A DNA stretch of 64,000 nucleotides, from contig NC_019678.1 in NCBI RefSeq assembly GCF_000316665.1, forward strand, positions 1 through 64,000, written 5' to 3'. The stretch is from Rivularia sp. PCC 7116 (GTDB lineage: Bacteria; Cyanobacteriota; Cyanobacteriia; Cyanobacteriales; Nostocaceae). The notes under the pieces were generated by a model. It worked only from the letters and a program-made list of their open reading frames with translations, was not told where the DNA came from and did no database searches. Positions 1 to 64,000 of the stretch are shown here, piece by piece. Positions within the stretch are counted from its first letter, which is position 1. Each line of letters starts with the position of its first letter. The position numbers and the translations under genes are program-made.

Positions 1-45
1 TAATATCTTTTTCAAACGACGATTACCTACTGGCGGTGGTTAATA

Positions 46-1413
46 ATGTCTGACAAGATAGAAAATTTATGGTCTCAAGTATTGGAGCGCTTGCAGTTAG
101 AACTTTCGCGTCCCACCTTTGAAACTTGGATAAAAACAGCGATCGCCGAAAAATTGGAAAATAACTGTTTGGTAATTCGTACTCCGAATCCCTTTGCTCG
201 CAATTGGTTACAAAAGTATTACATAAAAACTATTGCGTCGGTAGTCCAGGATATTGTTGGTCATCCAGTAGGTATTTATTTTACGGTCACAAGCGGTGAT
301 AATGCAGTCAATAAAGAAAGTGAAGCGAAGGTTGAATTGCCTCCAGTAACAAATATTCCGAGTAATATCGGTACAAACGGACAAAAAACATCGATTTTAA
401 ATTTAAAGTATGTATTTTCCCGTTTTGTAGTGGGTGCAAACAATCGCTTAGCTCATGCTGCTTCTTTAGCCGTAGCGGAATCTCCTGGGAAGGAATTTAA
501 TCCTTTGTTTTTGTATGGTGGTGTAGGATTGGGGAAAACCCACCTAATGCAGGCTATAGGTAATTATCGCTTAGAAATTTTCCCTTCAGCAAAAATATTT
601 TATGTTTCTACCGAACAGTTTACCAATGACGTAATTAGCGCCATTCGGAATGATAGCAGACAAAGCCTTCAAGAACATTACAGAGCAGCAGATGTACTAT
701 TAGTAGATGACATTCAGTTTATTGAAGGCAAAGAATCAACTCAGGAGGAATTTTTCCATACCTTCAACACCTTATATCAAGAAGGTAAACAAGTCGTTAT
801 TGCCTCAGATCGTCCCCCGAATCAAATACCTCGTCTTCAAGAAAGATTATCTTCACGTTTCTCTATGGGATTAATTGCCGATATTCAGGCACCAGATTTA
901 GAAACTAGAATGGCTATTCTGCAAAAAAAAGCTGAATACGAAAATCTCAATTTGCCTAAAGATGTTATAGAGTACATTGCTTCTAACTACACTTCTAATA
1001 TTCGAGAATTAGAAGGAGCATTAATTAGAGCTATGGCATATATTTCTATCTGGGGTTTACCGATGACAGTAGAAAATATTGGTTCGGTTTTACAACCGCA
1101 AGCTGAAAAGGTAGAAGCAACTCCAGTAGCAATTTTAAGCATAGTAGCCGATACATTTAATGTGTCTATTGAAGACCTCAAAAGTAATTCGCGACGACGG
1201 GAAATTAGCTGGGCGCGACAAATAGGGATGTTTCTGATGAGACAACATACGGATTTAAGTTTGCCTAGAATCGGTGAAGAATTTGGTGGTAAAGACCATA
1301 CTACTGTTATATACAGTTGTGAAAAAATTGCCCAATTGAAGCAAACAGACCATAGCTTGGGGCAAACTCTCCGTCAATTAGGCGATCGCATTGGTATGAA
1401 AAATTCTAAATAG
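46..1413 (+). CDS. dnaA: Chromosomal replication initiator DnaA
   Basis: DnaA binds DnaA boxes at the origin, melts the DNA and loads the helicase. The 455-residue protein has the family length and order: an N-terminal helicase-interaction domain (about 1-80), a variable linker, an AAA+ core with Walker [10 protein letters not shown] at about 158-166 and Walker B LLVDDIQF near 215-222, and a C-terminal DNA-binding domain with the signature [12 protein letters not shown] near 413. It lies directly upstream of a cluster of DnaA boxes and then dnaN, the classical origin arrangement. The ATG at 46 fits the normal N-terminus. A HIP1-type GCGATCGC octamer lies inside the gene. Identification is secure. 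Confidence 0.98.
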
Positions 1414-1451
1414 AAGTTAGCAATATACAGGTGAAAGCGAGAAAAAACCTT

Positions 1452-1594
1452 TGTGGAAAACTTCCAATTAAATTGTGGAAAAAGTTATCAAATACGATTG
1501 ACCTGTGGAAAAACTACCACTTTTTCCACAGGTTTTTCCACAAGTATGATTTCGTAAGACCTTTTTTGCGACAGGCTGCAATAATTTTTCCACA
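1452..1594. other. oriC: Probable chromosomal origin (oriC): six perfect DnaA boxes
   Basis: Six exact copies of the DnaA box TTTTCCACA lie between dnaA and dnaN. Three read as TGTGGAAAA on the plus strand (1452-1460, 1474-1482, 1504-1512) and three as TTTTCCACA (1522-1530, 1534-1542, 1586-1594). The array is thus two opposed triplets meeting near 1512-1522. An AT-rich stretch (about 1620-1860) runs from the boxes to dnaN and could be the unwinding element. An open frame over this region (1431-1619) is an artefact of the repeats. Origin function is inferred from box density and gene context. Confidence 0.85.
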
Positions 1595-1864
1595 GTTTCC
1601 AGAGGATAAAGCTGTTTGAAGAGGAATAATATTTATTCGACTATAAATGTACGATTTCGGGCTTAAGAGTTTGAGCTTAAACAAAAGATGTAATTGGTTT
1701 TTGGTGAGTTAGGCTCGGAGGCAAAAACTTATATCTTATATTAATCGTAGTTAATTAACAAAAAACAAAAGATGAAAAAATTATTCCTTCTTCCTCAAGT
1801 CATCTTTGTTGCATGTCCTATGTTCACCTATATTTATTGATATAAAGCAGCATCTCAAAAAATC

Positions 1865-3037
1865 ATGAAACTAGTTTGCAATCAAAGCGATTTAAACACC
1901 CATCTTTCACTAACTTCTCGTGCTGTTCCTTCTCGCCCAACTCATCCTATACTTGCCAACGTGCTTCTACAGGCAGATGCTGCAAATGGTCAAGTTAGCT
2001 TAACAGCTTTTGATTTAAGCTTGGGAATTCGCACTACATTCAAAGCTGAGGTTTTAGAAGCAGGAACCATCACGCTTCCAGCAAAGCTACTTAACGATAT
2101 CGTTTCTCGTTTGCCAGAAGGAGAAATTACCCTTGATGATGAATCTACACATAAAGAAAATCAACCTTTAGGAGAAGGCTTGACTGTTACCTTAAAGCCA
2201 AAAAGCGGACGCTATGAAGTACGAGCAATGGGTGCCGAAGAATTTCCGGAACTACCCGTAACTGAGAATGAAAAAGCAATTCACCTTCCTGCTAGTGCAT
2301 TAATCGAGGGCTTGGGGGGTTCTTTATTTGCTACGAGTGCAGATGAAACCAAACAGGTGCTTACGGGAGTTCATTTAACGGTTAAGCAAGACGCTTTAGA
2401 ATTTGCAGCGACTGACGGACATCGTTTAGCTGTAGTAGAAACTACAAACGAGAATTTAAATGATGATGAAGAGCAACCCGATTCGGTACAGGTAACCCTA
2501 CCAAGCAAGGCTCTGCGAGAATTAGAAAGGATGTTAGCTCATAGTTCAGCAGAAGACGAGCCTGTAGCAATGTATTTCGATCAAGGGCAAGTAGTTTTTG
2601 AGTGGCAAAATCAGCGTTTAACCAGCAGAACTTTGGAAGGGCAATATCCAGCTTACCGTCAACTTATACCGTCGGGCTTTGAACGAGAGTTAACTTTAGA
2701 TCGAAAACAACTTATCAGCGCATTAGAAAGAATTGCCGTACTTGCCGATCAAAAAAACAATATTGCCAAACTTAGCATCGATAGTGAATCTCAAGAAATT
2801 ACCTTGTCAGTAGAAACTCAAGAAATCGGTAGTGGAATGGAATCCATGCCAGCACAAATATTAGGAGATGATATTGATATAGCTTTTAATATTAAATATT
2901 TGATGGAAGGATTAAAGGCATTACCTTCAGCAGAAATTCAAATGCAGCTAAACAACAATTTAGCTCCCGTTATATTTTCTCCCGTTGGAGGAATTAAAAT
3001 GACTTATTTAGCAATGCCCGTGCAATTAAGAAGTTAA
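1865..3037 (+). CDS. dnaN: DNA polymerase III sliding clamp (beta subunit)
   Basis: The beta clamp forms a dimeric ring that tethers DNA polymerase III to the template. The protein has 390 residues, slightly longer than the roughly 370 typical of E. coli. It starts MKLVCNQSDLNTHL and ends with the conserved clamp tail YLAMPVQLRS (compare the MPMRL-type end of other clamps). Three repeated clamp folds fit the length. A small acidic insertion near 195-202 (NDDEEQPD) accounts for some of the extra length. It lies in the same orientation as dnaA, across the DnaA-box region. Secure. Confidence 0.97.
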   Translation: MKLVCNQSDLNTHLSLTSRAVPSRPTHPILANVLLQADAANGQVSLTAFDLSLGIRTTFKAEVLEAGTITLPAKLLNDIVSRLPEGEITLDDESTHKENQPLGEGLTVTLKPKSGRYEVRAMGAEEFPELPVTENEKAIHLPASALIEGLGGSLFATSADETKQVLTGVHLTVKQDALEFAATDGHRLAVVETTNENLNDDEEQPDSVQVTLPSKALRELERMLAHSSAEDEPVAMYFDQGQVVFEWQNQRLTSRTLEGQYPAYRQLIPSGFERELTLDRKQLISALERIAVLADQKNNIAKLSIDSESQEITLSVETQEIGSGMESMPAQILGDDIDIAFNIKYLMEGLKALPSAEIQMQLNNNLAPVIFSPVGGIKMTYLAMPVQLRS

Positions 3038-3112
3038 ATTGGGTGGGAGGGGAAAAAGGGACAAGGATAATTTTACCCTTTACCCTCTACCCTTTACCTT
3101 TAACCTTTAACC

Positions 3113-6100
3113 TTATTTACTTTGCCTTAATGGAATTTCAATAGAGAATTCGGTACCTTTTCCAGCTAAAGATTTACAGTTAAAAATTCCATCATGTTTA
3201 TCAACTATTATCTGATAGCTAATTGACAATCCCAAACCTGTACCTTTACCTATAGGTTTTGTGGTGAAAAACGGGTCAAACATTCTTTTCATTACTTCTT
3301 CAGTTATTCCTAGCCCGTTATCGGCAATACGAATTACAATTCTATTTTTGTCTTCGCTAATATGAGTACAAATCCTAATTCTAGGGGTTAACGATTGATT
3401 ATTATCAGCTTCTACTTCCCAAAAACTGTGACTTACTCCTTCTTCTAATGTATCAATTGCATTACTAAAGACATTCATTAATACTTGATTTAACTGTCCG
3501 GCATAACATTCCACTTCAGGCAATTCACCGTATTCTTTAATTACTTTAATACCGGGACTATCTAGTTTTGCTTTTAAACGGTATTGCAAAATTAATAATG
3601 TACTCTCAATGCCTTGATGAATATCGGCACTTTTTAAATCTGCTTCGTCGAGTCGAGAAAAATTACGTAATGATAAAACAATTTCGCGAATGCGTTTAGC
3701 TCCTATTTTCATCGAAGATAGCATTCTCGGTAAATCATCAACTAAAAATTCTAAATCAATTTCTTCTGCTCGCTCGTCAACTTCGCAATTATTTCCGTTA
3801 CAACTTTGCTGATAAAGTTCTAAAATACTCAGTAAGTCTTCTGCATATTGATGAATATGATTTATGTTGCCGTAGATAAAGTTAACTGGGTTATTAATTT
3901 CGTGTGCGATACCCGCAACTAGTTGTCCTAATGAGGACATTTTTTCGCTTTGAATTAATTGGGTTTGCGCTTTTCTTAAATTAACCAGTGTCGTTTTTAT
4001 TTCTTCGGTTTGTAATCTACTTTGAGCGAGTAAATCTGCTTGCTCTAATGCTATAGAAAGCTGAATTCCTACTTGAGTGACAAATTGAACTTCTGAAGTT
4101 TTCCAGTTACGAGGTTTGTCGCACTGATGAATGCATAATAAACCCCAAAGCTCCTCACCTTTCATCACAGGGGCGATTATATTTGCTTTAACTTGAAATT
4201 TTTCTAAAATTGCAACATGACAATCCTTTAAACCAGCATTGCGAACATCAGTAACTACACTAACTCTTCCATGACGATATTTAGTTACATAATTTTCTCC
4301 AAAACAGCTATCTTTGATTTTTACCGCTAAAGCTGAAGAAATACCGGCAGAAATTTCTTCAGCAATTAATTCACCGTAGTTATATTCTGAATCCGAATCA
4401 AAGCGATATACGCCAACTCTATCAGTATTTAAAATGCGGCGCAGTTCTTTAGTTGTGATTTGAAAAATAGTATCTAATTCTAATGATTTCCGCATCTTTG
4501 CAACCAGATTAAACAACAATTGCTGTTGCTCTGTTGCTTTTTTCAAACTAATTGCTTGCTGTTTTGTTTGAGTTAATAATTCTGATTGCTGAATTGCTAT
4601 ACCGAATTGAATTGCGGTTTGGCATAAAAATTTTATCTCCGATACTTTCCAGTGACGTGGTGCAGAATTTTGATACGCTGCAAGTAAACCCCAAAGTTTT
4701 TCTCCTCTAAAAATTGGTGCGACAGCATATGCTTTTGCTTGAAATTGTTCTAAAAGTTCTATATGACAATCGGCATAACCAGCTTCATAAATATCATTTA
4801 CTACAGTACTTTTATTAAAGCGATAGCTTCCTCCTTGAGTTTCTTCTAAATAAGTATCTTTCCAAATTTTTGTAGCATCCGAATTTACTAGTTTTACCCA
4901 GCCTTCATTGACAAATTCAGCGACAAACTCACCACTCCAATCATGATTAAAACGATATACTGCGACTCTATCGGCTTGCAACGATTGACATACTTGTTGA
5001 GTTGTAGTTTTAAAAATAACTTCTAAGTCTAAAGATTCTCGAATTTTAGTAACTACTGCAAATAATATTTTTCGCTGCTTGGCTGATTGTTGTAATGCTT
5101 CTGTACGCTGTTTTACTTGTGTTTCTAAATTAGTATTGAAAGCTTGTAATTGTTGATGTAAGTCGTGTTGATGAATAGCAGTAGCAAATTGTTTAGCTAA
5201 TTTTTCTGCTAATTCTATCTCTCCCTTAGCCCATTGATGAGCTTGTGCGGTTTTTGATTCTCGCCAAGCTTCAAATGATTTTCGCGGATAGTTTTGCCTT
5301 TCATCTGAATCAAATTGTCCAGCCCAAAGGGTTTCTGTATCTATTTCTTCTCGAAAAATACTCAAGTAACCAAGTAACTGCTGATGATATTCGAGGGGAA
5401 TCATCAAGATGCTGCGAATTTTATTTATTTGAAAAGCAGGTTGTAAATTTCGTAAGCCGGAGATTTGATGAATATCGGAAATCGCCCAAACATCATAATT
5501 ACCACACTTATAATATTCTCCCCATACGCTAGACTGCTCCATCAAGGAATATTGTGCTGAGTCTGGTATTGTTGGTTGTTGCCCGTTAGTATAAATTTGG
5601 ATTAGATCGCTATCAGATTCTAAGCACTCATTTAAACTTTTAGAAGTTTGATTTCTAATACAAAGCCTACCACCACAACCTTTAAAAGCAGCAACCGTTT
5701 TTTCTAAAGCTGCTTGTAATGGCATATCTTTAGATGAATGTAGTAAAGTCGCAATACAACTAACAATTGCTTCTCGTTTAGCTTGTTCGCTAGCTTGAGT
5801 AAGCAGTGTATTGTGAGTAATGGCTACTGATAGTTGATTTACAACCATTTGCATTGCTGTTAACTGTTGTTCGGAAACCGAATATGTTTCCGAATGATGA
5901 GCAACTAACAATCCCCAAAGTTGTTCTTGATGAAAAATCGGTATAGCTACAGAAGACTTAACCCCCATTGCGGTTAGATATTTTAGATGACATTTATCTA
6001 CACTACGGCAAGAAATATCTTCTGAAATAATTTCTCCGGTTTCTTTCTCACACACCGGAATTTTACCAATTTGTCCAGTTTCTACATCAACGATAGAACG

Positions 6101-6403
6101 CACTCGCGACTTAATAAACAATTCCCGAGCATGAGCGGGAATATCATCAGCAGGAAAATTTAGCCCTAATAAAGATGGCAATATATCGTTATTAATTGAC
6201 TCAGCTACAACTTTACCGCTAGCATCAGGATGAAACTTATAAATCATTACCCGGTCAGTTGCAAGAAAAAGTCTTACTTCTGCTACTATTCTTGTAAAAG
6301 TTTGTTTTAATTCTGAAGAACAACGAATACAATTTGTAATACGGTATATTAAATTATCTGGCTCGATATTTTTCGGGAAGCTTTTCTCCTGGGGTAAAGT
6401 CAT
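3113..6403 (-). CDS. Multi-GAF photosensory histidine kinase (knotless phytochrome module plus two cyanobacteriochrome GAFs)
   Basis: A soluble bilin-type sensor histidine kinase of 1096 residues. Domains in order: GAF1 (about 35-200) with the phytochrome motif [11 protein letters not shown] (83-93) and candidate chromophore Cys138-His139; a PHY-like domain (about 215-415) with the tongue motif PRKSF at 373-377; a coiled linker; GAF2 (about 445-605) with Cys546-His547; GAF3 (about 630-790) with Cys728-His729 plus a DXCF motif (D698-S-C700-F); a coiled coil; HisKA with His834 (GIAHEINNP); and HATPase_c with N-box NAIDT, DNGLGI and GKGTGLGLS. No PAS domain precedes GAF1, as in Cph2-like knotless phytochromes. 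Three bilins are possible but bilin binding is inferred from motifs. No response regulator is adjacent. Confidence 0.9.
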
Positions 6404-6581
6404 TTTTTAAAAGGAAATAGGGAATTTATTCTGAAATCTAAAAACATTGTGAAATATCATTACTTAGAATGTCTTCAGTGAGAATACTGCCTTACTTCTT
6501 CAAAAAACTTAATTTACTAGTAGAATATTCATTTATTTTAAGTAAAATTATCATCTATTTAGATATATATTAAAATATAAA

Positions 6582-6601
6582 AGGTGGGTATTATCCCACC
6601 T
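6582..6601 (-). terminator. Hairpin terminator after the ArsA-family gene
   Basis: A perfect 7-bp inverted repeat (AGGTGGG / CCCACCT) with a 6-nt loop lies 12 nt downstream of the stop codon of the minus-strand ATPase gene and is followed on that strand by a T-rich run. It fits an intrinsic terminator. Confidence 0.7.
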
Positions 6602-6613
6602 GAAAAATTATAA

Positions 6614-7801
6614 TTACGCTTTCACAACTTCCGAAAAACGAATTTTCAAATAATCATCTTCCATTTTTGCTCCCGATGGTTGGAGTGCTGCTAGGGCTTG
6701 TGGCAATACTAAATTGCGTCGATGGTTGCCAATAGTAATATTTAATTCGTCTCCACTTTTACTTAGATTCACCTGGTTTTTAGGAATGCCCGGTAAATAT
6801 AATTCTAAACTATATTGATTTTGGTCTTGAACAACTCTAATTGTATTTTCTTTGTAATAAACTTGGGTTGGATCTTCATCTTTATAAAGTGTTTCTTTGA
6901 GTCTTTCTAAAGCTTCTAAACCACACATTTCTTCAGAGTAAAGCGGAACTTCTTTCACTGGTAAAGGGTGAAAATTTTCATGAAGCTCTTGACGATATTG
7001 CTCTTGATTATCTTTCCATCTTTTGAAAAATGGGTCTTGAACTTCTTGGGGAATAATCCGATTTGCTACTACTAAATCCGTTGCAACATTGTACAAACTT
7101 AAGTAAGCATGAGCGCGGAGAGATTCTTTAATTACCATCTTCTCTGGATTGGCAATCAAACGAACCGAGGTTTGGGTATTGTCAGTTAATACTTTTTCTA
7201 AGGCTTCAATTTGCTCGTAAAATTCGTAAGGTGCATCCATAACCTCTCTATCTGGTAAAGAAAAACCAGCGATGGGTCTAAAAATAGGCTCCACTAAAGG
7301 ACGCAACGCTACCGAAATATTTTGGAAAGGCTTATAAAAACGCCGCATATACCAGCCACCAACTTCTGGTAAACTCAGTAAGCGCAAAGCCGTACCAGTA
7401 GGAGCAGAATCAATAATTAAAACGTCGAATTCTCCATCATCATAGTGACGCTTCATTCTTACTAAACCGAAAATTTCATCCATCCCTGGTAGAATTGCTA
7501 ATTCCTCAGCTTGAATTCCCTCCAAACCCCTAGCTTGTAAAACTTGAGTAATATAGCGCTTTACAGAACCCCAATTTCCTTCAAGTTCTAACAAAGCATC
7601 TAATTCTGCACCCCACAAATTTGGTCTAACCTGCTGTGCTTCATGTCCGAGTTCCATATCAAAACTATCGGCTAAAGAATGAGCGGGGTCTGTACTCAGA
7701 ACCAACGTTTTGTAGCCTAATTCAGCACAACGCAGTCCAGTAGCAGCAGCAACCGAAGTTTTCCCCACACCACCTTTACCTGTCATTAAAATTACGCGCA
7801 T
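6614..7801 (-). CDS. ArsA/Get3-family ATPase with C-terminal Hsp20-like domain
   Basis: A P-loop ATPase of the ArsA/Get3 (TRC40) family, 395 residues. The N-terminus carries the deviant Walker [10 protein letters not shown] at 8-16, and switch-like motifs follow ([13 protein letters not shown] near 37, IIDSAPTG near 130). Residues from about 320 to the end form a beta-rich segment with the spacing of an Hsp20/alpha-crystallin-like domain ([12 protein letters not shown], then LNITIG and LKIRFSE). This ATPase plus Hsp20-like tail is a known cyanobacterial form. There is no arsB or arsR nearby, so arsenite export is unlikely. A role in handling tail-anchored proteins or as an anion-dependent ATPase remains inference. 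Secure as family, weak as function. Confidence 0.9.
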
Positions 7802-7851
7802 GAATAATCTCTGTTTCCTGAGAAGCTTTTACATTTATTTACATATATTCA

Positions 7852-8241
7852 TTATGTACTTTTTAAGGGGGAGAAATGCTGTTTAAGTACATCGAATCGC
7901 GAACATTTCCAATAATCCACGTGAGAAACTATCAAATTATCAGAATTTACTCCTAGTTCGCTCCATCCCGGAATAGAAATTCGTGGTTTCCAGGGTAGAG
8001 GTGTATTCCAATTCAGCGTCCACTCGGTTTTAATAGTGTCCCCTTCCCTGCGAATATCATGTAAATCCATTTGAGTTTGGACAAACCAAGTTTGAATAAA
8101 CTTAATCATCAGCTTATAGCGTTCAACCCCATTAAATTCATTCATGGGATCTTTAAAATAAACATCTTCAGCGTAAATGCTATAGGTTTGATTTTCGGGG
8201 AAACGTTGATAATCTTCCTTTAAAATTTCGACAATATCCAT
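7852..8241 (-). CDS. DUF2358 family protein (NTF2-like)
   Basis: A small soluble protein of 129 residues resembling the cyanobacterial and plant DUF2358 family, which has an NTF2-like cone fold. The segment with YAEDVYFKDPMNEFNGVERY near 23-42 is typical of this family, and the Trp-rich strands after it fit as well. It lies 50 bp downstream of the ArsA-family ATPase on the same strand, so the two may be cotranscribed. No catalytic residues can be named. Function is unknown. Confidence 0.75.
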   Translation of the reverse strand: MDIVEILKEDYQRFPENQTYSIYAEDVYFKDPMNEFNGVERYKLMIKFIQTWFVQTQMDLHDIRREGDTIKTEWTLNWNTPLPWKPRISIPGWSELGVNSDNLIVSHVDYWKCSRFDVLKQHFSPLKST

Positions 8242-8244
8242 AAA

Positions 8245-8400
8245 TCAGTGTTAATTGTTGGTTGTTAGTTGTTAGTGGCTCCGGTATATTGCAAGATATG
8301 TCAATTACCCATCTTTTTTACTCACTCGCTACTTGTTAGTGTTGAGTGTTAACTGTTAACTGTTCACTGTTCACTGTTCACTGTTCACTGCTCACTGCTC
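8245..8400. repeat. Heptamer short tandem repeats (TTAGTTG and TCACTGT types)
   Basis: Two degenerate heptanucleotide arrays: TTGTTAGT-like units around 8250-8275 and TGTTCAC-like units around 8350-8400. Cyanobacterial genomes commonly carry such short tandem repeats. The second array runs into the 3' end of the next minus-strand gene and supplies its stop codon (8392-8394). Confidence 0.8.
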
Positions 8401-8955
8401 GTTCCACATTCTTTCTAATTGTCTTCGCCAAGCAGTCAAAACTTTTTCTCGCGATTCGGGATTTTGTTCCATTTCACCCATTAAACCTTCAGCATAAAAT
8501 CGCTCAAGATTTTGCATAGTGGCTTCTAGAGACTTTCCTTGCTGTTTAGAAGCTTGAACAATTTCCTTAATCTTAGTTTCAGTTAAACGGCTGAAAGCAT
8601 CATTCACGCCGACTTCGTAAAGGGAAATTAATCTAGCGATCGCATCTCGTAAGTCTTCAACAACCAAACTCGCGCAGCTGTGTTGAAATACTCCCCACAA
8701 TACATCTTGATGCATGGCATAGCGTACTTGCTGAGTATCATCAAAATTAGCGTCAAAAAACTGTTGTAAAAATGGTTGTGCTTGCTGTGCTGGCATAATC
8801 GGTAACAATACTCGTAACCAAGTTTGGTCTTCGCTAAGTAATACCAATAGTCGAAAAGTAGGGGTTTCAATTTGCCAAGAACCAGGTGCAAGGACTTTTA
8901 TCGCAGATGTACCAAATAATTCCGTTAGCGTATCGGCAATTTCGTTAGGTGTCAT
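8392..8955 (-). CDS. Conserved hypothetical protein, possibly with a YbjN/secretion-chaperone-like fold
   Basis: A 187-residue soluble protein with no signal peptide or membrane segment. The first 130 residues alternate strands and helices in a pattern that recalls YbjN or type III secretion chaperone-like folds (strands around WQIETPTFRLLVLL, then LRVLLPIM). This is an impression, not a motif match. The C-terminal 60 residues are helical and charged. I do not recognise a function. The last codons (E Q stop) lie inside a heptamer repeat array, so the native C-terminus may have been altered. Confidence 0.7.
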   Translation of the reverse strand: MTPNEIADTLTELFGTSAIKVLAPGSWQIETPTFRLLVLLSEDQTWLRVLLPIMPAQQAQPFLQQFFDANFDDTQQVRYAMHQDVLWGVFQHSCASLVVEDLRDAIARLISLYEVGVNDAFSRLTETKIKEIVQASKQQGKSLEATMQNLERFYAEGLMGEMEQNPESREKVLTAWRRQLERMWNEQ

Positions 8956-9134
8956 ATTAAATATTTGAGCTATTACTCCAGCCTACCGCTTGCTGGCATC
9001 ATGCTTTATCTTCCCAAAGACTTATGCGGTGGGTATAGGAAATATTCACAAGTGAGGAATTATAAATTTTTTATTTTAGATTTTAGATAATTTTTATCCC
9101 CTGTAATTCCCAATACCCAATTACCTATTTCCAA

Positions 9135-10166
9135 TTATTTCTTGTAAATCAAAAAGACCGAACCAATTGCGCCAAAATTTTCGACATAAGTTTTACCATT
9201 GTAAAATAATCCAGGAGACTCTCCTCCATCAAACAATATCCCTTCTTTAATTTTTCCCAAACAGTTATTTCGAGCAATACCTTCTAAGACATCATCAAAC
9301 TTATCTGGTAAAAGCTCTTGATTAACTTCAGAAATTGCAATATCGGAATTTGCTCTATTATCATTAACCAATAAAATTACATAACCTTTACTTGTAGTCG
9401 CAGCCATCGAACGATTAATAGCTCGTTTACAAGCAAATTCCCCTAAAGCATTACAAATATCTATAAACTTTCCGTTACGGTAAAATCTACCGTTACCTCC
9501 AACTATATTGTAATTAAGAATATCTCTATTTCTTCGACCTTTGGCAATAGTCGCTTGACGCACAGAAGGTTTTCCCCCTGATATACCAAAAGAAGAACGT
9601 CTATTTTTAAAATCTCCCGAATATTCAATTCCTCTGGAAATATTTAAACCCTGTGGTTTATCCTCAGTATCTATATAATCGGCATTAATTGCAGCTATCG
9701 GCTGCTTGCCATTCAACAAAGCATTATCATCGCCGATTATTTCGCTAAATAATTTGGGAACGTAATCTTTACGTAATTTACCACTCTCTGTTTTCGCGTA
9801 AATCTTGTGAGCTAAAGCTACATTTACCTTAAAATCTAATTTTGGAGATTTTGGGTTAAAAATAATGACGTGATTAATTCCCTTATCAAATTTTTCACCT
9901 AAATTATTCGTTTTGAAAAATTCAATGCTGAAATTATTATCTCTTCCGGGACAATTAACTGAAGCTTGTGTCGCTACTTTATCGCTGGTATTTTTTTGGG
10001 AGATATTATCTTCTAAAATATTACCATCTGAATTATTATCTTCTTCAGTGACTATTGATGGCTTTTGAGTTAATTCTGGTAGATTCGCATTATTCTGCCT
10101 GTAAGAACGGAAGAAGAATACACCTGCAACTATTAACAATAATCCGATAAAATTTTTGTTGAACAT
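9135..10166 (-). CDS. Phosphodiester glycosidase (NAGPA-like) family protein
   Basis: A 343-residue protein with an N-terminal membrane anchor or uncleaved signal (FIGLLLIVAGVFFF, 6-19), an acidic low-complexity linker to about residue 70, and a domain resembling the phosphodiester glycosidase (NAGPA/DUF2233) family. Supporting segments are AINADYID near 159-166, VGGNGRFYRNGKFID near 222, and LFDGGESPGLFYNG near 311-324, where the family has its DGGGS-like motif. The expected location is outside the cytoplasmic membrane. The substrate cannot be predicted. It is a single gene flanked by repeats and a terminator. Confidence 0.8.
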   Translation of the reverse strand: MFNKNFIGLLLIVAGVFFFRSYRQNNANLPELTQKPSIVTEEDNNSDGNILEDNISQKNTSDKVATQASVNCPGRDNNFSIEFFKTNNLGEKFDKGINHVIIFNPKSPKLDFKVNVALAHKIYAKTESGKLRKDYVPKLFSEIIGDDNALLNGKQPIAAINADYIDTEDKPQGLNISRGIEYSGDFKNRRSSFGISGGKPSVRQATIAKGRRNRDILNYNIVGGNGRFYRNGKFIDICNALGEFACKRAINRSMAATTSKGYVILLVNDNRANSDIAISEVNQELLPDKFDDVLEGIARNNCLGKIKEGILFDGGESPGLFYNGKTYVENFGAIGSVFLIYKK

Positions 10167-10342
10167 ATTTATAGAATTAACTAATAAAGTTTTCCTCAGC
10201 CTCTTTCTCTTTCCTTAGTCAGAAAAGCGATGTCCGGAGCAGATGGGTGAGCTTTTGGTACATCTTGCTCGAATAGCAAGCTGCTGTAAACTTTATCTAG
10301 GATAACTATGTATAGTGATTAGTTGCTGCATTTTATCTCACA

Positions 10343-10380
10343 TAAAAAAAATCTCCCCCAAATAATTTTGTGAGGAGATA
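10343..10380 (-). terminator. Intrinsic terminator downstream of the DUF4912 gene
   Basis: Read on the minus strand, an ATCTCC...GGAGAT stem (10351-10379) is followed directly by a run of at least seven T. It lies about 60 nt after the stop codon of the minus-strand DUF4912 gene. Confidence 0.75.
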
Positions 10381-10439
10381 ATTGATATGAATTCGAGTTA
10401 ATTCATCAATTCAAAATTCTACTATTGAGAATCTCAAAT

Positions 10440-11672
10440 TTAGGAAAACCATTCTAAAACAGCTTCGTCCTTGGTATTAGTATTGCGTGATGGAGTTTCA
10501 CGGTTGAATTTCATCTGAATTGAACGGGTTTGTTCGCCGTCAACAGCTACTGCTTTAATTGGATAATCAATCAAACCATCCTGGAAGGACATTTGGAAGC
10601 GGAATGTACCATCGGGATTAAGTTTGATTTCGCGATCGCCGATTGTAACGGTAGCATCAGGTTCGGTAGCACCGTAAACAATCAATTCGGCATCAGCAAT
10701 TAACCAGAATTTGCGAGGACGTTCGGGAGGTTGAGACGCACCCATGCCAACACCAGACATGTTTACACCGGATGCAGTCGGAAGCGCCCACATACCAACG
10801 CCAGATGGGAAAATGTAAGAACTGATTGCTTGCTCTGGAGCCATTGAACCAGGTACGTGATGCTGAGAACCGAAGATAGAACCCGCTACCCGCATTGCTT
10901 CAGCGGATTCAGCCATACCAAAAATTTGTTCGTAAATGGCATTACCGTTGCCGTTTGCTGCGGTTTCTGGGGTTTTCTTCGCAGGTGGTACTAATTCGTA
11001 CTTGGTTACACCGCGTAAATCTTCTTCAAAGTCAACGGTAATAAAGACATCTTCAATCCAATCAGAAGGATACACGGGAGGCACATGTACTCTAGCACTG
11101 CGAGCTAATACCAACCAGCGCCCATCAGCACAGCGATAACCGATGTCGATTACATAATCGCGATCGCTAACTGGAATTGGTAAATACCATTCTCGTGCCA
11201 TTTCATCAGAAGGATATTCTTGAAGACTGTGGGCACTTTGATTATCTAAGTTGATGTCGGTAACATCATAAATTCTTAACGCAAGCTGCTGTCCGCCCTG
11301 TCTGCGTAACTCTTCTTTATGCTCGTTGGAAACATCCCAATAAGCATAAGCCCATTGTGGATCGCGAGGCATTAATACAATACGACTTTCACCATAACCA
11401 CTAGGTAAATCGGCAAGTCCCTCATCAACAGAAGCAAGGGTACCACCAGTCTTATCTTCTTGTCCTAACTCGAATTTTGCTGCTTCCACTGTTTCCTGTG
11501 CCTCCAATGAACGTTCTGTCTGTCTGGATAATTTCTTACTCTGTGCTTCCTGAACTGCTGCGAGTAATTGAGATTTACGCATCCGGCTATAACGAGATAT
11601 GCCGTATTCGCTAGCAACTTTACGTAGTTGCCGCAATGTCATTTCTTCTAACGGTGGGCGTTCTTTTGCCAT
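10440..11672 (-). CDS. DUF4912 protein with Rho N-terminal-like domain
   Basis: A 410-residue protein. Residues 8-45 form a Rho-N/SAP-like helical module (MTLRQLRKVASEYGIS, then KSQLLAAV), a nucleic-acid-binding motif. The middle, about 85-225, matches the DUF4912 pattern with SRIVLMPRDPQWAYAYWDVS and YVIDIGYRCADGRWLVLARS. The C-terminal third contains a beta-sandwich-like segment (LIADAELIVYGATEPDATVT, about 323-342). A strong Shine-Dalgarno AGGAGG lies about 8 nt upstream of the ATG, which supports this start. The 5' flank is unusually long. The family is common in cyanobacteria. Function is unknown. Confidence 0.88.
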   Translation of the reverse strand: MAKERPPLEEMTLRQLRKVASEYGISRYSRMRKSQLLAAVQEAQSKKLSRQTERSLEAQETVEAAKFELGQEDKTGGTLASVDEGLADLPSGYGESRIVLMPRDPQWAYAYWDVSNEHKEELRRQGGQQLALRIYDVTDINLDNQSAHSLQEYPSDEMAREWYLPIPVSDRDYVIDIGYRCADGRWLVLARSARVHVPPVYPSDWIEDVFITVDFEEDLRGVTKYELVPPAKKTPETAANGNGNAIYEQIFGMAESAEAMRVAGSIFGSQHHVPGSMAPEQAISSYIFPSGVGMWALPTASGVNMSGVGMGASQPPERPRKFWLIADAELIVYGATEPDATVTIGDREIKLNPDGTFRFQMSFQDGLIDYPIKAVAVDGEQTRSIQMKFNRETPSRNTNTKDEAVLEWFS

Positions 11673-12457
11673 GAATAAAGACCTCCTAAAGTAAAATTGA
11701 AGAAATTTCTTTTGATTAAGCAGAGGTCGGTCTAATTACATCTACCCCAAATCTTTTTGTATGGAATTGTTAGGTTTATGCCAAATTTTCAATTTATATT
11801 TAGCTTTATTCCTAATGGGAATATCGCCGGATAAATATAGGGTTCAAGATTAAACAATCTTTTCTGTGATAAAACTAAGATTTTTCATCTTGACCTTTTA
11901 TAACTTCTTCTCTCACAACTTTCACGTCTATATAAAAGTTTTACTAATACTACTCATAAGTATTAATGGCGAGAGATGAATTACTTGTTAATCATATTAA
12001 CTACAACTCCTTGGTTGGGATCAAGGGGGTAAAGAGGACTTTTTTGTCTCAACTACGAATTATCAAGCTATTTGGGGATCTGAATGTCATGGTATCTTGA
12101 TATTCGGGTCTCAATCAAGTCCGTCAAGAGTTTTCAGATACCAGTTATGTCACGAATACGTGACAATTGAGTATTAATGCTCAGAGAAATTACACTCGCG
12201 GCTTGTGAAGCAGATTCGGAACCTTAAGCGATAGAACAACAGCCTACTTCTACGAAGGTAAAGTCTTCTGAAAGTAGTTATATGCGAGGAAAAATAGTTA
12301 CTTCTACAATTGATTAGGCTCCAGAAGAAACACTGGTAGTAGATCGCGAACCAGTTAAAGGAATGAAATCGATGGATATTCAATAAGTCGTGTTGCCTAT
12401 GATTCAGAGATTAGATAACAGCGAACAAAGAACAAATAAGAACTAAGTCTGCTTGCT
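11673..12457. other. Long intergenic region, no gene recognised
   Basis: About 780 bp with no convincing reading frame. It contains a perfect 6-bp hairpin GTCACG-AATA-CGTGAC near 12148-12163. The stretch 12170-12400 has short plus-strand open pieces interrupted by stops, which could be a decayed gene, but I cannot match it to a family. The right end borders the IS630 fragment. Confidence 0.5.
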
Positions 12458-12925
12458 TTATCTCTCGAAGTTTCGGGTCTTGTTTCTCTTTGTGGCTTTT
12501 TCTTGTTCGTTTCCAAATGACCCCCTTTTTTTTAGCACTCGACTTAATCTATCAGGACTCAGCTTCACTTGGCGATCGCTTTCTAATTTTTCGGCTAGTT
12601 GATGACTGTTATATGTACGTGGCTCATTTCTTAGGCATTCTTCCAAAAACACAATATCGTCTTCAGTCCACTTCGGTTTTAAACCACGACCTTTTGACTC
12701 CCAAAGCCCTTCTAAGCCAGATTCTCGCCATTTGTGCAAAACTTCTCTAACTGTTTGTGCAGTCCAATGCAAATGATTTGCTATTTTTTCTACATACCAC
12801 CCATGTGCATTTAATCTAATCGCTTCTGCTCGGTCTTTTACTTTCTGTGGTACGTCCGCAGTTTTCAACTTTACTAAACTTCGCTCTTGTTCAGAAGTGA
12901 GGAATACCCTTAAACGAGCGCCCAT
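12411..12925 (-). mobile_element. IS630-family transposase, 5' fragment with a frameshift site
   Basis: The 155-residue frame (12458-12925) is the N-terminal helix-turn-helix half of an IS630-type transposase (EKIANHLHWTAQTVREVLHKW, then YNSHQLAEKLE). At an A8G5 run on the minus strand (12521-12533) a -1 shift would join it to a second frame that continues IWKRTRKSHKEKQDPKLREI, the expected IS630 continuation. Homology stops near 12441, and that frame ends at 12411 after unrelated residues. The DDE catalytic part is absent, so the element cannot transpose by itself. Confidence 0.8.
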
Positions 12926-13015
12926 ATGTAAGTTACCTAAATAGATGCATTATCCGTATTTACTCATCTTTACATAGTTTGGTTTATTTACGCCAACTTA
13001 CTTAACAGCGAATAA

Positions 13016-15175
13016 CTATTTTTTAACTTTATTAGTTTTTTTTCTCCACTTTCCCCTAACTAAGCGGATTTCATCAAAGCTGTAATCATCACCTAAATAC
13101 TCTTTGATAGGTGTTAAAGATATGTCTCCTAAAATATCTAAAACTTGAATGATTTTTTTCTGCTTATCGGTAGTAACTAATAAATTTAAATCTACTGGTT
13201 TATCTTTTTCAATTAAATCTGAAAGATGACGAGTAATTGTAGTAGAGCGAAGGTTGCGCTGTTGAGCAATTTCTTTGATACTCAGTCCTTCTTTGTGCAA
13301 TTCAAAAGTTTGTAATTCCGTATATGAAATATCTCCTTTTTGATCGGCATATTTTTGTTTCTGAGGACTTTGTTCTTGTAAATAAGCTTTGATTACTGCA
13401 ATAAACTTATCGCCATATTGAGTCAGCTTGTGACTACCAACCCCCGCAAGCTGGCTAAATTCCTGCTTTGTTTTCGGTTTCATCTGCGTCATTAGTCGTA
13501 AAGTAGAATCACCGAAAATAACGTAAGGTGGAACAGACTGAGCGTCGGCAAGCTGTTTGCGAAGTTCGCGTAATTTTTGAAATAAAATATCTGCTTGTTC
13601 TGCTTTCTCGCTTCTTCCTTTCCAGGCTACTTTTTCTTTGGCGGGAACAACAACAGAAACGGAGCGCTGCTTCTTCATTACTTCCAAACTGAAAGCATTA
13701 AGTTTTAATACCGCATAACCATCAGTAGTTTGTTCTAGTAAACCTTGATGCAGTAAAGAACGTCCTAACATTCGCCATTCGTCAAGCGTTCTATCCTTAC
13801 CAATTCCATAAGTAGAAAGCTTATCGTGTCCTTTACTAAGAACTTTCTGAGTTTTGCTTCCCCGTAGAACATCTATGATGTGTTTCATGCCAAATCTTTG
13901 CTTGCAGCGCGCCACGCAAGACAAAAATTTCATGGCTTCAATAGTCCAATCTTCTACTGGTTTGGGATTATTGCAGTTATCGCAATTACCGCAGTTACCT
14001 GTAAATCTTTCCCCGAAGTAGCTCAACTGAATTGCACGGCGGCAGTCTGTACCTTCAGCATAATCAATCATTTGACGCAGTTGATGTTTAGCGATCATCT
14101 GCTCTTGTTCGTTGCTTTTTTGATCGATCAACCATTCAATGGTTTTGACATCGCTGTAACTTAAAAAAAGCATACAGCGCGAAGATTCGCCATCTCTACC
14201 CGCTCTTCCCGATTCTTGATAATAACTTTCTAAATTTCGTGAAATATCGTAATGAACTACAAAACGCACATCGGGTTTATTAATGCCCATGCCGAAAGCA
14301 ATAGTTGCAACAATAATTCTGGCATCATCTCGAATAAACTTGGTCTGATTTTCACTGCGTTCTACATCGCTCAAACCGGCATGATAGGGTAAAGCAGAAA
14401 TTTTATCGTGCTGTAGCTTAAAAGCTAATTCTTCAACTTTTTTCCGCGTCAAACAGTAAATAATTCCCGAACCTTCATTATCCTGAATAAGTCCTAAAAG
14501 TTCTACATAAGAATTCTTCTTTTTCGGACGAACTTCATAATAAAGATTTTGACGATTAAAACTAGCGATATGAACGTTGGGTTGCTTTAATCCTAATTGT
14601 TTGATGATATCTAAGCGGACTCTTTCTGTAGCGGTAGCGGTAAGCGCCCAAATTGGTACATTTGGGTAACGCTGTCGCAGCGATATCATTTGCCGATATT
14701 CCGGACGAAAATCATGCCCCCATTCGGAAACGCAATGTGCTTCATCAATCGCGAAAGCAGAAATACCAATTTGATGATGTACTAAATCCAGTAAAGGAAG
14801 AAATCTTTCGCTGAGTAAACGTTCTGGTGCAACATAAAGCAATTTGACTTTGCCTGCGAGAATCGCTTGCTCGCGCATTCTCACTTTATGAGGGCTGACA
14901 CTACTATTAAGAAAAGTTGCCGGAATTCCGTTTTTTCGCAATCCATCTACTTGATCTTGCATCAACGCAATTAACGGGGATACTACTACCGTCAATCCTT
15001 CTTTCATTAATGCAGGAAGTTGAAAACACAGCGATTTACCCCCACCCGTCGGCATTATTACCAGTAAATCGCGATTTTCTAATGCCTCAACAATAATTTC
15101 TCGCTGCGGAGAACGAAAGCTGTCATAACCGAAGTGGTGTTTGAGAGCGTTTTCTAGGTTGGGATGCACAGACAT
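13016..15175 (-). CDS. recQ: ATP-dependent DNA helicase RecQ
   Basis: A 3'-5' superfamily 2 helicase of 719 residues for recombination and fork repair. Motifs in order: a Q-motif-like FGYDSFRSPQREII (15-28), Walker A PTGGGKS (42-48), DEAH near 144 in the IDEAHCVSEWGHDFRPEY block, QESGRAGRDG near 319, and a Zn-binding cluster with four Cys near 376-400 (CRRA...CGNCDNC). A winged-helix RQC region follows, then HRDC (about 533-610, ending QYGDKFIAVIKAYL). A C-terminal helix-turn-helix (about 635-685, LSIKEIAQQRNLRSTTITRHL) fits the helicase C-terminal HTH_40 type. It is slightly longer than E. coli RecQ because of this tail. Confidence 0.95.
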   Translation of the reverse strand: MSVHPNLENALKHHFGYDSFRSPQREIIVEALENRDLLVIMPTGGGKSLCFQLPALMKEGLTVVVSPLIALMQDQVDGLRKNGIPATFLNSSVSPHKVRMREQAILAGKVKLLYVAPERLLSERFLPLLDLVHHQIGISAFAIDEAHCVSEWGHDFRPEYRQMISLRQRYPNVPIWALTATATERVRLDIIKQLGLKQPNVHIASFNRQNLYYEVRPKKKNSYVELLGLIQDNEGSGIIYCLTRKKVEELAFKLQHDKISALPYHAGLSDVERSENQTKFIRDDARIIVATIAFGMGINKPDVRFVVHYDISRNLESYYQESGRAGRDGESSRCMLFLSYSDVKTIEWLIDQKSNEQEQMIAKHQLRQMIDYAEGTDCRRAIQLSYFGERFTGNCGNCDNCNNPKPVEDWTIEAMKFLSCVARCKQRFGMKHIIDVLRGSKTQKVLSKGHDKLSTYGIGKDRTLDEWRMLGRSLLHQGLLEQTTDGYAVLKLNAFSLEVMKKQRSVSVVVPAKEKVAWKGRSEKAEQADILFQKLRELRKQLADAQSVPPYVIFGDSTLRLMTQMKPKTKQEFSQLAGVGSHKLTQYGDKFIAVIKAYLQEQSPQKQKYADQKGDISYTELQTFELHKEGLSIKEIAQQRNLRSTTITRHLSDLIEKDKPVDLNLLVTTDKQKKIIQVLDILGDISLTPIKEYLGDDYSFDEIRLVRGKWRKKTNKVKK

Positions 15176-15657
15176 ATTATCTAGTTAGTTATCAGCTACC
15201 GATAAGCCTTTAGGGGTTAGAAAAAATGCGTAAAAAATTTTATTTCTTAAGCTTTACCATTTTAATCAACACTCTTACATTTTTTGTTAAAGAATTATTC
15301 TTAGAAAGGTATTAGATATTCGCAATTGTTTTAATAGTTATGTTTTATATATAAAATATACGTTTTTATACTGAACTATTTATAGGTGTAAAGCGTGTTA
15401 AATATTGTAATATCAGGGAAAAATGTTTATATCGCTGATTGCTATGAATTGGTTTAATACAAAAATAATACAAGTAAGCGGCTAAAAAAAAATAGATCGT
15501 TCCAGAGATTATTAAACCTGCTGTTTTGTAATTAATCGGCAGAATATTTTTTATTGCCCTGGCATCCCTTGATTTTTTCCGACTTTACTAATACCAACGT
15601 TTTTAACTAATTCAAAACCCTAACCTATTAAAACTGATTTTAGATCGCCAAAGATAT
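15176..15657. other. Intergenic region between recQ and pilT, no gene seen
   Basis: About 480 bp of AT-rich DNA separating divergently transcribed recQ and pilT. It must hold both promoters. I see no coding frame, RNA gene or strong palindrome. Confidence 0.5.
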
Positions 15658-16947
15658 ATGACACAAACTCCACAGCGTCCGCCAACTAATACTGCTGCAA
15701 ATCGTGGTGCCCCAAGTGCCCCTCCCATGCCACCACCACCTCCGGCATCTTCTACACTCAGTACTCAGCGCCAGTCAACTCAAACTATAGAAATGCCAAA
15801 CGGTAGCCGTGGTTTAACAAATCCTGCCGCTCATCGTCCGGGAGCGCCACCACCTATGGACCGAAATAGACCTAGCTCCAAAAGTTTGCAACCAACTTTC
15901 AAGCAATTAATTCTGGAAGCTCACGAAAAAGGGTTTTCCGATATTCACCTGGGAGTAGGTGAAATACCCCGCTTCCGCAACCGAGGGGAAATAAACACAA
16001 CTGATTATCCAGAAACCGACAAAGAAACTTTCATGAGTTGGTTGCATGAAACGCTTACAGACGAAGAAATTAAGCGTTTTCAAGAAACTTTAGACTTTGA
16101 CGGAGCCACCCAGTTCGATTTTGCTCGCGTCCGAATCAATATCTTTGATTCTCTCAAAGGTTACGCGATGGTATTGCGATTAATTCCAGTCAAAATCCTA
16201 TCAATGGAGCAGTTGAAATTACCTCCAATTTTTAGAGATATTTGCCACTACCACAAAGGTTTAATTCTAGTTACAGGTCCCACTGGTTCTGGTAAATCAA
16301 CAACCATGGCAGCGATGATTGACTATATCAATCGTGAGATGTCAAAACATATTATCACCATCGAAGACCCAGTTGAATTCGTTCATCAAAGTCGAAAATC
16401 TTTGGTGAAACAGCGGGAAGTGGGTATGCATACCCGAAAATTTGACAATGCTTTGAAAGCAGCTTTGCGGGAAGATCCAGATTTGATTCTGGTAGGAGAA
16501 ATGCGGGATAAAGAAACAGTTAACACCGCCATGAAAGCTGCTCAAACAGGTCACTTAGTAATGGGAACCCTCCATACCAACAGCGCGGTTAAAACCATCG
16601 AACGTATTCTCAATCTTTTCCCTGGTGAAGAACAAGATCCGATGCGGGTTGCAATATCTGAATCCTTAGTCGCAGTTATTTCTCAAGGTCTGTGTCGCAC
16701 GACAGATGGTAAGCGAGCTGCATTTCACGATATTCTTATAAATACCGAAGCAATTAAAGACTGGATTAAAGACTCGAAATACGATGAGATGACTGAATTA
16801 ATGAAGCAAGCCAGTTTTGATGGCATGATTACTATGAATCAGTCTCTATTTAATCTTTACCAAGAAGGTCGGATCACGGAAGAAACTGCATTAGAAATGT
16901 CACCAACTCCTAACGAGATGGCGCAGATGCTTCGAGGTAGAGTATAA
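15658..16947 (+). CDS. pilT: Type IV pilus retraction ATPase PilT
   Basis: PilT is the hexameric ATPase that powers pilus depolymerisation for twitching motility. The 429-residue protein carries a proline-rich, low-complexity N-terminus (about 1-75, with runs such as PPMPPPPPA) before a standard PilT core of about 350 residues. Visible motifs are Walker A GPTGSGKSTT near 205, the Asp box with ITIEDPVEF near 235, Walker B LILVGEMRD near 277, and the His box TGHLVMGTLHTNSA near 296. The AIRNLIRE-type C-terminal motif of classical PilT is not obvious. No pilB or pilC lies in the window. Confidence 0.93.
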   Translation: MTQTPQRPPTNTAANRGAPSAPPMPPPPPASSTLSTQRQSTQTIEMPNGSRGLTNPAAHRPGAPPPMDRNRPSSKSLQPTFKQLILEAHEKGFSDIHLGVGEIPRFRNRGEINTTDYPETDKETFMSWLHETLTDEEIKRFQETLDFDGATQFDFARVRINIFDSLKGYAMVLRLIPVKILSMEQLKLPPIFRDICHYHKGLILVTGPTGSGKSTTMAAMIDYINREMSKHIITIEDPVEFVHQSRKSLVKQREVGMHTRKFDNALKAALREDPDLILVGEMRDKETVNTAMKAAQTGHLVMGTLHTNSAVKTIERILNLFPGEEQDPMRVAISESLVAVISQGLCRTTDGKRAAFHDILINTEAIKDWIKDSKYDEMTELMKQASFDGMITMNQSLFNLYQEGRITEETALEMSPTPNEMAQMLRGRV

Positions 16948-17222
16948 GTATAAGTAATTGGGTTTTGGGTATTGGCAATAAGCACGCGAGTCTTTAGCCT
17001 TTATCCTCTTCCCTAAATAGTTAGAATGATTATTTAAATAAAACTTTAGTACGGGATCGTTTTGTTTGCACCCAGGGTAATTTTAGGAAAAATATTTGTT
17101 TAATTAGAGTCTTTATCTTTGGGTTAAATGTAAGATACATCTTTAAAAGTGGCGAAACCGCTAATAGAGTATCTCTAAAGTTTAAAACCCTATAATCCTT
17201 AGCTCGGTATTCGATCAATCGT

Positions 17223-18050
17223 ATGAGTTGTAGTGAGCATAAGGCATTGAATTCAAATAAATCATCTTTACCAAAATTATTCAAAGGTATTGCATTATTT
17301 ACACCAGGAGGAGATTTAGTTTACTGTATCGATTCTAGTAAAAGAGGTCGATGGCATTCACATTTATGCGGTGCTTTACAGGAAATTTTGGATTTACCCG
17401 AACCTCCTCATTTTTTAGTTCCACTGTATACAGCTACTATTGATTACTGGCTAGATCCACGCACTCAGCAAGTGAGAACTTTTGCAGAGGCTTATCCAGC
17501 AGTTATACGTTACCAAGCTCTATTAAATGCTGTTTTTAATGCTGGCAATTTAAATTGGCAAAAAACTCCTTGGCATGATGGTTTGTGCGACAGCATTGTA
17601 TTAGCAACTTATCGTTCAAGTTTTGAACAGTTATGGGAAAATCATGATTTGATTGTGCGTTTAGAGATATCAGGAAAATTAGGTACCGATTCTCCCATAT
17701 TTACTCCACAAAAAATTACCCCTCCAAGCCAACCCTATATTCTTCGTTTATTTGTTGCAGGGCATACTCCGAATACTGAAAACATACTGCAAAGCCTCCA
17801 CGAACTTTTAGAAAAATATTTGGGAAGTCCTTATACTCTAAGAATTATTGATGTATTAACTCATCCCGAACAAGCAGAAATTCATCAAGTTAGTGCAACT
17901 CCTACTTTAGTTAAAGTCTCTCCTAAACCGACGAAACGAATTGTTGGAGATATGAATAATATGGATAGAATTTTACATATGTTGGGCATCTTAAATAAAT
18001 CAAATTATTCAGATAGATCCAATGAAGGTAGTTCAAATAATCCATTTTGA
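17223..18050 (+). CDS. Protein with C-terminal KaiB-fold domain
   Basis: A 275-residue protein. Residues about 171-255 align with KaiB: YILRLFVAGHTPNTENILQS, then YTLRIIDVLTHPEQAE, then SATPTLVKVSPKPTKRIVGD. These are the hallmark KaiB strand-helix blocks, also found as the sensor domain of SasA. Residues 1-165 form a separate domain, rich in aromatic residues and Cys, that I do not recognise. No kinase domain is present, so it is not SasA, and no kaiA or kaiC is nearby. Its 3' end overlaps the convergent DUF952 gene by 46 bp. A clock or redox signalling role is inference. Confidence 0.8.
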   Translation: MSCSEHKALNSNKSSLPKLFKGIALFTPGGDLVYCIDSSKRGRWHSHLCGALQEILDLPEPPHFLVPLYTATIDYWLDPRTQQVRTFAEAYPAVIRYQALLNAVFNAGNLNWQKTPWHDGLCDSIVLATYRSSFEQLWENHDLIVRLEISGKLGTDSPIFTPQKITPPSQPYILRLFVAGHTPNTENILQSLHELLEKYLGSPYTLRIIDVLTHPEQAEIHQVSATPTLVKVSPKPTKRIVGDMNNMDRILHMLGILNKSNYSDRSNEGSSNNPF

Positions 18051-18352
18051 TTAGCTTCAAAATTAATCGCTTTAAATATTGCATTGAGATTTAAAGCACC
18101 ATAAATATGGGGAAATCTTTCCTTACCTAGAACTAAATCGTAACGAATTTCTGATTCTACTTCATCAGGATTAATAAAAAGAAGCAGTAAATCAGTTTGA
18201 TTTTTGAAAAAAGAATTTGCGACTTTTACTACTTGTGCTGATGTTGAACAATGAATAAATCCTTCCGTCTCTAGGGATTGGGCACGGTAAACTCCTATAG
18301 CTTTCGCTTGTTCCCAATCTTGACGCGGAGTTATATGGTAAATTGTTTTCAT
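18005..18352 (-). CDS. DUF952 family protein
   Basis: A 115-residue soluble protein resembling DUF952, starting MKTIYHITPRQDWEQAK and carrying the diagnostic GFIHCSTSAQV segment (31-41) and the FPHIYGALNLNAI segment (82-94). DUF952 proteins are thought to have an ADP-ribosyltransferase-like fold, but no activity is established. It is convergent with and overlaps the KaiB-fold gene by 46 bp. A heptamer repeat array borders its start. Confidence 0.82.
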   Translation of the reverse strand: MKTIYHITPRQDWEQAKAIGVYRAQSLETEGFIHCSTSAQVVKVANSFFKNQTDLLLLFINPDEVESEIRYDLVLGKERFPHIYGALNLNAIFKAINFEANQNGLFELPSLDLSE

Positions 18353-18353
18353 C

Positions 18354-18390
18354 GATTAGTTGTTAGTTGTTAGTTGTTAGTTGTTAGCTG
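18354..18390. repeat. Heptamer tandem repeat (TTAGTTG)
   Basis: About five units of TTAGTTG separate the DUF952 gene from the next minus-strand gene. The final unit provides the stop codon (18384-18386) of that truncated gene. Confidence 0.85.
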
Positions 18391-19202
18391 CAAGTTATTT
18401 CAGCAACTAAATCTGAAGCTTTCCCAATCAAAGAAGTATCAACGTCGATTTGGTAATTTTCTAAATTTACAATTTCTTGCACAATTGTGCCTAAATCTGC
18501 ATTACCTTTTCTTGCACCCAAGCCATTGATAGCACATTCAATTTGTCTAACCCCGCAATTTAAAGAGACAACAGAGTTTTCTACCGCTTGATCTAAATCA
18601 TTATGACAGTGAACGGAAATAGTTGAACTATTAATATTTGGAACTCGATTAAAAATCATTTCTAAAAGTCGGGAAAATTCTTGAGGTGATGACAAACCTA
18701 AACTATCAGGAATATTAACAATCGTAGCACCACTATCAATTGCTGTTTCTATGGCTTTACACAAAAAATCTGGTTCGCTTCTCGGTGCATCAAATGCACT
18801 CCATTCAACTTCTGAGCAATTATTTCGTGCTAAGGATACGCTGTCTTTAATACTTTCTAATTCCTGTTCTAATCGAATTTTATGTTTATTTTTTAGATTG
18901 ACATTATTATAAGTATGAATTCGACCTCTTTTAGCTAGCTTAATTGCTTGAGCAGCGCTGATAATTTCTTCTTTTTTTGCACCGGCTAATACACAAATAG
19001 TAGAATCATTGATTATTTTCGAGATTTGCAAAACTTGCTCTAAATCTCTATATGAACTTGCTGGATAACCAACTTCAATTACATCAACTCCGATTTCTTC
19101 TAATAAATTTGAAATCAAAATTTTCTGCTGTAAATTAAATTTTATTCCGGGCATTAACTCCCCATCGCGCATTGTCGTATCCAAGATAATAACTTTATTC
19201 AT
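18384..19202 (-). CDS. C-terminally truncated HMGL-like synthase (isopropylmalate/homocitrate synthase family)
   Basis: The TIM-barrel half of a LeuA/NifV/CimA-type acyl-CoA condensing enzyme. Metal and substrate motifs are present: DTTMRDGEL near 8-16 (usual form DTTLRDGEQ), HCHNDLDQA near 202, and NGLGARKGNADL near 225. The protein is about 272 residues against roughly 380-530 for the family. It stops at SDLVAEITCS, just before where relatives continue into the NAFAHESGIH lid segment. The stop codon lies in a heptamer repeat, so the C-terminus seems to have been lost to that repeat. I chose ATG 19202; an upstream TTG (19223) would add seven residues. Probably a remnant, although a short paralogue is possible. 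Confidence 0.65.
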   Translation of the reverse strand: MNKVIILDTTMRDGELMPGIKFNLQQKILISNLLEEIGVDVIEVGYPASSYRDLEQVLQISKIINDSTICVLAGAKKEEIISAAQAIKLAKRGRIHTYNNVNLKNKHKIRLEQELESIKDSVSLARNNCSEVEWSAFDAPRSEPDFLCKAIETAIDSGATIVNIPDSLGLSSPQEFSRLLEMIFNRVPNINSSTISVHCHNDLDQAVENSVVSLNCGVRQIECAINGLGARKGNADLGTIVQEIVNLENYQIDVDTSLIGKASDLVAEITCS

Positions 19203-19383
19203 AAGAAAATTATTAATGAACAATAGACAATTATCAATTATTTAAGCATTAATAGATTGATTATGGTGCTTGACGGCAATATTTACAATTATCGTTATTA
19301 ATCATGATTTGCCGTAGCCGTCACACAGCCTACAGAATTATTATCCAATGCCCAATGCCCAATGCCCAATTCCCCATAACTAA

Positions 19384-21429
19384 TTAAGCTTCTTGATAAA
19401 TTATCTCTTGGAATTGAATAATATCTTTTTGAGGATCGGAGTGAGTAACTTTTACTGAAATCTCTTCACCCAAATTTACAGCCCGCTTGAAAAACATTGG
19501 TAACTGTAAACCTAAATCTTCTAATAAAATTAGCGCTAAATTGCTATCTTCTCTTAACCACATTAAAACAGTGGTATCCCATGCTTTATTTAAATGACGG
19601 CGAAGATATTCTAATGCCCAATATCTATTAGTTTGCCGCTCTACCATTACTACTTCTTGAGTAATACTGGTGACATTCATCATGACTTCCTTAAGTCCTT
19701 CCGCTGAGAAGGGTAAAACATCACCTCGCAGATGAGCTTTAATTTGGAAATGAGTCAGCAAGTCGCTATAGCGGCGAATTGGGGAAGTAGCTTGCGTATA
19801 AGTTTCTAGCCCTAAACCTGCGTGGCGCAAAGGGTTAATGCTCATTTCGCTCTTTGGCATACACCGCCGCATGGCACAGGCACGGACAAAACCTGCTGGT
19901 AGTAGTAGCAATTCTTCCTCTGGTGGTAATTCTGGCTGCGGCTGCCCACGAAAAGGCAAGGGTATACTATGAGTTTTTCCGTAACGAGCCGCGACTTCAC
20001 CCGTAAGAATCATCATTTCTGCTACTAATTGCCGGGAATGAGAATCATCTAGCAAATCGATATTAACTTCGTCATCTTTTACTTTAATCATTGCCTCAGG
20101 CATATTTATGCTGATGGCTCCTTGCTCGTAACGCCATGACTTGCGCTTCTTTGCCCATTTCCCAAGGGCTGCAATTTCGGGTTCTTCTCGGACTCCCGAT
20201 TCCAAAATATCGTTTACATCTTCGTAGGTAAGACGATAAGTCGGTTTAATCAAACTGGCATGAATGCTATATTCTTCTACACCACCAGTTTCATCTAAAA
20301 CAATCCCGAAACTTAAGGCACAACAGATTTCTCCCTGTATCAAACTCATCGGGCCGGTTGCCAATATTTCCGGGAACATAGGAATCATTCCTGTTGGCAA
20401 ATATACCGTACTACCGCGCTTTCTGGCATCCAAATCTAACTCATCTTCGGGTACAAGCCATCGTGTGGGATCGGCAATATGAACCCATACCCTTTCTCTA
20501 TTGTCGGGAAGCGTTTCCCAACTCAAACCATCATCAATTTCTGTAGTTGTTTCATCATCAACCGTATAGACTTTCAAATGAGTTAAATCCAAACGGTTTT
20601 GATCTGGATCTGGAGGAGGAGCGTTCAAGCGTTCATGCGCCACATCTAGTACCTTAGTAGGAAATTGAACGGGGATTGAAGAACGACGTAAAAATAAGTT
20701 TTGATTTGGACTCCACCAACCCAAATCAACAAGCAACTCGAACGCTCCTTGAGGAGTGGCAGTGCGTCCAAGCATTGTCATCGTTTCTAAAACTTGCGCG
20801 GGTGGGGGATAAGCTTGAGCCAATGATTCGTATTTAACTCCACCCCGCGTTACATCTGCCAGTAAGGCGGCATATTTTTCTAAGGCTTCTAATCTGTGAC
20901 GGTCGTGCTTCTGCCATTCTACAGTTTCGCCATCAAGCGCTTGCTGTACCCTTGTTAAAAATTCCTGCTGCCCCTGGGCTTTCAGAGCTTCTACTTCCAA
21001 TTGGTGCTTGCGCTCTGCAACGGCATTTGCACTTCGCGGTTCGTAACCGTCACCCTTTTGCTTAAAATAAACTTTATCATCCGATAACAAGCAGTGAGCC
21101 GCATAAACTTGAGGTGGCTCTACCTGGGAAAACAGTAAATTAGCCATCTCTTCTGGAGTCGCCGATGTGCTGTCTTCTATCAATAATTCCCAAGCTACTT
21201 CTAAGCTAGAGGGGTCTAAATACGACTCTACCTGCTTCAGAAAATCTGGTATTTCCGATGGCTTGTAAGTTTGTCCGACAACTTTGTAGGTAAATTGTCT
21301 TGGCGCAAGACTTGTGGATTGTCCTCGTTCGTCTAATACAATCCAACGGTTCTTTCCATCTGGGCGCTCTACTACACCCAAACGACGTTCGCCTTGATTT
21401 CTAAATTCTACCAGCGTCCCCTTTTCCAC
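19384..21429 (-). CDS. RNB-domain exoribonuclease (RNase II/R family)
   Basis: A 3'-5' hydrolytic exoribonuclease of 681 residues. The catalytic RNB domain spans about 280-590 with the metal-binding Asp cluster in YTVDDETTTEIDDGLSW (near 288-304), VWVHIADPTRWL, and the SPIRRYSDLLTHFQ block near 565. N-terminal OB-like strands (MEKGTLVEFRNQGERRLGVV) and a C-terminal S1-like segment (GEEISVKVTHSDPQKDIIQF) flank it. The length is that of cyanobacterial RNase II-like enzymes and shorter than E. coli RNase R. It lies downstream of rpmG-rpsR on the same strand. Whether it is RNase II or RNase R cannot be decided here. Confidence 0.92.
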   Translation of the reverse strand: MEKGTLVEFRNQGERRLGVVERPDGKNRWIVLDERGQSTSLAPRQFTYKVVGQTYKPSEIPDFLKQVESYLDPSSLEVAWELLIEDSTSATPEEMANLLFSQVEPPQVYAAHCLLSDDKVYFKQKGDGYEPRSANAVAERKHQLEVEALKAQGQQEFLTRVQQALDGETVEWQKHDRHRLEALEKYAALLADVTRGGVKYESLAQAYPPPAQVLETMTMLGRTATPQGAFELLVDLGWWSPNQNLFLRRSSIPVQFPTKVLDVAHERLNAPPPDPDQNRLDLTHLKVYTVDDETTTEIDDGLSWETLPDNRERVWVHIADPTRWLVPEDELDLDARKRGSTVYLPTGMIPMFPEILATGPMSLIQGEICCALSFGIVLDETGGVEEYSIHASLIKPTYRLTYEDVNDILESGVREEPEIAALGKWAKKRKSWRYEQGAISINMPEAMIKVKDDEVNIDLLDDSHSRQLVAEMMILTGEVAARYGKTHSIPLPFRGQPQPELPPEEELLLLPAGFVRACAMRRCMPKSEMSINPLRHAGLGLETYTQATSPIRRYSDLLTHFQIKAHLRGDVLPFSAEGLKEVMMNVTSITQEVVMVERQTNRYWALEYLRRHLNKAWDTTVLMWLREDSNLALILLEDLGLQLPMFFKRAVNLGEEISVKVTHSDPQKDIIQFQEIIYQEA

Positions 21430-21673
21430 AAGCCTTGTAATTCATTCAAATTTTCAGTTTTCAGATTTTGGATTATCCAATATAAAAATTCCAAAATCAA
21501 ATCATCTTCAATACAAAATAATCCAAAAATATGGAGTAATTGTCATTGTTAGCGATCGCCGCTGACACCTAGCTAGGTTACATGCGGCGCATCACAAAAG
21601 TAACTCGGGAGGCAGCCCACAGCTTTTATGCTTTAAGAGCCTCCCCAATATCTGGTATGCCAGGATACTAAAA

Positions 21674-21889
21674 TTAAGCTTCGGCATTCACAAAAGGTAA
21701 TAATGCCAAAATCCGAGCGCGTTTGATTGATGCAGTTAGAGCGCGTTGTTGCTGAGAAGTTAAACCTGTAATACGACGTGGCAATATTTTACCGCGTTCG
21801 GTAATAAATTTACGTAATAAATCAACGTCTTTATAATCTATGGGTTCTCCAGGTTTAATAGGAGAAAGACGACGACGATAATAAGCCAT
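21674..21889 (-). CDS. rpsR: 30S ribosomal protein S18
   Basis: A 71-residue basic protein with the S18 core: [21 protein letters not shown], then [20 protein letters not shown], then LALLPFV. It contacts S6 and the 16S rRNA platform. It starts 2 nt after the stop codon of rpmG on the same strand, so the two form a tight ribosomal operon, followed by the RNB ribonuclease gene. Secure. Confidence 0.97.
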
Positions 21890-21891
21890 TT

Positions 21892-22086
21892 TTACTTAAT
21901 TTCCTTGTGAACTGTATGCGTGTTGCAATGAGTGCAGAACTTTTTAAGTTCCAAACGATTAGTTGTATTGCGACGATTCTTAGTACTCGTATAACGAGAA
22001 ACTCCAGGCGAACGCTTATTAGCGTTGCTGCGACACTCCGTGCATTCCAGTGTCACTATTATACGAACACCTTTACTTTTAGCCAT
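21892..22086 (-). CDS. rpmG: 50S ribosomal protein L33
   Basis: A 64-residue L33 with the zinc-ribbon cysteines preserved: CTEC near 15-18 and CTHCNTHT near 52-59. The body [24 protein letters not shown] is typical of the C+ form of L33. It is the first gene of the rpmG-rpsR operon. Confidence 0.97.
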
Positions 22087-22269
22087 GATTAGACAAACAA
22101 TTTAAGCTAGCAAATAATAACACAAATAGCCATTCTCTCATATTCATTCGCCTAATTTCAACTATCTGCTTAATCCCGATGGAGCAGAAAGAAATAGTTG
22201 TAAGGCAATGAAAATATAATAATTCCAAAGTCGCGGTGATGCAGCTATTAACTGCGGTGGTTTCACCCA

Positions 22270-22680
22270 TATAAGCAGGAGGCTTTCTTGCCGAGTAAGA
22301 CTGCACTTAGCGCAGCTTCTCCCGTAGAAAAAGACCCGAAGGGTGATGCAAAATCTGCACCACTATCAATCGCGATAACGGAATCACGCTTAAGTATAAC
22401 AGCCACTCAGCAAAAAATGCCGCTTCAACCAATAGATTTACCACCAGCATTGCTTTTACTCGCGTTGATATTAGTCCTAATTACACCAACGGTTTGACCT
22501 AAAACATTAACATTCCCATTATTACCAGCAGCATAAAGTTTACCCGAGGCGATCGCCGTACCTGCTGTTTGTGTTTTTACAACTTGCGAACCTGTTCAAG
22601 TTACCGTGCTACTAGAGTCAACTTCAACACCAATTGCGTTGGCACTACAACCTCGTCTCAATAATTATGATAAGGAAGAA
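22270..22680 (-). pseudogene. Decayed filamentous-haemagglutinin-like exoprotein fragment
   Basis: Translating the minus strand gives one frame with family-like text broken by stops: AIASGKLYAAGNNGNVNVLG, then QTVGVIRTNINASKSNAGG, a stop, then RDSVIAIDSG. This matches the repeated pattern of two-partner-secretion exoproteins of cyanobacteria (GGNVNVLG, VGLIGA, INASG). No start, signal peptide or long frame remains. A short dispersed repeat (around 22300-22370) is embedded in it. The family call rests on pattern memory, so confidence is moderate. Confidence 0.55.
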
Positions 22681-22941
22681 ACCTTAGTTTCAATTCATAC
22701 TACTTATATTTATCTTTAATAACTATAACGCAGATTAATTAAACCCCCTATAGAACCTATTTGACATCTTTTATTGCAATGAATAGTTAAATTCCAATAT
22801 TAAAAAAATATTATTTCTTACTTGAATTGCGCTCAATTCTAAGTTGAATTAAACACTTTCAGTATCTAGTTGCTTTTTCAGTTTGACAGCCTTAGTTAGA
22901 AGCAGTTTAAGGTTAATATTTGAAGAAATAAGCACAAAAAA

Positions 22942-22959
22942 ACGGGTCTTTTAACCCGC
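22942..22959 (-). terminator. Intrinsic terminator after typA
   Basis: On the minus strand a GCGGGT...ACCCGT stem with a short loop is followed by at least seven T. It lies about 70 nt downstream of the typA stop codon. Confidence 0.8.
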
Positions 22960-23026
22960 TCCTAAATAAAATAAATGTAACTGTGAAAGGTTAAAATTTT
23001 AAGCTTTAACCTTTGACCTAACTAAA

Positions 23027-24817
23027 TTACCGTCTTGCAAATTTCTTAGACATCTTCCGCAAGCGAATTGATTCTGGTGTAACTTCCACCAATTCATCTG
23101 GCCCAATATATTCCAAAGCTCTTTCCAGACTCATTTCTACTGGTGCTTGTAATTGAACTAATTCATCACCACTAGCAGCACGATGGTTTGTTAACTGCTT
23201 GGTTTTACAAAGGTTCAATTCCAAATCTTGGGGACGATTGTTTTCTCCAACAATCATACCTTTATAAACTTTGGTACCGGGAGTAATGAAGAAAGAACCT
23301 CTATCTTCAGCGTTTTTCATCGCGTAGAAAGTAGCAACACCTTCCTCAAAAGATATTAGTACGCCGTTACGACGGGCAGAAATATCACCAATAATCGGAC
23401 GATAATCCAAGAAACTGTGGTTCATGATTCCGTCACCGCGAGTGATACGCATAAATTCACCACGGAAACCAATCAAACCACGAGCAGGAATCACAAACTC
23501 TAATTGAGAACGTCCATTACCACCCATTTGCATATCTTGCATTTCACCTTTGCGCTGTCCGAGTCTTTCGATACAGCCACCAACGGCTTCTTCGGAAACG
23601 TCTAAAGCCAGAAGTTCGTAAGGTTCGCAAGGTTGTCCGTTGACTTCGCGGTAAATTACCTGTGGCTGAGATACCTGAAACTCATAACCTTCGCGACGCA
23701 TGGTTTCAATCAAGATACCCAAGTGAAGTTCACCACGCCCGGAAACTCCGAATTTATCGGGAGAATCGGTTTCTTCAACTCGTAAAGCTACGTTTGTTTG
23801 CAACTCGCGCATCAAACGGTCTCTTATCTGACGAGAAGTAACGAAATCTCCTTCTTTTCCGCAGAATGGAGAATCATTCACGGAGAAAGTCATTTGCAAA
23901 GTAGGTTCATCCACTTTAATAAGTGGCAATGCCCGAGGTTCGTTGGGACAAGTTATGGTTTCTCCAATATTTGCATCGGTAAAACCTGCAACTGCAACTA
24001 GATTACCGGCAGATGATTGCTCTAATTCCACCCGACTTAAACCTTCAAAGCCCATTAATTTGCTAATTTTGGCTTTGACAATTTTACCGTCTTCCTTAAC
24101 CAAAGCAGCTTGTTGTCCGGCGTTGATAGTACCGTTGTGAATTCTACCAATTACAATTCTTCCCAAGTACTCGGAGTAATCCAGAGTTGTCACCTGCAAT
24201 TGTAAAGGCTTTTCGGGGTCGCCTACTGGGGGTGGAACGTGACGTAAGATTGCCTCAAACAAAGGCTGCATATCCTTATCTTCGTCTTCCAGTTCGTTTT
24301 TAGCAAAGCCTGCTAAACCAGAAGCGAACAAATAAGGGAAATCGCATTGGTCATCATCTGCCCCTAATTCTAGGAACAAATCCAATACCTTATCAACTGC
24401 GGTGTGGGGATCTGCTCGCGGACGGTCAATTTTGTTGACAACAACAATCGGGCGTAATCCTTTTTCCAAAGCTTTCTTCAGAACAAAGCGCGTTTGCGGC
24501 ATGGGACCTTCATTCGCATCCACAATGAGGACGCAACCGTCCACCATCCCCAATACCCGTTCAACTTCTCCACCGAAGTCAGCGTGTCCGGGAGTATCAA
24601 CAATATTAATTAAAGTGTCTTTGTAACGAACGGCTGTATTTTTGGAAAGAATCGTAATCCCTCTTTCTCTCTCCAAATCGTTGGAATCCATGACGCAATC
24701 CGGAACGTCTTCCCCTTCACGGAAAATGCCAGATTGTTTGAGCAGGGAATCAACGAGGGTTGTTTTGCCGTGGTCTACGTGAGCGATAATAGCGACGTTA
24801 CGGATTGGGAGCGTCAT
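23027..24817 (-). CDS. typA: Translational GTPase TypA/BipA
   Basis: A ribosome-associated GTPase of the elongation factor family, 596 residues, the usual length. G motifs are visible: [10 protein letters not shown] (13-22, G1), RGITI (G2), DTPGHADF (G3), NKIDR (G4). EF-G-like domains follow, then the TypA-specific C-terminus with [20 protein letters not shown] and [14 protein letters not shown]. It ends in a basic tail [10 protein letters not shown]. Members are linked to ribosome assembly and stress or cold adaptation. A terminator follows. Confidence 0.97.
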
Positions 24818-25154
24818 AAGTGCGTCCGGTTAACTGTGGGTTTATATATCTTAACTATGGTGTAAAGGCTGTATTAACAGAATTTGGATAAAAATGTCGA
24901 TTCTGTAAACATCCCTTAACAATTCTATCTTACTCTTTGCGTTTGAAAGAATATTTGGTAATCGGTAATTGCGAATTGCAAATTGGGAATAGGGCATTGG
25001 GGATTGGGCATTGGGGATTGGGCATGGTACAAAGTTAGGAGTTAAGACGGGAATAGTAAGTAGAGAGTAGCGAGTTATAAATTATTTTCTCCTTGTCCCC
25101 TTATCTCCCTATCACCCATTACCCACTACCTATTACCCATTACCCAATCAAAAA
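24818..25154. repeat. Intergenic region with simple GGGCATTGGGGATT-type repeats
   Basis: About 340 bp between divergent genes. The stretch 24990-25025 repeats a GGGCATTGGGGATT unit, and 25110-25150 repeats CACTACCTATTACCCATT-like units. These simple repeats occur in many intergenic gaps of this window. No gene is seen. Confidence 0.65.
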
Positions 25155-25787
25155 ATGCCCCACATTGTTCTAATCGGTGATTCAATTTTCGATAATGCTG
25201 CTTACGTTGGTGGAAATCCAGATGTAATTTCGCAGTTACAACTAAAACTTCCTGAAAATTGGAATGCTAGTTTAAATGCAATTGATGGGAATAAAGTTGA
25301 TGATGTTTACACTCAACTGGAAAAATTACCCAAAGATGCTACTCATTTAGTTCTGAGTATAGGAGGAAATGATGCACTTAGCTGTATCGGTATTTTAAAT
25401 GAGAAAGTCGCTTCTTCTGCTGAAGTATTTATTAAGCTGGCTAACTTACGAGAAGACTTTGAAAACCAGTATCATAAATTGCTACGAAGAATTTTAAGTC
25501 TCGGTATACCTACAGCTATTTGTACTATTTATAATCCGAATTATCCCGAATCAACTTATCAAAGAATTGGGGTTGCTGCTTTAACAATTTTCAATGATGT
25601 GATTATTCGACAAGCTTTTCAATTCGGTATTCCGCTAATCGATTTGAGATTAACCTGTAATGAAGCTAGTGATTACGCAAATCCAATTGAACCTTCATGC
25701 GCCGGTGGTGAAAAAATTGTGAATGCGATTGTTAATGCTGTTTTTGAGCATAATTTTGATAGGCATTATACTCAGGTTTTTTATTGA
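25155..25787 (+). CDS. SGNH/GDSL-family hydrolase
   Basis: A 210-residue esterase-like protein. Block I is IGDSIFDNAAYVGG (nucleophile Ser9) and block III is LSIGGNDAL (oxyanion Asn, near 68-76). The block V Asp/His pair is less clear: a C-terminal PLIDLR segment and IEPSCAGGEKI are present where relatives carry DxxH, so a His is not evident at the usual place. No signal peptide, so it is probably cytoplasmic. The substrate is unknown. It stands alone between repeats and a convergent GNAT gene. Confidence 0.82.
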   Translation: MPHIVLIGDSIFDNAAYVGGNPDVISQLQLKLPENWNASLNAIDGNKVDDVYTQLEKLPKDATHLVLSIGGNDALSCIGILNEKVASSAEVFIKLANLREDFENQYHKLLRRILSLGIPTAICTIYNPNYPESTYQRIGVAALTIFNDVIIRQAFQFGIPLIDLRLTCNEASDYANPIEPSCAGGEKIVNAIVNAVFEHNFDRHYTQVFY

Positions 25788-25891
25788 TTTGGTAGCTAAA
25801 AAATGAGGTAAATTATTTGTGATATTTTTAATTTATTATTTGACAGAATAAGTATTTATCACTTACCTAATTACTTATCAAATAAGGATAT

Positions 25892-26401
25892 TTATATTAA
25901 ATTGATTAAATAGCGAATTTCTCGGATTTGAAAATTTTCTCTAACATCAGTTTTAGTCGCTCCATCTGGTTGAAATCCCATTTTTTCATAGAATTTACGC
26001 GCTATTTGATTGGTATCGAGTACCCAAAGAGTTATTTGAGTAAATTGTTGATTTCTCATATCTTTAAATATAAATTCAACAAATTCTGTTCCCAAACCTT
26101 TTCTCCAATATTCGGGATTGATATATATTGAAGTAATTTCTCCTGTTATTTTAGAATCCTTGTCTCGATCGCGAGTTTGTCCGAAATTAGCAAAACCTAC
26201 TACCAAATCGTCGATTTTTTGGACTATCGTATGAGTTTGGGAATTAGTTAAAATATTTTGCCAAGATTTTTCGCGTTTTGAAATCGATAAATTGTTTAAA
26301 TAACTCTGAGGTATCAAACATTTATAAACTTTTTGCCAAGATTTTACGTGAATTTCAGCAATATCTTTTACGTCTTCAAGGATTGCGGTTCTGATAGTCA
26401 T
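25892..26401 (-). CDS. GNAT-family N-acetyltransferase
   Basis: A 169-residue GNAT protein. It begins MTIRTAILEDVKDIAEIHVKSW, and the acetyl-CoA loop is in EYWRKGLGTEFVEFIF (near 107-122, the R/QxxGxG/A motif). The end, LWVLDTNQIARKFYEKMGFQ, is typical of motif B. The substrate cannot be inferred. It is convergent with the SGNH hydrolase gene and separated by a short gap from the TetR gene. Confidence 0.9.
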   Translation of the reverse strand: MTIRTAILEDVKDIAEIHVKSWQKVYKCLIPQSYLNNLSISKREKSWQNILTNSQTHTIVQKIDDLVVGFANFGQTRDRDKDSKITGEITSIYINPEYWRKGLGTEFVEFIFKDMRNQQFTQITLWVLDTNQIARKFYEKMGFQPDGATKTDVRENFQIREIRYLINLI

Positions 26402-26472
26402 TAAGCTTAATCAAATTCAATTTTCATACCCACTTATAAAACTACAGCTTAGTTTTAGCTAATTCAAATGGT

Positions 26473-27105
26473 TCAATCAAAATTCTTCATCCCCTGAGCC
26501 ACAAATTTAACTAAACGAGAAATAGCAATTTCAATCTCCTCTGAAGAATTTCCAGTTATTACTTTATCTGACTGACCAAGTTGATTTGCAGTACGGATTA
26601 TGATTGCGATCGCTAAATCTAATTTCCAAGTTAGTTCGGTACGAGTTTGATCGGGAAGCGCTCTTTGCAGAATATCTAAAAATCGTCGTTGACTTTCATA
26701 AAATTCTTTGTCTGCAAGTTGCTGTATTGGTAAAGGTTCCGCACGACAACGCCCCATGAATTGAGCGCGAACCATTCCTGCTTCTCCCATTTGAGTTATT
26801 ATCCTCAAAGGAGGGCCGTAAAATGCTTCTAGAATATTCTCTAGTGATGGTGGTTCTTCTAAATTTTCATATTTGGCAAGCTCCTCTAGCTGAGATGCTA
26901 CTATCTGTTGAGCAGTTCTCTGCACCACTGCAATAAAAAGCTCTTCTTTTGAACCAAAATGGTAGTGAACTGCTGCAATATTAACTCCTGCTTCTCGAAT
27001 CACGTTACGTAAACTCGTGCCAGCAAAGCCTTTTTCGGCAAATAAACGCTCAGCTACGTTAAGTATTTGCTCTTTCGTATCTATAGTTGTTACAGTATTT
27101 TTCAT
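26473..27105 (-). CDS. TetR/AcrR-family transcriptional regulator
   Basis: A 210-residue repressor-type regulator. The N-terminal DNA-binding domain has the TetR helix-turn-helix GFAGTSLRNVIREAGVNIAAVHYHFGSKEELF (about 27-58; only key parts are quoted). The C-terminal ligand domain resembles the DUF1956/CecR type, with LRIITQMGEAGMVRAQFMG near 98. It is divergent from the RND efflux genes at 27657-32555. Two copies of a CAAACGTWTGATTGAYG motif lie in the shared region, one right next to its own start. It probably represses itself and the pump; the inducer is unknown. Confidence 0.9.
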   Translation of the reverse strand: MKNTVTTIDTKEQILNVAERLFAEKGFAGTSLRNVIREAGVNIAAVHYHFGSKEELFIAVVQRTAQQIVASQLEELAKYENLEEPPSLENILEAFYGPPLRIITQMGEAGMVRAQFMGRCRAEPLPIQQLADKEFYESQRRFLDILQRALPDQTRTELTWKLDLAIAIIIRTANQLGQSDKVITGNSSEEIEIAISRLVKFVAQGMKNFD

Positions 27106-27111
27106 TTAAAA

Positions 27112-27128
27112 CAAACGTTTGATTGATG
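27112..27128. promoter_or_regulatory. Candidate TetR operator, copy 1
   Basis: CAAACGTTTGATTGATG, containing the perfect palindrome CAAACGTTTG (27112-27121). It lies 7 bp upstream of the TetR start codon. A near-identical 17-mer occurs at 27361-27377, with two mismatches. Confidence 0.6.
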
Positions 27129-27360
27129 CGCGACTTTAATTATAATTGACTTATTTATAAACTTCCTGTTCCAATTTTACGGCATGCAAGCCAAGTATTG
27201 GGCAAAATGCATTCAATAAAAAACTGCTCTGTTAGCTGTTTAATCTAAGAGAAGAAAAGCAGAATACCTTTATGATAGCTCTATTTTAGCTGTAAAAGTA
27301 ATTAAAAGAATTGGTTCCAATGGTTGAAAAACATGTATGCAATTCAACATATGTATCTAT

Positions 27361-27377
27361 CAAACGTATGATTGACG
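27361..27377. promoter_or_regulatory. Candidate TetR operator, copy 2
   Basis: CAAACGTATGATTGACG, matching copy 1 at 15 of 17 positions and in the same orientation. It lies upstream of the RND adaptor gene. Shared occurrence in one divergent region suggests binding by the adjacent TetR protein. Confidence 0.55.
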
Positions 27378-27399
27378 AAAATTAAAACGTGTGTTTGAA

Positions 27400-27640
27400 T
27401 TGTATGCATGAGAAAACTTATTTCGCGGAAAGTTGCGGTGCCGGGGTCCCCGAGGCACTACGTTGCGGTGAGACAAGGTAAGGGGGTGTCGGTTTCCGTC
27501 CTCCAAACTAGCGTTAGCGAAGCGAGGCGTTAGCCTTACCCGGAGGGAGGTTCCCAAGCCACTACGTTGCGCGGGAACAAGCGCGTTGTAGCAAGTGCCG
27601 TCCCGTTGAGCAAACTTTCTCAGACGAAGATATAAGCCCC
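27400..27640. repeat. GC-rich dispersed repeat cluster
   Basis: A stretch of distinctly higher GC than its surroundings. It carries inverted pieces such as CCGGGGTCCCCG (near 27439), two copies of CACTACGTTGCG (near 27458 and 27561), and the GCGTTAGCGAAGC-type unit seen elsewhere in cyanobacterial intergenic repeats. A 65-codon open frame over it is not credible. It lies in the leader of the RND adaptor gene. Confidence 0.65.
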
Positions 27641-27656
27641 ACTGGAGGCAAGTACT

Positions 27657-29051
27657 ATGAACCCAGATTTTACTCCAAATTCCCAGATATCGGGTGATGA
27701 AACACTTGACAATGGGGGATATTCACAAGAAAAAGAGAATCAGTACCGAGATTATTCCAAGTTGCTTCGCTATGGAATGTTGGGTTTGCTTGGGTTAATG
27801 GTAGCAGCAGGGGCTGTGTTTGGTGCTAAGAACTTCACTCAAGCAGAACCTGAAACCCAGGAAGTCGCAGTGGCAAAACCTTTGCCAGTTACAACTTTAC
27901 GAGCCAAACCCGTTGAATCCTATCAGGTTATGCGGACTTACACTGGTGAAATTGCTGCAATTCGGACTAGCGAATTGGGGTTTGAACGAGGTGGAAAGTT
28001 AGTTAATGTTTTTGTCAAAGAGGGCGATCGTCTGAAATCGGGACAGCCAATTGCAAAGCTTGATGTAAGTAATTTACAGATGCAAAAATTGCAATTAGAA
28101 GCTCAAAAAGCCCAAGCACAAGCAAGATTGGATGAATTTATTGCAGGTCCTCGTCAGCAGGATATTGCAGCCGCTCGGGCAGCAGTAGATGATATTCAAC
28201 AGCAGTTGCAGCTACAAAGAACTAAGTTAAAGAGACGAAAGTATTTGTACGGTGAAGGAGCAATTTCCCGAGAACAGCTAGATGAAATTTCTTTCGGTGA
28301 AAATTCTTTAAACGCTCGTTTGAGACAAGCTCAAAGTAATTTAAACGAACTTTTAGCAGGGACTCGTACAGAACAAATAGCCGCACAGCGAGCAGTGGTT
28401 AAACAATTAGAAGCAAGTATATCAGACTTAGAAATTAATATAGCTAAAAGTACTATCAAAGCACCATTTGCAGGTATAGTTTCCGCTCGTCAAATCGATG
28501 AAGGAACGGTAGTAAATACAGGTCAAGCTGTGGTGAGATTGGTAGAAAATACCAGTCCAGAAGCTAGAATTGGAATGCCTGCAAGCGTAGTAAATCGATT
28601 GCGAGTTGGTAGCACTCAAAAGGTACAAATTAATAATCAGACTTATTCAGCAAGAGTCGCTTCAATTTTGCCAGAAGTTAATCCTAATACTCGTACTCAA
28701 GTAGTCGTATTGAAATTAGAGTCTTCCTTAATATCTCAAATTAACCCCGGTCAAACAGTTAGGTTAAAGCTGACAGATACAATTTCCACAGAAGGATTTT
28801 GGTTGCCAAATAAAGCCTTAACTCAGGGATTGCGCGGACTTTGGACTAGTTACGTTTTAACCAAACCGAAAGTAGAGAATGCAAGTACTCCTAAAAATTC
28901 ATTTGTACTTGAGCAGCGAACTGTAGAAGTATTACACCAAGAAAGCGACAGAGTTTTGGTACGGGGTACTTTGCAACCCGGAGACAGAATTGTTGCAAAC
29001 GGAGTTCATCGCTTGGTTCCCGGTCAGATTGTGCGTCCGATTGGGGAGTGA
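27657..29051 (+). CDS. RND efflux periplasmic adaptor (membrane fusion protein)
   Basis: A 464-residue HlyD/AcrA-type adaptor. One membrane anchor lies near 37-54 (LLRYGMLGLLGLMVAAGAVF). A lipoyl half-motif follows (GELGFERGGKLVNVFVKEGDRLKSGQPIAKLD is the region, about 105-135), then a long alpha hairpin (about 137-250). The second lipoyl half comes next (TIKAPFAGIVSARQIDEGTVV, about 262-282; only landmarks are quoted), then a beta-barrel and membrane-proximal domain. It bridges the inner-membrane pump to an outer-membrane channel. The RND pump gene follows after about 310 bp. No TolC-like gene is in the window. Confidence 0.92.
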   Translation: MNPDFTPNSQISGDETLDNGGYSQEKENQYRDYSKLLRYGMLGLLGLMVAAGAVFGAKNFTQAEPETQEVAVAKPLPVTTLRAKPVESYQVMRTYTGEIAAIRTSELGFERGGKLVNVFVKEGDRLKSGQPIAKLDVSNLQMQKLQLEAQKAQAQARLDEFIAGPRQQDIAAARAAVDDIQQQLQLQRTKLKRRKYLYGEGAISREQLDEISFGENSLNARLRQAQSNLNELLAGTRTEQIAAQRAVVKQLEASISDLEINIAKSTIKAPFAGIVSARQIDEGTVVNTGQAVVRLVENTSPEARIGMPASVVNRLRVGSTQKVQINNQTYSARVASILPEVNPNTRTQVVVLKLESSLISQINPGQTVRLKLTDTISTEGFWLPNKALTQGLRGLWTSYVLTKPKVENASTPKNSFVLEQRTVEVLHQESDRVLVRGTLQPGDRIVANGVHRLVPGQIVRPIGE

Positions 29052-29360
29052 GGAGAGAGGGGGAGATGGGGAAGAGGGGGGAGAGGGGGTAGAAAAAATT
29101 AATTCTTACCCCATAAATTTAATCCTAAATAAATCCATATATTATCAAAATCCAAAATAAATTAACTTTTAACTCGCTACTGATAATTCACAATTCCTAA
29201 CTCTTTTAATCAAAACGTAATTGACAATTTTCTTAATACATAATGGTGCGTTACGGCATTATCAAAGGAATAATCTTCCAATCGAATGATCTCGTGCCGT
29301 AACACACCAGGGCAAACTATTACCCATTACCAATTATCTATTACCAATTACCTATTAATC
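29052..29360. repeat. Spacer between adaptor and pump genes with an inverted repeat
   Basis: About 310 bp. An imperfect inverted repeat, GGTGCGTTACGGCA near 29245 and TGCCGTAACACACC near 29296, flanks about 40 bp. The same GGTGCGTTACG end appears at about 60502. TTACCAATTA-type simple repeats follow up to the pump start. No gene is seen. Confidence 0.55.
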
Positions 29361-32300
29361 ATGGTTCTTCCTTTTTTCCGCAATGTCCGTTTGCTAATCC
29401 TAACCTTTGTATTAATCATATTTTGGGGACTTTCGGCGTTTCAATCTTTACCGCGTCAGGAAGATCCGCAGTTGGTAGCTCGGACTGGTATTGTTACTAC
29501 TATTTTTCCTGGAGCTAGTGCGGAACGGGTGGAAGCGCTGGTGACGGAAGTAATTGAATCAGAGATGTCTGAGATTGAGGAAATTAATACTATCACATCC
29601 GATTCTCGTATTGGTTTATCAACAGTTTCGATTGAATTAAAAGATACTGTAAGCGAAGCCGAACCCATTTGGACAAGGGTAAGGGATAAGTTAGCAGATG
29701 CGGAACCGCAATTTCCATCGGGTGTACTGGAACCGGATTTAGATGAAGCGGAAACCCGAGCTTATGCGGTAATTGCATCTTTAGTTTGGGAAGGAAAAAG
29801 CGAACCTAATTATGCAATTTTACGCCGTTTTGCACAGGAGCTTGATGTTCAACTTCGGGGTGTGGGGGGAACTGAAAAGGTTGATACGTTTGGTTTCCCT
29901 TCGGAAGAAATTACTGTGGAAATTAATCCATCGGATTTAGCAGCAGTAGGATTAAATGCTCAGCAGTTATCGCAACAAATACAGCAAAGCGATGCCAAAG
30001 TTAGCGCTGGACAATTACGGAGTCCGCGAAATACTCTAGCGATAGAAGTAGAAGGAGAACTTGATTCGTTAGAACGAATTCGTCAAATACCGATTTCTTC
30101 GACTACGAGCGGACAGTTTACTCGTTTGGGGGATATTGCGAGGGTTAATAGAGGTATCAGACAACCAGTTACAGATTTGGCTTTGATTGGTAGCAAACCT
30201 GCTGTAGCTTTGGGTGTTTTGATGGAACCGGGAAATAGAATTGATTTATGGGCTGGGAAAATCCGCGAACAGTTAGAAGATTTTCGTCAGCGTGTTCCAA
30301 ATGGAATTAAATTGGAAGTTATTTTTGACCAAAGTAGTTATGTTGAAACACGTTTAGATAATTTAATTTCAAATCTATTATTTAGTGCGTTCCTTGTGGT
30401 TGCCGTAACTTTTGTGGGGATGGGTTGGCGCTCTTCTCTTATTGTTGGAGCTGCATTACCTTTGACAGTGTTTGCGGTGTTTGGTGAATTGCAGATTTTT
30501 AATATTCCGATTCATCAAATGTCAGTGTCGGGATTGATTATTGCTTTAGGTTTATTAATTGACAACGCAATTGTAGTTGTTGATGAAATTCAGGTCGAAC
30601 TAGAACATGGATTAAAGCCAAAAGATGCGGTGGTGAAAACGGTTAATTATTTAACTGTTCCGCTGCTGACTTCAAGTTTAACCACAATCCTTACCTTCTT
30701 ACCAATTGGTTTATTACCGGGAGGAGCGGGGGAATTTGTTGGTTCCATCGCTTGGGGTGTAATTATGTCCCTGGTTTCTTCTTTGGTAATTTCTTTGACG
30801 GTAATTGCTGCGCTTTCGGGTCGTTTTTTGGCTCAAACTCAAGTTGACGAGGAAGATATTCGTCCGAAACGCAAATCCCGTAAATCTCGACTTTTATCAA
30901 GACTTTTATCAACAATTAAAAATCCCCATGCTTGGTGGAATTCAGGTTTATCTTCACCTTTTTTAGGTCGGATTTATCGTAAAACTTTAAACTGGGCTAC
31001 AGCTAAACCTTTAATTGCGATTGTTTTAACAATGATATTACCGGTTATGGGTTTTATAAATGTTAGTTCTCTACCTACACAGTTTTTCCCTTCTCTCAAC
31101 CGCGATCAGTTTCAAATCGAAGTCGAGTTTCCCGCTCAAACTTCCATTGCTCAAAGTCGCGAGGATGTATTATTGGCTCGTAAATTAATTCAAGAACATT
31201 CCCAGGTTGAGGAAGTTCACTGGTTTGTCGGAGAAAGCGCTCCCAAGTTTTACTACAACTTTACTGGTGGGATGAAAAATGCTGCTTACTACGCTCAAGC
31301 AATGGTACAGCTAAATACAGATAAAGGGGTTATGCAATTAATTCGGACTTTACAAGATGAGTTAGATTCAGCATTCCCTAGCGCTAGAGTTTTAGTAAAA
31401 CAATTAGAGCAAGGACCACCATTTGAAGCTCCGGTGGAAATGCGGATTTTCGGCCCTGATATCGCAGAATTAAGAAGATTAGGTGTTCAAGTTAGGGAAA
31501 TTTTGACACAGATACCCGACGTTACCCATGCTAGGGATGACTTAACCGAAACTTTGCCCAAGTTGGGTTTAGAAGTAGATGAAGAGCAAGCAAGATTAGT
31601 CGGACTTGATAATAGGGCTATAGCGCAACAGTTAGAAACTTATTTAGAAGGTTCCGTTGGTGGTTCGATTCTGGAATCTACGGAAAATTTACCAGTAAGA
31701 GTAAGAATCGCGAATTCAAATCGAGGAGATTTATCTCAGATTGCTTCCCTTAACCTACAGCCAACTCAACAAACTGGTACCGAACCAAATTTACGTCCTC
31801 TCTCAGCATTAGGGAAGTTTAATCTGGTTCCTCAATTAGCAAGCATTTCCCGACGTAACGAACAAAGAGTTAACACCGTCCAAGCTTTTATTTCTGCTGG
31901 GGTTTTACCGTCAGTAGTTCTGGGAGAATTACAACAACGTTTGCAAGCACAGGAATTTGAATCAAAACTTCCTCCCGGATACAGATATGAATTTGGTGGA
32001 GAACAAGCAGAAAGCGGAGAAGCTACCGGAAATCTCATGTCAACTGTGGGATTGTTGGGGTTAATTATGGTGATTACCCTAGTGCTATCCTTGGGTTCCT
32101 TCCGAATGGCTGGTATCGTGTTTGCTGTTGGGGCTGGTTCGGTTGGTTTAGCTTTATTTGCTCTGTGGGCTTTTGATTCGGTATTCGGATTTATGGCAAT
32201 TGTCGGGACAATGGGTTTAATTGGGATTGCTATCAACGGTGCGATTATTATTTTGTCAGCCTTTAATGAAGATGAAGCAGCCAAGAATGGTGATGTTAAA

Positions 32301-32555
32301 GCAGTACGGGAAGTTGTAGTCAAAGCGACACGTCACGTCTTAACTACAACCATTACAACAATGGTCGGTTTTATTCCACTAATTGCCGATGGCGACCCTT
32401 TCTGGCTACCTTTAGCGATTGCGATCGCCGGTGGGATTGGTGGTTCTCCGCTACTGGCGCTTTATTTTACTCCTGCGGCTTATTTGTTGGTGAAAGGACG
32501 GAGGAAGAATACGAGAAAGCGGAAGCAGCTTTTGCTTCCTCCGGCGGTTTCTTGA
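29361..32555 (+). CDS. RND-family efflux pump, inner-membrane permease
   Basis: A proton-driven pump of the AcrB/hydrophobe-amphiphile efflux type, about 1064 residues. The first membrane helix follows the start (FFRNVRLLILTFVLIIFWGL), then a large periplasmic loop. Helices 2-6 carry the family proton-relay text ALGLLIDNAIVVVDEI near 390, and a second repeat has the GIAINGAIIILSAFNEDEA segment. The start at ATG 29361 (MVLPFFRNV) is preferred over an upstream ATG at 29286, whose 25 extra residues come from repeat DNA. The substrate is unknown; regulation by the adjacent TetR is likely. Confidence 0.93.
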   Translation: MVLPFFRNVRLLILTFVLIIFWGLSAFQSLPRQEDPQLVARTGIVTTIFPGASAERVEALVTEVIESEMSEIEEINTITSDSRIGLSTVSIELKDTVSEAEPIWTRVRDKLADAEPQFPSGVLEPDLDEAETRAYAVIASLVWEGKSEPNYAILRRFAQELDVQLRGVGGTEKVDTFGFPSEEITVEINPSDLAAVGLNAQQLSQQIQQSDAKVSAGQLRSPRNTLAIEVEGELDSLERIRQIPISSTTSGQFTRLGDIARVNRGIRQPVTDLALIGSKPAVALGVLMEPGNRIDLWAGKIREQLEDFRQRVPNGIKLEVIFDQSSYVETRLDNLISNLLFSAFLVVAVTFVGMGWRSSLIVGAALPLTVFAVFGELQIFNIPIHQMSVSGLIIALGLLIDNAIVVVDEIQVELEHGLKPKDAVVKTVNYLTVPLLTSSLTTILTFLPIGLLPGGAGEFVGSIAWGVIMSLVSSLVISLTVIAALSGRFLAQTQVDEEDIRPKRKSRKSRLLSRLLSTIKNPHAWWNSGLSSPFLGRIYRKTLNWATAKPLIAIVLTMILPVMGFINVSSLPTQFFPSLNRDQFQIEVEFPAQTSIAQSREDVLLARKLIQEHSQVEEVHWFVGESAPKFYYNFTGGMKNAAYYAQAMVQLNTDKGVMQLIRTLQDELDSAFPSARVLVKQLEQGPPFEAPVEMRIFGPDIAELRRLGVQVREILTQIPDVTHARDDLTETLPKLGLEVDEEQARLVGLDNRAIAQQLETYLEGSVGGSILESTENLPVRVRIANSNRGDLSQIASLNLQPTQQTGTEPNLRPLSALGKFNLVPQLASISRRNEQRVNTVQAFISAGVLPSVVLGELQQRLQAQEFESKLPPGYRYEFGGEQAESGEATGNLMSTVGLLGLIMVITLVLSLGSFRMAGIVFAVGAGSVGLALFALWAFDSVFGFMAIVGTMGLIGIAINGAIIILSAFNEDEAAKNGDVKAVREVVVKATRHVLTTTITTMVGFIPLIADGDPFWLPLAIAIAGGIGGSPLLALYFTPAAYLLVKGRRKNTRKRKQLLLPPAVS

Positions 32556-32616
32556 TAAAAAGTAAGTCAAAAAGAAGAAACTCGTTTATCATAAAATGCA
32601 AAATAACTAAAGTGTA

Positions 32617-32637
32617 GAGGACTACTAAGAAGTCCTC
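32617..32637. other. Hairpin spanning the stop codon of the first FGE-fold gene (DGR-like)
   Basis: Perfect 7-bp stem GAGGACT (32617-32623) with AGTCCTC (32631-32637) and a 7-nt loop, overlapping the TAG stop at 32625-32627. A matching hairpin lies at the same place in the neighbouring gene. DGR target genes often carry such a hairpin just after the variable region. Confidence 0.65.
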
Positions 32638-32759
32638 CCAACACCACAGGCAAGACGAAAACCAATAGCGTCGTCGATAAGCTCGCGCCAAGCATAGTTG
32701 AGGCGGCACGCAGACCGGCAGTCTACAGGATCGCTGTCCCAGGAAACGCCCCGCAGCAC
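32625..32759 (-). other. Candidate DGR variable region, copy A
   Basis: The 3' end of the gene keeps GTGCTGCGGGGCG, TTCCTGG, TGCCG, GCG, GGTTTTCGT and AGGACTT in common with copy B (33650-33790). The intervening codons differ completely (for example D-S-D against I-D-S after SW). Constant framework with clustered variable codons is the DGR pattern. Confidence 0.55.
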
Positions 32760-33458
32760 GCCTGTTCCTTGTCTTTGATAAAGATTATCATTCTTGTCAT
32801 CAAACCAAGCACTACCATCCGTTGGCGCTCCTTCGTAATTATCATGCCAATCATCAAGGCACCATTCATCAACATTCCCATGCATATCGCATAACCCAAA
32901 AGCATTCGCTAGACCAAAACTTCCTACAGGTGTTGTTTCCTCGCGGTATTCTCCTTCGGAAGCATTCCCGTAAGTTGATGTAGCATTATAGTTAGCCAAA
33001 TCTGATGTAATTGTCTCGCCAAAATGAAACGGTGTAGTTGTACCAGCACGACAAGCATATTCCCATTCGGCTTCGCTTGGTAAACTATATTTTCTTTTAG
33101 TGTGATTTGATAATCTGGCACAAAACTCAACCGCATCGTACCAAGAGACTTTCTCAACAGGGCGGTTATCTCCTTTGAAGTTTGATGGCTCTGCTTTTAA
33201 TTCTCTTTCTACTTCAGGTAATTTAGCTACGGCTTTCCACTGTGCTTGAGTAACTTGGTATTTACCCATGAAGAAAGTTGGAACTGTAACTTGGTGTTGA
33301 GGACGTTCATCATCTGTACTACCTTCTTCATCTTCTGGTGCCCCCATTGTAAAGGTACCACCTTTAATTAGCACCATCTCCAGTTCAACTCCATCACCCA
33401 AGCTCTCTACAAAATATAGCCCCGTCTTTCGGCTTTTTTTTATGATTGTTTGTGTCAT
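32625..33458 (-). CDS. FGE/SUMF1-fold protein, candidate DGR variable protein (copy A)
   Basis: A 277-residue formylglycine-generating-enzyme-fold (C-type-lectin-like) protein. The domain starts near residue 22 with LEMVLIKGGTFTMGAPEDE, followed by KYQVTQAQW, PVEKVSWYDAVEFC, LPSEAEWEYACRAGT, GLCDMHGNVDEWC and a C-terminal VLRGVSWD...CRSACR...GFRLACGV. The usual GNVWEW has Asp in place of Trp. Residues about 234-262 are the segment that DGRs vary in this fold, and a hairpin overlaps the stop codon. It is the last gene of the conflict-type operon. Sulfatase activation is unlikely because no sulfatase is nearby. A ligand-recognition role is inferred. Confidence 0.88.
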   Translation of the reverse strand: MTQTIIKKSRKTGLYFVESLGDGVELEMVLIKGGTFTMGAPEDEEGSTDDERPQHQVTVPTFFMGKYQVTQAQWKAVAKLPEVERELKAEPSNFKGDNRPVEKVSWYDAVEFCARLSNHTKRKYSLPSEAEWEYACRAGTTTPFHFGETITSDLANYNATSTYGNASEGEYREETTPVGSFGLANAFGLCDMHGNVDEWCLDDWHDNYEGAPTDGSAWFDDKNDNLYQRQGTGVLRGVSWDSDPVDCRSACRLNYAWRELIDDAIGFRLACGVGRTS

Positions 33459-33642
33459 TGATTTTTATATTTCACACTTACTAAAGTTCTCCTTTCTCAT
33501 TTCTCATTTCTCCTTACCAGTCGAAGTCTCTGGAAATACGTTCCCACAGAGAGCATCGAAACGAGAGCCAAAATTCGAGTGGCTATAAGGCAACAAAACA
33601 AGAAAAAAAGAAAAATAATAAGGTAAAAGTTCTAAAAAATAA

Positions 33643-33661
33643 AGGGCTACTAAAAAGTCCT
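33643..33661. other. Hairpin at the stop codon of the second FGE-fold gene (DGR-like)
   Basis: Stem AGGGCT (33643-33648) with AGTCCT (33656-33661), 5 of 6 pairs, and a 7-nt loop spanning the TAG stop. Geometry and position match the hairpin at 32617-32637. Confidence 0.55.
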
Positions 33662-33790
33662 CTCAACCCCGCAGGCAACACGAAAACCAAAAGGGTCAGT
33701 TATGTTGTCGCGCAGCGCCCTATCGTAGCTGTTGCGAGACGCGGAACGGCACAAATTTGGAGAGTCGATCCAGGAACCGCCCCGCAGCAC
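33650..33790 (-). other. Candidate DGR variable region, copy B
   Basis: The 3' coding end shares the framework listed for copy A, including GTGCTGCGGGGCG and TTTTAGTAG-type end sequence, but differs in the variable codons and is two codons longer. The length difference means the copies need not derive from the same template repeat. Confidence 0.5.
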
Positions 33791-35278
33791 CGCTCCTCCT
33801 TGCTTTTGAGAAAGATTATCATCCTCACTATCGAGCCAAGCATTGCCATCTTTCAGCGTATGTTTATAGTTATAATGCCAGTCATAAAGGCACCATTCCC
33901 AAACGTTGCCGTGCATATCGTATAATCCAAAAGTATTAGCTAGAAATTTCCCTACTGGAGTAGTTTCTTTACAATATTCTCCTTTAGCTTCCCTAGTATA
34001 AGTTTTAATAGCAGCATAATTAGCTAAATCACCAGTAATTGTTTGACCAAAGTGAAACGGTGTCGTAGTACCTGCACGACAAGCATATTCCCATTCCGCT
34101 TCAGTGGGTAAAGTGTAGATTCTACCTGTATAGTTAGAAAGACGATTGCAAAATTCAACTGCATCGTACCAGGATACTTGTTCTACAGGGCGGTTATCCC
34201 CTTTAAATCTAGAAGGTTCTAGTTTTATCTGCCTATTTATCTGGGATAACTGCGCTACAAATCGCCACTGTGCCTGAGTTACAGGATACTTACTCATGAA
34301 AAAAGGTTGTACAGTTACTGTATGCTGGGGACTCTCGCTTTTACGGCGTTTTGGTTCATCTTCTGGGGAACCCATTTCAAAAGTGCCTCCAGGAATCGCC
34401 ACCATTTCTATTTTTAGTTCTGCTTGTTTTCCTGGGACTTCACCTAAAAACTCTAGGAAATAAAATGCTTGTTTTTGCTCTTTATTAATTACTTGTCCGC
34501 GATTATCAACTGTTACCGTTTCAAATTCAAAAGATTTTAACTCGTCTTCTAACTCATCATCTCGGGTAATATCTGGGTTTATAACCGCGACATCATAGTC
34601 AAAAGGTTTTAGCTCAATTCCCATCAATTCAGCAATTTCCGTCTCTTCATCATCTTGGATAGGTTGAGCCTCAATGGTGTCCTGCGCCCATTTTAATAAC
34701 AACGGCTCAAAACCCTTCTCCGATAACAAGTCAGCATAATTCTCTACTAATGCTGCCCATTTAATACGTTGTTGAGCATCTGCGGATGCCGTTAACCTTT
34801 GTAATTCTTCTTTGATGGCATTAACTGCTTCTGTTCCATCCCCACTCAAATATGCTAATGCCGTCCAGTTTGGACGCTCTCCCAATACCAAAACACGGTC
34901 ATTGTCTTTCTGTAAGCGATTGGCAATGTACTGTGACATAAAATTCGCCAGTTCCTTGAGTCTTTCTTCCCCAAATTCAATACACAAACGACTCAGCAAG
35001 CGGTTTCTGGTTTTCCCCTCCATCTCATAAAGGTCATAGCCTACGGGTTGACATAAACCCGATAGCAACACATCGGCTACTGCATACCAAGGACAATCCC
35101 GGACAAAATTTTCGCGCAGACAATAAAGCAAATCTGAAGTGATAGTCAGCGGAAAAGCTGCATGATAGGCTAAAAATAGAGCCTGTTCTCCGTGACGTTT
35201 TGCAAAGACTCGAATGCGGCGAGTTGTTAAATCTTCTCTGTTGCTTGGTTTCTTTGAGTCGGGGAATACATTTGCCAT
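33650..35278 (-). CDS. FGE/SUMF1-fold protein with conflict-system N-terminal region (copy B)
   Basis: A 542-residue protein. Residues 1-250 form a helical region that I do not assign, containing TTRRIRVFAKRHGEQALFLA and DCPWYAVADVLLSGLCQPV. It resembles the helical part found in cyanobacterial proteins of vWA/MoxR-type operons. Residues about 290-540 are an FGE/SUMF1 fold with IPGGTFEMGSPEDEP, KYPVTQAQW, LPTEAEWEYACRAGT, GNVWEWC and GFRVACGV. Its start overlaps the end of the vWA-like gene by 52 bp, so translation is probably coupled. The 3' end is a candidate DGR variable region. Likely role: effector or ligand-recognition component of the operon. Confidence 0.87.
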   Translation of the reverse strand: MANVFPDSKKPSNREDLTTRRIRVFAKRHGEQALFLAYHAAFPLTITSDLLYCLRENFVRDCPWYAVADVLLSGLCQPVGYDLYEMEGKTRNRLLSRLCIEFGEERLKELANFMSQYIANRLQKDNDRVLVLGERPNWTALAYLSGDGTEAVNAIKEELQRLTASADAQQRIKWAALVENYADLLSEKGFEPLLLKWAQDTIEAQPIQDDEETEIAELMGIELKPFDYDVAVINPDITRDDELEDELKSFEFETVTVDNRGQVINKEQKQAFYFLEFLGEVPGKQAELKIEMVAIPGGTFEMGSPEDEPKRRKSESPQHTVTVQPFFMSKYPVTQAQWRFVAQLSQINRQIKLEPSRFKGDNRPVEQVSWYDAVEFCNRLSNYTGRIYTLPTEAEWEYACRAGTTTPFHFGQTITGDLANYAAIKTYTREAKGEYCKETTPVGKFLANTFGLYDMHGNVWEWCLYDWHYNYKHTLKDGNAWLDSEDDNLSQKQGGAVLRGGSWIDSPNLCRSASRNSYDRALRDNITDPFGFRVACGVERTF

Positions 35279-36390
35279 ATCTCAATCATATTCTCTTGGG
35301 TCATTTCTTTTGTTGCCGTTTGCAAACTAGCAGGCTCGTAAGTTAACATCCTGCCATTAAGTATCGCATCGATTGTAATCGCTGAAGTCTGCTCCCAGCG
35401 TTGCGGTGGTAAAGGATTAAGCCAGATTAATTGACGAATGCAGGGAGATAATGCAGTTAAAAACTTTGATATTCCTTCAATTCTTTCTTGGCTATAGGTA
35501 GCTGTTGCAGCTCCAGCATCGCTGATAATTAAGGTAATAGTACGGTTACGATGCAGTTTTGATAACAAGTCATTGAGGGGTTGAGCAACAGTTGGGCGAT
35601 ACCAATGATAAAGATATTCGTCGGGATAGCTGGTAAATCGATATATCCGAGCGGGAGTGATTCGAGCTTCTGCAATTGCTTGCATAAAAGGTTCAAGGGC
35701 GGGGAAAAATGGAATCATTGCTAAATTATCATCAATTAGCAGCAGCAATTCAGTTCGTCGAGTTTTGACTGGACGCATCACCACATCAGCAAACAAACCT
35801 TCCCGTCCAATTTGTTCAAGTGTCGCTTCAATATCCAATTCATAATCCCAACCAACTCGCTGCGATTGTCTCAACAAACGCCAAGCTGTTTGAACATCTT
35901 GCAATTGAATCGGAAAGTCTTTTGCAACTAGCTGAAAGTCATTCCTAGTATTCTCAAACTTTGGGGAAGCTGCGGAAGTTTGCATCGCAACTGGAACTTT
36001 TGCTTCACCAGGTTTATCAGTTGATGGCGATTTCTGCTTTCTGGGTGGAATTTTGGGGAAATTAGCTGACTGTTTTACCGCAGAAGGAGTTTTTTCTAGA
36101 GATTGCGGTTCTTTTTCTACGGATTCTACAGGCATTTTATTATGATGCTGCCAAACATAGCTCTCAAAAGTACGGTCAAAAATACCAATATCGTAGTTAT
36201 CGCAAGGTTTTACCCATAACAGCCGACACACTCGTTTTATATCCTCCCATCCACCTAAACCATACCCGCGAGCAACTGCTTGTTGCAATAAGTGATATTG
36301 TTCCAGAGTTAGAGCCATTCCTGCTTGTCGCAATTCTTGGAATAAATCTAATAATAATGAATCAATTTTGATTGATTGAGAATCACTCAT
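35227..36390 (-). CDS. vWA-like protein with SAV_2336-type N-terminus (conflict system)
   Basis: A 387-residue protein. The N-terminal 75 residues (LLLDLFQELRQAGMALTLEQ, GLGGWEDIKRVCRLLW) match the helical domain seen at the front of SAV_2336-like proteins. A linker rich in Lys, Pro and Ser follows (about 95-150). The C-terminal part is von Willebrand A-like: RTELLLLIDDNLAMIPFFP near 207 where a MIDAS DxSxS would be (here D-D-N-L-A, so degenerate), and a late TITLIISDAGAATAT strand. It lies between the MoxR ATPase and the FGE-fold gene. vWA and MoxR proteins typically act as a pair. Confidence 0.78.
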   Translation of the reverse strand: MSDSQSIKIDSLLLDLFQELRQAGMALTLEQYHLLQQAVARGYGLGGWEDIKRVCRLLWVKPCDNYDIGIFDRTFESYVWQHHNKMPVESVEKEPQSLEKTPSAVKQSANFPKIPPRKQKSPSTDKPGEAKVPVAMQTSAASPKFENTRNDFQLVAKDFPIQLQDVQTAWRLLRQSQRVGWDYELDIEATLEQIGREGLFADVVMRPVKTRRTELLLLIDDNLAMIPFFPALEPFMQAIAEARITPARIYRFTSYPDEYLYHWYRPTVAQPLNDLLSKLHRNRTITLIISDAGAATATYSQERIEGISKFLTALSPCIRQLIWLNPLPPQRWEQTSAITIDAILNGRMLTYEPASLQTATKEMTQENMIEIWQMYSPTQRNQATEKI

Positions 36391-36409
36391 GAATAAGGAT
36401 TTGATATTT

Positions 36410-36460
36410 TTTTAACGCAGAGGAGCGCGGAGGTTAACGCAGAGGAGCGCAAAGTATTGA
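36410..36460. repeat. Direct repeat TTAACGCAGAGGAGCGC
   Basis: Two copies of a 17-nt unit (near 36412 and 36434) lie between the MoxR and vWA-like genes, in the 107-bp gap of the operon. The same kind of AACGCAGAGG unit is a common dispersed repeat in cyanobacterial genomes. Confidence 0.6.
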
Positions 36461-36497
36461 TTGAAGGATTTTTTTTTCATTGTTAATTATTCATTAT

Positions 36498-37505
36498 TCA
36501 TTGTTTTTTCTGATATAACTCCTGGTCTTGCTTGGTTTTTAAAAGCGTTCCTAATAATGGTAATTTCTTAGATAAATTGTTTAAATCATCCAATGCCTTT
36601 TCAACATCATTTCTATTTAAAAGTGCGGTAAGAAACTCGATAAATTCGCTAGTCCCTGGTGGTCTGCTTCCAGGTATGATTGTAAGTCCCGCGCGAATTT
36701 CATAAAAACTATTCATAGCTTGTTCGACAATTTTTTGTTTATCTTTTGTTAACTCACCAAATCGCTTATCAATTATTTTCTTTAATTGGTCTTCTTGAGG
36801 AAATTTGACAAAAAAGTACAGACACCGACGCAGAAAAGGTTCTGGTAAAGGTTTCTCACGATTGCTAGTAATAAAAATAATCGGCTTATTTTGGGGAGTC
36901 GGATATAACTCACCAGTTTCCGGTACTTCAAAGCGTAATTCTTCTAATTCCAGCAGTAAATCATTCGCAAAATCACTATCTGCTTTATCAATTTCATCAA
37001 TTAACAAAATAGGACGATATTTATGTTCTTGTAATGCCTTACCTAATGCTCCAAATTCCCGATAATTCTTCTTATCCTGCAACCGCTTTTTTAAATCTCC
37101 AATTTCTACAATACCTAAAAATTCTTGCAACTGTTGCGGGTTAGTTCCCATTAACTGAGCGTCTCGCAATCTGGCAATAGCATCATATTTATAAAGTCCA
37201 TCACGAGCGCGTGTTGTAGATTTTATATTCCAGATATAATAATCCCAGTACTGGTTTTGCAGATACTTTTGGGTAAATTCATAGGCAACCGCCGCCGCTA
37301 AACGAGTTTTACCACAACCGGGTTCTCCTTCTAAAAGTAATGGACGCTCTAGCGCGATCGCCAAATTAACCGCTTCTTTTAAATCCTCACTAGGTAGATA
37401 GGGATAGCAGATTCGTCCCAAAGAATCTTTTATTTCCTTTTGGGGTTGATATTCTCCCTTATACTGATAATCTGGTTCTGGTAATGGTTCTTGATTCTTA
37501 CTCAT
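36498..37505 (-). CDS. MoxR-type AAA+ ATPase (conflict system)
   Basis: A 335-residue AAA+ ATPase: Walker A EGEPGCGKTRLA near 54-65, Walker B PILLIDEIDKAD near 158-169, sensor IIFITSNREKPLPEPFLRRC near 209, as in MoxR/RavA-type ATPases. The ATG at 37503-37505 overlaps the stop codon of the upstream protease gene as ATGA, so I prefer it to a start 15 nt upstream. Such ATPases usually remodel a vWA-bearing partner, and one is encoded next. The ATGA overlap argues for translational coupling and a shared complex. Confidence 0.88.
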   Translation of the reverse strand: MSKNQEPLPEPDYQYKGEYQPQKEIKDSLGRICYPYLPSEDLKEAVNLAIALERPLLLEGEPGCGKTRLAAAVAYEFTQKYLQNQYWDYYIWNIKSTTRARDGLYKYDAIARLRDAQLMGTNPQQLQEFLGIVEIGDLKKRLQDKKNYREFGALGKALQEHKYRPILLIDEIDKADSDFANDLLLELEELRFEVPETGELYPTPQNKPIIFITSNREKPLPEPFLRRCLYFFVKFPQEDQLKKIIDKRFGELTKDKQKIVEQAMNSFYEIRAGLTIIPGSRPPGTSEFIEFLTALLNRNDVEKALDDLNNLSKKLPLLGTLLKTKQDQELYQKKQ

Positions 37506-39016
37506 CCTGCTAACTTCCAATAAGGTTCAATTGCTGTAATACCATTTTCAATTTGGAATACCGTATAACAAATTTCATCTAGTATTTCTAAAGGTTTTTC
37601 TTCCCAACCTGGAATATCATTCTCAACAATTGATTGTACGTAATCATCAGTTTGATTGAGTTTGCTATAAACATCTTCTTGAGCCAACCAATTTTCTACA
37701 TCTTTCTTTAAAATCTTTTGTAAAGGTGTCAGTTTTAGAGAAGATTGAGTTTCGTTAATTTCGTTAATAGAGATAGGCTGAACGAATGAAAATGGAAGTA
37801 GTTTATTCGACAAAGTAGCACTGTTTTTTTCTGCTAATATTAAAACCAAGCGCGAGCGAAAAGAACGCGGAATTGAACTAACTTTTTCAACTAAATCTGA
37901 CCAAAAAGCATAGAATTTACCTACTTTTTCTGCATCTAAACAGCTAATACCATAAATAACAATAATTACGGACTTTGTTTTACAAAATTCAGCTAACCCT
38001 TGAATTACCATTTCACGATTTAGATTTTCTCCTAAATCTTGCTTAAATTCCTGCCAAAAAGCATCAAAATTGTTTCGCATCGGATGAGAGCGAATCCGAA
38101 TTGATAATTTATAGGCTTGCTTAAAATCCGGTACGCATTTTGCTAAACGCCGCACCAACCAACGCTGAATTCTTTCTTCCCCTGTCTGAACTAAAAAAGC
38201 TCCTTCCTTACATTCTTCAATCGCACTTCTAAACTCTTGCTCTTGCTGTTTATAGTCCAATAAACATAAAATTTCTGCTATCTTTTGATTAGAGGATGGC
38301 TCTGTAACTAACGGCTGAACAATCGGAATATTGGTTTCCAAAATACGCGGTTTTATGCATGGTTCTAAATCGCACCAACATTCTCTCAAAACTTCAACCG
38401 GAATCATAAATCCTGCTTTTACTTGTTTGCGCTTTTCGCTTTCAGCAGGTTCTGCTGCAACCATGATTCCAGCAACTCCATTCAAAGTATCAACCCATAC
38501 AGGTGCGCCACTAAAACCACCTTCCACATAATAATCACTCTGCTCTAGAACAATCATTTGCACCTGCCCATTCCCAACAAAGTCCCGTAAATCTCCCTTA
38601 GTCCATACACCAACGTCGTATCCACTAGGAAAACCCAAAACTTTAAAAGCACTCCATGCATACTTTCCCATAACTAACCCAATTGGAAGAATATCTTCGA
38701 CTAAATTCTCCTCCAGTTTCAAAGCTGCAATATCATCTCCACCAACCCACATCCCCTCTGGAGACATCGGTTTCCAATAAACAACCTTGGCTTGAACTTT
38801 TTGCGTTCGTTCCCAAGCAAGTAAAGGGAAATCTAACTCCACCAAATCTTCAGGACAATCTTGAGCGGTATGTGCAATTCCCAAAGCATCAGCAACAACA
38901 TGAGCGCAAGTTAAAACATGGCGATTTAATACTAAAAAACCCGAACCTACAATAGCCCCATCCGAGCGGTAGATTCGAGCAATTGTTTTTTTATACAGTT
39001 CAAACTCATCTGTCAT
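37502..39016 (-). CDS. Trypsin-like serine protease fused to a STAND-like domain
   Basis: A 504-residue protein with no signal peptide. Residues 1-215 form a chymotrypsin-fold protease with a full triad: His39 (VLTCAHVV), Asp95 (VGGDDIAALKL) and Ser169 (EGGFSGAPVW). Residues about 235-440 look like an NTPase-type module without a visible Walker A lysine: LLDYKQQEQEFRSAIEE, GAFLVQTGEERIQRWLVRRL and VIIVIYGISCLDAE. This is the pattern called inactive STAND. A trypsin next to a small partner gene, MoxR and vWA proteins recalls bacterial conflict systems. It probably cleaves a partner when triggered. The protease call is firm, the second domain is inference. Confidence 0.82.
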   Translation of the reverse strand: MTDEFELYKKTIARIYRSDGAIVGSGFLVLNRHVLTCAHVVADALGIAHTAQDCPEDLVELDFPLLAWERTQKVQAKVVYWKPMSPEGMWVGGDDIAALKLEENLVEDILPIGLVMGKYAWSAFKVLGFPSGYDVGVWTKGDLRDFVGNGQVQMIVLEQSDYYVEGGFSGAPVWVDTLNGVAGIMVAAEPAESEKRKQVKAGFMIPVEVLRECWCDLEPCIKPRILETNIPIVQPLVTEPSSNQKIAEILCLLDYKQQEQEFRSAIEECKEGAFLVQTGEERIQRWLVRRLAKCVPDFKQAYKLSIRIRSHPMRNNFDAFWQEFKQDLGENLNREMVIQGLAEFCKTKSVIIVIYGISCLDAEKVGKFYAFWSDLVEKVSSIPRSFRSRLVLILAEKNSATLSNKLLPFSFVQPISINEINETQSSLKLTPLQKILKKDVENWLAQEDVYSKLNQTDDYVQSIVENDIPGWEEKPLEILDEICYTVFQIENGITAIEPYWKLAG

Positions 39017-39023
39017 GAAATAG

Positions 39024-39371
39024 CTACGCCGATTCCTTCGATTCCTTTTTCCACTTCACCGTAACTTCAAAAGTTACCTCACTTCCCAAAGAAGTAAATA
39101 CCACTCCAGCATTAGCAGCCAGCTTTACTCCAAATTTCACTTCAGTTTCATCAGGACTAACATCCTTAAGCTTAGAAACAACAGTTGCAAGAACAGGTCT
39201 TACATCATCCAAAGCCTTATTAAATGTTTTGCCTGCTGGTGTAACAGCTAGTCCACCATCGCGAGATACAGGTTTGGGAGGTATACCAGTTTGTCCTGCT
39301 GGCTTTTCTACTTCAACTAAAAACTTTGTGCCATCTTCTAGCGCAAATTCAACCAGTTGTTTTTCTGCCAT
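39024..39371 (-). CDS. Trypsin-co-occurring small protein (CU044_2847/TCAD1-like)
   Basis: A 115-residue beta-rich protein ending in KFGVKLAANAGVVFTSLGSEVTFEVTVKW. It resembles the family of short proteins that are encoded beside trypsin-like proteases in conflict operons (trypsin-co-occurring domain 1). It is the first gene of the operon; 7 nt separate it from the protease gene. Suggested role: regulator or substrate of that protease. Inference from context. Confidence 0.72.
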   Translation of the reverse strand: MAEKQLVEFALEDGTKFLVEVEKPAGQTGIPPKPVSRDGGLAVTPAGKTFNKALDDVRPVLATVVSKLKDVSPDETEVKFGVKLAANAGVVFTSLGSEVTFEVTVKWKKESKESA

Positions 39372-39585
39372 AAGTTATGATATTTACATCCTTTTAGTGA
39401 TGTTATCCCAAAACTTCAGGTTTTAAGCAGAATAAATCTGATAAAAATGCCTTGGGTATTAGAAAGCATTCAGTAGCCGATGCTGTGTAACTCGGCATCT
39501 CCACAGCAGAAGTTGCTATTTTAATCAATTGCTGACTCAGCATATTGAAAATACCAATTTATATTGCAGATTGCGTTAAAACCAG

Positions 39586-40596
39586 ATGGTGAATCAAATT
39601 CATTTACATTCATTTTCCTTTGAAGTAGTTACCGTCAATCGCAGAGGGGAAATTATTCTTCGAGAAACCAAACAAGCCAACTGTTTTACTGAAACTATTT
39701 GCTCTGATGTTGAAAGTAAGAGTATCGGTTTGGATATGGTTTACATTCCCGGTGGTACCTTTATTATGGGTTCAACAGATGAAGAAGTAGAATATGCGAT
39801 TCGACAAGTTAATTTCGATTTCATTTACAACACGGAAAAACCCCACCATCAAGTAACGGTTCCCTCTTTTTTTATCGGTAAATACTCAGTTACCCAGCAA
39901 CAATGGAGAGCCGTAGCCGCACTACCCAAAGTTAATCGGGATTTAGAACCAACAAATTTAAGAGATAATTTACCAGTAGAAGATGCCTCTTGGTATGATG
40001 CCGTTGAATTTTGCGATCGCCTTAGTCAACATACAGGCAAACCTTACCGTCTGTGTAGCGAAGCCGAATGGGAATATGCTTGCCGTGCCGGTACTACTAC
40101 ACCCCAGAGGGGTTCGTCAGTCGCTCCTGGGGGAAACCCCCATGACCGCGCTGACTCACCATTTCATTTCGGCGAAACAATGACTACGGATTTAGGTAAT
40201 ACTCGTTGCGACGATACTTTTGCCGACGAACCACATGGAACAATAGAGCGTGGGCAAACAACACCCGTAGGTAGTTTGGGAGGAGCTAATAATTTTGGCT
40301 TATATGATATGCATGGAAACGTTTTGGAATGGTGTCTTGATGATTGGCACGATAATTACCAAGGTGCGCCGACAGATGGTAGCCCTTGGTTTGATAGTAA
40401 CGAGCCTCTCGCTCAAAAACAAGGTGAAGCCGTGATGCGCTCTGGTAGCTGGAATTCAGTTTATCCAACCTGCCGTTCTGCGTCTCGCTCATATGGGGAT
40501 AGAAAAGATAATGCTTTATGCAACAACGACTTACCTAACAAAGATTTTGGTTTTCGTATAGCCTGTGGAGTTGAGAATCTATCTGAAACTTTTTGA
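39586..40596 (+). CDS. FGE/SUMF1-fold protein, divergent from the conflict operon (copy C)
   Basis: A 336-residue FGE-fold protein. The domain starts near 47: GLDMVYIPGGTFIMGSTDEE, then KYSVTQQQW, DASWYDAVEFCDRLS, LCSEAEWEYACRAGTTTP, FGLYDMHGNVLEWC and a C-terminal VMRSGSWNS...CRSASR...GFRIACGVE. A 57-bp repeat (40104-40160) is inserted in frame between TTTP and FHFGET, adding 19 residues not found in copies A and B. Its N-terminus (FEVVTVNRRGEIILRETKQA) matches the FEFETVTVDNRGQ linker of copy B, so the two are close paralogues. It shares the intergenic region with the conflict operon. A recognition role is inferred. Confidence 0.86.
   Translation: MVNQIHLHSFSFEVVTVNRRGEIILRETKQANCFTETICSDVESKSIGLDMVYIPGGTFIMGSTDEEVEYAIRQVNFDFIYNTEKPHHQVTVPSFFIGKYSVTQQQWRAVAALPKVNRDLEPTNLRDNLPVEDASWYDAVEFCDRLSQHTGKPYRLCSEAEWEYACRAGTTTPQRGSSVAPGGNPHDRADSPFHFGETMTTDLGNTRCDDTFADEPHGTIERGQTTPVGSLGGANNFGLYDMHGNVLEWCLDDWHDNYQGAPTDGSPWFDSNEPLAQKQGEAVMRSGSWNSVYPTCRSASRSYGDRKDNALCNNDLPNKDFGFRIACGVENLSETF
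40104..40160. repeat. 57-bp short dispersed repeat inserted in frame in copy C
   Basis: Palindromic, GC-rich insert (contains CTGGGGGAAACCCCCATG) placed between codons that are contiguous in copies A and B. An ACC triplet precedes it and ends it. Its length, 57 nt, preserves the frame and contributes PQRGSSVAPGGNPHDRADS. Confidence 0.75.
40432..40580 (+). other. Candidate DGR variable region, copy C
   Basis: The 3' coding end shares TGCCGTTCTGCGTCTCGC with copies A and B in part and GGTTTTCGT, but is more divergent and lacks the stop-codon hairpin. It could be an old or inactive target. Confidence 0.35.
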
Positions 40597-40854
40597 TTAC
40601 TCAGGAATGGCCGCAATTGTCACAGTACTCGGATGGTGCGTGACACTGAAAACCTTATTACTACGTTCGACATTACTCAAAGTGTCACAGTACCCTACAA
40701 CAAAATTTGCCGCTTGCGTAAGTCCTATTACTGATAATACAATTTCTATAAAGAGATTATTTAATTCATACTTGTATAATTTATTCATAAATCGTGCAAT
40801 TTGATCATCATTAATATAATCACTTCCTACATCTTCTCTAATAAGTTTCTCTTC

Positions 40855-42246
40855 TTAAACTGGCAAACAAACGGTAAAAACACTCCCTTCACTCAATTTG
40901 GAACGCACCGAAACTTTACCACCCATTCCTTCAACTAATGTCTTAACTATCGATAATCCCAAACCGGTTCCACCTGCACGGTTACGGGCTTCATCTACTC
41001 GGTAAAAACGCTCAAAAATGCGCGATTGATGTTGTAAAGGTATGCCATAACCGACATCACAAACTTGAACGCATCCTTCTTCCTCTTTGCGAGTTACCTT
41101 TAAAGTAATCGGCGTTCCGGCTTCGGAATATTTAACAGCATTGTCTATTAAGTTAAGCAATACCTGTTTAAGACGAGTATAGTCTGCTTTGACTTCGATT
41201 ATCTCTGTTGAAGCTTCAACTTTAATATTTCTTTCGCTGCATTTATCCGCCATATCTACAACTTCGGTGACTACATCATTTAAAATGCAGTTTTCTATAT
41301 TAAGATGCAAATTACCGTGGTCTGCTCTGGCTAATTCCAGTAAATCTTGTAATAAACCAATGGTATTGTCTGCTTCCGATGCCGCAGTTTCTAAAGCTTC
41401 TTTTTGGATTTCCGTTAAGTTTTGTTGTCTTCTTAATACACTTTGCAAGTATCCGTGGACAATTGTTAAGGGAGTGCGTAATTCATGAGACACGTTACTA
41501 ACAAATTGTCGCTCTTTTTCCCAGGAATCGGAAAGACGAGCCAGCATCATATTACAAGTTTCAGCTAACTGTTTGACTTCGGTAGGTGCTTTCTCTAAAT
41601 AAAGTTGTGCCTTTCCTAAATCGTCAGCAGAAATAACTTCTGTCATTTGACTTAACTGGCTTAAAGGCTTCAAAGAGCGCTTGACGTAAAATGCAATTGC
41701 CCCAGCCATAATTACAATTACAAAAATGCTAGTAGCACCCACACCCTGCATCATTGCCACAAACATAGTTTGGTCGCGGGTTATATCCTGAGCTACCGAA
41801 ATATATCCGATTTGCTTGCCACTTATTTTTAAAGAATCGCTGCAAAATACAAAATAGCGATTGCCAAGTTGAATGACTTTAGGTTTGATTGGAATATTTT
41901 TTAAGGCAATTAATTGATTTTCTTGAGTTGGAGATGAGTTCATCAAAGTATTAGACTTTGCTAATATTTGATTCTCCGCACTTTCTACCCATAGGAAGGT
42001 ATTGTTGGTATCTATATTTTTGATCGCTTGAGAAAGTGCTTGTTCCCGCGAAGCCATTTTGCTATAAAGTTCTGCATCGCGGGGTATCGTTGTGGCAATT
42101 TCTTCAATATTTTTCTTATGGTTCTCAATTAATATTTGCTGCATTCTCCAACCAGTCCAAGAAGCAAGGCTGCCCAAACCTAGAATTGAAAATGCTGCAA
42201 CACCAGCCGTTAAACGTAATCTTAAAGAATTAAAGTCAAGTTTCAT
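40855..42246 (-). CDS. Membrane sensor histidine kinase
   Basis: A 463-residue two-component sensor. The first membrane helix is near 13-30 and the second near 172-190 (TSIFVIVIMAGAIAFYV). The 140-residue loop between them is the extracytoplasmic sensor. HAMP follows (about 190-245), then HisKA with the phospho-acceptor in VSNVSHELRTPL (His near 256), and HATPase_c with NLIDNAVKYSE, DVGYGI and [11 protein letters not shown]. No response regulator lies beside it. Minus-strand neighbours upstream encode DUF4079 and DM13 proteins, separated by a repeat array. Confidence 0.9.
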   Translation of the reverse strand: MKLDFNSLRLRLTAGVAAFSILGLGSLASWTGWRMQQILIENHKKNIEEIATTIPRDAELYSKMASREQALSQAIKNIDTNNTFLWVESAENQILAKSNTLMNSSPTQENQLIALKNIPIKPKVIQLGNRYFVFCSDSLKISGKQIGYISVAQDITRDQTMFVAMMQGVGATSIFVIVIMAGAIAFYVKRSLKPLSQLSQMTEVISADDLGKAQLYLEKAPTEVKQLAETCNMMLARLSDSWEKERQFVSNVSHELRTPLTIVHGYLQSVLRRQQNLTEIQKEALETAASEADNTIGLLQDLLELARADHGNLHLNIENCILNDVVTEVVDMADKCSERNIKVEASTEIIEVKADYTRLKQVLLNLIDNAVKYSEAGTPITLKVTRKEEEGCVQVCDVGYGIPLQHQSRIFERFYRVDEARNRAGGTGLGLSIVKTLVEGMGGKVSVRSKLSEGSVFTVCLPV

Positions 42247-42249
42247 ATA

Positions 42250-42412
42250 TCAATTAGTTAATAGTAGTTAGTAGTTAGTTGCTAGGAGTTAATTGTTAGT
42301 TATTATAAAAAATCAAAAATTATAGTCTTGTTAAAAGTCTAAGGAGTAGTTAATTATCAGTTATCACTGTTCGCTGCTAACTGCTAACTGATAACTGATA
42401 ACTGCAGGCTGC
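42250..42412. repeat. Heptamer tandem repeats upstream of the kinase gene
   Basis: TTAGTAG/TTAGTTG-type units (42250-42300) and CTGATAA/CTGCTAA-type units (42355-42405) fill the gap between the sensor kinase and the DUF4079 gene. No gene is seen. Confidence 0.75.
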
Positions 42413-42418
42413 TCGCCA

Positions 42419-43114
42419 TTAAGAGCAGGTTTTATTTACAAAGTCGCATTGGAAGACAAAAGGTTTCTGCCAACTCAAGGGAATTTCTAATAAATCTCTG
42501 ACTCCTGTCATTCCTTGTCCGATAAATAGTAACAAAGCGAAAGTATTAACGGCTGTGTGGATAATACGCCACTTGTTGGACTTGTCGCGATAAATTTCCG
42601 GTACAATTGCTAACGAAAAAACCATTAGTAAAGAGGCAGCTATTCCATAATAGTAATGCGACCAATACCATTCATTTGTACGTCGAAAAACTCCATCTTG
42701 GCAACCCAATATAACTATACCCATTCCAGTTAAGGTTGCAAAAATTGCTCTCCACTTTTTCTCTTTAGCTTTGTAGAGAAATACCAAAGAAGCGATAGTG
42801 GCAGCAAATAACAAGAAGAGAAAAACTACTTGAAAAGGTGATTTGCTCAACAATTCTTGTTTGATAATATTTTCTACAATTGGGTGTCCTACACCGAGTA
42901 AAGTTAGCCCCACAACGGAACCCGTTAACCAATCTCCTAAGCGCTTATGCTCCGCACCTGAAACTGCGGGAATTTTACTTTTAACTTTAGCTTTGGTTTG
43001 TAAACGACGCTGACGCGCAGCCCAAGCAAGGTTTACTACATTACCGATGAGAGGAAATACAAAAACAACTGCGATCGCCGGATGTATGAGCGTAACAAAA
43101 TCTGATAGTTCCAT
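42419..43114 (-). CDS. DUF4079 membrane protein
   Basis: A 231-residue integral membrane protein with hydrophobic segments near 10-32 (IHPAIAVVFVFPLIGNVVNL), 65-85, 95-115, 125-145 and 200-220. The early His (LIHPAIAV) and a later GHPIVEN segment fit DUF4079, a cyanobacterial family resembling cytochrome b561-type helical bundles. Haem binding is not shown. The gene lies 60 bp downstream of a DM13-domain lipoprotein gene on the same strand, so the two probably form a unit. Confidence 0.8.
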   Translation of the reverse strand: MELSDFVTLIHPAIAVVFVFPLIGNVVNLAWAARQRRLQTKAKVKSKIPAVSGAEHKRLGDWLTGSVVGLTLLGVGHPIVENIIKQELLSKSPFQVVFLFLLFAATIASLVFLYKAKEKKWRAIFATLTGMGIVILGCQDGVFRRTNEWYWSHYYYGIAASLLMVFSLAIVPEIYRDKSNKWRIIHTAVNTFALLLFIGQGMTGVRDLLEIPLSWQKPFVFQCDFVNKTCS

Positions 43115-43176
43115 CTTCTTGTCTAAGCCTTGTAGTTAATGATTGAGGAGGAGCAATTGCAACAGTGTCTGTGGTT

Positions 43177-43647
43177 TTATGCTTTTAAAACTGCATAACC
43201 GAATGTAGCGTTAAACTTACGACACCAAATAGCTACAGATTTGAAGTTTGATACATCTACATTTTCCGGAACTTCATACTTTTGAGCGCCGTTTGTACTT
43301 TTCAAAGGAGCAATACTTACATAATCTGCTTCTTTAATTCCGGTAATTGGTAACTTGTCATCTTTGTGCAAAATTACAAATAAATCGGGGCCATTATCGG
43401 ATTTAAATTTTTCATCAAATTGAATATATTTCTTACCGTTTTCGGTAACAATGCTGGCTGTTCCTTTGGTTGGATGTTCTGCGTCAATGAAAGCACCTGA
43501 AGACTTGACGTTACCAGCAGCAGGAGTTTCTGCAACCGTCTCTGCTTGTGGTTGATTTTCTGGCTGTTGCGATTGTGATTCTACGTTTGCACAACCTACA
43601 CTTAACAAAGTAACGATACTTAGCACTGCTGCGTACTTGAATTTCAT
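43177..43647 (-). CDS. DM13-domain lipoprotein
   Basis: A 156-residue exported lipoprotein. The signal peptide MKFKYAAVLSIVTLLSVGC has a lipobox ending at Cys19 (LSVGC). A Gln/Pro/Glu-rich linker follows (20-48). A DM13-like beta domain covers about 48-156, with GPDLFVILH near 94 and VAIWCRKFNATFGYAVL at the end; that Cys is conserved in DM13. DM13 domains have been proposed to act in electron transfer, which is not established. A likely partner is the adjacent DUF4079 membrane protein. Confidence 0.85.
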   Translation of the reverse strand: MKFKYAAVLSIVTLLSVGCANVESQSQQPENQPQAETVAETPAAGNVKSSGAFIDAEHPTKGTASIVTENGKKYIQFDEKFKSDNGPDLFVILHKDDKLPITGIKEADYVSIAPLKSTNGAQKYEVPENVDVSNFKSVAIWCRKFNATFGYAVLKA

Positions 43648-44014
43648 TGCGGTGTCCTCAAATTAGTCTATGAGTACACTTTAGGGCTTAGTTCTCATAG
43701 ATAAATTAATAGAAGCTGAGAAGTTGTTGAAAATTAGACTAAATTTACAACTTTATTTCTAATCTTGTTTTAATCCTAAGTCATGAAAATAAACCTATAG
43801 TAATTTGTAGATTACAGCAATATCAATTTGAGTAACATTACTGAGGCAGAATAGCAGATACAGTCTTTTTTAAATTTCATTAACTAATATAACAAGGCAC
43901 AAAGTTGGGATTTGAAACAGCCTTAAAAGCTTATCTAATAAATTTTAGCCAATATTTAGAACGTAATATTTAAAATCTTACATCTAATCATCTAACAGCC
44001 TTCAGGGTATAGCA
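43648..44014. other. Intergenic region between divergent DM13 and glycosyltransferase genes
   Basis: About 370 bp of AT-rich DNA with no coding frame or clear palindrome. It must contain the two divergent promoters. Confidence 0.5.
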
Positions 44015-46285
44015 ATGACAATTACACAATCCAATCAAGCTAAATATCGACGCAATCTTCGCAAAAGTCAATTTAAAATCAGAATTGCAACTCTATTTTT
44101 GTCCGGCGTTGTCATACTATCAGCAATTATTGTTGCAGCTTGGTTTGCTGGGGAAGATAAAATCAACGCCATTTTTGCTCAAATAAACTTTTTACAGCGG
44201 AATCCACCAATGTGGTTGGAAGCACCAATGGTGACGGGTAAATATTTATTAGCCCCTACTGTGGCTTTATTGTTAACAGTTTGGGCTGTAATTAAAGCTT
44301 CTCCTCAACCCCGTGTTTGGTCGCGAAGATTGGTAGTAGGAATATTATTATTACTAACTGTTAGATATGTAGTATGGCGTTCTTTATCAACACTAAATTT
44401 AAATACTCCTTTGAATGGAGCATTTAGTTTAGGTTTATTCTGTTTGGAAATGTTGGTATTATGTAGCGCCACAATTCAGTTATTTTTAATGTTGAATGTA
44501 AAAGAACGCCGCAATGAAGCAAATCAAAAATCAATCGCTGTAATTGAAGGAAAATTCAATCCCAGCGTCGATGTTTTGATTCCAACTTATAACGAACCAA
44601 CTTTTATATTGCGAAGGACAATTATTGGCTGTCAGGCTTTAGAATATGACAATAAAACTATTTATCTGTTAGATGATACTCGTCGTCCGGAAATGAAAGC
44701 TTTAGCTCAAGAATTGGGATGCGAGTATATTAGCAGACCGGATAATCGTCATGCAAAAGCCGGTAATTTGAATCATGCATTAACTAAAATAGATGGAGAA
44801 CTTATTGTAGTATTCGATGCGGATTTTATTCCTACATCAAACTTTTTAACTCGTACAGTAGGCTTTTTCCAAGATGAAAAATTAGCCTTAGTACAAACAC
44901 CGCAAAGCTTTTATAATGCTGACCCCATAGCCCATAATCTCGGTTTAGAAAATGTAGTCACTCCAGAAGAAGAAGTCTTTTACAGACAAATTCAACCGAT
45001 AAAAGATAGTGCGGGTAGTGTAGTTTGTGCTGGAACTTCCTTTGTTGTTAGACGCAGTGCTTTAGAAAAAGCTGGTGGTTTTATCACTGAATCTCTTAGC
45101 GAAGATTATTTTACAGGAATTAATTTATCAGCGAAAGGTTACAAACTTATATATTTAGATGAAAAGCTTAGTGCTGGTTTAGCTGCTGAAAATATTGGCG
45201 CACATGCAACGCAACGCATTAGATGGGCACAAGGTACTTTACAAGCGTTTTTTATTAAATCAAATCCTTTGACAATCAAAGGATTGCGACCGTTACAAAG
45301 ATTAGCTCATTTAGAAGGATTACTCAACTGGTTTTCTAGTATTTCCCGCGTCGGCTTTTTATTAATGCCTTTAGCGTATTCTTTTTTAGGCATTATCCCC
45401 ATACAGGCAACTGTAGAAGAAGCACTTTATTTTCTATTACCTTTTTACCTGACTCAATTGATGGTATTTTCTTGGTTAAATTCTCATTCTCGTTCTGCAA
45501 TTTTATCGGAGATATACAGTATAGCTTTAGCATTTCCCCTGGCATTAACTGTAGTTAAAGTAATGCTCAATCCGTTTTCCAAAGGTTTTAAAGTTACACC
45601 CAAAGGGAACGCTAGTAATAAATTTTATTTCAATTGGAATTTAGCCTTACCTTTAATTATCTTATTCATCGGTAATGCTGTGAGCTTATGGCGCAACTTG
45701 GGAATGTGTTTGGCATTATTATGGCAGCAAGTAAGCACTCCTCAAGTAGTAGAGCATTTTAAAGGCTTAGATTTAGGATGGATATGGAGTATTTACAACT
45801 TGATATTAATTGGAATTGCCTTATTAATATTACTTGATGCACCCAAAGCCGACGTTTACGAATGGTTTGACTTGAGACGAGTAGTACGTCTAGATATCGG
45901 CGACAAAACAGCTTGGGGAGTAACCACAATGATTTCCGAAGTTGGTGCAGAAATTGCATTGACTCAACAAATACCAATGGAATTAATTCCCAATCAATCG
46001 GTAAAGCTAGAAATAGCCGAAGACAATTTACAGTTAAATGCTGAAATTATACGCACCAGCATCAAAGACGAATTTCTCACAATTCGAGTTAAGTTTCCCC
46101 TAGTTAGCGTACCTCAACATCGCCGCTTGGTAGAAATGTTATTCTGTCGTCCCGGACAATGGAAGCGTAGATGTACCCCCGGCGAATTGCAATCATTTAT
46201 ACTCTTGTTCAAAATATTGCTCAAACCGCGAATCTTATTCGATAGAAATGTTGATGTCAGTGCAATAGCAGTTTCCAAAGTTTGA
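44015..46285 (+). CDS. Cellulose synthase-like family 2 glycosyltransferase with PilZ domain
   Basis: A 756-residue BcsA-like processive glycosyltransferase. Four N-terminal membrane segments precede the GT2 domain. Its D,D,D,QxxRW motifs are visible: DVLIPTYNEP (near 186), LLDDTRRPEM, VFDADFIPT, SEDYFTG and TQRIRWAQG (near 400). More membrane helices follow. The C-terminal domain starts RRVVRLDIGDKTAWGV (near 624), where RxxxR fits the PilZ c-di-GMP site. The second PilZ motif is imperfect (MISEVG for D/NxSxxG). No bcsB gene is adjacent. Product: cellulose or a related beta-glucan, by inference. Confidence 0.87.
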   Translation: MTITQSNQAKYRRNLRKSQFKIRIATLFLSGVVILSAIIVAAWFAGEDKINAIFAQINFLQRNPPMWLEAPMVTGKYLLAPTVALLLTVWAVIKASPQPRVWSRRLVVGILLLLTVRYVVWRSLSTLNLNTPLNGAFSLGLFCLEMLVLCSATIQLFLMLNVKERRNEANQKSIAVIEGKFNPSVDVLIPTYNEPTFILRRTIIGCQALEYDNKTIYLLDDTRRPEMKALAQELGCEYISRPDNRHAKAGNLNHALTKIDGELIVVFDADFIPTSNFLTRTVGFFQDEKLALVQTPQSFYNADPIAHNLGLENVVTPEEEVFYRQIQPIKDSAGSVVCAGTSFVVRRSALEKAGGFITESLSEDYFTGINLSAKGYKLIYLDEKLSAGLAAENIGAHATQRIRWAQGTLQAFFIKSNPLTIKGLRPLQRLAHLEGLLNWFSSISRVGFLLMPLAYSFLGIIPIQATVEEALYFLLPFYLTQLMVFSWLNSHSRSAILSEIYSIALAFPLALTVVKVMLNPFSKGFKVTPKGNASNKFYFNWNLALPLIILFIGNAVSLWRNLGMCLALLWQQVSTPQVVEHFKGLDLGWIWSIYNLILIGIALLILLDAPKADVYEWFDLRRVVRLDIGDKTAWGVTTMISEVGAEIALTQQIPMELIPNQSVKLEIAEDNLQLNAEIIRTSIKDEFLTIRVKFPLVSVPQHRRLVEMLFCRPGQWKRRCTPGELQSFILLFKILLKPRILFDRNVDVSAIAVSKV

Positions 46286-46290
46286 AGTTT

Positions 46291-46387
46291 GTTCGTAGTT
46301 GCGCTTCAGCGCTTCCGAAAAGAAGCGCTATGAACGCAGTTTTCTCGTTAGCTTAACGTCTCTCGGAGAGTAAGCCCAACTACGAAC
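46291..46387. repeat. Inverted-repeat element (97 bp)
   Basis: Ends GTTCGTAGTTG (46291-46301) and CAACTACGAAC (46377-46387) are perfect 11-bp inverted repeats. The inside holds a GCGCTTC hairpin and a TAGCTTAACGTCTCTCGGAG unit. A related element lies at 54740-54792. It has the form of a very small non-coding mobile repeat. Confidence 0.7.
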
Positions 46388-46424
46388 ATAATAAGCTATT
46401 TAACAATTTTGAAATAATATAGAC

Positions 46425-46434
46425 TACAATTGTA
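46425..46434. promoter_or_regulatory. TACAATTGTA palindrome upstream of a small ORF
   Basis: Perfect palindrome of the TACANNTGTA form, which is the operator core of CopY/BlaI-type repressors. It lies 31 nt before the strong ribosome binding site of the 32-residue ORF at 46465. No such repressor gene is in the window, so the match may be chance. Confidence 0.3.
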
Positions 46435-46464
46435 ATACTGTTTGAATTACAAGGAGGATTGAAT

Positions 46465-46563
46465 ATGAATGAACTTGCAAGCCGAGAGATTGTGACGCAA
46501 CAAAACCGACACAAAGCGCAAGGATTATCATATTCGGTTTTAAAATCGGTTTCTCTTCGATAG
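46465..46563 (+). CDS. Small ORF with a strong ribosome binding site
   Basis: A 32-residue frame beginning MNELASREIVTQQ. AAGGAGG lies 8 nt upstream of the ATG, the best Shine-Dalgarno in the neighbourhood. I do not recognise the product. It lies 72 bp before rsgA and could be a leader peptide, a truncated gene or chance. Low confidence that it is expressed. Confidence 0.35.
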   Translation: MNELASREIVTQQNRHKAQGLSYSVLKSVSLR

Positions 46564-46635
46564 ATAATCTTAATAAAACCGAATTCCTAGTTGCTGCGCT
46601 TTGTACAAAACAAAAAGCACCAATTAAGGAAACCA

Positions 46636-47700
46636 ATGAATTTAGAATATTTAGGTTGGAACGATTTTTTTGCTTCCAGCTTTGAGTCATTACGTCAACA
46701 AGAATTGACGGTAGCTAGAGTTGCTATCGAACATCGAAATACTTATATTCTCCATAGCGAAATTGGCGAAGTGCCCGGGGAAGTCACGGGTAAATTTCGC
46801 CACAATGCAATCCAAGCGCAAGACTTTCCAGCAGTAGGGGATTGGGTTGTAATTAGTCTCAGAGAATCAGAAAAAAATGCGGTAATTCACAGTGTTTTAC
46901 CTAGAAAAAGTAAATTTTCTCGTCAGAGCATAGGTGCAATAACAGAAGAACAAATAGTTGCAGCCAATGTTGATACGGTATTTCTAGTTTCGGGGTTAGA
47001 TGGTGATTTTAATCCCAGAAGAATTGAACGCTATTTAATATTGGCTTGGGAAAGCGGTGCAAATCCAGTGATTTTATTGAATAAAGCAGATTTATGTCAA
47101 AACATAGAAGACTGCTTAAATCAAGTTGAAAATATTGCTTTGGGTGTACCGATAATAACAATTAGTGCAGCTAATTCTCAAGGATTGGAAGCACTTCAAA
47201 CCTATTTGCAACCGGGAAAAACTGTTGCTTTATTGGGTTCATCTGGTGTGGGTAAATCAACAATTACCAATAAACTTAAAGGTGAAGCAATACAAGCAGT
47301 GAAAGCAGTACGTCAAGGTGATGATAGAGGTAGACATACAACAAGCCATCGCGAATTGATTTTACTACCAAACGGTAGCTTAATTATAGATACTCCAGGA
47401 ATGCGAGAACTTCAAATTTGGGCAAGTGAAACCAGTTTGAGTTCAACTTTTGAGGACATTGAAAGCTTAGCTCAAGAATGTCGTTTTCGTAACTGTCAAC
47501 ATATCAAAGAGCCTGGTTGTGCGGTACAGCAAGCATTACAAGAAGGGAGGCTTAGTAATTCTAGATTTTTTAGCTACCAAAAATTACAGAAAGAGCTTGA
47601 TTATCTCAGTCAAAAGCAAGACCAAAAAGTTTATTTAGATACTAAAAAGAGATGGAAAACAATCACTAAATCGATGAGAAATCATCACAAACGATATTAA
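46636..47700 (+). CDS. rsgA: Ribosome small-subunit assembly GTPase RsgA
   Basis: A circularly permuted GTPase of 354 residues that helps mature the 30S subunit. An N-terminal OB fold covers about 1-95. The G motifs appear in permuted order: LNKADL (near 154), then [14 protein letters not shown] (near 199), then DTPGMREL (near 249). A C-terminal zinc segment follows with CRFRNCQH and EPGC. I chose ATG 46636 ([16 protein letters not shown]), which has an AAGGAA upstream; an upstream ATG at 46591 would add 15 unlikely residues. Confidence 0.94.
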
Positions 47701-47719
47701 CCTGAATCTAGTTATAAAA

Positions 47720-47752
47720 ATTAAGAGACGTAAAATTCCTACGTCTCTTAAT
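47720..47752. terminator. Bidirectional terminator between rsgA and the M50 protease gene
   Basis: Perfect 13-bp stem ATTAAGAGACGTA / TACGTCTCTTAAT with a 7-nt loop between the two convergent genes. Outer arms CCTGAAT and ATTCAGG extend the symmetry. Confidence 0.75.
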
Positions 47753-47808
47753 CATTCAGGTATTTATTGCTTGTAATAAGTACTTAGACAAAATTAATTA
47801 TATATTTG

Positions 47809-49545
47809 TCATTGCTTCCCTGGGATTTCTTGATGAATGCGAATGTAATCGGCTGATGTCTGAGCAAACTTAGGAACAAAATTAACCGAATTAGGCACAA
47901 TCGCTTGCCAACTACCCAAAATGCCAATAAATAAACTTACACAATAAACGCTTGCCAGAATTACTTTAGTTATCCGCTTGCTATAAAAGCAATGGTATCT
48001 TTCAATTAAATTTTTTACTAGTAAATATCTGCTGTTGAAAGGTAAATAGTGATAATCAAACTGCTGCAAATTTTTAAACAGGCAATATAAAATATTTTCT
48101 TGATTTGATGGTGGGTTAGTTCGGAAAGATTTGTGTAATTCAGAGTTTATCTTAGCAGCACGATAACTGTATATAATATTCAAGGCTAAGGGAATTGTAA
48201 GTACAAATAATGCCGGATGAGCGATTCCTAGTAAACTAATGATAATTGCTCCAAATGCTTTAAAAAATACATCACTATAGGGGAAACGAGAAAATAGTAA
48301 AATATCAACTATTTGTCCGCCATCAAGAGGGTAAATCGGTAGTAAATTAAATAGATTTAAGCAAATTAATATCCAGCTTGCCTGTTTTATCCAACTTGAA
48401 TAGCTGGCATCTTTAAAGAAAATTGCTAACAAGATACCTAATATTAATCCTGGTAAAGGTCCAGCTAAAGATACACAAAACCTTTGAGTAATTGTAGCAT
48501 CATCTTTACGAGCAGTAGCCACAGCACCGAGAAAAGGTAGAAAAAGTAAAGAACCATCTCGATATCCACAAAGTTTCATTGCGAATAAATGTCCACCTTC
48601 ATGAATAATTAATGCTGCAATGAAAATGATTAAAGTCTGAGTACCAAAATATTTTGTGGAAGTAACTACAAATAAAATAAAACTACCTAATATCATCCAA
48701 GGACGCATTTTTTTATCGATAAGCCCTCGCTGCAATTTTTCCATGCGTCGAAATCCTTCGACTTCTAACTCTATAGGAATTTCTACAGCTAATTTAGTTT
48801 CGTTTTTAGCTTGTTCTCGACGCTGTTTGACAATATTCGCGCTTTGATTATTACCTTGAATAATTTTATGAGTTAGTTTTAAAGCTAATTTGCTATTTAA
48901 GCGAAATAAGTTTCTATTTGCACCAGGAGATATATATTTTAATTTGATTAACGAATTTAGATAATTTTGAAGATATACTTGAAGCGCTTGTATAAAAGCT
49001 TCTGGTGATAAAAGTTTTGGAATTTTATGTGTTTTTAATTGCCTTAACCTACCTTGGTGATACTGCCATTGTAAGGATGTTTGAGCAGTATAAAAATCTT
49101 GCATTATAAAGAACGGAATTTTACCGATTACCGTATTTCCTTTACCATTTGTTGTCACCAAACAAGTTTTATCTTTAAAAAAAGTATAAAACTCAATGTC
49201 AAATAAATTTAAAGGTTCTATAGGGTGTCGTATCCCAACTTTGGCATAGCAGTTGAAGGGTTCATTATAAAGTAATATCTCCGAAGCAGTATTCGGATAA
49301 ACCTTGAGCATCGGTTTAACCTGCAAAAAACAGCATGGCTCAAAACCAAACTCTTGAAGCTCCTGAATGGGAACTAAAAACAACTTCTGTAGATAAGACG
49401 GAATATTTTCAACTACCTGCACTTGATAGCTTGGGTATTGCATCGTTACCTTACAAAGCTGTAAAAAGGTAACGATATAAGAAACACCATACAACAACGC
49501 ATAAATTACAACAGGGTAAAGCAAATACTGCATACTATGTAACAA
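47809..49545 (-). CDS. M50-family site-2 metalloprotease
   Basis: A 578-residue membrane metalloprotease. The zinc motif is IIHEGGHLFAMKL (HExxH, near 316-320), followed by the family FLPFLGAV, LAGPLPGLILGIL and LLPIYPLDGGQI (third ligand Asp, near 400) segments. About 270 N-terminal residues precede the core; they have a short membrane segment at the start (MQYLLYPVVIYALLYGVSYI) and a soluble, beta-containing region. M50 enzymes cut within the membrane and often release regulators. No anti-sigma factor or partner is adjacent. Confidence 0.86.
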   Translation of the reverse strand: MLHSMQYLLYPVVIYALLYGVSYIVTFLQLCKVTMQYPSYQVQVVENIPSYLQKLFLVPIQELQEFGFEPCCFLQVKPMLKVYPNTASEILLYNEPFNCYAKVGIRHPIEPLNLFDIEFYTFFKDKTCLVTTNGKGNTVIGKIPFFIMQDFYTAQTSLQWQYHQGRLRQLKTHKIPKLLSPEAFIQALQVYLQNYLNSLIKLKYISPGANRNLFRLNSKLALKLTHKIIQGNNQSANIVKQRREQAKNETKLAVEIPIELEVEGFRRMEKLQRGLIDKKMRPWMILGSFILFVVTSTKYFGTQTLIIFIAALIIHEGGHLFAMKLCGYRDGSLLFLPFLGAVATARKDDATITQRFCVSLAGPLPGLILGILLAIFFKDASYSSWIKQASWILICLNLFNLLPIYPLDGGQIVDILLFSRFPYSDVFFKAFGAIIISLLGIAHPALFVLTIPLALNIIYSYRAAKINSELHKSFRTNPPSNQENILYCLFKNLQQFDYHYLPFNSRYLLVKNLIERYHCFYSKRITKVILASVYCVSLFIGILGSWQAIVPNSVNFVPKFAQTSADYIRIHQEIPGKQ

Positions 49546-49712
49546 ATAAAACCATACTTATCATTCCCAATATCGAACCTGGATTATCATTTTTCTTAGA
49601 TAGTTTGTTTTACCTAAATCCTTCTATCTCCACAGGAATCAAACAAAAAGACATAACTAACTTCAAATATTTTCTTGATAAAGAAACTTGCTGTCCTACC
49701 ATCACAAGCCAC

Positions 49713-50378
49713 ATGACCAAGCAAACACTGGGATTAGAAAATTACATATATCAATATTTACTATCAGTATCTATACGGGAACCGGACGTTTTAAAAAAAT
49801 TACGTGAAGAAACCGCGAATCATCCCAGAAATATCATGCAAATTTCACCAGAGCAAGGACAGTTTATGGCTTTGCTGGTGCAGTTAATGGGAGCCAAGAA
49901 AGCTTTAGAAATCGGTGTCTTTACAGGTTATAGTTCTCTGGTAGTTGCCCTAGCATTACCACCAGAAGGTAAGATGGTTGCCTGCGATATTAGCGAAGAG
50001 TATACATCTATAGCCCGTCGTTACTGGGAACAAGCAGGAATCGCCGACAAAATCGATTTGCGTATAGCACCGGCGATCGCCACTCTCGACAAATTAATTG
50101 CAGAAGGTGAAACGGATACCTTTGACTTTGTCTTCATAGATGCAGATAAAAGCAGCTACGATGATTATTACGAAAGAGCATTAAAATTAATTCGTCCTGG
50201 TGGATTAATCGCCATTGATAACGTATTGTGGTACGGAAAAGTGGCAGATTCACAAATTCAAGATAATAGAACCAAAAAAATCCGCGCTTTAAACGAAAAA
50301 ATTCATCAAGACGAGCGAGTCACCATCAGCATGGTACCGATTGCGGATGGTTTGACATTGGCAAGAAGAAAAGGTTAG
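49713..50378 (+). CDS. SAM-dependent O-methyltransferase (caffeoyl-CoA OMT-like)
   Basis: A class I methyltransferase of about 221 residues in the OMT family 3 (caffeoyl-CoA/catechol type). Motif I is LEIGVFTGYSSLVVAL (near 68), then VACDISEEYTSIARRYWEQAG. The metal and acceptor part is FVFIDADKSSYDDYYERAL (near 138) and GGLIAIDNVLW. I chose ATG 49713 (MTKQTLGLENYIYQYLL); an upstream TTG at 49605 would add 36 residues that look non-coding. The substrate is unknown. Confidence 0.9.
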   Translation: MTKQTLGLENYIYQYLLSVSIREPDVLKKLREETANHPRNIMQISPEQGQFMALLVQLMGAKKALEIGVFTGYSSLVVALALPPEGKMVACDISEEYTSIARRYWEQAGIADKIDLRIAPAIATLDKLIAEGETDTFDFVFIDADKSSYDDYYERALKLIRPGGLIAIDNVLWYGKVADSQIQDNRTKKIRALNEKIHQDERVTISMVPIADGLTLARRKG

Positions 50379-50416
50379 AGGTTAAAGGTCAAAGGTTAAA
50401 GGTTAAAGGTGAAGAG

Positions 50417-50584
50417 CTAGGGCGTGTTTTCAAACCCCAACCGCTCTGGGGCTAAAGCCTGGAGCTACAGCTACAAAGCCCCCAAAGGGCTAAAAAAACC
50501 AGATTTTTCTAGTCCGCGCAGGCGGACTTTGTAGGTATAGCCTCACCCTATAAGGGTGAGGAGTACTTTGAAAACACGCCCTAG
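50417..50584. mobile_element. 168-bp MITE-like element with 18-bp perfect terminal inverted repeats
   Basis: Left end CTAGGGCGTGTTTTCAAA (50417-50434) and right end TTTGAAAACACGCCCTAG (50567-50584) are perfect inverses. The inside holds several hairpins (for example AGTCCGC...GCGGACT near 50510 and CTCACCC...GGGTGAG near 50541) and no coding frame. The CTAG at each end may be part of the repeat or a target duplication. Confidence 0.75.
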
Positions 50585-50626
50585 GAGTTATGAATTTTTC
50601 TTCCCCCTCTTCCCCCTCTCCCCCTC

Positions 50627-51499
50627 TCACTCCTCACGCTGTCGCTTCTTCTCCTGCATCTTGGCTTTTTTATCTTCAGTGAGATGATCGAAACAGTAGG
50701 GGCAGGAAATTCCTTCTTCGTATTTGGATGAAGCTTTATCATCGTCGGAAATCGGATGCCCGCAACTGGGGCACATATCGTAGGAACCGGGTTCTAAACC
50801 GTGACGCACGGCTACACGTTGGTCAAAAACAAAACATTCGCCTTCCCACAAACTTTCTTCTGGTGGTACTTCTTCTAAATATTTGAGAATGCCGCCTTTG
50901 AGGTGATAGACTTCTTCAAATCCTTGGGAAAGCAGGTAAGAAGTAGCTTTTTCGCAACGAATTCCCCCAGTACAAAACATTGCGACTTTCTTGTTTTTAT
51001 TCTGATTTAAGTTTTTACTAGCGTATTCGGGAAATTCGCGAAATGATTCAGTTTGCGGGTTTTCTGCACGTTTAAAAGTACCAATACTTACTTCGTAATC
51101 GTTGCGGGTATCGATTACCGTTACTTCTGGATTAGAAATTATTTCATTCCAGTCTTTAGGATTAACGTAAGTTCCAACTTGTTCGCTGGGATTAACTTCC
51201 GATAAACCCAAAGTCACAATTTCTTTTTTTAACCTTACCTTCATTCGTTGAAATGGCGGAGATTCTGCGATAGATTCCTTGTATTCCAAATCTGTAAACC
51301 GAGAATCGGAGCGTAAAAAATCTATAACTATATCAATTCCTTGACGAGAACCCGCAATGGTTCCATTGATACCTTCTTGCGCCAGTAAAAGAGTTCCCTT
51401 GATTTCATTTGCTTCACAAGTAGATAACAAAGGCTGTCTTATTTGGGCGTAATCTGGCAATTTCACAAATTGATATAATGCGGCAACTATTACAGACAT
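50627..51499 (-). CDS. trhO: tRNA uridine(34) hydroxylase TrhO (rhodanese-related)
   Basis: A 290-residue enzyme for oxygen-dependent 5-hydroxylation of U34 in tRNA. The N-terminal acylphosphatase-like part has [20 protein letters not shown] (28-47). The rhodanese domain carries the active Cys in [12 protein letters not shown] (near 174-185). The C-terminal zinc-like cluster is [11 protein letters not shown] and CPYC (near 242-270). A lysine/arginine-rich tail ends the protein. Length is slightly shorter than E. coli YceA. Confidence 0.93.
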
Positions 51500-51795
51500 G
51501 ATAATTATGGATTCTAGATTTTAGATTTATGCAAGTCCCCCTTCTGTAAGCGGGTTTAAAGCAATTTTAACGTCTAAAATACTAATTTAATTAAGAACTG
51601 AGTTTAATAGCGCTTTTGTTTAACAGGAGCAACTTCCTATAATAATAGGACTTACGTAAAAGTTATGGAATTCTGTCATTATATTCACCCGTAGGGTGTG
51701 GATCATCTCTCGAAACGCGCTCGTTTGCTTCCCTACAATTCGTTCTTATCGTAATGATAATTTTTAGTTGCGTAGATGATTAATACAATAAAAAA
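51500..51795. other. Intergenic region, no gene seen
   Basis: About 300 bp between trhO and the small membrane protein gene. It contains a TAGGACTTACGTAAAAG unit (near 51647) of a kind often found as dispersed repeat ends in cyanobacteria. Nothing else is recognised. Confidence 0.45.
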
Positions 51796-51813
51796 AGCCT
51801 ACCTAAGTAGACT
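51796..51813 (-). terminator. Intrinsic terminator after the small membrane protein gene
   Basis: On the minus strand AGTCTAC and GTAGGCT form a stem (one G-T pair) with a 4-nt loop, followed by a run of T. Confidence 0.7.
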
Positions 51814-51850
51814 TTGCGTATCACATTCATTTCAAAATTGTTAGTAATAA

Positions 51851-52216
51851 CTACTCATTTATTTCTGACTGTCGTTTGCGAGCTAAAGTAATTGTTCTAG
51901 TATTTTCAGCAATCACGGCAATATTACCAAGTACCCCGATTAAATTTGCCGCTGGATTGGTATCTCTACTATTCCTATTAGAGGTAACCATCCCTATCAT
52001 CACACCTGCAACAAATACATACCCAAGGATTTTTAAATTATTTATTCCCCGGTTGAGATAAATCATAGCAGCAGGGAGTAAAAAGAATGATAGAACACCA
52101 GCTATGGCAGGATTTTTACCTGCTAATTCATCGGTTCTTTCTATATCTCTTGCAGTTGGAACAAAAGGATTCCAAGGTGAGTTATTTTCTTGGTCTTGAT
52201 TAGAATTAAATGTCAT
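51851..52216 (-). CDS. Small membrane protein, hypothetical
   Basis: A 121-residue protein with two hydrophobic segments near 37-54 (AIAGVLSFFLLPAAMIYL) and 63-80 (LGYVFVAGVMIGMV). The spacing, with NRGINN between them, recalls TM2-type hairpin proteins, but no motif confirms this. A soluble, polar N-terminus (30 residues, Asn/Gln-rich) and a basic C-terminus flank the helices. Function unknown. It has its own terminator, so it is probably monocistronic. Confidence 0.75.
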   Translation of the reverse strand: MTFNSNQDQENNSPWNPFVPTARDIERTDELAGKNPAIAGVLSFFLLPAAMIYLNRGINNLKILGYVFVAGVMIGMVTSNRNSRDTNPAANLIGVLGNIAVIAENTRTITLARKRQSEINE

Positions 52217-52413
52217 TTTAGTGTTTTATTATTCAAATATTTTCTATAACTTTGTCATAATTATTAAATCAATAGCAACCGAAATATTACTATAGAATTA
52301 AAGTCTTTTTCAATTATAACTCTTTTAATTTATCTAAAATTAAGAAATTGTTTCACCGAATACTATTCTCTTGGTATCATAATATCCAAGTGATTTATAT
52401 TGTAGATAAAATT

Positions 52414-52466
52414 AAAGCCCACCGGAATAAGCTTTTAGCTATATTTAGCTATATCTTGTGGGCTTT
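52414..52466 (-). terminator. Terminator-like hairpin after the M48 protease gene
   Basis: Perfect 9-bp arms AAAGCCCAC (52414-52422) and GTGGGCTTT (52458-52466) enclose a 35-nt loop with a TAGCTATATTTAGCTA inner repeat. It lies 8 nt after the stop codon. Confidence 0.65.
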
Positions 52467-52473
52467 GATGTAA

Positions 52474-54486
52474 TTAGCTCAAGCCTCCAAACAACACCAT
52501 CAAACCTATACCTAAAACAATCAAAAATCCCGCAGTAACGAATGAACCAAAACGATGGTAGCTATTAACAACCGTACCATTTTCGCTTTTTAATTCGATT
52601 AAATCCATCCAGGGTGCAACACCACGACGGAACCAACCTACAGAGGAAACATTCATATTAATTAAACTTTCTACCCGCTTCATTCCAAATAAGAAATTAC
52701 CAATGGAACCAAATCGAGAAGCATAACGCAAATAAAGCATTCCGCTGGGATCTTGTATTTTCAAATCGGAACCAAACTTATAACCAGCGTCACCTCGTCC
52801 AATTAATTTTCCTTGAAGTTTTGCAGGACGACCTCTTAAAGGACTAGCATAAGGATCGGACATTAAAGTGAGAACGTCTGTTTCTACTGCTTTTTCGTAA
52901 TTCGGGTACGTTACAAAAGCTTTAATAATTATTCCGATTGCCACACCAATTAACGGACAAGCAACAAACAAACCAGGATTATTTAAACCAGAACTCTCAA
53001 GGATAATCCCAACTGCAATCCCAACAAATAAACCAATAGTTTCGGCAGCAAAGAATAAAATATCCGTGAAAAAGTTGCCGTAAAGCTTCTTTTTATTTAG
53101 ATTCTTACCTTCCCCAACAACTTTCCCCATATCGAATTCGGTTTCTAAACCTAATTGCTCGGCATAGGTACTCAATGCACGCACTCGTTTACCAGTTAGG
53201 GGGTGAGTTGAACTCAATTCCATCCACCAACCCCAAGGATTAAACATATCCCAGAGAAATACTCGACCAATTTTTTCTGGTTTGGAAGCGATGCGGTAAG
53301 CGTTTCCTGTAGTTGCAGCAGCTTTAGCATCGTAAATACCCAAAGCGCGGGTTCCTTCTATTAAACGGCTGGGTTCTTTTGCTCTGGAACCTTCTTCGAC
53401 AATTCCGTAAGCTATCTTTACTAAAGAGCGAGATAAACCATTCGGATTCCCCGTAACTTCTGCTGCAAAATGATCTGCAAAATATTCCCTAGTGCGGGAA
53501 AGATATAGCAGCAAGTAAGTACCGATAAAGTAAAAAATGTACGCTGCAAGTGAGGCTGACTTGGCAGCATCGGCAATTTTACTATCACCCATACTACGAC
53601 CTAAAGTTCTCGCCGTAGTGTAGATTAAATAGCAAATTTGTACCAAAGTTGAAGCTACTGTCATTACCGCAAAGTCCCAATGGACAATATGTCCGAGTTC
53701 GTGAGCGTAAACTGTTGCAACTTCATCATCATCGAGATAAGTAAAAAGTCCCCTACTTACCACCAAACGAGCGCTATTAGGTAATGAACCGTAAGTAAAA
53801 GCCGTGGGATTTTGGTCTTCAATTATGCCCAAACGCGGAGTTTTGATTTTCTTCTGCTGACAAACCCGACGAATAACTCTTATTGTTTCTGGGCTGAGGT
53901 TTTCAATTTCTGCCAACTCCACCCAACGAGTTTTGTACAGCCAATTTTGAGTTAAATCCATCAAAAATGGAGATAAGAAAAAAGCCGCTATATTGAACAG
54001 TACAGTAATCGCGATCGCAATTCCCAAACCAGCAACTGGATTCTCGCTATCGGCAATCAAGATTATACCCAAAGCCAACACCAGTACCATGCCAAACATC
54101 AAAGACATGGTTACGGTAGAAGCTAAAGCCAGATTTCCACCAACCCCTGCCATCGCTAACTTTACGCCAGCAGCACCTACAGCTTTTTTAACCGTGTTGG
54201 GTTCTTCCGTGGCTTCAGTTTCCGTTGTTGAGTTATTCAGCTTCTGGTACATATTGCCAGCCCAGTCACTGACTTTGGTATGTTCGCTTTGCATCAGCCT
54301 TTGACAGAGAATCAAAGCTTTCTCGATTTCTCCAGTTGCTTTATATCCCCTTATCAACCACATCTGAGCCGTACAGTATTCAGCAGAACTCTGTTCGGCA
54401 CAATTACGACAATATTGTTCTAGTAGTGGGATTGCTTCTTGATAGCGCCCTTCCTTAGCAGCATCAATTCCAGCTTGCAATGACAT
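52474..54486 (-). CDS. M48-family metalloprotease with N-terminal TPR-like region
   Basis: A 670-residue HtpX-like membrane protease. Residues 1-90 are TPR-like (AGIDAAKEGRYQEAIPLLEQ, TGEIEKALILCQRLMQ). Two membrane segments follow near 105-180. The zinc site is VYAHELGHIVHWD (HExxH, near 263-271), with the third ligand region in YLSRTREYFADHFAAEVTGN (near 330-350). Additional membrane segments lie near 480-525 and at the extreme C-terminus. A late soluble domain (about 535-645) is not recognised. M48 proteases act in membrane protein quality control. Confidence 0.86.
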   Translation of the reverse strand: MSLQAGIDAAKEGRYQEAIPLLEQYCRNCAEQSSAEYCTAQMWLIRGYKATGEIEKALILCQRLMQSEHTKVSDWAGNMYQKLNNSTTETEATEEPNTVKKAVGAAGVKLAMAGVGGNLALASTVTMSLMFGMVLVLALGIILIADSENPVAGLGIAIAITVLFNIAAFFLSPFLMDLTQNWLYKTRWVELAEIENLSPETIRVIRRVCQQKKIKTPRLGIIEDQNPTAFTYGSLPNSARLVVSRGLFTYLDDDEVATVYAHELGHIVHWDFAVMTVASTLVQICYLIYTTARTLGRSMGDSKIADAAKSASLAAYIFYFIGTYLLLYLSRTREYFADHFAAEVTGNPNGLSRSLVKIAYGIVEEGSRAKEPSRLIEGTRALGIYDAKAAATTGNAYRIASKPEKIGRVFLWDMFNPWGWWMELSSTHPLTGKRVRALSTYAEQLGLETEFDMGKVVGEGKNLNKKKLYGNFFTDILFFAAETIGLFVGIAVGIILESSGLNNPGLFVACPLIGVAIGIIIKAFVTYPNYEKAVETDVLTLMSDPYASPLRGRPAKLQGKLIGRGDAGYKFGSDLKIQDPSGMLYLRYASRFGSIGNFLFGMKRVESLINMNVSSVGWFRRGVAPWMDLIELKSENGTVVNSYHRFGSFVTAGFLIVLGIGLMVLFGGLS

Positions 54487-54885
54487 AAAATTTTATCTAA
54501 ATCTAAAAAGTTATCTGTGTTCGATTGATACTTAATAAATTCAGCTTTTGTCATCGTTATTCCTAAAAAGTTAATGTAAACATACGTAAACAAGAATATA
54601 TAAGGATTTTAAGGCTAATCTTTACATTTATGCGGAATATACACAATAAATCAAATAGTTAAAGTATAATTTTTAAAAATGGCGACTGAAGTTACTGCTA
54701 AGTAGTCGTACAAAATTAATTTTATATTCTAAAAGCTGGAGGTTGGGTTGAAGCTCGTGTAAGCGCAGCTTTCTCGTAGAGTAACCCAACCTACGAAGCT
54801 ACTGTTGCAAGCCAACAGCATACACTTTAATAATTTTCGTAACTGCTAAGTGCTAACTGCTCACTGATAACTGTTCACTGTAACA
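54487..54885. repeat. Intergenic region with an inverted-repeat element and a heptamer array
   Basis: About 375 bp before the next gene. AGGTTGGGTT (54740-54749) and AACCCAACCT (54783-54792) frame a 53-bp element that shares the GCGCAGCTTTCTCGTAGAG unit style with other repeats here. CTGCTAA/CTGTTCA heptamers (54843-54885) then overlap the 3' end of the following minus-strand gene. Confidence 0.7.
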
Positions 54886-55241
54886 GGTACTTTCTTTTCT
54901 GATTTATTTCCAACTTCCAAACTGAGAGACTCACCACTACGTCTAGCTTCCCAGGGACCATAATCCCAGCTACCGATTCTCCATTGCCCTTGGATGTAGT
55001 CTTCATCTTCGGAAATTGTACCAACGTATTCTATTGCATCAGGAGAACTTGTAAAATAACTTTTGATAAAGCTAATACGACGACCTACAACTTCACCGCT
55101 TAACTTAGCTTCTCCTAAATAGGAATCATCCAAAACCCTGCCAGATAGACTATTCCCGCTTTGAACAAGTACAACTTCAAAACGAGTCGGATTTCCATTT
55201 TGCCAATAAGTTCCCAGCCAAGTACCGTTTACATCAGACAT
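54861..55241 (-). CDS. Hypothetical beta-rich protein flanked by heptamer repeats
   Basis: A 126-residue soluble protein made mostly of beta strands (NGTWLGTYWQNGNPTRFEVVL, VEYVGTISEDEDYIQGQWRIG). The alternation of Trp/Tyr/Gly recalls small beta-barrels, but I recognise no family. The last residues (VNSYQ and the stop) are encoded inside a heptamer tandem repeat, and a second array lies just upstream of its start. Its natural C-terminus may have been replaced. Confidence 0.65.
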   Translation of the reverse strand: MSDVNGTWLGTYWQNGNPTRFEVVLVQSGNSLSGRVLDDSYLGEAKLSGEVVGRRISFIKSYFTSSPDAIEYVGTISEDEDYIQGQWRIGSWDYGPWEARRSGESLSLEVGNKSEKKVPVTVNSYQ

Positions 55242-55242
55242 A

Positions 55243-55405
55243 ATCAGTGAACAGTTATCAGTGAACAGTGAACAGTGAACAGTGAACAGTTACCAGTTAT
55301 CAGTTACCGGTTATCAGTTACCAGTTAAAAATACTTAATTACCCCAATTACCAACCACCAATTACCAATTACCAATTCCCAATTCCCAATTCCCAATCCC
55401 CAATC
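55243..55405. repeat. Heptamer array plus CCAATTACCAATT-type simple repeats
   Basis: CAGTGAA/CAGTTAC/CAGTTAT heptamers (55250-55325) are followed by ACCAATT and CCCAATT units (55345-55405). They fill the gap upstream of the beta-rich protein gene. No gene is seen. Confidence 0.8.
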
Positions 55406-55411
55406 CCCATT

Positions 55412-56035
55412 TTAAGAATGCTTGAATACAACAGAAAGATTGTTTGCTGGCATTGGATAGGTTTTTTGTAGAATTAGATGATTGGTTTTAGCGACTTCTA
55501 CCACATCTTCTAAATTACGTACTCCCCATTCCGGGTTCTGTTCTTGCAAATACTCGCTAAAGGCTGCATTAGAAGGTGCCGTATGTTCCCCACCTTGTTT
55601 GTATGGCCCATATAAATATAGAATACCTCCCGATGGAAGTATGCGACCAGCTGCTGCTATTAATCCCAAGCAAGCAGGCCATTTTGAAATGTGAATCATA
55701 TTAATATTCACAATCGCACAAATATCAGATATTTCCGATAATATCTCCTTCTCTGCTTTCCAAACCGGCTGACTTGCATCAATATCGAGGGGTTGGGAAA
55801 GATTTTCACTGGGGCAATATTGTGCCCATGCACTGATACTTTCACGCAGCGAAGCATCAGGATCGGAAGGAATCCATTTTCTCGGTTTTAATTGCGGTGC
55901 AAAATATGCAGCATGTTCTCCCGTACCGCTGGCAATTTCTAAAACCGTGCCAGTGGGTGGCAAAACTTCTAACAATACTTGTAAAATTGGTTCGCGGTTG
56001 CGCTCGGTTGCTAGGGCGCGTTTTCTTTTATCCAC
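55412..56035 (-). CDS. DUF938 SAM-dependent methyltransferase-like protein
   Basis: A 207-residue class I methyltransferase-fold protein. It begins with ATERNREPILQVLLEVLPPTG and motif I LEIASGTGEHAAYFAPQL (33-50), then KWIPSDPDASLRESI. This combination matches DUF938. The middle has NINMIHISKWPACLGL and LYLYGPYKQGGEHT. No substrate is known. It is the only gene between the repeat-rich gap and the decayed desulfurase gene. Confidence 0.87.
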   Translation of the reverse strand: MDKRKRALATERNREPILQVLLEVLPPTGTVLEIASGTGEHAAYFAPQLKPRKWIPSDPDASLRESISAWAQYCPSENLSQPLDIDASQPVWKAEKEILSEISDICAIVNINMIHISKWPACLGLIAAAGRILPSGGILYLYGPYKQGGEHTAPSNAAFSEYLQEQNPEWGVRNLEDVVEVAKTNHLILQKTYPMPANNLSVVFKHS

Positions 56036-56211
56036 TAATTGTCTACTCTCCCCGACAACGCTTGGTTTATTTAGCTTAGCTTATCATTTGTAGGAAAATG
56101 TGTTTAATAGTCGGTATTGTTAATCGTCAATCGCCCGCAGCCTCGAAGGCTGGGGCTACAGTTGCGAAGCCCACCTTCGTGGGCTGGATTTCGTTGTGTT
56201 TTTCGATATTT

Positions 56212-57388
56212 TTAAATAAGTTGATGAATTTTATTGACTGCATTGATTAATAAAAAAGATGCTGTTTCGATTTCTTGTTCGGTTGTAAATTTGCCAATCC
56301 CAATTCTTAATGCTCCCTCAGTTATATTCTGGGAAAGATTCATCGCTTGTAAAACGTGAGATGGAGCCATTGTTCCCGACGAGCAAGAAGCACCTGTGGA
56401 AATAGCTAATTGCTCACGTACTCTAGCAATAATCGCACTATTAGGAATTCCAGGAATAGAGATATGTAAGTTACCCGATAAACGGTTGTTTAAATCTCCA
56501 TTCACAACTAAGTCGGGAATTTTAGATTGCAGCGAGTGTTGTAGCTTGTCTCGGAGGATTGCGTTAAGCGAAGCTCACCGAAGGTATCGCGCTTTCGTCT
56601 GCTTCCATTTCCAATTTTCTTAATTCACAAGCTTCCCCTAAACCAGCAATTCCGGGAACGTTAAGCGTGCCGGATCTGATTCCCTGCTGATGTCCGCCAC
56701 CATATATAATCGGTTGCAGATGATAGCCTTTTTTGATTACTAATGCACCAATACCTTTAGGAGCATAAAGTTTGTGACCGGAAATTGCCAGATAGGTAAT
56801 ACCCCAGTCTGAGCAATTAATAGAAATCTTACCAACTGCTTGGGAAGCATCGCATAAGAAGGGGATATTATATTTTTTAGCAATTAAGCCAATTTTTTCA
56901 ATTGGGTAAATTGTCCCCACTTCGTTGTTCACAGCCATTATACAAAGTAAGGAAGCACCATCAGAGCAAACTTTTTCTAGATGTTCTAAATCTAGTTGAG
57001 CTTGTGAGTTGACTTTTAACCAAACAATTTCTACAAGTCCTTTTTTAGTTAATGCTTGAACGGTATCTAAAACTGCTTTGTGTTCAACTGGGGAAACAAT
57101 TATTTTTGAAGGAGTATTCTGTTGAATATGTCCTTGAATTACCAAATTAATGCTTTCTGTTGCACCGGAGGTAAAAATAATTTCTTTTGCAGAAGCATTA
57201 ATGAGTCCAGCGATTTGTTGACGCGCTCGTTTAACTGCTTGCGCTGCTGCATCTCCATAGTAATGGTCTACACTGTTAGCATTACCGAAAGCATTAGTCA
57301 TATAATGCATGACTTTTTCTGCTACTCTAGGGTCAACGGGAGTAGTTGAATGATAATCAAGGTAGATTATATTTTCTTGCATACTCAT
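56212..57388 (-). pseudogene. Cysteine desulfurase (IscS/NifS/DndA type) disrupted by a short repeat
   Basis: Two frames form one enzyme. The N-terminal part (56564-57388) has IYLDYHSTTPVDPRV, the pyridoxal-phosphate Lys in SGHKLYAPKGIGALVI, and RSGTLNVPGIAGLGEACELR. The C-terminal part (56212-56505, extending upstream in that frame) has the catalytic Cys in STGASCSSGTMAPSHVL. Together they give about 385 residues, the family length. At 56563-56594 a roughly 30-nt repeat (GCGTTAAGCGAAGCTCACCG) brings a stop and a frame change. A desulfurase makes persulfide for Fe-S clusters or DNA phosphorothioation. It starts 6 nt after the preceding gene, so it belongs to this operon. Confidence 0.85.
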
Positions 57389-57394
57389 TCTTTG

Positions 57395-58020
57395 TTATTT
57401 GATTCTATAAAAAACTTCTGAATAATTAGGAACGGAGAGAGCGTAACGTGAAGGTAGGAAATAAAGCAACCATCTCATCAAGCTTTGCCATGCTCTTTCG
57501 GGATTTAAATTAGGAAGATTTGCACTGAGCAAAGATGCTAAAAAATCTCGGACAACACCAAATCTTTGAGGAACTTGAACAAATTTATCTATTTTTTGAA
57601 TTATCGGTTTTTCTAAAAGCTTTATACCGACGTAAGCATTAAAATTATTTTGATTAAGATTAGGGATAATATTCAGATATTTTAAATCGTTGATGGCATG
57701 ATTACGAGCTATAGCTGTAAGTTTATCTTCTTTTCCAGAATAAGCTAGGTAAAGTTCTTCTGGATTTCTTAAAGTTGGTATCCAATTTTCATTACTTACG
57801 ATATCCAAAGATAAATCAACTGAAAATCGTAGCTGTTCCAAAGGAATATTTTGATTTTCTATTTGATTAATTCTAGTGAGATATTCTTTGTATATAGCAC
57901 TTTTCACTTGGATGCAATACAAATTCGACCTCACCCCCGTCCCCTCTCCTTAATAAGGAGAGGGGTGTCCAAAGGACGGGGTGAGGTTTCGAGTGTATTG
58001 AACTCAACTGAAAACCGCAT
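57395..58020 (-). pseudogene. Unknown gene interrupted by a 60-bp hairpin element
   Basis: The surviving frame 57395-57934 encodes 179 residues that I do not recognise (DLSLDIVSNENWIPTLRNPE, FVQVPQRFGVVRDFLASLL). Its only available start is a GTG that lies in a hairpin element (57928-57987). If that element and one TTCG copy are removed, an ATG at 58020 overlapping the stop of the GHKL gene begins MRFSVEFNTLEFVLHPSEK. A further frameshift would be needed to join it to the downstream frame. The last gene of the operon, a desulfurase, starts 6 nt later. Loss of function is likely but not certain. Confidence 0.55.
57928..57987. repeat. 60-bp hairpin element with possible TTCG target duplication
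   Basis: Ends ACCTCACCCC (57928-57937) and GGGGTGAGGT (57978-57987) are inverted. The centre CCCCTCTCCTTAATAAGGAGAGGGG is a second near-perfect palindrome; only its arms need matching. TTCG lies immediately on both sides (57924-57927 and 57988-57991). Confidence 0.75.
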
Positions 58021-58547
58021 CTTGAAGTAATTCTTCCTTAAGTTGAGCAACTGTTTTTCCTTCTTCTAATAAGGATTCTATATCTAGCTGTAAAACTTCT
58101 GCAAAGTTACGTGCTGATTGCTTATTATTCGTAACTCCAAATAGTTCATCAAGAGAAGGCGGAAATTCAATTTCAATTCCCCACCAACGTTCAGTAGGGT
58201 CGTAATTATTAACTAAATTTTGGTCTAATTCTAATTCTCTTCCAGCACGAACTACGGAAACACCAATATTTTTCTTAGCATGTTGTCCATGTGGTAGACT
58301 TCCAGGATTTTTTCCTGATTTAGCTTGACGTGGTTCTTCTTTCGCGAAAGAAAAACGAATCTTTACTTTGATTTACCTGCTGTTTGCGCTCCCCACAAAG
58401 TAGCTCCACCTCAGATGCACCAGCTTGTATCGCATTATCCATTAACTCGGCGATCGCATAAGCAGCATTTTTGTAACCGTTGTCGCGCATTGCTTGTACT
58501 GCTAGATGAGCCGGAACGATATCGTGGGGGTTTAAGCGTAAACCCAA
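58004..58547 (-). pseudogene. GHKL/HSP90-like ATPase, internally deleted and frameshifted
   Basis: Two frames of one broken gene. The 5' part (58547 downward) encodes DIVPAHLAVQAMRDNGYKNA and then AYAIAELMDNAIQAGASEVE, the GHKL N-box with its ATP-site Glu and Asn. It then runs into unrelated residues and a stop at 58320. The 3' part, in another frame, encodes SGKNPGSLPHGQHAKKNIGV, VVRAGRELELDQNLVNNYDP, then RWWGIEIEFPPSLDELFGVT, ending at 58004. About 200 residues of the ATP domain appear missing between them. It overlaps the HNH gene by 16 bp, so it was probably translated with it. Confidence 0.75.
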
Positions 58548-59659
58548 TTAGCACTAAATCCCTGGTTACTTGCTAAGGTAATTAAAGGTTGAAGAGTGAT
58601 TTCATAAGCATTGGTAAGAATTTCTAAATTTAATAAATTATCTGCTTGATTAATCTTTAAATCACAAATAAAAGGCTCAATATCTTTTAACCATTTATTT
58701 TGAGGGATATGGTTATAAGAAACTGTTAAACCTAAATGCTGTAAGTTAATAAAATCAGCAAAATATATTTGAGATGGTAAGTTATTCGATTTAGAAGAAT
58801 TAACAGATGGCGTTGTTGGAATCAAATTCCACAGTTGGTCATGTGCCACAAACGACCAAGGTAAATAATGATCTAATGATATTTCGTTTTTATTTAATTG
58901 AACTTCAGAGTAAATACAATTGATTTCGCGATAAGTTAAAACGGTTTTCCAATATTTAGTTTGCTTGCTTAAAGAATCTCTTTGCTGTGGCATAAACAAT
59001 TTATTAACCACATTAGGAATATTAGGGTTTCTTTGCTGCATATATTTCAACCATTCCCAAGATGCCCAGCCTCTAACTAGTACGTAATTTTTCTTAAAAT
59101 AATCAATCCAATCTGGATATAGAATTATAGCGTTACAATCTTTCTGCTTCTGGGCATTAAAACAGTATAAAGGCTTTTTGTTATCGAATTTATTTTTAGA
59201 TAAATTAATAATAGCTGAATTCACATCATAATCTTTAAATCCTCTCGTATCTTCAGCAAAGAAAGGACGAATTAAACGATAAGGAACATAGTTACTAATA
59301 AAAGCTACAATATCGTTAATATTTTGGTTGCTAATAGCAGTACGTAATAGTTTCTTATCTGTATCTCTAAATTTGAGAATTGGTTCCGTAATTTCTAATT
59401 TAAGAGAATCTAACTTATTTGATATATGGTCTTGGGTTCCAAAAGAGAGCTTAAAATAATTATGGGGATACCAAGCATTAGCCAGCATTTCAACGATAAT
59501 ATCTTTAAAGCTAATAGGCGATACAATATCAAAATTGTTTCTTCTAATAATGTCTAATAAGGATAAAAAATAAAGATATTTATATGAATTAGTTGTTGAC
59601 TCAAATAGTCTTGATAATGCTGATATATCTAAACTGTCATCATTTGGTAAGTTATACAT
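58532..59659 (-). CDS. HNH endonuclease-domain protein
   Basis: A 375-residue protein with an HNH-type nuclease core in the C-terminal half: CIYSEVQLNKNEISLDHYLPWSFVAHDQLWNLIPTT (about 265-300; key residues D-H at 282-283 and the late N of LWNLIP). Residues 1-240 are helical and unassigned (IVEMLANAWYPHNYFKLSFG, YVPYRLIRPFFAEDTRG). The gene lies between a restriction-like gene and a GHKL ATPase gene on the same strand. Its 3' end overlaps the ATPase start by 16 bp. A role in defence is inferred from context. Confidence 0.8.
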   Translation of the reverse strand: MYNLPNDDSLDISALSRLFESTTNSYKYLYFLSLLDIIRRNNFDIVSPISFKDIIVEMLANAWYPHNYFKLSFGTQDHISNKLDSLKLEITEPILKFRDTDKKLLRTAISNQNINDIVAFISNYVPYRLIRPFFAEDTRGFKDYDVNSAIINLSKNKFDNKKPLYCFNAQKQKDCNAIILYPDWIDYFKKNYVLVRGWASWEWLKYMQQRNPNIPNVVNKLFMPQQRDSLSKQTKYWKTVLTYREINCIYSEVQLNKNEISLDHYLPWSFVAHDQLWNLIPTTPSVNSSKSNNLPSQIYFADFINLQHLGLTVSYNHIPQNKWLKDIEPFICDLKINQADNLLNLEILTNAYEITLQPLITLASNQGFSANWVYA

Positions 59660-59725
59660 ATTGTATAATTAAATTTTTATTTTAAATTTAAATTGAAAAT
59701 ATTATCTTAGATAAAGAATAATCAA

Positions 59726-60379
59726 TCAATCAATATCTTCAATCCCCTTCCCCAATTGCTTCAAAATCTTCAGCACATCATAAAGTTCATTCTGTAAAGG
59801 TAAAAGCGAAAAAATACGAGAAATATCATATTGAGGTGTTCCCTGACGATTTAGCTTCAAAAAAAAGAAGTCTCCTCCATTTGTTGCCATTGCAAATACG
59901 GGTTTTGTCGCATCGGGATTAGCCATCATGTAAGTTAAGGTTTGAGGAATTGCCATATCAAGGTTAATTTCTGTTCCCTTCGATTCCAAAACCGCTATCC
60001 ACAATCCTTTTGACACCACTAAAAAATCTATTCTTCCTCGCAAGATTTCATCAGATACCTCGCTTTCTGCGACTGAGGTACTAACTTCAACAGCAACTTC
60101 TCCTTGCATCAAATAAGGAGGATCGTAAAACCCCGCTAACTCTAGTAAAGGCGATAAAACTAATAGGTTAACTAAACTTTCAGCAAGATTTCCATTAACT
60201 CTGTGATAACGATATCTAGCTTTAATTCTGTCTAATACAGCTTTTTCGGCATCGATTATATCTGCTAAATTTTCTCTCCATTCCGTGAAGAAATTGACAT
60301 CAGCAGTACGAACTAAATTAAATTGCTTTTCTGCTTCCGCAATTGTGGTAATTCTTTTAGTAATTGCTGTTTGAGTCAT
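59726..60379 (-). CDS. Restriction-endonuclease-like protein (type I R-subunit N-terminal-like)
   Basis: A 217-residue protein resembling the small cyanobacterial relatives of type I restriction subunit HsdR. The nuclease core reads GRIDFLVVSKGLWIAVLESKG (about 115-135), a D...ExK pattern of PD-(D/E)XK enzymes. An upstream helix contains NLAESLVNLLVLSPLLELAG. There is no helicase or methylase domain. It starts the gene string leading to the HNH and GHKL genes, 66 bp before the HNH gene. The family is common in cyanobacteria and its activity is not established. Confidence 0.8.
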   Translation of the reverse strand: MTQTAITKRITTIAEAEKQFNLVRTADVNFFTEWRENLADIIDAEKAVLDRIKARYRYHRVNGNLAESLVNLLVLSPLLELAGFYDPPYLMQGEVAVEVSTSVAESEVSDEILRGRIDFLVVSKGLWIAVLESKGTEINLDMAIPQTLTYMMANPDATKPVFAMATNGGDFFFLKLNRQGTPQYDISRIFSLLPLQNELYDVLKILKQLGKGIEDID

Positions 60380-60400
60380 CTTTTTACTCGGAAGCTAAAA

Positions 60401-60499
60401 TTACAAATGACAAGCTAAACCGTCGTCTTCTTCATCTAAAATCGCTTCTAATGATTCAGCTAAAGGACGATTTGGAGCAGCTTTCTTTTCTTTAGCCAT
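60401..60499 (-). CDS. Small acidic ORF upstream of the restriction-like gene
   Basis: A 32-residue frame, MAKEKKAAPNRPLAESLEAI then LDEEDDGLACHL. It lies 21 nt upstream of the restriction-like gene on the same strand. Codon use and composition (basic start, acidic end) look gene-like, but no Shine-Dalgarno is evident. It could be an immunity or antitoxin-like peptide; that is a guess. Confidence 0.4.
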   Translation of the reverse strand: MAKEKKAAPNRPLAESLEAILDEEDDGLACHL

Positions 60500-60612
60500 A
60501 ACGGTGCGTTACGCTGTCGCGACAACACACCCTACAGCAATAAAAAACTTTCTGTTAACGCATTAGATATCAGCAATTAACAGATATATATTAAATATTC
60601 AAAATTCTTAAA

Positions 60613-60685
<73 letters not shown>

Positions 60686-60699
60686 TCGGTGTCTCACTA

Positions 60700-61014
60700 A
60701 GAAAATAATATAACAAACTTTTTCGTATAATGCTAGTCTTTTACAAAATTTTTTTTGAATAACTTTTAATCAATAGCCCAAAACCGCTTCGTAGCAAAGG
60801 AAATTCGGCTTATTATTTGGTAACAACTGGGATGGACATACAGTGAGGTCTAAGTGTACCTTGTATCTTGTCAGTTTATTGGTTATGATTCGGGCGTTAG
60901 AGAAACCCCAGGCTTCCACAGAGGGGAGACTTAATTTATATTTACAGGTTTTGGCAATTGGTAATTCCCAATGCCCAATGCCCTATTCCCCATCCCCATT
61001 TTCTGATTTTTATT
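60700..61014. other. Intergenic region upstream of the DUF2227 gene
   Basis: About 315 bp. The end (60955-61000) consists of CCCAATGCCC and CCCCATCCCC simple repeats. A long plus-strand frame across 60843-61388 is a shadow of the real gene in another frame. Confidence 0.55.
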
Positions 61015-61623
61015 ATGCCCTCCGGTCAAACTCACGATCGCATTACAATTTGGGCTTTACCATTCATTGCTGGTACCACTTTTTGGCAAACTCACAGCAG
61101 CAGTATTACCCTACTAATTGCTGGTGGGTTTATGTTTGGGGGATTAATGTTCGGCCCCGACTTGGACATTTATTCAATTCAATACCAACGTTGGGGTTAT
61201 TTCCGTTTTATCTGGCTTCCTTATCAAAAAAGTCTTCGTCATCGTTCTTTTTTATCTCACGGACCGTTAATTGGGACAACCGTGCGGGTACTCTATTTAT
61301 GCGTCTTAATTTCAATCGTAACGATTATTGTTTTACTTATTGCCGAGAAATTATTAAATATGACTCTAAGTTGGCAGGAAGTAGCTAAGCATCTATTAGA
61401 TATTATCAACCTTCATAAAACCGAATTCCTCGCCTTGTTTGTAGGATTAGAACTCGGTGCGATGAGCCATTCCATCAGTGACTGGTCAAATTCCGCTTAC
61501 AAACGCTTTAAAAGAAAAGGCATCACTAGTTTGCTGCCTAAAAAGAAACCAAAAAAACGTAAATACGTAAGTAAATCTACTACCAACCGTCGGAGTAAAT
61601 CTAAAGCAAGAAGGAGGAGGTAG
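61015..61623 (+). CDS. DUF2227 metal-binding membrane protein
   Basis: About 202 residues. The N-terminus PSGQTHDRITIWALP carries the first His, then FGPDLDIYSIQYQRWG and YQKSLRHRSFLSHGPLIGT give the Asp and His residues typical of DUF2227 (putative metal-binding, phospholipase C-like arrangement). Four hydrophobic segments follow the pattern of a membrane protein. The C-terminus is strongly basic (KKKPKKRKYVSK, RRSKSKARRRR). I chose ATG 61015 because the 19 codons before it come from simple repeats. Confidence 0.82.
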   Translation: MPSGQTHDRITIWALPFIAGTTFWQTHSSSITLLIAGGFMFGGLMFGPDLDIYSIQYQRWGYFRFIWLPYQKSLRHRSFLSHGPLIGTTVRVLYLCVLISIVTIIVLLIAEKLLNMTLSWQEVAKHLLDIINLHKTEFLALFVGLELGAMSHSISDWSNSAYKRFKRKGITSLLPKKKPKKRKYVSKSTTNRRSKSKARRRR

Positions 61624-61699
61624 GAAGAGGATTGAAGATTCACCTGTTTTCTACTTTTATAAAGGAGGGGGAAGAGGGGGAAGAGCGGGAAGAAATTTT

Positions 61700-61785
61700 G
61701 ACTGGTAACTGTTCACTGTTCACTGCTCACTGTTCACTGCTCACTGCTCACTGCTCACTGCTCACTGTTCACTGATAACTGATTA
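61700..61785. repeat. Heptamer tandem repeat (TCACTGT/TCACTGC)
   Basis: About eleven TCACTGY units lie immediately upstream of mazG, ending 5-10 nt before its start codon. The array therefore occupies the mazG leader. Confidence 0.9.
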
Positions 61786-62580
61786 ATGGATACTTTAACT
61801 GCTTTGCAGGAATTAATTGATGTCGTTGCGAAGTTGCGATCGCCTAACGGTGGTTGTCCCTGGGATTTAGCGCAAACGCCGGAAACTTTGACTCCTTATG
61901 TAATTGAGGAAGCTTATGAAGTGGTTGATGCGATTAAAAGCGGGGACAAAAATCACGTCGCTGAAGAATTAGGAGATTTACTTTTACAAGTTGTTTTACA
62001 AGCGCAAATTTATAGCGAATCTGGAGATTTTACTCTCAAGGAAGTTGCCGAAGGTATTTCTCAAAAGCTGATTCGTCGTCATCCACATGTGTTTGGTGAT
62101 GTTTCGGTGCAGAATGTTGATGAGGTAAAGCAAAATTGGGAAGATATCAAGGCTGCGGAGAAAGGCGAAACTGTTGCAGAAACTCAAAAGCTGAGCAATA
62201 AGCTCTTCGGCTATACTCGCAAGCTGCCACCGTTAATGGCAACGATGAAAATGTCTAAAAAAGCTGCTGATGTAGGCTTTGAATGGGATGATATCGATGG
62301 TGTTTGGGAAAAGTACGAGGAAGAATTAGGAGAATTCAAACAGGCTTTAGCTGAAGAAACACCCGAAAGACAGCAAGAGGAATTAGGAGATTTACTGTTT
62401 ACTCTGCTTCAGTTAGCACGATGGAACAATTTAGATCCTAGTGAAGCCTTACAAGGAACAAACAAACGATTTATTCAGCGATTTCAAAAAATGGAAAATT
62501 TTGCCGAGCGTCCGCTTTCGGAATATAGCTTGGTAGAATTAGAAGAACTTTGGCAGCAGGCTAAGAAGGAATTGAAATAA
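61786..62580 (+). CDS. mazG: Nucleoside triphosphate pyrophosphohydrolase MazG
   Basis: A house-cleaning enzyme that hydrolyses NTPs to NMP and pyrophosphate. The 264-residue protein has the tandem MazG organisation. The first domain holds GGCPWDLAQTPETL (22-35), EEAYEVVDAI (46-55) and the metal-binding EELGDLLLQVVL (near 65-76). The second holds EEELGEFKQAL and QEELGDLLFTLLQLARW (near 200-216). The length is standard. A heptamer array fills the 5' leader. Confidence 0.95.
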   Translation: MDTLTALQELIDVVAKLRSPNGGCPWDLAQTPETLTPYVIEEAYEVVDAIKSGDKNHVAEELGDLLLQVVLQAQIYSESGDFTLKEVAEGISQKLIRRHPHVFGDVSVQNVDEVKQNWEDIKAAEKGETVAETQKLSNKLFGYTRKLPPLMATMKMSKKAADVGFEWDDIDGVWEKYEEELGEFKQALAEETPERQQEELGDLLFTLLQLARWNNLDPSEALQGTNKRFIQRFQKMENFAERPLSEYSLVELEELWQQAKKELK

Positions 62581-62890
62581 AGCTCAAATTCTTACTGAGC
62601 AAGGGTTTAATATGTGTAATTTCAAGTACTGTTTGATTCGGTTTGCGCGGATGGGTAACTGTTTGAAATGCTTACTTTAATTTTTCGCTGAAACTCCTTT
62701 TGAGTAAGGGTTTCAGGCAATATGGCGAAAATCGCATCCGCGCAATCCCTCAAACCCTCTGTGTGTAAAGGTTTCAGCCTTTTTTTATCTTACTGTAGTT
62801 TGCGTATCAATCGCTCAAATGCTATATTTTATTTCATCCGCGAAACCGTACCTTGAAAACCAAATAGGAAAAGGCTTCCAATATGCCGCA
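62581..62890 (+). promoter_or_regulatory. Probable CRISPR leader
   Basis: About 310 bp between mazG and the first repeat, without a gene. It is placed upstream of the intact repeats and opposite the degenerate last repeat, which orients the array. It carries GAGCAAGGGTTT (near 62597), GAGTAAGGGTTTCAGGC (near 62702) and TGTAAAGGTTTCAGCC (near 62764), and two CGCGGAT/ATCCGCG pieces. Confidence 0.6.
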
Positions 62891-63337
62891 GTTGAAATCA
62901 ACTTAAATCCCTATTAGGGATTGAAACCTTAAGTAGTATTAATTCTGAGAAAAATTCAATAGTTGAAATCAACTTAAATCCCTATTAGGGATTGAAACCC
63001 AATGACAAAAATATATGACTAAATATAAGAAAGTTGAAATCAACTTAAATCCCTATTAGGGATTGAAACATTTAATATATATGGGAAAATCCCGCTTCTA
63101 GAGGTTGAAATCAACTTAAATCCCTATTAGGGATTGAAACAGAAGGCTTTAATCGAATGGAAATTCCGGATATTGTTGAAATCAACTTAAATCCCTATTA
63201 GGGATTGAAACTATAGAAAAAACCAAGATAATCATCAGCCAAGTCCTGTTGAAATCAACTTAAATCCCTATTAGGGATTGAAACTTTCAATAATTTGCAT
63301 AAGCCTAACTAATTGATTGTTGAAATCAACTCAAATC
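62891..63337 (+). CRISPR. CRISPR array: six 37-nt repeats, six spacers, degenerate last repeat
   Basis: Identical 37-nt repeats begin at 62891, 62962, 63033, 63104, 63175 and 63248. Each starts GTTGAAATCAAC, contains the palindrome AATCCCTATTAGGGATT and ends ATTGAAAC, a 3' end common in cyanobacterial type I and III repeats. Spacers are 34, 34, 34, 34, 36 and 34 nt. A seventh, truncated and mutated repeat begins at 63319. No cas gene lies in the window, so the array must rely on distant genes or be inactive. The + orientation follows from the ATTGAAAC end and the degenerate last repeat. Confidence 0.96.
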
Positions 63338-63344
63338 TTGCACT

Positions 63345-63535
63345 ATCCTCGACACCGCCTTGGAATAAATTCCCAGGCTCATAAACAAAGTCTGATAAAT
63401 CAGACTAGGCAAGGCTTTTAGTGCGTTTCAACGCGCTTGGTATATCAGCCTTGAAATTGATTTATCTGCGTTCACGCGGAGCGTGCGGGCTAGAAAGCCT
63501 CCGGCTTACAAGGCGGTTATTCGGGTTTAACGACA
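63345..63535. repeat. Hairpin-rich repeat after the CRISPR array
   Basis: Three successive hairpins: GCCTTGGAATAAATTCCCAGGC (near 63357, arms only pair), AGTCTG-ATAAAT-CAGACT (near 63391) and GTGCGTTTCAACGCGC (near 63421), then CGCGGAGCGTGCG. This chain of palindromes is a familiar dispersed repeat of cyanobacteria. No gene is seen up to 63594. Confidence 0.65.
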
Positions 63536-63594
63536 ATGGTGGAAGATTTGAATTAAGTATTCAAACATGAGATAACTTTGCCGAAATTTGTAAA

Positions 63595-64000
63595 TTAAGG
63601 CGATTTATAACTTGCTATTCTTAAAATCAATTCTCCTTGGTTGGGGTTTTTTGTAAATACAAATGCTCCTGTCTCTTTCTCACCTCTCGATAAAAATTCT
63701 ATTTGCTGCTCTCCTGTTTCTTCTACTTTTCCGTTGAGACGTAATTCTGCTATTACCTGTACGGAAGCTGCTGTTTCTTCACCTTTATTAATTACCTCGA
63801 AATGTACATAATATTGTTCGTTAACTTTTCGCAGGGGTTTATTATTGGTGACAACAAGGGCTGGTGGTTTTTGTGCTGGCTGTTTTATCCAGGTGAAGCT
63901 GACTAAACCTATAACTCCGAGAAGTATGGATGAAGCGATGCAGAATGTTGCCCATTCAGCTATTGTACGTTTTTGCTCTTGCTTATCTTGTTTGGGTTGA
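63595..64000 (-). CDS. TIGR02588-like membrane protein (5' end outside the window)
   Basis: The 3' 134 codons of a minus-strand gene that continues past the right edge. One membrane segment is visible (FCIASSILLGVIGLVSFTWI), followed by an extracytoplasmic beta domain: QYYVHFEVINKGEETAASVQ and a C-terminal GELILRIASYKSP. This fits the small TIGR02588 family, often encoded beside a TIGR02587 membrane protein. The N-terminus and neighbour are outside the window, so the family call is tentative. Confidence 0.65.
   Translation of the reverse strand, partial: QPKQDKQEQKRTIAEWATFCIASSILLGVIGLVSFTWIKQPAQKPPALVVTNNKPLRKVNEQYYVHFEVINKGEETAASVQVIAELRLNGKVEETGEQQIEFLSRGEKETGAFVFTKNPNQGELILRIASYKSP

Follow-up and report, generated by a model that had tools for sequence, protein, structure and literature searches.

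The window, i.e., the whole stretch of 64,000 nucleotides of Rivularia sp. PCC 7116 that was analyzed, contains next to dnaN a gene for a sensor histidine kinase with several photoreceptor-type domains, which raises the question of which light signals, and how many of them, reach this one kinase. The preliminary description of this DNA proposed a knotless phytochrome module and two cyanobacteriochrome (CBCR) GAF domains on a single kinase, an outline that is well supported by sequence comparison. The reading that we favor, with a probability of roughly 0.8, is that of an All2699-type kinase in which a red/far-red GAF1-PHY module carrying phycocyanobilin (PCB), a second switch in GAF3, and a blue-absorbing GAF4 together report the color balance. 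For this reading, we infer the chromophores, the colors, the direction of kinase control, the dimer, and the partner by analogy. The kind of kinase is already known; what is of interest here is the variant, the history of its locus, and the middle GAF.

Domain architecture and locus of the kinase

The features of the locus are collected in Table 1. In the 1096-residue protein, the Pfam profiles find GAF over three stretches (242.9 bits), PHY (46.7 bits, cut-off 27), and HATPase_c (73.9 bits), the last one above its cut-off, while HisKA scores 25.4 bits, slightly below the curated cut-off of 26.9. No PAS family is among the six Pfam families listed and the alignment of GAF1 begins at residue 12-16, in agreement with the absence of PAS stated earlier; a PAS-containing phytochrome is thereby ruled out. 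Reading the protein letter by letter gave C138-H139, FPADDIP at 83-89, WAG at 360-362, PRKSF at 373-377, W380-x-E382, C546-H547, D698-S-C700-F701, and C728-H729, which bears out the three Cys-His pairs, the PRKSF sequence in the PHY-like domain, and the DXCF motif with Cys700 of the preliminary description. A test set beforehand asked whether the cysteines fall on the chromophore position, and they do so in GAF1 against 6oza/6ozb, in GAF3 against 3w2z/5zoh, and in GAF4 against 3vv4. The domain with the DXCF motif had been called the third GAF; the domain exists, but it is the fourth GAF-like unit once the PHY-like domain is counted. The earlier interpretation was right in outline, but it left the middle GAF without a class, which is assigned here to the XRG lineage with a biliverdin signature, and did not name All2699. 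Its suggestion of red/far-red sensing combined with a blue-shifted sensor agrees with the characterized relatives and may, by this analogy, extend to the window protein.

Table 1. Coordinates of the kinase gene, its domains and motifs, and its recurring neighbors in the window.
Feature	Residues and motifs	Position	Strand	Evidence
dnaA, recurring neighbor		46..1413	+	TIGR00362, 545 bits
dnaN, recurring neighbor		1865..3037	+	TIGR00663, 347 bits
Sensor histidine kinase gene	1096 aa, GAF1-PHY-GAF3(XRG)-GAF4(DXCF)-HK	3113..6403	-	Open reading frame and Pfam
Histidine kinase	810-1096 (His834, N977/N981, D1028xGxG, GTGLGL)	3116..3976	-	Pfam, letter check, alignment
GAF4, DXCF-lineage dual-Cys CBCR GAF	630-800	4004..4516	-	Motif and 3vv4 alignment
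Canonical chromophore Cys of GAF4	Cys728	4220..4222	-	3vv4 alignment
DXCF motif	D698-S-C700-F701	4301..4312	-	Letter check
GAF3, XRG-lineage CBCR GAF	447-618, Cys546-His547	4550..5065	-	5zoh 229, 3w2z 221, 6bhn 215 bits
Equivalent of I336V (BV4)	Val561	4721..4723	-	Gap-free alignment
Equivalent of H318Y (BV4)	Tyr543	4775..4777	-	Gap-free alignment
Equivalent of F308T (BV4)	Thr533	4805..4807	-	Gap-free alignment
Equivalent of AnPixJg2 H293Y (BV4)	Tyr518	4850..4852	-	Gap-free alignment
PHY-like domain	205-420	5144..5791	-	PF00360, 46.7 bits; 8w26, 4bwi
PHY tongue	357-384, motifs WAG, PRKSF, WRE	5252..5335	-	Letter check; motif names from PMC6696110
GAF1, knotless phytochrome chromophore GAF	14-200 (FPADDIP 83-89, Cys138-His139, His169)	5804..6364	-	6oza, 6ozb
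ArsA/GET3-type ATPase, recurring neighbor		6614..7801	-	Family models

GAF1 aligns without gaps with 6oza (All2699g1, 247 bits) and with the near-identical 6ozb (248 bits). Across residues 16-436 the GAF1-PHY module matches SyB-Cph1 8w26 with 248 bits, the match to Cph2 4bwi reaches 174 bits, and the PHY-like domain searched alone retrieves these same two proteins. The features that define a knotless phytochrome are found in the sequence, namely a GAF with CH and DIP, a PHY that bears a tongue, and no PAS ahead of them. GAF1 and the PHY-like tongue would form a PAS-less red/far-red phytochrome switch on PCB.

At the other end of the protein, the phospho-acceptor H834 and the kinase residues N977/N981, D1028/G1030/G1032, F1045, and G1056/G1058 are present and invariant across 20 aligned sequences; we take the residues after H834 to be those of the N, G1, F, and G2 boxes. 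The nearest three orthologues, at 82-84 % identity, retain the set of CH, DXCF, and PRKSF motifs, and dN/dS of the window gene against these three is 0.11-0.31 in each of the five domains, which argues that the motif set is not due to chance. The structure was predicted with AlphaFold2 from a 20-row alignment (mean pLDDT 72.6, pTM 0.40), giving a model with usable folds and an unreliable domain arrangement, in which residues 809-846 and portions of the tongue fall below 50 pLDDT and long helices (393-456, 587-638, and 769-819) connect the GAF folds.

The gene sits in a recurring dnaA-dnaN-kinase-ArsA block. In 15 of 16 loci, three being the same gene repeated, dnaN lies at most about 1 kb from the kinase; in the sixteenth (L067) ArsA is on the other side and the available stretch ends shortly past the kinase. 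Among the loci of the final tree, ArsA is within 1.8 kb in 41 of 42 (none was found for L071) and dnaN, among the genes listed, within 2.5 kb in 32 of 42. Elsewhere in the window, a protein of 275 residues (17223-18050, + strand) has a C-terminal KaiB match (PF07689, 94.7 bits), with no Pfam match listed for its first 174 residues, and a protein with an FGE-sulfatase domain and a trypsin-iSTAND protein are encoded near each other (33650-35278 and 37502-39016, both - strand). Such a pair may be a conflict or signaling module.

The chromophore of the middle GAF

The structures best matched by GAF3 are 5zoh, 3w2z, 6bhn, 5dfx, and 6xhg; we take 3w2z, 6bhn, and 5dfx to be AnPixJg2, NpR6012g4, and Slr1393g3, and 6xhg to be JSC1_58120g3. 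The WxDxxL motif of the XRG lineage is present (W514, D516, L519), together with C546-H547. The definitions of the XRG and DXCF lineages and their behavior follow PMC11284453. AnPixJg2 has been engineered to bind biliverdin (BV) by the four changes H293Y, F308T, H318Y, and I336V, giving AnPixJg2_BV4 (5ZOH), with those at 308 and 336 termed the most crucial for BV uptake (PMC8156171). GAF3 carries naturally Y/T/Y/V at these positions, and this signature, together with the XRG motif and the closeness to AnPixJg2_BV4, leads us to expect a third input, either red/green or far-red/orange.

The frequency of this signature was determined among 155 unique XRG GAFs having WxD and the Cys, drawn from 506 unique domains that were gathered by similarity around the window protein and are thus not a random sample. 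Y/T/Y/V occurs in four of the 155, every one in the orthologue group of the window, and Y/I/Y/V, one residue off the full set, in three, all from the sister group of three congeners whose proteins have no GAF4. In the remaining 148, Thr308 does not occur, Val336 occurs three times and Tyr318 five times. A stepwise route to the signature through L204 (Y/L/Y/I) and L205 (Y/L/H/I) was dropped; both are placed elsewhere on the tree, and Tyr318 there is therefore a parallel and not a step. A positive control for BV binding was also sought among matches on Acaryochloris plasmids, and neither of the two loci aligned, out of three, has the XRG motif.

Both candidate bilins are expected in the cell, given that the genome encodes one PcyA (the single PF05996 match, 365.5 bits, cut-off 206) and two heme oxygenases. 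As the second switch, GAF3 would be far-red/orange if BV is bound and, with PCB, either red/green or red/orange. It is possible, though rather doubtful, that GAF3 takes up BV natively, either by itself or together with PCB, and responds to far-red/orange light; this would place such a sensor among relatives of Rivularia and Calothrix instead of in Acaryochloris. We consider it somewhat probable that GAF3 is an ordinary red/green CBCR with only PCB in the cell, and that Y/T/Y/V tunes color or stability and is unrelated to BV. PCB is the usual chromophore of CBCRs and PcyA is encoded in the genome; a natural BV binder of Acaryochloris, AM1_C0023g2, takes PCB (650/539 nm) as well as BV (699/618 nm) (PMC4876366), and the four BV4 changes gave no conversion of AM1_1186g2 (PMC6628166). 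Furthermore, of the AnPixJg2 pocket residues W289, D291, R301, H322, and Y352, named as conserved around the cofactor (PMC8156171), four are kept in GAF3 and R301 is replaced by Ser526; the other three orthologues have S, K, and R at this position, which is non-Arg in three of the four. A PCB-only GAF3 is nonetheless at odds with the confinement of the full set to the orthologue group, with the zero count of Thr308 in the 148 XRG GAFs outside the genus group, and with the weight given to 308 and 336 in BV uptake. BV uptake outside Acaryochloris is not without precedent, because SPI1085g3 of Spirulina takes up BV weakly, with an efficiency of 12.8 %, and JSC1_58120g3 of Leptolyngbya is named as a BV binder (both PMC9378818). 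In the accessible part of the open-licence PMC literature no paper on the CBCRs of Rivularia was found, an absence that carries little weight.

Were GAF3 to bind BV, one kinase would use up to three bilins (PCB, BV, and phycoviolobilin) with a range from blue to far-red, and this would have originated at a dnaN-adjacent locus that swaps photosensory GAF cassettes while its phytochrome front and kinase end stay constant. An XRG GAF that is naturally ready for BV would help to show which residues are important for far-red CBCRs in imaging and optogenetics.

GAF4 and the exchange of CBCR cassettes

In the alignment of GAF4 with 3vv4 (102 bits), which we take to be a photoreceptor GAF of AnPixJ, C700 falls on the DXCF Cys and C728 on the CH Cys. 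The best scores of GAF4 go to XRG chains (128 bits for 5zoh vs 102 for 3vv4), and its DXCF label therefore rests on the motif. GAF4 would be a blue-absorbing dual-Cys switch, probably blue/green following isomerization of PCB to phycoviolobilin, which would arise within the DXCF GAF. With no bilin bound, the thiol of Cys700 would be free, and this second Cys could act mainly as a redox or ligand sensor, or GAF4 could be photochemically inactive; this is very improbable, the complete DXCF and CH set and the matching of both Cys positions in 3vv4 speaking against it.

The history of this part of the protein was followed on a tree of 42 relatives, built from the aligned GAF1-PHY front and kinase with the CBCR part excluded. 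The input comprised 53 loci including the window, with L079 (the gene of L191) and other collected loci outside it. From these were omitted L065 and L066 (same genes as L192 and L193); L183, L184, L213-L216, and L081, where neither dnaN nor ArsA was found in the available stretch, itself a short one in the cases of L183 and L184; L212, whose frame has no kinase; and L099 (no suitable frame). The GAF classes in the final counts, X for XRG and D for DXCF, were assigned by pairwise alignment.

In the 42 relatives, GAF1-PHY at the front and the kinase at the end are retained and the cassettes in between differ, being XX (20), X (13), XD (6), XDX (2), and DD (1). At least seven cassette changes are needed on the tree, vs a mean of 18.9 with shuffled labels. 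XD requires two changes: the four of the window's group form one supported set (100/99), separate from the other two. Named members of this group are Calothrix parasitica NIES-267, Rivularia sp. MS3, and an uncultured Calothrix. The order GAF1-PHY-XRG-DXCF-kinase is not confined to them, being found also in L197 and L198, and in L026 outside the family, and other relatives have DXCF and further GAFs in different orders. In the eight genomes of the window's genus that were searched, XD is present in the window and in three others (G514, G516, G517), X in three (G440, G513, G518), and in G515 a full-length relative was not found. The X proteins are without exactly one GAF unit, GAF4, the junction being within the connecting helices.

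In an ArsA-adjacent relative (L211, G525:C1:2696000-2710000), the cassette lacks an XRG GAF and consists of two DXCF GAFs. The genome of the window also encodes a second knotless-type kinase (L050, G000:C1:6805500-6812000) in a frame of 1153 amino acids, with two XRG GAFs that have YSFV and YSFL at the four BV4 positions and with no PRxSF found by motif search.

The variation of the cassettes between two conserved ends, and the three congeneric genomes without GAF4, would be compatible with a kinase that is controlled by GAF1-PHY alone, with GAF3 and GAF4 as spacers or vestiges that come and go freely. We regard this as unlikely. The Cys, His, WxDxxL, and DXCF residues of GAF3 and GAF4 are intact in all four orthologues, and an empty cassette is found in none of the 42 rows of the tree. 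Moreover, dN/dS of the window gene against its three closest orthologues is 0.13-0.16 for GAF3 and 0.11-0.16 for GAF4, with up to 0.23 for GAF4 between two other orthologues, and the resulting range over the compared pairs (0.11-0.23) is as low as that of the kinase (0.11-0.22). If, as we favor, all the modules report to the kinase, the locus would be a natural test of several light switches sharing one kinase, with the gene at the equivalent place in relatives that have one, two, or three CBCR modules, and with the contrast between presence and absence of GAF4 within one genus.

Output and comparison with known systems

In the favored reading, light would isomerize the bilin of each GAF, and the signal would pass along the long helices linking PHY, GAF3, and GAF4 to the kinase, where autophosphorylation of His834 would relay the color balance to an unlinked response regulator. 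The genome has at least 151 PF00072 matches (150 of 177 first-look candidates were scored), and among the matches listed none is in 1-64000. The neighbor genes that were scanned are not response regulators, and a linked one is ruled out among the matches listed. Another histidine kinase, with HisKA and HATPase_c above cut-off, is encoded at 40855-42246 (- strand); for this one, too, none of the response regulators listed lies within the window.

Cph2 has a further CBCR GAF downstream and a GGDEF/EAL output, not a histidine kinase. For the window protein no GGDEF or EAL family is listed and a kinase is present instead, which rules out a Cph2-type output; what it has in common with Cph2 of Synechocystis (4BWI) is the knotless GAF-PHY module. 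SyB-Cph1 (PDB 8W26, PMC11264168), compared over GAF-PHY, likewise has this module without PAS or knot.

The closest architecture is that of All2699 from Nostoc sp. PCC 7120, described as GAF1-GAF2(PHY-like tongue)-GAF3(CBCR)-kinase (PMC6696110; also PMC12907550). In this protein, g1 binds PCB with a dark state at ~638 nm and is red/far-red, and g3 binds PCB with a dark state at ~645 nm that converts to about 595 nm (PMC6696110). All2699 and the window protein have the same order of domains, a PAS-less GAF1, a PHY-like GAF2, a CBCR GAF3, and a histidine kinase, and the same tongue motifs W(A/G)G, PRxSF, and Wx(D/E) (PMC6696110). Unlike All2699, the window protein has an additional DXCF GAF ahead of the kinase. 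Its XRG GAF has Y/T/Y/V at the BV4 positions and, in a comparison made through relatives, resembles the second XRG of the Nostoc XX-type ones (65-69 %) more than the YFFL-type GAF of those with one CBCR (53-56 %).

For the middle GAF, the nearest known systems are CBCRs that take up BV. GAF3 aligns gap-free with AnPixJg2_BV4 and shares the four engineered residues (229 bits vs 221 for 3w2z), but it is natural and not engineered and has Ser where AnPixJg2 has Arg301. JSC1_58120g3 (6xhg) shares with GAF3 a Tyr and a Val, two of the four residues, and is unlike it in having Phe at 308 and an insertion ahead of the Cys. By description, GAF3 may also be likened to SPI1085g3 of Spirulina, a natural CBCR GAF with some BV uptake (PMC9378818), and to the BV-binding XRG GAFs of Acaryochloris (PMC4876366), with which it has the XRG lineage in common and would share the predicted acceptance of BV and far-red/orange switching.
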